From the IMG/VR virus record IMGVR_UViG_3300025070_000292, positions 1 through 20,971 of that record: 20,971 nt of DNA; one strand, 5' to 3'. Shown here in pieces: positions 1 through 20,971 of the stretch. Each line of letters opens with the position of its first letter. The stretch's first letter is position 1. The position numbers and the translations under genes are program-made. The DNA comes from a virus. The notes beneath the pieces are model-generated. The model did not search any database. It was not told the DNA's origin and was given only the letters and a program-made list of their open reading frames with translations.

Positions 1-644
1 TTGAATTCTTGATAATATAAGTCAGGCGTGCAGACCATGATAACTCCTTGCTCGATCTTACTGCCGTAGACGTAGTCGTGGGCCATTGCGTACATGGCAA
101 TTTGTAAATAATAATCTTCGATCCATTCTTCTTTCTTCGGACGATTAGCTTGTTTGAAGTCAACAATAGTTTCTTTGCCATTATGAAGGCATACCAAATC
201 TGTTGAGCCCGCGTACAAACCCGGGTAGTGTAGCATGACTTCAGAGCCATACCATTCTTCCACTGGCGCAAGACCAATCTCAATAATTTTGTCGGCCATG
301 GGACGCGCCTCTTGTCCGATGCTTGTAAGATCCACACACCCAGTTCCGAGGATATAGTGCTCCAAGAATTTGTGCATACATGTCCCCCTATTACTAGAAT
401 GGTTTTTGATTCGTTCTGCGTTTTCTGTTCCAACTTTAGCCTGCCATTTCTTTAAAAAATCTTTGTTTGCGGTGGCACCTAATATAGTAGTCACACTCGG
501 AAGTCTATAATTATCTATGTCATAAACCCTGGTCCCTGATCCGGGGTCCGTGAGCTGTTTACCACGTATATAGTTGTATTTATTACTCTTTTTTATCTTT
601 CGACCAATGTTATGGTATTCTAAAATGTCCGTATCATCCATCAT
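1..644 (-). CDS. PD-(D/E)XK exonuclease (Cas4/RecB-like), 3' end cut by window edge
   Basis: Reading leftward from ATG at 644 gives 214 codons with no stop before the window edge, so the C-terminus is missing. The protein shows the RecB/Cas4-like nuclease pattern in order: an RGT-x-MH motif with H91, a G-S-T-D motif with D149, D162-F-K164 as the (D/E)xK pair, and Q181-x3-Y185 (the QxxxY motif of this family). Such phage nucleases process DNA ends in replication, recombination or host DNA breakdown; which applies here is not visible. The start lies in an ATGA overlap with the upstream 55-residue gene, so translation is probably coupled. A second ATG at 641 would shorten it by one residue. The gene carries a tandem heptamer repeat at 531-551. 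Family assignment is firm; exact role is inferred. Confidence 0.85.
   Translation of the reverse strand, partial: MMDDTDILEYHNIGRKIKKSNKYNYIRGKQLTDPGSGTRVYDIDNYRLPSVTTILGATANKDFLKKWQAKVGTENAERIKNHSSNRGTCMHKFLEHYILGTGCVDLTSIGQEARPMADKIIEIGLAPVEEWYGSEVMLHYPGLYAGSTDLVCLHNGKETIVDFKQANRPKKEEWIEDYYLQIAMYAMAHDYVYGSKIEQGVIMVCTPDLYYQEF
531..551 (+). repeat. Tandem heptamer, three degenerate units
   Basis: GGTCCCT, GATCCGG and GGTCCGT stand in direct tandem inside the left exonuclease gene. The second and third units closely match the first two units at 5290-5303 in the polymerase gene. A lone GTTCCGA lies nearby at about 344. Confidence 0.5.
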
Positions 645-808
645 GGTTTCTTTTTAGTTAAAACTTTTATACCTTTACCATCAAGATAGTATCCTTCTAA
701 CTCTTCCTTATCTTTATCTATTTTTTTACCAAATATTATTTCAAAATTTTTTTTATATAAATCATTACTCGGTCTAGACTTACCATCATATTGAAATTTC
801 TTTTTCAT
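641..808 (-). CDS. Small conserved phage protein of unknown function (55 aa)
   Basis: A 55-residue reading frame starting MKKKFQYDGKSRPS and ending in TKKKP fits exactly between its neighbours: its start overlaps the stop of the upstream gene by four bases (ATGA), and its stop overlaps the nuclease start in the same way. It is lysine-rich, with many D, E and Y residues, and has no membrane segment or cysteine. I recall similar short proteins with this N-terminus in marine phage genomes, but know no function. The precise junctions on both sides make it very likely to be translated. Confidence 0.75.
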   Translation of the reverse strand: MKKKFQYDGKSRPSNDLYKKNFEIIFGKKIDKDKEELEGYYLDGKGIKVLTKKKP

Positions 809-987
809 AGCTTTCTTTTTAACTCCTCTAAGTATTGTGCGTTTTCTTGATTACTTAATAATTGTTCACGTTCAATGTTTTGTTTATCTCTAAGTATCTT
901 AACATGTTTACGCCAGGCCCATGCATTAAGCTGACCTGCATACTTCATTATAAAATGTAAACCATTGTATATATATTTATCAAACAT
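805..987 (-). CDS. Small hypothetical protein (60 aa)
   Basis: The reading frame opens at 1008, but the internal ATG at 987 is the likely start, because AAAGGA lies just upstream of it. With that start the overlap with the upstream nuclease gene falls from 29 to 8 bases. The product begins MFDKYIYNGLHFIMKYAGQL and ends in a charged helix (QENAQYLEELKRKL), suggesting a small helical protein with an amphipathic N-terminal part. It overlaps the next gene by four bases. Function unknown. Confidence 0.65.
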   Translation of the reverse strand: MFDKYIYNGLHFIMKYAGQLNAWAWRKHVKILRDKQNIEREQLLSNQENAQYLEELKRKL

Positions 988-1345
988 TTTTCCTTTCAAA
1001 GGGTACAACGTTAGTCATATCCGTTTTCTTAACTTGTTTATCTCGTTTACTTGGCATCACATCTAACACTTCTTTAGTATCTAGATCTACAAAAATTAAT
1101 TGTACATCAAGTTCCTTTTGTTTTTTAGTCTGTGCTCTATTAACCTTGTAACCGTTTTTAGTTCGTAAACTTATAGCTTTTACATCAATCAATATAACGT
1201 CTCCCATGCCATCCTCATCAATCAACACTAGATCAACTGGACCATGTTGTGACATATTACGGTGTACAGAATATCCTAAATTAATAAAATATTCAGCAGC
1301 AATCAGTTCAGCACGATCGCCTTTTATATGTTTACTGTGAGCCAT
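980..1345 (-). CDS. PD-(D/E)XK endonuclease, Holliday-junction-resolvase-like
   Basis: This 121-residue protein has the compact nuclease core typical of archaeal-type Hjc resolvases and related PD-(D/E)XK endonucleases: a helix with E13 (and E18) after KGDRAE, D38 in GPVDLVLID, and D54-V-K56 in ILIDVKA. The length matches the family. A GGTGG stretch 5 to 9 bases before the ATG could serve as ribosome-binding site. In a replication setting such an enzyme would resolve branched DNA, but a restriction or homing-type role cannot be excluded. The 47-base gap upstream holds a 10-bp palindrome. Nuclease fold assignment is good; substrate is inferred. Confidence 0.75.
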   Translation of the reverse strand: MAHSKHIKGDRAELIAAEYFINLGYSVHRNMSQHGPVDLVLIDEDGMGDVILIDVKAISLRTKNGYKVNRAQTKKQKELDVQLIFVDLDTKEVLDVMPSKRDKQVKKTDMTNVVPFERKNV

Positions 1346-1366
1346 TTTTCACCACCATTCTAATTA

Positions 1367-1376
1367 CCGTTAACGG
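1367..1376. repeat. 10-bp perfect palindrome (CCGTTAACGG)
   Basis: A perfect palindrome lies in the 47-base gap between the zinc-finger gene and the resolvase-like gene, 22 bases upstream of the latter's start. It contains an HpaI-type GTTAAC core. It may be an operator or chance; no bound protein is identified. Confidence 0.4.
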
Positions 1377-1392
1377 GTTGGGAGTTATATCC

Positions 1393-1605
1393 CTAGTGCA
1401 ACTTGACATCATCATCTGCAGCATAATGAGCATCAACATAAGACTCAATAATTTCGGACTCATCCACATAAAACTCTCCTTGACTTTCACAGTCCCAACA
1501 TTGATGTATGTTAGTCTCTTTATAATTGTCTACAATCTTAATAAAACCGTTGCCCTTACAATTAGGACAAATGATTTTATGCCTAATCTTTTTTAATTTT
1601 GCCAT
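1393..1605 (-). CDS. Small zinc-finger protein, DnaJ-type CxxC motifs (70 aa)
   Basis: Two cysteine pairs, CPNC-KGNGF near residue 13 and CWDC-ESQGE near residue 36, resemble one repeat of the DnaJ cysteine-rich domain and probably bind one zinc ion. The N-terminus is strongly basic (MAKLKKIRHK) and the C-terminus acidic. Its start overlaps the end of the RHH-like gene by 23 bases. There is no J domain, so it is not a chaperone homologue; a nucleic-acid or protein contact role is a guess. Confidence 0.7.
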   Translation of the reverse strand: MAKLKKIRHKIICPNCKGNGFIKIVDNYKETNIHQCWDCESQGEFYVDESEIIESYVDAHYAADDDVKLH

Positions 1606-1756
1606 TTAGTTTCTTCGCTTTCTCATTTGCAATTGATTCAATGGTTTTGCTGATCGATAATGTTGCATCGGGCAATAATACCTTCGACAAACTTATCAAT
1701 GTCTTGTATGTTTCATGTGTTAAAGAAACATTTCTATATTTAGTTATATCAGTCAT
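1583..1756 (-). CDS. Ribbon-helix-helix-like small protein (57 aa)
   Basis: The frame opens at 1771, but the ATG at 1756 is preceded by AAAGGAAG at good spacing and is the likely start. The product, MTDITKYRNVSLTHETYKTL and onward, has a short N-terminal strand followed by two helices with the pattern V-S-L-x3-T-Y-x2-L, then a SISKTIESIANEKA helix. This is the usual look of CopG/Arc-type ribbon-helix-helix DNA-binding proteins. It is the first leftward gene after the promoter at 1784-1813, so it may regulate its own operon. Fold is probable, target unknown. Confidence 0.65.
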   Translation of the reverse strand: MTDITKYRNVSLTHETYKTLISLSKVLLPDATLSISKTIESIANEKAKKLNGKIKKD

Positions 1757-1783
1757 TTGACTTCCTTTCATTTAATTGTGAGC

Positions 1784-1813
1784 AATATATAGGATTATCA
1801 GGAGATTTGTCAA
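1784..1813 (-). promoter_or_regulatory. Sigma70-type promoter for the left nuclease operon
   Basis: On the minus strand TTGACA (1808-1813) is followed after 18 bases by TATATT (1784-1789). Transcription would begin near 1777 and leave a leader of about 20 bases containing the ribosome-binding site of the RHH-like gene. The -35 box lies against the start of the divergent small gene at 1816. Confidence 0.65.
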
Positions 1814-1815
1814 GT

Positions 1816-2028
1816 ATGAAAATTACATTATTATTAATTATTTGTTCACAAGTAGCGGGCACTTGTTTAGAACCTTACGAGTGGCCTGATCAATTCAATA
1901 CACAGTATGACTGCTTGATGTTTGGTTACGAAGAATCATTAAAAAAAATGACAGAGATAGGACGAACAGATGTTAATCAATATAACATGTTTGTTAAGTT
2001 TCATTGCACTGCACAGAATACTATTTGA
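1816..2028 (+). CDS. Small exported cysteine-containing protein (70 aa)
   Basis: This is one of only two rightward genes. A frame with a TTG start opens at 1807, but the ATG at 1816 is preferred; AGGAG lies at 1800-1804. The N-terminus (MKITLLLIICSQVAG) is a short signal peptide with a plausible signal-peptidase cut after VAG, giving a mature protein starting TCLEPYEWP. Cysteines fall at 10, 17, 33 and 64, so the exported part holds three; the site before C17 does not match a lipobox well. I recall similar proteins (TCL-P, YDC, GYE, IGR motifs) in marine phages, without a function. Export and the divergent position suggest action on the host envelope, perhaps superinfection exclusion; this is inference. 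Confidence 0.75.
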   Translation: MKITLLLIICSQVAGTCLEPYEWPDQFNTQYDCLMFGYEESLKKMTEIGRTDVNQYNMFVKFHCTAQNTI

Positions 2029-2073
2029 TATTGTGGCCGAAATGTGTTATAGCAACATCATCTCACCACAATA
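2029..2073. repeat. Inverted repeat, 8-bp arms
   Basis: TATTGTGG at 2029-2036 pairs perfectly with CCACAATA at 2066-2073 across a 29-base loop, starting directly after the stop codon of the small exported protein. It abuts the next inverted repeat. Confidence 0.5.
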
Positions 2074-2106
2074 ACCTATCCTTATTTTTCCCTCTTTAGG
2101 ATAGGT
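2074..2106. terminator. Hairpin, possible bidirectional terminator
   Basis: ACCTATCCT (2074-2082) pairs perfectly with AGGATAGGT (2098-2106), a 9-bp stem with a 15-base pyrimidine-rich loop. It sits between convergent transcripts, where a terminator is expected. No T-run follows the stem on either strand, so an intrinsic terminator is uncertain and another RNA role is possible. Confidence 0.45.
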
Positions 2107-2244
2107 CTATTCATATTAAACCGACTGCGTTCCGTGCACGTACTTACAGCCGGCCAAACTCCAGGTTGCTAGGTTTTACCCATGATCGCTAACGTACAGG
2201 GAAATGCCATTGGCAAGATTTGGACGCCCTTGAGCTTTCAAACT

Positions 2245-2451
2245 TTATCTACACATACAACCAATTAGACTACCACTACCATCATTCATGATGTGTAGGT
2301 TTAGTGTGTCTACGTACCCGGTTAACTTTGCTCGAAGTATCTCGCATAGGTCCATGCACTTTACTGGTTCCAATAAAGATATATGTTCCATCATCTGCTT
2401 TGATACAGGAATTAATCGATAGAGTCCGTCGTCTAAAATTATCAGTTCCAT
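2245..2451 (-). CDS. Hypothetical protein (68 aa)
   Basis: This 68-residue product begins MELIILDDGLYRLIPVSKQM and ends GSLIGCMCR. The start shares one base with the stop of the preceding gene (TAATG), which argues for coupled translation and decides against the competing frame at 2282-2470. It has three cysteines in the last two thirds and no membrane segment. Last gene of the short operon driven by the promoter at 2643-2671. Function unknown. Confidence 0.6.
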   Translation of the reverse strand: MELIILDDGLYRLIPVSKQMMEHISLLEPVKCMDLCEILRAKLTGYVDTLNLHIMNDGSGSLIGCMCR

Positions 2452-2636
2452 TAATCTTCTTTTGAGTCAAAGTTCCGTGTTCCGTGGGCTATGATCTTTT
2501 TTACACCAGGTCCTTGCAACTCTATTGTTGCATAAGAAGACCATGCTTTACGTATTAGGTTTAATTCTAATACAAGATTAGACCACTGTTTTTGTGTTAT
2601 GTCTTTACTTATTATAGTTAGTTTTTTTTCTTTCAT
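2451..2636 (-). CDS. Conserved small phage protein, apparently leaderless (61 aa)
   Basis: The product begins MKEKKLTIISKDITQKQWSN and contains LVLELNLIRKAW, a pattern I recall from small marine phage proteins of unknown function; it looks like a compact alpha/beta protein. The ATG lies only six bases after the -10 box of a clear promoter, so the predicted transcript starts at or next to the start codon and no ribosome-binding site fits. The 3' end carries two tandem heptamers (2472-2485). Function unknown. Confidence 0.7.
   Translation of the reverse strand: MKEKKLTIISKDITQKQWSNLVLELNLIRKAWSSYATIELQGPGVKKIIAHGTRNFDSKED
2472..2485 (+). repeat. Tandem heptamer, two copies of GTTCCGT
   Basis: Two exact copies of GTTCCGT in direct tandem, within a leftward gene. 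A single further copy stands in the non-coding interval at 2129-2135. Part of the dispersed G[GT]TCC[GC][AT] family described under findings. Confidence 0.55.
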
Positions 2637-2642
2637 GACTAC

Positions 2643-2671
2643 AAACTAGGATATTTTGGGATAATTGTCAA
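2643..2671 (-). promoter_or_regulatory. Sigma70-type promoter, leaderless start
   Basis: On the minus strand TTGACA (2666-2671) is followed after 17 bases by TAGTTT (2643-2648). The expected start point is about 2636, which is the A of the next gene's ATG. The -35 box overlaps the stop codon of the upstream 44-residue gene (2668-2670). Confidence 0.65.
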
Positions 2672-2802
2672 CCCTGGCCTTTGTAACGTTTAGTGTTTTT
2701 TTGACGTTTCTCGTTTTTGTTGAGATTTTTTTTATGTTGACGTGGACCTCTCTTTTTAGGTTTATCACGAGGTGTAAAGAATTTAAAACTCTGTCTAGCC
2801 AT
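2668..2802 (-). CDS. Small highly basic protein (44 aa)
   Basis: ATG at 2802 opens a 44-residue frame starting MARQSFKFFTPRDKPKKRGP and ending KRYKGQG. About two fifths of its residues are K or R, with no cysteine or membrane segment, so contact with nucleic acid is likely. I recall near-identical short proteins from marine phages. The start overlaps the upstream zinc-ribbon gene by eight bases. The composition would not arise as a shadow of another gene, since no other gene covers this stretch. Confidence 0.75.
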   Translation of the reverse strand: MARQSFKFFTPRDKPKKRGPRQHKKNLNKNEKRQKNTKRYKGQG

Positions 2803-3007
2803 CTTTCCATTCTTTTACAAAATGTGTACCACCATCATTACGTGATGCCATAATAGGTAGATAAGTTATCTTACCATTTATGTGTTGATGTAAATCTGCA
2901 CCGCAGTTCATACATCTATAAAGTTCTGATGTAAGTCCAACTAACATTGTTAGCTCACTACATGTTGGGCACTCACCATTAACTACTTCTGCCTGTATTT
3001 TTACCAT
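2795..3007 (-). CDS. Zinc-ribbon protein (70 aa)
   Basis: Two cysteine pairs, CPTC at about residues 13-16 and CMNCG at about 32-36, separated by an LTSELYR strand region, form a classic one-zinc ribbon. The rest (DLHQHINGKITYLPI) is a beta-rich tail. The start shares one base with the preceding stop (TAATG). Similar zinc ribbons are common in marine phages; a role in binding nucleic acid or modifying host transcription is possible but not shown. Confidence 0.75.
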   Translation of the reverse strand: MVKIQAEVVNGECPTCSELTMLVGLTSELYRCMNCGADLHQHINGKITYLPIMASRNDGGTHFVKEWKDG

Positions 3008-3225
3008 TACTCTAATATTAACTTTTTTATTGATAAAGATCCATCAATATTTGACTCTAATTCTGCCATAGATTTTATGCACTGGTACTTAACATGTCCA
3101 TCAGGTTTTGTTCCACGTTTTGCAACCCTTTTACCTTTTAAACACTCAGACATTGAGGGTTGTATACGCGCTTCCTTGATCTCTCCTTGTACAATCATAA
3201 GTAAAGCTACCACTAACTCTGTCAT
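3007..3225 (-). CDS. Small protein with hydrophobic N-terminus (72 aa)
   Basis: The product starts MTELVVALLMIVQGEIKEAR, a short hydrophobic segment that could be a signal or membrane anchor, followed by a basic region (MSECLKGKRVAKRG) and two cysteines. The MSECLKGKR motif recurs in marine phage proteins I remember, with no function attached. Its start overlaps the preceding gene by four bases (ATGA) and its stop overlaps the next start by one. Confidence 0.7.
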   Translation of the reverse strand: MTELVVALLMIVQGEIKEARIQPSMSECLKGKRVAKRGTKPDGHVKYQCIKSMAELESNIDGSLSIKKLILE

Positions 3226-3392
3226 ACTACTTTACCTTTGTTTTCACCTTGCTTTAACACGTACTTTTGTGTACCATGCTTGCCAGTTTCTACTTCTTTT
3301 TTTAAATCTTTTGCTAAACTCGCAGCTTTATTCTCTTTGTTTATTTGTGCGATGTGATCTAACACTTTTCTGTTAATGCGCCCCGTTGCCAT
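3222..3392 (-). CDS. Small basic protein (56 aa)
   Basis: ATG at 3392 opens a frame beginning MATGRINRKVLDHIAQINKE and ending QGENKGKVV. It is lysine-rich and predicted helical, with no cysteine or membrane segment. It overlaps the upstream coiled-coil gene by 20 bases and the downstream gene by four (ATGA). It fills what would otherwise be a 150-base gap in a gap-free operon, which supports it. Function unknown. Confidence 0.7.
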   Translation of the reverse strand: MATGRINRKVLDHIAQINKENKAASLAKDLKKEVETGKHGTQKYVLKQGENKGKVV

Positions 3393-3750
3393 TTGCTCTT
3401 ACCTTATCTTTTAAATCTTCAATATCTTTTAATGCTTTTTCTAATTGATCTCTTAAAAATTCTATATTAACTTTGTTAGTCATATTCATCTCTTGAGTCT
3501 CTTCCATCTTCTCTACAGACTTATATAAATCTTCCAATAAAAAATGTTGCTCCTGATCCACAGGGACCTGTTCACTTTTTTTAAGCAAATCATTTGTAAA
3601 CAACTCACGAGAAGTCTCTAACGATACCAGCCTCGAGGTCAGCTCTGTGTATCCGAGCACGCCCATTCCAACCAGTACGAGCAACGATGCTACCGTTTTC
3701 ATTGGCATCTGCACAGCTGCAGATTCTGATATTTTTAATGGTTTACTCAT
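3373..3750 (-). CDS. Membrane-anchored coiled-coil protein (125 aa)
   Basis: After a short polar start, residues about 19-34 (TVASLLVLVGMGVLGY) form one membrane segment. The rest is a long charged helix with heptad-like leucine and isoleucine spacing (FLRDQLEKALKDIEDLKDKV near the end), so a parallel coiled coil is likely. I recall this family from marine phages without a function. It lies next to another single-span protein (3743-3883). Such a pair could be a spanin or envelope complex, but it is far from the lysis genes at 12843-13511, so this remains a guess. Confidence 0.75.
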   Translation of the reverse strand: MSKPLKISESAAVQMPMKTVASLLVLVGMGVLGYTELTSRLVSLETSRELFTNDLLKKSEQVPVDQEQHFLLEDLYKSVEKMEETQEMNMTNKVNIEFLRDQLEKALKDIEDLKDKVRANGNGAH

Positions 3751-3883
3751 TTATTTTAGGTTTTGGTTTTGGAAGTATATAGTCTTTTTTATCTAGTTTC
3801 AATGGTGTGTGATGAGCCGGACGAACGAAAATAGCCAATAAACATAACAATATTATTAGTATCGCTGTAAATCTGTAGTCCAT
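3743..3883 (-). CDS. Single-span small membrane protein (46 aa)
   Basis: ATG at 3883, preceded by GGAG at suitable distance, opens a frame of 46 residues: MDYRFTAILIILLCLLAIFV is a membrane segment, followed by a basic, proline-rich tail (DYILPKPKPKINE). Its stop overlaps the start of the coiled-coil membrane gene by eight bases. The arrangement of two small membrane proteins in tight overlap is striking. Possible roles are a small holin-like or envelope-modifying protein; none is shown. Confidence 0.75.
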   Translation of the reverse strand: MDYRFTAILIILLCLLAIFVRPAHHTPLKLDKKDYILPKPKPKINE

Positions 3884-3897
3884 AATGAGTCTCCATA

Positions 3898-4545
3898 TTA
3901 TTTTTTCTTTTCCTCAATTTCGTAAAAAAAATTATCCGTATCTTCTGTTTTCCATGCTCCGGTATCCTCTACATTCCATTCTGAAGTTTGCACTTTCCAG
4001 TCAGGAGTTTTATCCTTCACAGTAAACGAAGGTAGGTCCCATATACATCTGTTGTTAGGTTGTGCTGCATAGTTGCCATTGTTTAACGCAATTATGTGTG
4101 CGCATTTATGTTCGTGCGGTATCTCTGAATGATCAGAATTTAGTATATTAGCATCTGGGTGTCCCCAGTCAACGGTAAATAAATACTTACCATGATGCCA
4201 CTTTTTATCTTTACCAATGTATTTTCCTGAAACGGATGCTAAAAGATCCCAAGAAGTAACAGCAGGGTAATAAGAAAAACTATTCCACAATTCCAATTCA
4301 TCAAGTCTCTGGGATGGAACAGCTTCCGGTTGAAAACCACGTTGAATAAAAGCTGATATGGGAAGACGATAAAAGACAGCACCGTTTTCCATGATGGCAT
4401 GGAAGAGGATAGCCCTTCCGGTAAGTGATGTAATACCGAAGATAATACAGTCTTCAACTTCGCCTTTATGTTTTTTAAGGTCATATAAATACTCCTTTTT
4501 TATTTGCGCGTATTGTACAGGAATATTTGCATTTAAGTAAGCCAT
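3898..4545 (-). CDS. Conserved marine phage protein of unknown function (215 aa)
   Basis: No catalytic motif is recognised. Visible features are an N-terminal MAYLNANIPVQYAQIKKEYL, a central EDCIIFGITSLTGRAILFH core with RLPISAF, a middle region rich in H, D and W (KYLFTVDWGHPDANIL), and an acidic C-terminus with a short internal repeat of about eight residues (WKVQTSE, WNVEDTGA, WKTEDTD). I recall the family beside family A polymerases in marine phages, so a replication-linked role is plausible. It starts six bases after the polymerase stop. Confidence 0.75.
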   Translation of the reverse strand: MAYLNANIPVQYAQIKKEYLYDLKKHKGEVEDCIIFGITSLTGRAILFHAIMENGAVFYRLPISAFIQRGFQPEAVPSQRLDELELWNSFSYYPAVTSWDLLASVSGKYIGKDKKWHHGKYLFTVDWGHPDANILNSDHSEIPHEHKCAHIIALNNGNYAAQPNNRCIWDLPSFTVKDKTPDWKVQTSEWNVEDTGAWKTEDTDNFFYEIEEKKK

Positions 4546-4551
4546 AATTTA

Positions 4552-6402
4552 TCATTTAATTTGGCCCCAATTAGGGCCAGATTCGTAATCTACTTTGTTT
4601 GGTACTTCCAAGTCAACAGCAGATTCCATAATATTTTTTATTTTTTCTGCATGTTCAGGACTCTCAACAGATATATCAAGTTCATCATGTACTTGTATAT
4701 GCGGTATGATACCTTCTTTGTACAACTCAATCATTGCTTTCTTTGTCATGTCAGCTGCTGATCCTTGTATCAATTTGTTTAGTGCTTTATAAGTGTAGGC
4801 ACGTTTAATCCCTGGTCCGTGTTCCAAGAGCGCTGCGTCATGTGGCAGTGCTTTATGTATACCAAACTGATTAGGTTCCCATAAATGAAACCTACATAGT
4901 CTTCCAAGTAATGTACGAATTCTTCCTGAGTCTTGTGCTCTGCTCATTACATTATCCATTAATTGTTTAACAAATGGTACACGGTTATGATACTGTCTAA
5001 ACAAACTATCCGCTTTGTCTTTACTAACACCTAACTCTGCTTGTAATTTATTCTTACCCATACCATAGAACAGGCCAAGATTTATGGTCTTAGCCTGTGA
5101 TCTAGGTATCTCTGCCATATCAGCAACGATCGTATGAAAATCTGCGTCCCCCTCATGGTACGCATCCAATACATCGCCCACTCCATAGAGATTCTGTAAA
5201 GCTGCATAATGCACTACCAACCTAGGCTCTTGCTGAGAATAGTCAAAACAACCCCATGTATGGCCCTTCTCGGGCACAAATAACGCCCTAATCCGGGGTC
5301 CGAGGTCCTTGTTCCTAGCTGGAATTTGCTGTAAATTTGGGTTTGAATAACTGAATCTGCCTGTCACAGTTCCGCCATTATCTGATCTAAGTTGGTTAAT
5401 ATCTGCATGAATTCTACCCTTGTGAGAATACTTAATTATGGTATCAATGAAAGTGGTATGGGCCTTGTTTATTTCACGGGCCTGGGCGATTCGTTTCACC
5501 AGCGGGTGGGGGTGATTCTGTAAAAAGTTTTTAGTAAAGGAAGGTGCAGATGTTTTTTCAGTTCTATCATAGTCTAGTTTCAATTTATCGAACACTTGTG
5601 CGATCGATCGTGCAGCCCATATTTGAGTATCTATGCCTGTTTCTTTTTTTACTTCTTGGATTAACTTGGCTTCTTGTTGCGCTAGCTCTTGCTTCATTGT
5701 ATGAGCTTTTTGAACGTCCACTCGAACCCCACGAAATTTCATGGCCACTAGACAAGGAAAAAGTTCCGTCTCGAGATCAAAAATAGATTGTATATCTTGG
5801 TGAAGTATTTCTTTTTTAAGTTCTTGCCATAACTCTAAAGTTATCTCTGCATCTTTTTCTGCGTATGCACCTACATAAATGGCAGGTAGTTTATACATTT
5901 CTGCCTTGGCGTCAACACCCCAATCTTTAGCTGCAGCATATAAATCGCTTTCACTTTTTGTCTTGCCGGTGTATCTTTTAGCACAGTTGTTTAAGTCATA
6001 GCGCATTTGATTTTCATCAACAAGGGCCGATGCAATCATCGTGTCCACAATTTTACCGCTGACACTTAAACCGAGCGCTTGTATCCAACACACGTCATAC
6101 ATGGCGTTGTGAAATATTTTATCTGCAGGTGTATCTAATATACCTTGAAACCATTTTAAAACTTTTTTACGATCCATATTACCACCACCTTCGTGTGCGA
6201 TTGGATAATAACCTGACCATCCTGTTACAGCCACAGCAATTCCTGTAACATCTCCTTTACCAACTACAGATCCTGACCCCATTTTCATTAGGTCTGGGTC
6301 TTTAGTTTCTAAGTCAATTGCAATCTCATCATACTTAGATAAGTCTGGAAAATTTTCTGGTGGTAGCCACTCAGTTTGTGGTTTAAATAGAGGTATCTGC
6401 AT
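4552..6402 (-). CDS. polA: DNA polymerase I family (family A) with 3'-5' exonuclease domain
   Basis: The frame opens at a TTG at 6417, but ATG at 6402 has AAAGGG at ideal spacing and is chosen (616 aa). The exonuclease domain has D30-x-E32 (DLE), N99-x3-D103 (NAMYD) and Y180-x3-D184 (YAEKD). The polymerase domain has TGRFSYSNPNLQQIPARN, motif A with D387 and steric gate E392 (DYSQQEPR), motif B with R434, K438 and Y446, and motif C H572-D573-E574. There is no 5'-nuclease domain, as expected for phage replicases. The residue matching E. coli F762 is L442, a marker discussed in marine viral polymerase work. It lies downstream of the primase and helicase, which fits a replisome operon. It carries tandem heptamers at 4814 and 5290. 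Confidence 0.97.
   Translation of the reverse strand: MQIPLFKPQTEWLPPENFPDLSKYDEIAIDLETKDPDLMKMGSGSVVGKGDVTGIAVAVTGWSGYYPIAHEGGGNMDRKKVLKWFQGILDTPADKIFHNAMYDVCWIQALGLSVSGKIVDTMIASALVDENQMRYDLNNCAKRYTGKTKSESDLYAAAKDWGVDAKAEMYKLPAIYVGAYAEKDAEITLELWQELKKEILHQDIQSIFDLETELFPCLVAMKFRGVRVDVQKAHTMKQELAQQEAKLIQEVKKETGIDTQIWAARSIAQVFDKLKLDYDRTEKTSAPSFTKNFLQNHPHPLVKRIAQAREINKAHTTFIDTIIKYSHKGRIHADINQLRSDNGGTVTGRFSYSNPNLQQIPARNKDLGPRIRALFVPEKGHTWGCFDYSQQEPRLVVHYAALQNLYGVGDVLDAYHEGDADFHTIVADMAEIPRSQAKTINLGLFYGMGKNKLQAELGVSKDKADSLFRQYHNRVPFVKQLMDNVMSRAQDSGRIRTLLGRLCRFHLWEPNQFGIHKALPHDAALLEHGPGIKRAYTYKALNKLIQGSAADMTKKAMIELYKEGIIPHIQVHDELDISVESPEHAEKIKNIMESAVDLEVPNKVDYESGPNWGQIK
4814..4827 (+). repeat. Tandem heptamer, GGTCCGT plus variant
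   Basis: GGTCCGT followed directly by GTTCCAA inside the polymerase gene. Same strand orientation as all other copies. Confidence 0.4.
5290..5317 (+). repeat. Tandem heptamer, four degenerate units
   Basis: Four consecutive heptamers: AATCCGG, GGTCCGA, GGTCCTT and GTTCCTA, in phase. It falls in the codons for the conserved NKDLGPRIR segment of the polymerase, so protein constraint explains part of it. The GC-rich codon choices (CTC, CCC, CGG) are unusual for this AT-rich genome. Confidence 0.5.
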
Positions 6403-6604
6403 CGTAATCCCTTTCAATAATCATTTCTAAAAAGTGTATTGCTTTCAATATGTCTTGTTTCTTTCCTTTGTCACGGTGTCTTATAATATATTTTATAGCA
6501 CAGCCTTCAGGATAGAGCAACTCATTCTCTATTACAAACTTGCTAGGTTGAATTTTATATTTTTGGTAGTGAGATCCCCCGATCTGCTTGTCGTATGGTT
6601 TCAT
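6383..6604 (-). CDS. DUF3310 family protein (73 aa)
   Basis: The sequence matches the DUF3310 pattern: G-G-S-H-Y near residue 9, then an I-Q-P-x-FVIEN segment, CAIKYIIRHRDKGKKQDILKA and a HFLEMIIERD helix. The family is common in phages and resembles helical MazG-type nucleotide hydrolase folds, but no activity is established. Here it lies between helicase and polymerase, overlapping the helicase stop by four bases (ATGA) and the polymerase start by 20, so it is probably made with the replisome. Confidence 0.85.
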   Translation of the reverse strand: MKPYDKQIGGSHYQKYKIQPSKFVIENELLYPEGCAIKYIIRHRDKGKKQDILKAIHFLEMIIERDYDADTSI

Positions 6605-8091
6605 AGTATGTATCCCTTCTCATATTTTCTTGGTTCTATTATATGTAAATTTTCTTTTGTTCTAGTTGCACCAACATAAAACAATCTGTTTTCATCGTCT
6701 GGATCTCTTTCATAACCTTTCATAGTGTTTTGTGTTAAGTCTGTTAACAACACAACATTTTCTGCTTCACCACCTTTAGCTCCATGTATTGTAGATAGTT
6801 CTATTCGTGGCTTCTCATTTAGTTTTTCTCCGTTTGCTCTCATCTTTCTTAAATAGTCAACTTTAGTTTGTCCGGCGTCATCAAACGCTTCATACCAAAC
6901 TGTTTTAACTTGTAGGCCGTAATCTTTTACTAATTGATCTATGCTATAAAAAGATTCTTTTGCCATACCTTTTATTTTTTTCTTATGCCAATGTGTAGGT
7001 CCCATGTATTTAGATATACTTTCTATTTGTTTAAAGTTTACTAACTGTCCTTGTCTTAATTGTTCCCACGCTGTAGCTGCTTCGTGTAAATCTTTTTCTG
7101 TACCTCTTCTGTATCTAGATGTGTAGTAGAGTCCACGTTGATACAAAGACTCTTCTATATCTTTTAATAAATATTTAGTTCTAGCTAACACTAACCATTC
7201 ACCTGATGACATATCAATTGTATCTGTACTGTAATGTCTATGTAAACTTCCTTGATTTATTTTTGGTTGCCATGTTTTATCTATTCTATTTTTAATTCTA
7301 TTTATTATACCCATTGCAATACCGTGTACTTTAGCAGGTATTCTATATGATTGTGTTAGTGGTAAGTATTGTCCTTTTAATGCTATAAAAGAATCTACGT
7401 CTGCACCAGCCCATTTGTATATAGCTTGATCATCATCACCAGCTATAAAAGAATCTGTTGTTTTATTCCAAATAGTTTTAGCCATATCCCATTGCATAAG
7501 AGATAGATCTTGTGCTTCATCAATAAACACTACATCAAACTTTGGTGACTTGTCAGACTTTGTAAACTCTGTAATCATGTCATTAAAATCTATTAAATTA
7601 TATTCTTTCTTGTATCTTATTAATTCGTTTGCAATAATTCTAAGCGTGCTTCTCTCCAGGTCTTGTGTGTGTTCTTGTAAATCAAACTGTTGTTCTGGTG
7701 TAAGATTTCTAAGTTGTGCTAGCTGTATAATTCTTAAATACTCACTGTCAGAAGTAAACGCACTGCCCTGATCTTCTTGATAGTCTGCATATGTTACAGC
7801 AAAACCTAGTTTCTTTCCTAGATCTCTGTAATGTCTTTGCTGCATTACCTGATCTTTTTTAATTCCTAGTCTTCTGAATGCTAGAGAATGTAGTGTTCTA
7901 AAATATGGTAGGTCATCTTCTGTGAGATTAAATTTTTTAATTGCTCTGTCTCTTGCTTCGTACGCAGCTTTTTGTGTAAATGCAAAGTACCCAACTTTAT
8001 CAGGATCTGTTTGTTTTAAATAGTCATCTACTTTGTTTAATAGTGTTGTAGTCTTACCTGTGCCTGGTGGTCCTAATACTATTGTTCTCAT
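6601..8091 (-). CDS. UvrD/Rep-like superfamily 1 DNA helicase (496 aa)
   Basis: All main SF1A motifs are visible: Walker A GPPGTGKT (residues 7-14), motif Ia FAFTQKAAYEAR, DEAQD (191-195), motif III GDDDQAIYKWAG (218-229), LTQSYR (motif IV), STIHGAKGGEAENVV (motif V, from 433) and FYVGATR (motif VI, to 477). At 496 residues it is shorter than cellular UvrD or Rep (about 670-720), and it begins directly with Walker A, so the usual N-terminal Q motif is missing. It should unwind DNA for the phage replisome. The start shares one base with the primase stop (TAATG). Confidence 0.95.
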   Translation of the reverse strand: MRTIVLGPPGTGKTTTLLNKVDDYLKQTDPDKVGYFAFTQKAAYEARDRAIKKFNLTEDDLPYFRTLHSLAFRRLGIKKDQVMQQRHYRDLGKKLGFAVTYADYQEDQGSAFTSDSEYLRIIQLAQLRNLTPEQQFDLQEHTQDLERSTLRIIANELIRYKKEYNLIDFNDMITEFTKSDKSPKFDVVFIDEAQDLSLMQWDMAKTIWNKTTDSFIAGDDDQAIYKWAGADVDSFIALKGQYLPLTQSYRIPAKVHGIAMGIINRIKNRIDKTWQPKINQGSLHRHYSTDTIDMSSGEWLVLARTKYLLKDIEESLYQRGLYYTSRYRRGTEKDLHEAATAWEQLRQGQLVNFKQIESISKYMGPTHWHKKKIKGMAKESFYSIDQLVKDYGLQVKTVWYEAFDDAGQTKVDYLRKMRANGEKLNEKPRIELSTIHGAKGGEAENVVLLTDLTQNTMKGYERDPDDENRLFYVGATRTKENLHIIEPRKYEKGYIL

Positions 8092-9578
8092 TAGTATGGT
8101 GCCTCTTCTTTTAATACTTTTTGTGTGTACTCATCTGTTTTTTTATCAAACTGTTTAACAACGAACACAGATATTCTTTCTTTACCAATACGTTTGTCAT
8201 CACAGTTACATGTTTCTTTTAACATCTGTGCTGTTCTAGAATATTGTACGTCCCAACGTTTTCTAATTAAAAACTGATTGTAAAATTTATCAAATATAAA
8301 ATGGTGGTAGCCATCTTTAGTTAACACACCACCACGTTTTAAATCTTTTATGTCAGACCCTATGTGTCTGTCTAAACAAAACTCTTCTAAATGATTTTGT
8401 AATTGATCTTGTGTAGTCACACCTTCTGGTGGATCTATTGGTTCGTGGTTCTTCATCAATGGATTTATTATCATGTCCCAATCTTTTGGTTTTACTGTTG
8501 GTGGTTTAAAATCTAATTGTTCCATACATGCTTCCTGGAATAAACTTTGTTGTTTTAAAAATTTTACATTTTCTAAGTGTAGTCGTTCACCATCTACGTT
8601 TAGATAGTAGTATGGTTTTTCTAATTTAATTTTTTGTAAATCTGTTAGTGCAGGAAATACTATCTCTTCACCAATACCAAACTTTCTTTCTCTACATAGT
8701 TTTTTATCACACAAATTACACATAGGTGTATCATTACATTTATATCCCCATTCTTTTTTGTCATGTTGTCTCTTAATTATTTCTACTTCAGACTCACTAA
8801 GTGGTACAGTCGATGCTGTTGCATTAAACAAAGTCATTTTACTTTTCCATTCTGCTGGCCATTTCTTTTTAGCATACACACCAAAATGAAACATAGAATT
8901 GTTACGACCACCTTCTGGTATTTTATTCATAGCCATAAGTTCTATGCATGGTGGTGCATCAGAATATTCTGATTGTGGTCTTTCTATTTTTATTTTTGTA
9001 ATGTCTGTCTGTTTGACTGTATTATATATTGTATAAAATTCTTCTAATGTTGCAGCTTCTCCATCTTCTTTAAATGCATAACGTGTTGTTTCATTACCAT
9101 TAAAGTATGGTAGGTTTAAAAAATTACCTGTGTCATCTGCTGATTTTAATTGTATTTGTTTTGGAAAGACTTCTGATCCGCCGTATCCTAGTAGTGTTTT
9201 AATTTCTGTTAGCTTATCTCTCATTCTTTCTGCAGCTACCGGTTGCTCGGAGAAGAGAAAGACGTGTGCTCCTCCGCTCTTTGACCTACACACAGCCAAA
9301 GGCAGTTTAAATTGTTTTATCTTATCTATTAATTTTTTGTGATCAAACCCTGCGTATGAATCTATATCTACACATCCCCACACACATTGATTGTCTTCGT
9401 TAATTGGTATAATACCAAGACTCTGTGTACCATTTAAATGCATGGTCCACAGTTCCGTGGTCACTGGTTGACGTACTACGAACGATTGGCCTTTTAATTT
9501 GACACCATTCTCAGCTGGCGTACTTACTTTAGTACAACCATGCGCGCGCTCCAATCCTTTAAATATTTTTTCAAACAT
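8091..9578 (-). CDS. Archaeo-eukaryotic-type primase (TOTE-like prim-pol), 495 aa
   Basis: Residues about 45-200 show the AEP catalytic pattern: D71-x-D73 in CVDIDSY, SGGAH with H105, and EVFPKQ (136-141) followed by GNFLNLPYFNG, a combination typical of TOTE-system primases. Further on, GGRNN (223-227) resembles a PriCT-type helical region, and C281, C287, C290 and C295 form a probable metal-binding cluster before RKFGIG. The C-terminal 200 residues are unassigned. It should make primers for the family A polymerase. No Shine-Dalgarno sequence precedes the ATG; a hairpin at 9588-9617 lies there instead. A TOPRIM/DnaG-type primase is ruled out by the motifs. Confidence 0.85.
   Translation of the reverse strand: MFEKIFKGLERAHGCTKVSTPAENGVKLKGQSFVVRQPVTTELWTMHLNGTQSLGIIPINEDNQCVWGCVDIDSYAGFDHKKLIDKIKQFKLPLAVCRSKSGGAHVFLFSEQPVAAERMRDKLTEIKTLLGYGGSEVFPKQIQLKSADDTGNFLNLPYFNGNETTRYAFKEDGEAATLEEFYTIYNTVKQTDITKIKIERPQSEYSDAPPCIELMAMNKIPEGGRNNSMFHFGVYAKKKWPAEWKSKMTLFNATASTVPLSESEVEIIKRQHDKKEWGYKCNDTPMCNLCDKKLCRERKFGIGEEIVFPALTDLQKIKLEKPYYYLNVDGERLHLENVKFLKQQSLFQEACMEQLDFKPPTVKPKDWDMIINPLMKNHEPIDPPEGVTTQDQLQNHLEEFCLDRHIGSDIKDLKRGGVLTKDGYHHFIFDKFYNQFLIRKRWDVQYSRTAQMLKETCNCDDKRIGKERISVFVVKQFDKKTDEYTQKVLKEEAPY
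9452..9465 (+). repeat. Tandem heptamer, GTTCCGT plus variant
   Basis: GTTCCGT followed by GGTCACT inside the primase gene, with a related GGTCCAC one base out of phase just before (9444-9450). Same orientation as the other copies. Confidence 0.4.
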
Positions 9579-9587
9579 AAATTTTAA

Positions 9588-9617
9588 TAGGCGCTTCCAC
9601 TCTCGCTTCCGCGCCTA
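9588..9617. repeat. Hairpin upstream of the primase start
   Basis: TAGGCGC (9588-9594) pairs perfectly with GCGCCTA (9611-9617) around a 16-base loop holding a repeated CGCTTCC. It occupies the 53-base gap between the ssDNA-binding gene and the primase, ending nine bases before the primase ATG. No T-run follows, so it is more likely a translation or mRNA-processing element than a terminator. Confidence 0.5.
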
Positions 9618-9631
9618 CTCCTAGGATTCGA

Positions 9632-10381
9632 TTAGTACGGTGATGCTTCTTTAGTATCTTCTGATCCGTGTTTAACCTGCACTTCATCTTTGCCGACACT
9701 TTGAGCAAAAGCTTTTGCCATTTCGTAGACACCTTTGTCTTCGACTGGTCCTGCTTTTTCTACTTCCCATCCAAACCATGTTCCTTTGTCATTAGACATC
9801 TGAACAGTAGATAGATTATAAATGTGGCTGTATGTTGGCGGTGTAAACAAACCATTTTTACCTTGTAGCTTGATACCCATCATCAATGAGTTCCATTTTC
9901 TACTAACTTTAAGTTGAGTAGATTTCATAGAAATCAAAGCTGTTGATGGACTCTTACCAAGAGTCAATACAAAATGACTTGCAGTGTTATCAAGATAATT
10001 ACCATTTGGTAATCTGTCTTTGTAGTCTTTACCTCTTGTGGTTTGACTAACGATATCACTATCTGCACTGTGAATTGCAACAGGTGCACCACTGCTGGTA
10101 CCTCTGTCTTGCCATTCTATATATTGTCTTTTGTAATGACAAGGTACAACACTAATTTTATCAAACAATTCGTTTGTGACAGTGTTGATTATTTTGCCGG
10201 GCTCTGCGCCATCGACATATTTACCATCTCTTTTGTTTACTTCTGGAGATAGTTGTCCCAAAATTTTTAGGAAAGGTAAGGCAAGATCTTCTTGCGCTAT
10301 ATTCTGAGCACCTTGGTTTGCATCAGCTTCAAACATATTGACTGCTAATGCTCCTTGTTTTTTCTCTGTTACTTGGTTCAT
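9632..10381 (-). CDS. Putative single-stranded DNA-binding protein (249 aa)
   Basis: The protein starts MNQVTEKKQGALAVNMFEAD and contains ALPFLKILGQLSPEVNKRDG, then a segment rich in aromatic residues (YKRQYIEWQDRG) and a C-terminal acidic stretch (GSEDTKEASPY). Proteins of this kind in phage replication operons are often annotated as gp2.5-like ssDNA-binding proteins; the OB fold cannot be proved by eye. A clear ribosome-binding site (AAGGAAC) precedes the start. Position directly before the primase supports a DNA-coating role. An alternative is a recombination mediator. Confidence 0.6.
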   Translation of the reverse strand: MNQVTEKKQGALAVNMFEADANQGAQNIAQEDLALPFLKILGQLSPEVNKRDGKYVDGAEPGKIINTVTNELFDKISVVPCHYKRQYIEWQDRGTSSGAPVAIHSADSDIVSQTTRGKDYKDRLPNGNYLDNTASHFVLTLGKSPSTALISMKSTQLKVSRKWNSLMMGIKLQGKNGLFTPPTYSHIYNLSTVQMSNDKGTWFGWEVEKAGPVEDKGVYEMAKAFAQSVGKDEVQVKHGSEDTKEASPY

Positions 10382-10383
10382 TT

Positions 10384-10938
10384 TTATTTGTTCCTTTTTA
10401 TTGTTGTCTTATTTCCAACGAACACGTTGAAAATTTCCGTTGGCATTGTTTTACCTGCCTCTAAACGCTCACGGACTAGCGCTTTAAGAGTCATGGGTTC
10501 AACCTTCAACTTTTGTGTTGGTTGAAACCCACGTTCCTCTGCAAGAGCAGCATAATCAGCTGCCTTGTTATCCTCGTTACGACCGAATGATACGGATATC
10601 TCATTTTTGATTATATCACCCAAGCCATTTTCACGAAGCCAGTTAAATGCTTTCTCTCTGTTTGCTACAGAAATATTTGCACTATAATTTGGTTTAACAT
10701 CTACCGAAGAACCATCTGCTAGTTTGAGATGTGATAATCCCATTTCTGCCATCATGGTAGGAATTACTTCTCCTGATAATCGGTCATGTTCTTTTTTTAA
10801 ATCTTTCAGATTGTTTTCACTTGTTTCTATTCTATTATTTAAACCTTCTAACATTTGTATTTGATCTGCTAGAGATTGTATACTTGCTGTTTTATCAACA
10901 AGGTCTTGTTGGTCTTTTTCAAAATCAATACTACTCAT
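10384..10938 (-). CDS. Conserved phage protein with N-terminal coiled coil (184 aa)
   Basis: Residues about 5-60 form a charged helix with coiled-coil spacing (IQSLADQIQMLEGLNNRIE). A compact domain follows with the motifs LKLADGSSVDVKPNYSANIS, FNWLRENGLGDIIKNEI and MTLKALVRERLEAG. I recall these motifs in marine phage replication operons, always as unknown protein. It overlaps the preceding gene by eight bases and ends two bases before the ssDNA-binding gene. It may be a partner of that protein; this is inference from position. Confidence 0.75.
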   Translation of the reverse strand: MSSIDFEKDQQDLVDKTASIQSLADQIQMLEGLNNRIETSENNLKDLKKEHDRLSGEVIPTMMAEMGLSHLKLADGSSVDVKPNYSANISVANREKAFNWLRENGLGDIIKNEISVSFGRNEDNKAADYAALAEERGFQPTQKLKVEPMTLKALVRERLEAGKTMPTEIFNVFVGNKTTIKRNK

Positions 10939-11326
10939 CTATTTTTCCTTTCTCGTATAAATCTATTTCAATGGAATAATATTTTCTTTCTTGTTTATCC
11001 CACTTCAATAAGTTGTATTTGCCATTTGTTATATCAGAAACTATAGAACAAGCTACACCTATAATTGCAGGATCACCTGTCAATAATAAATAATCTTTTT
11101 TTCTATAGTTAGCTAATGCTTTTCTAAGTTTAAAAATAAGTGGACCAGGTGAAAAAATTATTTGTGAAAGTTCTGGTAATAAAAATTTAAACTTTCCATA
11201 ATTTGCTGCACCCATAATATTAATTTTAGGACGACCTTCTGCAGTTCCTGGAATTTCTTGAATTACATAAACTGCTGGTGCATCTTCATTTTTAATATCT
11301 TCATATCTAATTATTTTTTCTTTCAT
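10931..11326 (-). CDS. Conserved phage protein, first gene of the replication operon (131 aa)
   Basis: A TTG-opened frame extends to 11335, but that start lies inside the -10 region, so the ATG at 11326 is chosen. The protein contains PAVYVIQEIPGTAEGRPKIN, GKFKFLLPELSQIIFSPGP and DYLLLTGDPAIIGVACSIVS, motifs I recall from marine phages with no function attached. The pattern suggests an alpha/beta fold; no catalytic residues stand out. The ATG follows the -10 box by seven bases, so the transcript appears leaderless. Confidence 0.75.
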   Translation of the reverse strand: MKEKIIRYEDIKNEDAPAVYVIQEIPGTAEGRPKINIMGAANYGKFKFLLPELSQIIFSPGPLIFKLRKALANYRKKDYLLLTGDPAIIGVACSIVSDITNGKYNLLKWDKQERKYYSIEIDLYEKGKIDE

Positions 11327-11328
11327 GC

Positions 11329-11357
11329 TTGACAATATAGGTCCGAGTTGTTATCTT
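11329..11357 (+). promoter_or_regulatory. Rightward promoter of the SNF2 helicase
   Basis: TTGACA (11329-11334), 17 bases, TATCTT (11352-11357). Start expected near 11364, leaving a leader of about 17 bases with a weak GAAAGAAG ribosome-binding stretch before the ATG at 11381. It is superimposed on the leftward promoter. Confidence 0.7.
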
Positions 11358-11362
11358 GTCAA
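11334..11362 (-). promoter_or_regulatory. Leftward promoter of the replication operon
   Basis: On the minus strand TTGACA (11357-11362), 17 bases, TATATT (11334-11339). Start expected at about 11327, next to the ATG at 11326, so the mRNA is probably leaderless. Each -10 box shares one base with the opposite promoter's -35 box. Confidence 0.75.
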
Positions 11363-11380
11363 GTAGAAAGAAGAAAAATT

Positions 11381-12811
11381 ATGAATTATAGATTTAAAAC
11401 AAAACCATATGCACATCAAATGACTGCTTTAGAAAAGTCATGGAACCGAGAAACTTTTGCTTATTTTATGGAAATGGGTACAGGTAAAACAAAAGTATTA
11501 ATAGACAATTTAGCTATGCTTTATGACAAAGGCAAAGTTAATGGTGCCTTAATTATAGCACCAAAAGGTGTTGTAGGAACTTGGCATAATAATGAGTTAC
11601 CAACACATCTACCCAACCACATAGAAAATATAACTGTATTGTGGAAAGCAGCTATTACAAAAAAACAAAAAGAATCTTTAGATGAATTATTTTCTGAGGG
11701 TGAGGGACTACATATTTTAATTATGAATGTTGAAGCTTTTAGTACAACTAAAGGTGTAGACTTTGCAAATAAATTTCTATCCTGTCATAGAACTATGATG
11801 GCTATTGATGAATCTACTACAATTAAAACACCTACAGCTAAAAGAACTAAAAATATTCTTAAACTTGCAGAGTCCGCTATCTATAGAAGAATAATGACAG
11901 GTTCTCCTGTAACTAAAAATCCGTTAGATTTATATACACAGTGTGATTTTTTAAGTCCGTGGTTATTAGATTTTACATCTTATTATGCGTTTAGAAATAG
12001 ATATGCAGAAATGAAAACATTACACATGCACGGTAGACAAGTGCAAGTAGTCAATGGTTTTAAAAACTTAGGTGAACTGTCTGATAAACTTAAAGGGTTT
12101 TCTTATCGTGTATTAAAAGAAGATTGTTTAGACTTACCTGATAAAATATTTATTAAACGTGAAATACAATTAACACCAGATCAGCGTAAACTATACGATC
12201 AAATGAAAAAAGAAGCTATTGCAATACTAAAAGGTAAACAATCTACTACTGTAAATACGTTGACACAGCTTATGAGACTACAACAAATAACGTGTGGTCA
12301 TTTTACTGCTGACGATGGTGCAACTCAACCGATTCCTAATAATAGAATTACAGAACTTATGGATGTTCTTGAAGAAACAGAAGGTAAAGCAATTATTTGG
12401 GCTCATTATCAGTATGACATTACTGCTATTATACAAGCAGTATCTAAAAAATATGGTCCGAGGTCCATTGTTGATTATTATGGATTAACACCACAAGAAG
12501 AAAGACAACCCAATATTAAGCGTTTTCAGGATGACCCTGAGTGTCGGTTTATTGTTGGAACGCCTTCTACGGGCGGCTATGGGATAACTTTAACAGCTGC
12601 AAACACTGTAATTTACTATTCTAACGGATATGACTTAGAAAAGCGATTACAATCAGAAGACAGAGCACACAGAATCGGCCAAAAAAAATCGGTAACTTAT
12701 GTCGATTTAATGGCGGACGATACAGTGGATGAAAAAATCGTGAAAGCTCTACGCAAAAAAATAAATATAGCATCAGAAGTTTTAGGAGAAGAATTGAGGT
12801 CATGGATTTAA
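11381..12811 (+). CDS. SNF2-family helicase/ATPase (superfamily 2), 476 aa
   Basis: The frame opens at a TTG at 11348, upstream of the predicted transcript start, so the ATG at 11381 is chosen. Motifs of the two RecA-like domains are clear: Walker A GTGKT (33-37), DEST (143-146) in place of the usual DEAH, TGSP (173-176), AIIWAHYQ, the GTPSTGGYGITLTAAN motif V and EDRAHRIGQ ending at about residue 434. This is a minimal SNF2 ATPase with no added domain. Phage SNF2 proteins may remodel protein-DNA complexes or replication forks. It is the only large rightward gene and meets the endolysin gene tail to tail. It carries a tandem heptamer at 12455. Confidence 0.93.
   Translation: MNYRFKTKPYAHQMTALEKSWNRETFAYFMEMGTGKTKVLIDNLAMLYDKGKVNGALIIAPKGVVGTWHNNELPTHLPNHIENITVLWKAAITKKQKESLDELFSEGEGLHILIMNVEAFSTTKGVDFANKFLSCHRTMMAIDESTTIKTPTAKRTKNILKLAESAIYRRIMTGSPVTKNPLDLYTQCDFLSPWLLDFTSYYAFRNRYAEMKTLHMHGRQVQVVNGFKNLGELSDKLKGFSYRVLKEDCLDLPDKIFIKREIQLTPDQRKLYDQMKKEAIAILKGKQSTTVNTLTQLMRLQQITCGHFTADDGATQPIPNNRITELMDVLEETEGKAIIWAHYQYDITAIIQAVSKKYGPRSIVDYYGLTPQEERQPNIKRFQDDPECRFIVGTPSTGGYGITLTAANTVIYYSNGYDLEKRLQSEDRAHRIGQKKSVTYVDLMADDTVDEKIVKALRKKINIASEVLGEELRSWI
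12455..12468 (+). repeat. Tandem heptamer, GGTCCGA plus variant
   Basis: GGTCCGA followed directly by GGTCCAT, inside the only rightward gene that carries the repeat. Because it keeps the + orientation while the gene direction is reversed, the repeat is not explained by codon use. Confidence 0.45.
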
Positions 12812-12842
12812 TAGGATATACACACGACGAGCGCTGTAATTT

Positions 12843-13328
12843 TTAATTTACGACTTTACCGCCGGACCATTTCATTTCTGGTAATCCTTCGGAATATTTT
12901 TTGCCGTCAAAGGTTAATACTTGTTTTCTGTTTGCACCAGATTCGTGATAAGATATGTGGACCCAGCCTCCTGCTGGATCATCTTTATCATAAAATTCTA
13001 ATATTAATTGATCAAAGTCAACGTTATTTTGTAGCCAGTAAGCTGTCTGAATGTTTGGCACACCAAATATTTCTAGGTCGCATGCCTGGCCCTTCGCATG
13101 CTGCGACGTCTTTTTGCTGCCGATCGCTTCACACAGCGCTTCGCTTCGATATCCGCTGGTAATGGTTACAGGTTTGTCGAAGTGTGCACGTAAAGGTTCG
13201 AGCACCTCATAACATAGATCACCTAAACTTTTAATTTCTCCAGCACCTGGAGTATTGTCAATACCTTTCCGCGTCGCTGTCATCGACTTGATCATCTCTG
13301 AAAGAGTAAAGTGTTTACTAAGCTGCAT
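12843..13328 (-). CDS. Endolysin: M15-type peptidoglycan peptidase (161 aa)
   Basis: The protein matches the phage Peptidase_M15 (VanY/L-Ala-D-Glu peptidase-like) pattern: TSGYRSEAL, SQHAKGQACD with zinc ligands H77 and D84, a conserved acidic region (LILEF, E111) and WVHISYH with H124 as the third ligand. It should cut peptide cross-links in the cell wall during lysis. There is no signal peptide, so a holin is needed; the 59-residue membrane protein ends four bases upstream. No good ribosome-binding site is seen, suggesting coupling to that gene. Only 31 bases separate it from the convergent SNF2 gene, with no strong terminator. Confidence 0.9.
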   Translation of the reverse strand: MQLSKHFTLSEMIKSMTATRKGIDNTPGAGEIKSLGDLCYEVLEPLRAHFDKPVTITSGYRSEALCEAIGSKKTSQHAKGQACDLEIFGVPNIQTAYWLQNNVDFDQLILEFYDKDDPAGGWVHISYHESGANRKQVLTFDGKKYSEGLPEMKWSGGKVVN

Positions 13329-13331
13329 AAT

Positions 13332-13511
13332 TTATTTTGTGATATCTGTAAGTAAAATTAAAAGCACGGCTCCCATACCGCCAACAATCCAATATTCTAC
13401 TCGTTTAATTCGTTCTTGCATTTCTTTTATTTGCTCAAACGTTTGCTTTTGCATTATTCTGCAAAGCTTTTCATGTGATTCAATTTTTTGTAACGCTGAT
13501 TTTTTTGTCAT
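13332..13511 (-). CDS. Holin-like small membrane protein (59 aa)
   Basis: ATG at 13511 opens a frame of 59 residues. The first 40 form a charged helix (MTKKSALQKIESHEKLCRIM and on), and residues about 41-55 (WIVGGMGAVLLILLT) form a single membrane segment close to the C-terminus. This coiled-coil-then-membrane layout is like the XhlA (haemolysin) holin group. Its start shares one base with the stop of the 1471-residue gene (TAATG), and the endolysin follows directly. Position makes a lysis role likely; pore formation is inferred. Confidence 0.75.
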   Translation of the reverse strand: MTKKSALQKIESHEKLCRIMQKQTFEQIKEMQERIKRVEYWIVGGMGAVLLILLTDITK

Positions 13512-16500
13512 TATGTTCTACTCGCTATTACCTTTTCAGTCGGTGATAGTAACGCTTCTTGGTTACGTGTCAAGTTAGTTTGTGGGTCTTTTTGTTGCGT
13601 GTTACTTGCCATTTTTGCAGGCATTGGTGTGTTACCTAATGGTGGTGTTTGTATTTTACTCATAGGTGTACCAGGTAAAACTTTGTCAATTAAATTTTTA
13701 CCACGTTGTATTAATCCAGGTCCACCTTTTAAAAACTTACCGAATATACCTTCAGTATTAGGATTCTTACCTTCTTTATACACTTTTAATTTATCTTTAG
13801 GATCTAACTTTTTAAATCTGTAACTATTTTTTAATAAGTTTAATTGAAGTTTAGGATATAGATAATTAGGATCTACAATAAATCTATAGTCTGCACTTTC
13901 TTTTGTTTTTTCTTTAGCTAATCGTTCTACTGCCTTAACTTTCTTTTTAAATCTAGAATCAGAATAGTTAATAGGTGTAAATACACCATTCATTAAATTA
14001 CTAATCATTTTAGTACCGAGTCCTTGTGCTTTTAATTTTTTTCTAATGTCAAAGTTATTTAAACCTATAGTTTTTGCATCAACAATCATTTTATAAAAGT
14101 CTTGTTGTATTTTGTATCCTTCTAACTGCATTTGATTATACTCTCTAAGTATTACTTCGGGTCCTCTTGAGTTATAATTTTCAGGACTATATATTTTTTC
14201 AGTGTCATCAATAGCTCTCATTAATCTGTTAAACTCACCAGTTTTGTATTCCATAGATTTTAATATATCTATGTTGATAATTCTAACTCCAGATAATAAT
14301 GCAATTAATTCATCTTTTAAGTTAACCGGTTGACCACCTCTAGTTAAATCATCTGTTGCACCTTTTTCAAATTTTTGTGCCGTTGATACCAGTCCAGGTT
14401 CTACTGCATTCATTAAATGCATAAATGATTTTTGTAATTTATCTCCTACATCATCAGACTCAGAATAAATTCTAACACCTTCTGCTGTTCTACCACCCCT
14501 ACCTCCAAGTAATATACCACCTGGTTGTACATCTAGTAAAGCTTCTAATCCTAATTGCTCTGATAAAAATGGACTTAACATTTCCATAACAGGTCCGTCA
14601 GGAGCTAACATCATGTTTAATATAAACTCAGAAGTGTCTTGCTCACTTAGGTTTTGTTCAGCAGCTTTTTGCATTACAGCGTTTAATGGTTTTTGTAAAA
14701 AATCGTATGGACTAAAATATGAAAAATTAAATGCTTTAGCTTTACCTTTGTCAAAACCTGTAAAGGCTACAAGGTTAGCATTTCTATCCCAGTCAGCAGC
14801 AAAAGATCTTTGATAGGCCGACCATTGTTCAGGTGATGTGCCTGTTAATGCTTGACTTAAAGCTGTAGCTCCGACACCAACACCACCAAACGCTAGAGGT
14901 GTGCTGATTGCTCCTTTAAGACCCATCTGTCTTATTCTAGGATTAGGGTGTGCCATTTGTTTAAGATTAAAATCCATGATCCGTGTTGCAGTACGCAAGA
15001 TCTCTGCAGGAAAGGCAACGAAGTTACCAAGTGGTAATTTTCTAATAGATTGAATTGCTGGTGGTACTTTACTGTATGTTGGGTACACGTTTCTAATTTC
15101 GTGTGCTGATATTTCATCTAATATATTATCTAACGTACGTTTAGCACCTGTCATAGGATTAATGGGTCCTATTTTTAAACCCATGTGATTAGCATATTCT
15201 AAAGCTTTAGGTATAGTTGGTAATACTTCAGTCATTTGTGATTTAACATATTGTCTGCCATATATTTTCCACAAAGAATCACCACCTGCATACAAACGTG
15301 TTGCATCTCTGACTAATGGTTTTTTAGTAAACGCTTCAAACAATTCGTCTAAGGTATTTACAGCGCCACCTTTGATATCGTTTAACACTGCACCAAGCTC
15401 AGATGATATAATGTTTTCATCCATTGTACCTAGTGATATTTCTTTTTCTATAAAATCAAATAATTTTTCTTTTGTTATTCTTCCTGATGGAAATATGTCT
15501 TCTAATACAATTTTAAATGAATCTGATACACTGGAATTGCCACCTATATGACCTCTTGCAAATGGAAAGAAACCTGCAGAATATACATTACGCACTTGAG
15601 TTTGTGGTGAGAATACTGTCTTACCCATTTGTGTTAAAACTTTAAACTGTAGTATGTGTCTATAGATAGATGCTTCAATTAATTTATCTAACGGTCCACG
15701 TGTACTTTTTAATGCGTTTGCTAATTCTTTTCTTGCATACAATCCTTGAATGTCACTAGATAATACACCAAGACCAGGTATTTTATGTATCTGTTCGTAA
15801 CCAGGAAACTTCATAGCTTGTGCTTCTGTTTTAACTAATTGTCCTGAGTTTTGTAAAACTTTAGATAGATTATCATAAGCTCTTTTAGTGTATACTTGAG
15901 TCATCATTTCTGCTGTAGTCATTGCAACAGATGAACGTAAGTTATCTCCTTTACCTAATAACTTTTGTATAACATCTGGTAATTCCTCACCTCGTTTTAA
16001 AAATTTATAATTATCATCTCTTAAAAATTTAAGACCTATTTTTCTAAGTGCTGCAATAGGATCCATTTTTTCTGCACGACCTGTGTATAAAATATTTTCG
16101 ACAATTCTTTTTGCTTGTTCTTTTAATGCTGCTTCTTTACTTAGATTAGGAAACTCTGATGCTGCAGCTTCTTTAAAATCTTTGTTACCTCTGACCACTT
16201 TTTTTAATACGTAATCTACAGCTGCTTCTTTGTCCTTAGTTAACGGTTGAAACATTGGTCTTTCAAATATATCAAACGACGCTCTCATATACTTGTTGCC
16301 TCTATCTAATAAATCTTTTTTAAAATCTGCAAACTTTTGATTGTTAGGTAACGCTTTTGATAGTGCTTCTCTAAGTTCATCTAATTGTTTATCAATATCT
16401 TTTGCAGAAAACCTATACTCTTCTGGTAGATCACTTAGTTTTCTTTGACCTTTTAAATATTCTGTAACTTTATCTAAATCATATTTTTGTCCCACTTTAG

Positions 16501-17926
16501 ATGTAACACCTTGATTATACTTTCCTTGAAATCCTTGTGCTAACTTATAATAACCTTGATCTAAATCATCTAACGCTTTATTTATTCTTCTAGATTTTCC
16601 TTTAATTGTATTTCTTAATGATTCTTTTATTAAACCCATTTCTAATGTGTCTTCAGAAAAAGATCTAAAGTTAGATAAAAAATCATCTAATGATTTTGTT
16701 TCTGATAATACTTTGTTAGGATTAGTTTTAGTTATCATTCGCCACTCTGCAAACGGTGGTAATTGTTTTGCAACTTTAACAGGATTAGTTTTAGCCCATG
16801 CTCCAATTATAATAGGTGCTACAACTTTTTCTAATGGTTTAACTGCAGCGTATCTTAATCCTTTGGCCATGTTTGGTAGTACATACTTATCCATACTTGC
16901 AACTTTAGCAACACCACCCATAGTTTTACCGGCTACATTTAAACCACCTTTGATTACAGGTTTAGCTGCATACTTATATGTTTGTTGTAATGCTTTTCCA
17001 ACTAGTGGAAATCCACCACCGAGTAATGTACCCTCTCTTGCATATCTAAATTTATTTTTAATTGTAGCTAATGCTAAGTCACTGCCTGTAAGTCCTTTAG
17101 TAGATTCAGGTTGATTAATTCTACCTGCACTAATGTCAGTAAAAGGAATTTTATATTCTAATCCATAATCTTCATTAGGGTCTGATCCAGATCTAACAGC
17201 TACTTCTGATAAACCAAGTATAGTTGCATCTCTTCCCATTCTTTGAGCAATCTTAGATGCTTTACTTGTACCCATAAACTGTTGTAAGTTTTTAATTTGT
17301 TTCCAAGTTTTAGCACCGTTAACAACTTTAGTTGCAGCAGATACTGGTATTGCATACTCTGCAAGTAATTCTGATAATGCTCCTGGTAAAGTTTCTGCTT
17401 CACCCAACACTTCTTTAGTGTCCATCATCTTATTAAATTTTGTTTGAAAGTCTGTATCAAATACATAGTCAATAGGTGTTAGTACAAACTCACTAGCTCC
17501 TCTTACAAAGTTAGGACCACCTCTCATAATAGATTTAGCTATGTCTGTGTAACCTTCTATGTATTTTCTTTTCTTTTTAACTTCTGGGTCTTGGTCTTCA
17601 GCATATTTTTGTAACATTGGTACCATACCAGTGTTAGAAAATGTTAACGCTGCCTGCAGTAAGCCTTCTTTGGTATACTTAGTTGGAAGTTTACTTCTGT
17701 CATATGCTTTTTTCATTGCATAATTAAAAGCATTTTCAAATTCACTTTCGTTTTCTATTACTTTCTTTTTACTTCTTTCAATCGTTTTGATTGGAACTTC
17801 GGGTAAATTTTTTGGAACTTTGTAACGAGTAATATCACCTTTCATGATATCTTCGTTACCAATCTTGTCTATGATATTTTTTTGGATATCACCTAAAAGC
17901 GTTCGCTTTTCTTTTTCGTCGGCCAT
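13511..17926 (-). CDS. Very large putative internal virion (ejection) protein, 1471 aa
   Basis: A good AGGAG site precedes the ATG, one base after the upstream stop. The protein is mostly helical and lysine-rich. Glycine- and alanine-rich hydrophobic stretches occur near residues 320-390 and 1005-1030 (GAISTPLAFGGVGVGATALS), and a conserved-looking PLGNFVAFPAEILRTATR segment lies near 965, similar to large polyvalent-protein regions of phages. The C-terminus is proline-rich and low in complexity. No lytic transglycosylase, nuclease or polymerase motif was recognised. Size, position after other virion-type genes and composition suggest a protein ejected with the DNA, like T7 gp16. A decoy or giant unknown enzyme is possible. 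Confidence 0.65.
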   Translation of the reverse strand: MADEKEKRTLLGDIQKNIIDKIGNEDIMKGDITRYKVPKNLPEVPIKTIERSKKKVIENESEFENAFNYAMKKAYDRSKLPTKYTKEGLLQAALTFSNTGMVPMLQKYAEDQDPEVKKKRKYIEGYTDIAKSIMRGGPNFVRGASEFVLTPIDYVFDTDFQTKFNKMMDTKEVLGEAETLPGALSELLAEYAIPVSAATKVVNGAKTWKQIKNLQQFMGTSKASKIAQRMGRDATILGLSEVAVRSGSDPNEDYGLEYKIPFTDISAGRINQPESTKGLTGSDLALATIKNKFRYAREGTLLGGGFPLVGKALQQTYKYAAKPVIKGGLNVAGKTMGGVAKVASMDKYVLPNMAKGLRYAAVKPLEKVVAPIIIGAWAKTNPVKVAKQLPPFAEWRMITKTNPNKVLSETKSLDDFLSNFRSFSEDTLEMGLIKESLRNTIKGKSRRINKALDDLDQGYYKLAQGFQGKYNQGVTSKVGQKYDLDKVTEYLKGQRKLSDLPEEYRFSAKDIDKQLDELREALSKALPNNQKFADFKKDLLDRGNKYMRASFDIFERPMFQPLTKDKEAAVDYVLKKVVRGNKDFKEAAASEFPNLSKEAALKEQAKRIVENILYTGRAEKMDPIAALRKIGLKFLRDDNYKFLKRGEELPDVIQKLLGKGDNLRSSVAMTTAEMMTQVYTKRAYDNLSKVLQNSGQLVKTEAQAMKFPGYEQIHKIPGLGVLSSDIQGLYARKELANALKSTRGPLDKLIEASIYRHILQFKVLTQMGKTVFSPQTQVRNVYSAGFFPFARGHIGGNSSVSDSFKIVLEDIFPSGRITKEKLFDFIEKEISLGTMDENIISSELGAVLNDIKGGAVNTLDELFEAFTKKPLVRDATRLYAGGDSLWKIYGRQYVKSQMTEVLPTIPKALEYANHMGLKIGPINPMTGAKRTLDNILDEISAHEIRNVYPTYSKVPPAIQSIRKLPLGNFVAFPAEILRTATRIMDFNLKQMAHPNPRIRQMGLKGAISTPLAFGGVGVGATALSQALTGTSPEQWSAYQRSFAADWDRNANLVAFTGFDKGKAKAFNFSYFSPYDFLQKPLNAVMQKAAEQNLSEQDTSEFILNMMLAPDGPVMEMLSPFLSEQLGLEALLDVQPGGILLGGRGGRTAEGVRIYSESDDVGDKLQKSFMHLMNAVEPGLVSTAQKFEKGATDDLTRGGQPVNLKDELIALLSGVRIINIDILKSMEYKTGEFNRLMRAIDDTEKIYSPENYNSRGPEVILREYNQMQLEGYKIQQDFYKMIVDAKTIGLNNFDIRKKLKAQGLGTKMISNLMNGVFTPINYSDSRFKKKVKAVERLAKEKTKESADYRFIVDPNYLYPKLQLNLLKNSYRFKKLDPKDKLKVYKEGKNPNTEGIFGKFLKGGPGLIQRGKNLIDKVLPGTPMSKIQTPPLGNTPMPAKMASNTQQKDPQTNLTRNQEALLSPTEKVIASRT
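13546..13573 (-). promoter_or_regulatory. Possible lysis-cassette promoter
   Basis: On the minus strand TTGACA (13568-13573), 16 bases, TACTAT (13546-13551), inside the last codons of the 1471-residue gene and 35 bases before the holin-like start. The -10 box is weak. Confidence 0.35.
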
Positions 17927-17927
17927 G

Positions 17928-19067
17928 TTATGCTCCTGACGGTAATGATAAATTTACTCCGTACTTCATATTGAATTCATCAACATCCGTTTGTGTTTGT
18001 ATCTCTGCAAAATCTACTAAAGCTTGTGGGCTTTCTGCCAGAATTACTACGATGTCATCGGTTACTTCTTTCGGTAATCTTGCTCTTAGTTCTTCATAAG
18101 ATAAACTGTCTCCTGTTGGTGCAATTTCTTTTGGTTGTGTTTCTGATATTTCTGTAATTTGTTCTTCCATTACATCACCACCCATATTAAAATTAGCTCT
18201 ACCACCTTCTGCTAAACCCATAGATTCTTTTAACATTTTATTATATAATGCTATGTATCTTTTAGCTGTTTCTTCTGCAATGTATTTAGGATTTTCATCA
18301 GCGTAATCACCTTCAACCACTTCTATCATTTCACCATCAGGACCCATGACTTTAATAATGGCTTCACTAGTTGTTATATCATTTTGTATTCCTTGAATAA
18401 CGATTTCTGCTTGTTCTTTATTACCAAACAAAGATGTTACCGCAGGATTCTTACCAGTGTATCCTTGTAGTCTTTGCATTAAAATTGCTTGTTGTTGTGC
18501 ATACTCGTCATCAGATAAAGCTTGATCTGTTTTCTGCTTTGCATCTAATTCAAACAGTTGAGTCATAAGATCTTGTATCTCTGCATCGTTTGCTTGTTTA
18601 GCAAACTGTCTTGATCCACCTTCTGATCCAAGGATCTTGGCTTGTGCACCTAGTAATGTATCAAACATTCCTGTTTGACTGTTGTATCTATTGATTGCTC
18701 TTTCATTCGCAGCTTTGTTGTATGCTGCTCTGCTGTTTCTAAAATTAGCAAATGGTTCTTTGGCTGCTGCGCCTGCTGTTTGGAATATGTTTCCACCTGG
18801 TGATCTTGATATTAAATCTAAACCAAAGTCTATTTTAAAATCTCTTAACGAATTATCTGGTTGCATTGGTGGTGCTTTAAAAGCCATGCTATCTGCTAGA
18901 TCTTTTATCTGTTGCATGTTCATATCTTTAAGATTTACTTTAGACAAATCGTTTTGCTTTACATCACCTGCTTCTTCATAACCTTGTCTAGGAGCTAGTC
19001 CTGAAGTAATACCTTCGCCGGCACTACCACCTTTTCTAAACATAGGTCTGCTTAATATTCTGCTCAT
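17928..19067 (-). CDS. Putative virion protein with Gly-Gly motifs (379 aa)
   Basis: The N-terminus MSRILSRPMFRKGGSAGEGI followed by a PRQGYEEAG segment is one I recall from uncultured marine phage virion genes. The middle is helical and rich in Q and A; residues about 285-300 contain LAEGGRANFNMGGDVMEE, a Gly-Gly motif also found in the gene at 19901-20971. The C-terminus is acidic. AGGAT precedes the start, seven bases after the upstream stop. It is likely a structural or ejected protein; no enzyme motif is visible. Confidence 0.65.
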   Translation of the reverse strand: MSRILSRPMFRKGGSAGEGITSGLAPRQGYEEAGDVKQNDLSKVNLKDMNMQQIKDLADSMAFKAPPMQPDNSLRDFKIDFGLDLISRSPGGNIFQTAGAAAKEPFANFRNSRAAYNKAANERAINRYNSQTGMFDTLLGAQAKILGSEGGSRQFAKQANDAEIQDLMTQLFELDAKQKTDQALSDDEYAQQQAILMQRLQGYTGKNPAVTSLFGNKEQAEIVIQGIQNDITTSEAIIKVMGPDGEMIEVVEGDYADENPKYIAEETAKRYIALYNKMLKESMGLAEGGRANFNMGGDVMEEQITEISETQPKEIAPTGDSLSYEELRARLPKEVTDDIVVILAESPQALVDFAEIQTQTDVDEFNMKYGVNLSLPSGA

Positions 19068-19073
19068 GTTATC

Positions 19074-19901
19074 CTATATGTATTTCATGTAACCACTAGT
19101 ATCTTTTTGGTTACCACCACCAAAGATACCACTTAGTACACTTGCTGTTCCAAGAGCCGTTTGTAATGGTGTAGGGTTAGGTGTTACAGTTGATTGATTG
19201 CCGAATGGTGCATTACCAGAAAATAGACTTGCAACTCCTGAACCATATGTACCTAGTCTTTCATAAGGTTCGTATGCTTCTAATCTATTTGCTTCTCTTA
19301 CTGCATCAAGCTCTGCTTGTTTTTGTGCCTGTTGTAGTCCGCCCAATCGACCCAACTGGTTAATATCTGCTGTTCCAAAATCTTGTACGTTTTGTCCTAA
19401 TTGTCCTTGCTGATTAAATGCTGTCTGTGCATTTAAGTTAGCTTGGTTAAATCCTTGTTGTAATAATTTTGATTGTATCAATGCTCTGTTAGCATCTTGA
19501 TTAGACATATATTCTGATCTCATTACACCTTCTCTACCGCCGCCTAAATTACCAGACATAGCTGCTTGTTGTCCAATACCTGTTAAACCTGCTTGAGTTT
19601 GTTTGTCAAATTCTGATAGAGTTGCATCAATTACATCTTGTTGATATGGAGATGCAAATCCTTGGTAAGCTTGTGGTCCTGAGTATGCTGCTTGTTGTGT
19701 AAGATAAGGTTGGTATGCTCCAACACCTGATCCTGCTAAATTGTACGCTTGTGTTTGTAAAGCATCTTGCCCTGCTACTTGCGGTGCAAGTCTAGCTGTA
19801 TCTAATGGTATAGATGTTAACCCTGCTAATTGTTTTCCGTAATCAGCACCAAGGTCTGTTACGTATTGTTGTGGTAAATTTTGTACTTGTTCTATTGCCA
19901 T
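19074..19901 (-). CDS. Putative virion/ejection protein rich in Gln, Ala and Gly (275 aa)
   Basis: The protein is low in charge and rich in Q, A, G and N, with repeated QQ pairs. It contains YQQDVIDATLSEFDKQTQAG, then GGGREGVMRSEYMSNQDANR and a helical Q-rich tail. I recall these motifs from podovirus-like marine phage structural proteins near tail and ejection genes. The start shares one base with the preceding stop (TAATG). Virion role is likely from composition and context, exact role unknown. Confidence 0.7.
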   Translation of the reverse strand: MAIEQVQNLPQQYVTDLGADYGKQLAGLTSIPLDTARLAPQVAGQDALQTQAYNLAGSGVGAYQPYLTQQAAYSGPQAYQGFASPYQQDVIDATLSEFDKQTQAGLTGIGQQAAMSGNLGGGREGVMRSEYMSNQDANRALIQSKLLQQGFNQANLNAQTAFNQQGQLGQNVQDFGTADINQLGRLGGLQQAQKQAELDAVREANRLEAYEPYERLGTYGSGVASLFSGNAPFGNQSTVTPNPTPLQTALGTASVLSGIFGGGNQKDTSGYMKYI

Positions 19902-20971
19902 TATACTACGTCTCCTAATCTTTGTGAAGTTGCAAACATATCTCTAGCACCACCCATTCCTTGTGACTCTTCTGATACTTGTCCACCCGCTTCTAAATGT
20001 TTCATCATGTTCTCCATAACTTGTGCTCCCTGATCTATATCTCCACCACCTGCGTTTCTAACAGCATCTGCAGTAAATACAAACTCATTTACACTTAATC
20101 TTGCAGGCACATCGTCTGCTTTTTCTTGTTTTCCTATAGGTACAAACCCACCTTCAGCTCTATAATCTTTTTCCATACCACCAAGGTCCATGATTCCACC
20201 TTCTGCTTTTTGATTTTGTGCAGAAAGTATAGCATTTACAGTGTTAGCATCTGTTTGAGTCATTGTAGAAATTGTATCTACATCCATGCCTCTATTATTC
20301 ATATCTAAAATCATTGCTGTAGTTTGTTCATCAACTACAGGACCTGCATTTTCAAACCCTATTCTCCCACCGTTAGCTGCGTTTGCATATGTAATAGCCA
20401 TTTCTTCTGGTGAATATTTTCTTGATGCAACTGTTGGTAAAAAATTCATGTTTGCTGCTAGTCCTTGTTTTTGATCTAATAAGTTTGCAGCTTTTTTATA
20501 GTCTGATAAATTTATTCCTGTATTGTCATCAGGTAAACCTGGTGTGTCAGACTCTGTATTTTTAGTAAATAAACCTGCTCCAATACCACCAACTATTGGT
20601 ACAATGTTTTTACCTATACCACTTAAAATTGAACCACCATAAGTTTGAGACTCTGGATCATTTTTATTTATTTTTGTTCCTAAAAGATCGGTTACTTTTT
20701 CTGCTCCCGTTGAAACAGTATCTCCAATAACTTCAAAAAAATCATCTAGTTTTCCTCCACCATATTTTTCAGGCAAATATTTATTTCCTAAATATGTGGC
20801 TGCAGCAGCAGTAGCTGCTTTTCCTAATTTACTTCCTTTAATTGGATCCATAATATTTTCTTGGAACCATGATCCAATACCATATTGTTTTCTTCCATCT
20901 AGACCCATGATACCACCATACGCTGCCATTTGTCTGTCAGGTAATACTGGTCCCGTTGGTTTAGGTGCAAA
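19901..20971 (-). CDS. Putative virion protein with repeated Gly-Gly motifs, 5' end cut by window edge
   Basis: An ATG at 20929 would give 342 residues, but no ribosome-binding site precedes it, and the frame stays open for 14 more codons (FAPKPTGPVLPDRQ) to the window edge, so the true start probably lies outside. Visible parts are YGGIMGLDGRKQYGIGS, a hydrophobic glycine-rich segment (ILSGIGKNIVPIVGGIGAGL), NGGRIGFENAG, AEGGIMDLGG, AEGGFVPIG and a conserved DDVPARLSVNEFVFTADAVR block followed by GGGDIDQGA. That block is common in marine phage virion proteins, of unknown role. It heads the visible structural operon. Confidence 0.65.
   Translation of the reverse strand, partial: FAPKPTGPVLPDRQMAAYGGIMGLDGRKQYGIGSWFQENIMDPIKGSKLGKAATAAAATYLGNKYLPEKYGGGKLDDFFEVIGDTVSTGAEKVTDLLGTKINKNDPESQTYGGSILSGIGKNIVPIVGGIGAGLFTKNTESDTPGLPDDNTGINLSDYKKAANLLDQKQGLAANMNFLPTVASRKYSPEEMAITYANAANGGRIGFENAGPVVDEQTTAMILDMNNRGMDVDTISTMTQTDANTVNAILSAQNQKAEGGIMDLGGMEKDYRAEGGFVPIGKQEKADDVPARLSVNEFVFTADAVRNAGGGDIDQGAQVMENMMKHLEAGGQVSEESQGMGGARDMFATSQRLGDVV

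Follow-up and report, generated by a model that had tools for sequence, protein, structure and literature searches.

In a 2018 publication, replisomes that combine a Leu762-type family A DNA polymerase (PolA) with UvrD-like and SNF2-like helicases ranked second in abundance among the PolA replisomes of a Chesapeake virome, and UvrD and SNF2 neighbors were reported for the Leu762 Group II PolA (PMC6302109). The available part of that paper discusses the primase as DnaG and makes no mention of the archaeo-eukaryotic primase (AEP) nature of a primase such as the one described below. The records HTVC023P, HTVC027P and 023Pt_psg01 hold the same genes in the same order as our locus, with SNF2 at the far end of the record. 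The PurZ-bearing phages PMBT28 and vB_AbaS-Bhz9 carry homologous primase, SNF2, gp33/gp34-like, UvrD and PolA genes, but they are ordered primase, SNF2, other genes, UvrD, PolA, and the PolA is distant (28-29% identity). Outside phage replication, the solved CRISPR-associated PrimPol (CAPP) enzymes, of the same AEP type as our primase, prime DNA and depend on an essential DxD motif, according to the accessible text of PMC8211822.

The DNA examined here is a 20,971-base viral fragment, the whole of IMG/VR record IMGVR_UViG_3300025070_000292 (hereafter the window). It contains an ordered replication block consisting of a divergent SNF2 gene followed by genes for gp32-, gp33- and gp34-like proteins, a primase, a UvrD-like helicase, a DUF3310-like protein and PolA. 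The features are as follows.

3..644, minus strand: phage-family PD-(D/E)XK exonuclease, the larger nuclease (PHROG 298 exonuclease, 2.8e-48)
980..1345, minus strand: small PD-(D/E)XK-like protein (PF11645 5.7e-05, below cut-off; PHROG 5018 5.5e-11)
4552..6417, minus strand: family A DNA polymerase with 3'-5' exonuclease domain (PF00476 5.6e-69; PF01612 1.5e-13)
6383..6604, minus strand: small DUF3310-like protein, encoded between the helicase and polymerase genes (PF11753 4.2e-05, 23.9 bits, just below the cut-off of 24)
6601..8091, minus strand: short SF1 UvrD-like helicase, 496 aa (PF00580, PF13361, PHROG 1967, SF1 motifs)
8091..9578, minus strand: AEP-superfamily primase, 495 aa (PF22548, PHROG 21866, structure model)
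9632..10381, minus strand: Pam3 gp34-like protein (PF23977 1.9e-74)
10384..10938, minus strand: Pam3 gp33-like protein, part of the ordered block (PF23984 7.9e-36)
10931..11335, minus strand: Pam3 gp32-like protein, whose gene opens the replication operon (PF23992 3.3e-30)
11329..11362, no single strand: predicted promoter, palindromic and divergent, with one sigma-70-type site on each strand, the two overlapping (from sequence)
11381..12811, plus strand: SNF2-type SF2 helicase, divergently transcribed (PF00176 5.2e-22; PHROG 62 2.2e-128)

In the PolA motif KTINLGLFYGM, Leu 447 occupies what we take, by matching the E. coli motif, to be the position equivalent to 762. The order SNF2, gp32, gp33, gp34, primase, UvrD, PolA of the HTVC023P-type or Leu762 Group II block is present in the window, and we assign these replication genes to an HTVC023P-like marine phage. 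The window primase itself forms a separate branch, with 38% identity to that of 023Pt_psg01, 34% to HTVC023P and 27% to HTVC027P. An earlier note on this DNA regarded the primase and helicase families as unusual for a polA-type phage replisome. This does not hold, because the combination of Leu762 PolA, UvrD and SNF2 is already published (PMC6302109, in the part available) and the order is that of HTVC023P-type pelagiphages; the gene set is thus known from abundant ocean phages. What is new lies in the co-occurrence of primase and UvrD, their divergence correlated beyond that of PolA, the predicted OB-fold of gp34 and the palindromic promoter between SNF2 and the operon. The literature searched, which reached few subscription papers, yielded no report of an AEP-UvrD pairing.

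The primase matches the Pfam AEP-TOTE model PF22548 (5.5e-16, 59.3 bits, cut-off 27) and, over nearly its full length, the PHROG 21866 'primase' family (2.9e-98). It comprises an AEP domain (residues ~1-198), a helical middle (~210-300) with conserved C281, C290 and C295, and a winged-helix-like end (~385-480). Among solved structures its nearest relative is a CRISPR-associated PrimPol domain; the structure model (pLDDT 88.1, pTM 0.75) superimposes on CAPP PrimPol over 184 residues with 21% identity (Z 19.9, rmsd 3.3). In the primase alignment A3, residues D71, D73, S101, G103, H105, E136, P139, K140, Q141 and N155 are identical in 44/44 rows; these are 44 of 47 non-redundant primases, with the window replacing the identical L004 and with L106, L114 and L195 left out. 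The fold, D71 and D73 of the DxD motif, H105 of the sxH motif and an acidic third motif are those of a Prim-Pol, and E136 is, from the alignment, the probable third acidic residue. The EVFPKQ and GNFLNLP motifs pointed out in the earlier note are conserved: E136, P139, K140, Q141 and N155 are among the invariant residues, and the alignment with the solved CAPP domain includes 'EIFPKQ...GN'. The winged-helix matches of the C-terminal end are weak (Z 7.6 at 16.9 Å rmsd; Z 6.5 over 90 residues at 2.9 Å), and matches at this level may be common.

Primase and helicase are, as had been noted, separate overlapping genes on the minus strand. The overlap is one base: the sequence 'taatg' contains the stop of the primase and the start of the helicase. 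The UvrD-like assignment is likewise sound: both the N- and C-terminal UvrD helicase domains are found (PF00580 1.3e-35; PF13361 1.9e-13), together with PHROG 1967 (3.8e-91). The protein begins directly at its own nucleotide-binding loop, and SF1 motifs lie at residues 7-14, 191-195, 218-222, 247-250, 433-440 and 474-477. The UvrD of L088, which is split, was excluded from alignment A2, and alignment A4 takes all 32 rows, the window standing in for L004.

Across phages, the primase and the UvrD-like helicase occur together. The primase is present in 25 phage records, and 24 of these are also the 24 top-scoring records for the window UvrD (at least 119 bits; the next scores 104). The exception, MW202803, has a 326-aa AEP protein that is missing the primase C-terminal half, and a DnaB-like gene. 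Among 157 primase-bearing viral contigs, which are near relatives drawn as the best 80 loci of each of two scans (three in both), UvrD lies next to the primase in 147/147 with at least 600 bases downstream, gp34 is present in 110/110 with room upstream, and PolA in 65/65 with at least 3,200 bases. In bacterial assemblies, UvrD occurs at 26/30 loci with a full-length primase and room, and at 0/14 loci with the AEP part only. Four full-length loci are without it: the contigs of L110 and L119 stop shortly past the primase or block, but L115 and L122 adjoin integrases and truly have no UvrD nearby. Also against a tight coupling, HTVC027P has a gene between the two, and PMBT28-type phages have SNF2 and others there.

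The divergence of the two genes is also correlated. Over 63 loci with all four genes more than 60% covered, primase and UvrD pairwise distances, given PolA, correlate at 0.71, a value reached in 0/300 permutations; the corresponding values are 0.35 for gp34 and primase and 0.16 for gp34 and UvrD. These correlations overstate independence because the loci are related. At L116 and L120, PolA (71-72%), gp34 (67-71%) and SNF2 (65%) are close to the window, with the primase at 29-32% and UvrD at 40-41% identity. The coupling is not strict: at L172, L174, L175, L176, L178 and L183, UvrD has 42-45% identity to the window versus 61-63% for the primase.

The earlier note expected no DnaB/gp4-type helicase, and we found no DnaB-type helicase in the 20,971-base window or in 10/10 complete relatives. 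The window gave no DnaB_C match, and its phrog_19 match (13 bits) covers the UvrD nucleotide-binding loop only. In the 10 complete phage records with a full-length primase, searches with PF03796 and phrog_19 found no DnaB-type helicase, while matching a DnaB-bearing control, and no Toprim_2 or DnaG zinc-ribbon primase was found there either. The phrog_19 matches of 12-13 bits in the window and one relative were discounted as DnaB, falling on the UvrD loop. PF13481 matched 7/11 records below its cut-off, in five cases at the UvrD gene, but missed the DnaB-bearing control, so this model was uninformative.

Model-based comparison of gp34 (pLDDT 82.4) gave as best VIA-align rows the BRCA2 OB domain (Z 6.5) and the RB69 gp32 SSB (Z 6.2 over 154 residues), all below 8. 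Foldseek with this model returned nothing under E 0.001, and no sequence relative with a solved structure was found. From these weak VIA-align rows we predict an OB-type fold for gp34, which makes it a candidate single-strand binding protein (SSB).

The replication set could also be viewed as the product of recent exchange with TOTE conflict systems, TOTE standing for TPR, OB, TBP and Effector (PMC12458937, in the part available). The primase shares with them the Pfam model and the EVFPKQ and GN(F)LNLP-type motifs, and the SF2 helicase and PD-(D/E)XK nucleases that the earlier note saw in the same window are indeed there, as SNF2 and two PD-(D/E)XK-like genes. However, matches to PF22548 include AEP proteins that carry other fused helicases (AAA_25, DUF5906), so a match is not diagnostic of TOTE and should not be taken as a defence system. 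The label TOTE-like survives insofar as the primase scores above the cut-off, but it is a distant relative (59 bits against ~340 for core TOTE-type proteins and bacterial AEP-TOTE effectors, the core hits ranging over ~300-356) in an all-phage clade. The note had proposed a profile search against AEP/TOTE families and a primase tree; the search returned the AEP-TOTE model, but the tree set the primase apart, since a single branch (SH-aLRT 98) separates the 14 TOTE-type rows from all others and they lie far from its clade (5/97 rows were left out: L273, L275 and L277 as divergent or partial, L106 and L111 as cut by contig ends). The two bacterial TOTE-type proteins scanned (L266, L267) have AEP fused to a ResIII (SF2) helicase, whereas a Pfam scan of the 495-aa primase found no fused helicase domain; nor did Pfam, at the limits applied, return TPR or TBP for any of the 20 window proteins scanned. 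The closest families of SNF2 and of the larger nuclease come from phages. PADLOC candidates were set aside as weaker than the phage-family matches: ZorD for SNF2 (the best defence model, 2e-44), and RTasHel and GajB for UvrD (near 1e-28). As for CAPP, its AEP fold and EIFPKQ and GN motifs (Marinitoga, PDB 7nqd/7nqe/7nqf/7p9j) are shared, but the window primase has no TPR and no Cas1 or Cas6 neighbor, differs in its C-terminal half and sits on a separate branch; a CAPP-type locus, L271, has Cas1 and Cas6 neighbors, whereas phage replication genes, and not a Cas1/Cas2 operon, flank our primase on both sides. Tree, domain content and neighbors thus speak against the proposed exchange between phage replication modules and defence-like systems, and we consider recent TOTE exchange very improbable.

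The gene content and its fixed order are direct observations, from which we infer that the UvrD-like protein is probably the phage's own fork helicase, with the AEP primase as its working partner. By analogy with UvrD, the helicase would open the fork, moving 3' to 5' along the leading-strand template; gp34 would coat the exposed single strand, the AEP domain of the partner primase would lay primers, and PolA would extend both strands. The primase C-terminal half, kept wherever the UvrD gene is kept, would be the likely contact with helicase or template. Such an arrangement would resemble pairs of SF1 helicase and AEP primase rather than T7 gp4; herpesvirus UL5/UL52 is a helicase-primase pair of this kind. 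Phages can, on the other hand, borrow host DnaB, which counts against the need for an own fork helicase. The primase might then prime while host DnaB opens the main fork, and the UvrD-like protein, together with SNF2, would act in recombination-dependent replication, in repair or in restarting forks. As helicases, UvrD and SNF2 proteins work chiefly in recombination and repair. UvrD in cells is a poorly processive repair helicase (PMC6302109), recombination/repair-type roles were suggested for the SNF2 and UvrD/Dda-type helicases of jumbo phages (PMC7824862; both as far as the available text goes), and the full-length primases of L115 and L122 occur without a nearby UvrD. Yet UvrD adjoins the primase in every viral contig with room, the two diverge in concert, and the DnaB-like gene appears in the sole record whose primase lacks the C-terminal half. 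We regard this division of labor with host DnaB as rather unlikely.

The reading of UvrD as fork helicase may extend further, and here we are tentative: a whole lineage of abundant marine phages without a ring helicase could have its fork run by a non-ring SF1 helicase of 3'-5' polarity in physical complex with an AEP primase. A family A polymerase and gp34, as an OB-fold SSB, would complete the set, and phages would exchange primase and helicase as a unit. If true, the logic of this fork would have more in common with archaeal, eukaryotic and herpesvirus forks than with those of T7 or T4. According to the available part of PMC5862659, a dsDNA virus that has a primase almost always encodes a replicative helicase as well; for these phages, either the UvrD-type protein counts as one, or the host's helicase is needed. 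The tight partnership makes a good test of viral replication without an own ring helicase. Since HTVC023P and HTVC027P isolates grow on SAR11 and phages of Acinetobacter, Salmonella and Dinoroseobacter carry homologous sets, the question can be addressed in the laboratory.

Upstream of the operon, the predicted palindromic promoter appears to be common to SNF2, which has homologs in 2,298 phage records, and the replication operon. Its sites read TTGACA-17-TATCTT on the plus strand and TTGACA-17-TATATT on the minus strand. Both score at least 10/12 in 40/64 related loci, against 0.9% of shuffles. The gp32-like gene is listed with a TTG start, and an in-frame ATG lies at 11326.

Nearly every gene of this 20,971-base viral fragment lies on the minus strand. 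Downstream from 11335, the order on this strand is gp32-like, gp33-like, gp34-like (small proteins named after those of Pam3), primase, UvrD-like helicase, DUF3310-like and the family A DNA polymerase PolA. The features considered here are as follows:

3-644: nuclease, PHROG 298 exonuclease
6601-8091, minus strand: UvrD-like helicase, a separate gene
8091-9578, minus strand: archaeo-eukaryotic primase (AEP), a separate gene
11329-11362, opposite strands: two near-consensus sigma-70 promoters that face each other in a palindrome and overlap almost fully, between SNF2 and the gp32-like gene
from 11381, plus strand: SNF2, opposite to the replication operon and divergent from the gp32-like gene

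The primase and helicase genes have one base in common, in agreement with the earlier note, which described them as separate, overlapping genes.

The two genes are consistently paired. Among 157 viral contigs (the best 80 from each of two scans), UvrD is next after the primase in 147/147 with at least 600 bases downstream. The primase is present in 25 phage records, and 24 of these coincide with the 24 top-scoring records for the window UvrD, with one phage present twice (KY606587 and NC_041921). The 25th, MW202803, has a 326-residue AEP without the C-terminal half, together with a DnaB-like gene. In bacterial assemblies, UvrD lies near the full-length primase at 26 of 30 loci, and near an AEP-only primase at 0 of 14. 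Two of the misses are contig ends, 690 bases past the primase (L110) or after the gp33-like gene in a PMBT28-type order (L119). At L115 (7294-11515) and L122 (8688-11764), an integrase gene lies beside a full-length primase with no UvrD nearby. Both resemble integrated elements in which the primase stands by itself; possibly, they are satellites or integrated elements that keep a phage primase and borrow a helicase.

Primase and UvrD also diverge together. Across 63 loci, the correlation between their distances is 0.90; after control for PolA it is 0.71 (none of 300 permutations as high), against 0.35 for gp34 and primase and 0.16 for gp34 and UvrD under the same control. At L116 and L120, both are divergent and their neighbors are not. 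In six loci (L172, L174, L175, L176, L178 and L183), UvrD is 42-45% identical to that of the window and the primase 61-63%, with gp34 at 83-86% and PolA at 71-77%. From this pattern of identities, the helicase can apparently also be replaced alone.

Neither DnaB_C nor phrog_19 was found in 10/10 complete records with the full-length primase, as the earlier note's proposal of UvrD instead of DnaB anticipated, and DnaG-type domains were not found in the same records. The control MW202803 was detected by both profiles, with DnaB_C at 24 bits, below the cut-off. Because the window genome is incomplete, we infer its own lack of DnaB from these relatives. We lean towards a model in which the UvrD-like protein would open the fork with the AEP primase as its partner. 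On a bolder and less likely reading, this may be a phage replication fork without a ring helicase. The main rival, that host DnaB runs the fork and UvrD acts in recombination or restart, appears less likely to us. An N-terminal Q motif is usual in such helicases. In the window UvrD and nine relatives, hardly any residues precede the nucleotide-binding loop (residue 7 in the window protein), and this motif thus seems to be absent in most of them.

The primase matches PF22548 at 59.3 bits (cut-off 27), and PHROG 21866 covers nearly its full length. In a 44-row alignment, D71, D73, S101, G103, H105, E136 and the PKQ of EVFPKQ, a motif already picked out in the earlier note, are invariant, and cysteines C281, C290 and C295 occur in 44, 42 and 43 rows. 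Among solved proteins, the profile picks out only structures of the Marinitoga CRISPR-associated primase-polymerase (CAPP; E about 2e-13; the one further row listed, 0.18). In the predicted model (pLDDT 88.1, pTM 0.75), the first 198 residues share the AEP fold of CAPP (Z 19.9, rmsd 3.3, 184 residues), and the C-terminal region weakly resembles a winged helix. CAPPs prime DNA, and their DxD residues are essential (PMC8211822).

The TOTE (TPR, OB, TBP, Effector; PMC12458937) affinity proposed for the primase holds only as far as the PF22548 match. In one phylum, 17 of 398 genomes had PF22548 matches, and in another 55 of 297. The model also picks up proteins in which an AEP is joined to AAA_25 or DUF5906, and a second set (e.g. 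L271, 142 bits), TPR-AEP proteins adjoining Cas1 and Cas6, which are CAPPs. TOTE-system identity was rejected: the strongest matches reach 300-356 bits, in contrast to 59.3 for the window primase, and both of the two scanned are AEP-ResIII helicase fusions. In a 92-row AEP-region tree, built by a quick search without bootstrap and with several long branches, a branch (SH-aLRT 98) separates the 14 TOTE-type rows from all others, and the 2 CAPP rows stand apart. The window primase falls in a 21-row clade (98) inside a 42-row clade (93), all UvrD-linked. Kazlauskas et al. (PMC5862659, section 7) caution against relying on AEP-wide trees. Homologs of the window SNF2 are present in 2,298 phage records, and its match to a phage family is much stronger than that to any defence model. 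With the tree separation and the phage families of SNF2 and the 3-644 nuclease, the suggested exchange with defence systems is not supported.

Nor is the gene set unusual for a polA-type phage, as had been thought. In a Chesapeake virome, 68% of Leu762 Group II PolA had a neighboring UvrD, always with SNF2, and this combination, which ranked second in abundance, accounted for 16.4% of the reads on PolA contigs (PMC6302109). The window PolA has Leu at the 762-equivalent position, and the pelagiphages HTVC023P, HTVC027P and 023Pt_psg01 have the same gene order. Primase, PolA and a helicase have served as core markers of the HTVC023P-type group (PMC9599517). The window set belongs to this known HTVC023P/Leu762 Group II replication block. 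The gene after PolA (3898-4545) is labeled 'ferredoxin' by PHROG 3704 (6.3e-74), with no match in the Pfam scan; the gene in this position in HTVC027P and 023Pt_psg01 carries the label phosphoribosylaminoimidazole synthetase. At least one of the two labels is doubtful. The primase-UvrD pair is also found in phages that carry adenylosuccinate synthetase (PurZ-type) genes (PMBT28, L089; vB_AbaS-Bhz9, L090) or 7-deazaguanine genes (Pan1, L086; R5C, L087), both of which are base-modification gene sets. The parts of Pan1 and R5C that were covered showed no PolA of the window's family.

Directly before the primase, gp34 occurs in 110/110 of the 157 viral contigs with enough sequence there. Its predicted model (pLDDT 82.4) is similar to OB-fold proteins (Z at most 6.5), among them many that bind single-stranded DNA, making gp34 a candidate SSB.

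At the promoter pair, both sites score at least 10/12 in 40 of 64 loci, which are related sequences, versus 0.9% of regions shuffled by simple base shuffles. The surrounding 1,000 bases hold 2 promoter-like sites versus 5.4 expected, not above chance; the case is one of placement and conservation, not of site number. As only one polymerase could bind at a time, transcription of SNF2 and of the replication operon probably starts from a single region, which the two would share or compete for. On the minus strand, 8 bases separate the end of the -10 box from the in-frame gp32 ATG, and thus the transcript may be almost leaderless.

Follow-up and report, generated by a model that had tools for sequence, protein, structure and literature searches.

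The junction between the replication operon and the helicase gene

The window, a stretch of 20,971 bases from a virus record (35% GC), carries one long gene on the + strand, encoding an SNF2-family helicase of 476 aa (PF00176 and PF00271; 11381..12811, starting at ATG 11381). On the − strand, ATG 11326 is the start of a leftward replication operon, of which the first gene encodes a Pam3 gp32-like protein of 131 aa (PF23992, phrog_5888; 10931..11326) and the remaining part (4552..10938, − strand) encodes Pam3 gp33-like and gp34-like proteins, a primase, a helicase (phrog_1967) and DNA polymerase A, together with small ORFs. The closest named records are phage 023Pt_psg01 (65% at the amino acid level) and Pelagibacter phage HTVC027P (63%), both with the same layout. 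By the genes that make up the replication module beside the SNF2 helicase gene, and by their order, the window can be assigned as a fragment related to the HTVC023P-type pelagiphages, a family that is abundant in the ocean and infects SAR11 bacteria. Both 023Pt_psg01 and HTVC027P belong to this type (PMC9599517, PMC12753301).

The two start codons are separated by a gap of 54 bp, ATG to ATG, and within it lies an element that can be read as two reciprocally overlapping divergent sigma-70-type promoters (11328-11363, both strands; CTTGACAATATAGGTCCGAGTTGTTATCTTGTCAAG). The rightward promoter, facing the helicase gene, has a -35 box TTGACA at 11329..11334 and a -10 box TATCTT at 11352..11357 (+ strand). 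The leftward promoter, facing the replication operon, has its TTGACA at 11357..11362 and a -10 box TATATT at 11334..11339 (− strand). The spacer is 17 bp in each case. Base 11334 is common to the left -10 and the right -35, base 11357 is common to the right -10 and the left -35, and the outer eight bases form a perfect inverted repeat. These features, including the single base that each -10 has in common with the opposite -35, had been described in a first-pass annotation of the sequence and are correct on re-reading; absent from that description was an extended -10 motif, TGn, present as TGT in the rightward promoter (11349..11351, + strand). The outermost C/G pair that brings the repeat to 8 bp is not kept among relatives, where the conserved symmetric arm is instead 11 bp, TTGACAATATA on one side and TATATTGTCAA on the other.

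On each strand a TTGACA-like -35 is followed at 16-18 bp by a -10 of the TATAAT or TATATN form, and a promoter scan of the 10-13 kb region gave eight promoter-like sites, with the mirrored pair scoring highest (11/12 and 10/12 matches). The -35, spacer and -10 of both promoters match the alphaproteobacterial sigma-70 promoter, with consensus CTTGAC-N17-CTATAT (PMC2873474), and the phage element differs from it solely by superposition on both strands. The TATATN form of the -10 and the spacer fit this consensus, in keeping with a SAR11 host. Promoters of host type recur in the window, as at 1813-1771 (− strand), where CTTGACA-18-TATATT lies upstream of a small ORF ending at 1583.

Conservation of the promoter pair

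The window is AT-rich, which favours accidental resemblance to promoters in intergenic DNA. However, TTGACA-N18..28-TGTCAA occurs once in the window against an expectation of 0.04, and the full mirrored pair arose once in 4000 simulated 21-kb sequences of the window's dinucleotide composition. Together with the deep conservation described below, these figures effectively rule out chance as the origin of the element.

The helicases of the window, psg01, HTVC027P and HTVC023P, together with the protein encoded to the left of the window's helicase gene, were used to scan IMG/VR and yielded several hundred junctions, of which 343 protein-fetched ones with sufficient sequence were reduced to 113 representatives at <90% helicase identity. 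Conservation counts were confined to protein-fetched loci, since loci fetched by DNA pattern bias the identity of the arms. Elements were located by anchoring on the TTGACW/WGTCAA pair; in AT-rich relatives, an E. coli matrix combined with choice of the nearest ORF puts some of the left starts and -10 boxes in the wrong place. The relatives are contig fragments that are incompletely independent, and their junctions may recombine relative to the helicase tree.

An inverted TTGACW...WGTCAA pair spanning 33-38 bp is present in 83 of the 113 representatives, compared with 0.05% of dinucleotide-preserving shuffles of the upstream regions. Its presence falls with helicase identity to the window, from 28/29 at ≥80% and 25/27 at 70-79% to 30/43 at 60-69% and 0/14 below 60%, so the pair belongs to the window's clade and to the psg01 clade. 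The latter has the TTGACA pair at a 37-bp span with a weaker left -10. The pair is missing in most HTVC027P-clade and in all HTVC023P-clade representatives, which have the same gene order. The mirror spacing, whose conservation in related phages the first-pass annotation had proposed as a check, is thus kept in the window's clade and altered or lost in the other three.

Identity of the -35 hexamers is in itself no evidence, because these hexamers selected the set. The positions outside them are more informative. Both -10 boxes (at least 4/5 of TATAT, spacer 16-18) are present in 72 of the 83 paired junctions, compared with 6.5% after shuffling of the inner bases. Across the 23 representatives with a span of 34 bp, mean pairwise identity is 1.00 at the left -10 positions outside the -35 and 0.90 at those of the right -10, positions that played no part in selection of the set. 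The middle 12 bp, with an identity of 0.51, change about as freely as four-fold sites of the same helicase genes (0.55). The spacer within each promoter is held at 16-17 bp, most often 17, even as the outer span takes values of 33-38 bp. At the comparative level, these sequences demonstrate selection on both promoters and not on the middle.

Evolution of the element by promoter rules

Departures of the right -10 from TATATT are accompanied by a compensating change. Among junctions with a span of 33-34 bp and a right -10 of the form TAnnnT, TGn precedes the box in 11/11 representatives in which it departs from TATATT and in 0/15 in which it does not; counted over unique sequences, the figures are 30/31 for weak boxes and 0/26 for TATATT. 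An extended -10 that makes up for a weak -10 box is a classical form of compensation. On the helicase tree the TGn trait changes about nine times, and all five supported independent contrasts agree with the association, with none opposed (p 0.06, five contrasts being too few to reach p 0.05).

A second departure is seen in three junctions (L034-L036) in which the promoters are adjacent instead of superimposed, some 110 bp upstream of the helicase gene. The left promoter is TTGACA-16-TATATT, 7 nt before the ATG, and the right promoter is TTGACA-17-TATATT, whilst the mirrored and now unneeded -35 boxes have degenerated into TTAGCA and TCTTAA. As their three junctions are identical, they count as a single lineage. 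The conserved -10 boxes, the spacers, the behaviour of TGn and this separated lineage are strong comparative evidence for the proposal of the first-pass annotation that two divergent sigma-70 promoters are superimposed here.

The same observations bear on a further suggestion of that annotation, that a dimeric regulator could use the inverted repeat (CTTGACAA/TTGTCAAG) as its operator. In the strong form of this reading, the likeness to promoters would be secondary. A perfect repeat of 7-8 bp, with arms that are nearly invariant within the window's clade, is what an operator might look like. However, its half-sites would have to tolerate a separation varying from 33 to 38 bp while the promoter spacers stay fixed, and the outer C/G pair is not conserved. 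Nor would an operator call for compensation of weak -10 boxes by TGn, or for decay of the half-sites that fell out of use once the promoters separated. Since the promoter consensus explains the arms, the middle is neutral, the span varies and unused half-sites decay, the operator reading is disfavoured and must be considered very unlikely.

A predicted leaderless replication message

If the left promoter is used, transcription should start on or beside the AUG of the replication operon, at the A of the ATG or 1 nt before it (11326..11327, − strand), since the -10 box ends 7 nt from the ATG. The replication mRNA is therefore predicted to be leaderless. This distance is maintained among relatives: the end of the left -10 lies 7-8 nt from the first open ATG in 44 of 57 window-clade representatives, despite the changing span. 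In 45 of the 48 clade members with that arrangement of -10 and ATG, no other ATG, GTG or TTG precedes the conserved core of the protein. The prediction of a leaderless replication message, with the left -10 at 6-8 nt from the sole usable ATG, is new here and formed no part of the first-pass annotation. In the psg01 clade, the left gene is leadered. In the alphaproteobacteria, leaderless messages that start with AUG are known; Sinorhizobium meliloti has 171 of them (PMC3616915). The window contains another candidate for a leaderless start, at 2671-2636 (− strand), where TTGACA-17-TAGTTT is followed after 6 nt by the ATG of a 61-aa ORF beginning ATGAAAGAAA.

The rightward message is predicted, from the position of its -10, to have a short 5' leader (11364..11380, + strand) containing the purine-rich sequence AGAAAGAAG; AGAAAG is present in nearly all relatives. 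The symmetry of the junction extends beyond the promoters, in that ATGAAAGAAA just past the left start (11320-11326) mirrors AGAAAGAAG in the right leader (11364-11372). The ATG of the leaderless left message may accordingly have emerged inside what was once an AGAAAG leader. One relative (L119) still has leader-like sequence on both sides.

Related arrangements in other genomes

An exact search for TTGACAWTATA-N10..14-TATAWTGTCAA was made in bacterial and archaeal genomes (264 billion bases) and in IMG/VR. Just 46 places in the bacterial and archaeal genomes match, and 29 of these have the N12 gap that gives a 17-bp spacer on both strands, compared with about nine expected if gaps were random. 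Among the matches listed from IMG/VR there are at least 120 stretches, 107 of 120 at the helicase/gp32-like junction, and the N12 gap is found in 109 of the 119 counted. The reciprocal register can thus arise more than once, and in the searched collections it is concentrated in this phage group.

Ten of the 29 N12 matches lie at a single divergent gene pair in Clostridia (L288, L289, L294, L296, L300, L304, L310, L328, L329 and L331), apparently encoding a TetR-like regulator and a DsbA-like oxidoreductase, as read from the N-termini. The 34-bp clostridial element has the same reciprocal architecture, TTGACATTATA-N12-TATAATGTCAA, but differs in its unrelated genes and hosts, in -10 boxes of TATAAT rather than TATATT, in the regulator-like gene of the pair and in having several palindromic centres. 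Its middle is sometimes palindromic, for example GAACnnGTTC.

Two known systems invite comparison. The tetA/tetR region of Tn10 has overlapping divergent promoters (Bertrand et al. 1983, Gene 23:149, as cited in PMC11686294), and resembles the phage element in general layout, in that divergent sigma-70 promoters overlap in a short intergenic region, with polymerase at one bearing on the other. In Tn10, TetR controls both promoters through two operators, and this repressor is itself one of the products. In the phage, by contrast, neither gene is regulator-like and the middle 12 bp are neutral. The second system is the bidirectional promoter of Warman, Grainger and colleagues (Nat Microbiol 2021; PMC10268837; PMC12825309), where one -10 is shared and the starts lie 7-25 bp apart, usually 18. 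Here too the DNA is pseudo-symmetrical, polymerase could be accommodated in either orientation, binding should be exclusive and competition is possible. However, the phage element lies outside this class as defined by start distance and a shared -10 (PMC10268837): each of its -10 boxes overlaps the opposite -35 by one base, the -10 boxes are 12 bp apart and the predicted starts are about 38 bp apart. HTVC027P-type junctions (L413-L492) are without the mirrored TTGACA and have purine-rich leaders on both strands (CTTTC...GAAAG) around a central TATATA-like region; these are possibly bidirectional promoters of the Warman type, with a shared -10.

Competition between the two promoters

The arrangement is best explained as two sigma-70 promoters of the alphaproteobacterial host type, set back to back within 34 bp. 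Each arm (TTGACAATATA) would serve one promoter as its -35 and, on the opposite strand, the other promoter as its -10: the TTGACA of the arm would be the -35 of the outward-reading promoter from that side, and ATATA on the other strand would be part of the opposite -10. The left promoter would start the replication operon, giving a leaderless mRNA, and the right promoter would start the lone SNF2 helicase gene, giving an mRNA with AGAAAG in a short leader. Only a single polymerase could act on the element at any moment, and the two transcripts would be produced in competition. We consider it highly probable that the element works in this way, as back-to-back promoters of host type from which the replication operon and the helicase are made in competition. 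Use by polymerase, the start sites, leaderless translation and exclusion are all inferred from the arrangement of the DNA.

The first-pass annotation had stated that RNA polymerase cannot occupy both promoters at once. The geometry argues for this: base pairs at 11334 and 11357 are common to both promoters, and one holoenzyme would cover the entire element, so that initiation should be exclusive. Precedent is provided by bidirectional promoters, for which exclusive polymerase binding is established (PMC12825309). For bidirectional promoters in E. coli, competition was seen only where one or both directions are strong, and basal ones are without measurable competition (PMC12825309). Competition is to be expected in the phage because both -35 boxes are full consensus.

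That annotation had gone further, calling the element a simple built-in switch. Competition could indeed set the ratio of the two transcripts, with firings exclusive, but switching would call for an activator or a repressor, and the overlap is missing from one lineage. A true regulatory toggle, in which a phage or host factor tips polymerase between the two directions during infection, would exploit the exclusive geometry, and in E. coli activation of one direction is able to repress the other via polymerase competition (PMC12825309). Autoregulated use in Clostridia is also suggested by the position of the clostridial TTGACATTATA-N12-TATAATGTCAA element beside a TetR-like gene, as far as gene names read from N-termini can be trusted. 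However, in the phage no regulator gene adjoins the element, the genes on either side being those for the SNF2 helicase and the Pam3 gp32-like protein, and there is no conserved factor site between the arms, since the middle evolves like neutral sites. A toggle is thus unlikely.

A stronger alternative is genome compaction alone, in which ordinary promoters have been crowded into a short divergent gap, overlap being the closest packing that is stable, and exclusion plays no part in regulation; we regard this as an even bet. The small gap between the start codons fits such an origin, as do the looser spans and leadered left gene of psg01-type relatives, the loss of the pair from HTVC027P- and HTVC023P-type phages, the side-by-side promoters of L034-L036 and the basal bidirectional promoters of E. 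coli that show no measurable competition (PMC12825309). Against it, the reciprocal register persists over saturated four-fold sites even though spans of 37-38 bp are accessible, and the full-consensus -35 boxes lead one to expect competition, but neither point discriminates sharply. Since a separated lineage and clades without the pair exist, the overlap is dispensable. We lean slightly towards the overlap being kept for compactness, with competition as a consequence, rather than for competition itself.

The perfectly reciprocal promoters could also be viewed as a dispenser that needs no regulator and fires one way at a time on every phage genome, tying a leaderless message for replication to a leadered one for the helicase. 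Their relative amounts and their timing would then depend on promoter strength, including tuning by TGn on the right side, and on the way in which leaderless messages are translated by the cell during infection. This is speculative, and we attach a small though appreciable chance to it. The one HTVC023P-type phage for which RNA-seq of infection was found is HTVC027P, whose clade lost the mirror, and the main text of that paper (PMC12753301) names neither start sites nor the genes flanking the junction.

Significance

All early genes of HTVC027P are without known function. The element described here is a precise and conserved promoter pair of host type at the head of the replication operon, and it provides predictions at the level of single bases, namely two start sites and a leaderless replication message. 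Overlapped, loosened, separated and lost versions are held by close relatives, which amounts to a naturally replicated experiment on overlapping promoters. As far as can be judged from comparison of these genomes, the strictly reciprocal 34-bp pair is an arrangement that selection appears to have maintained rather than tolerated.
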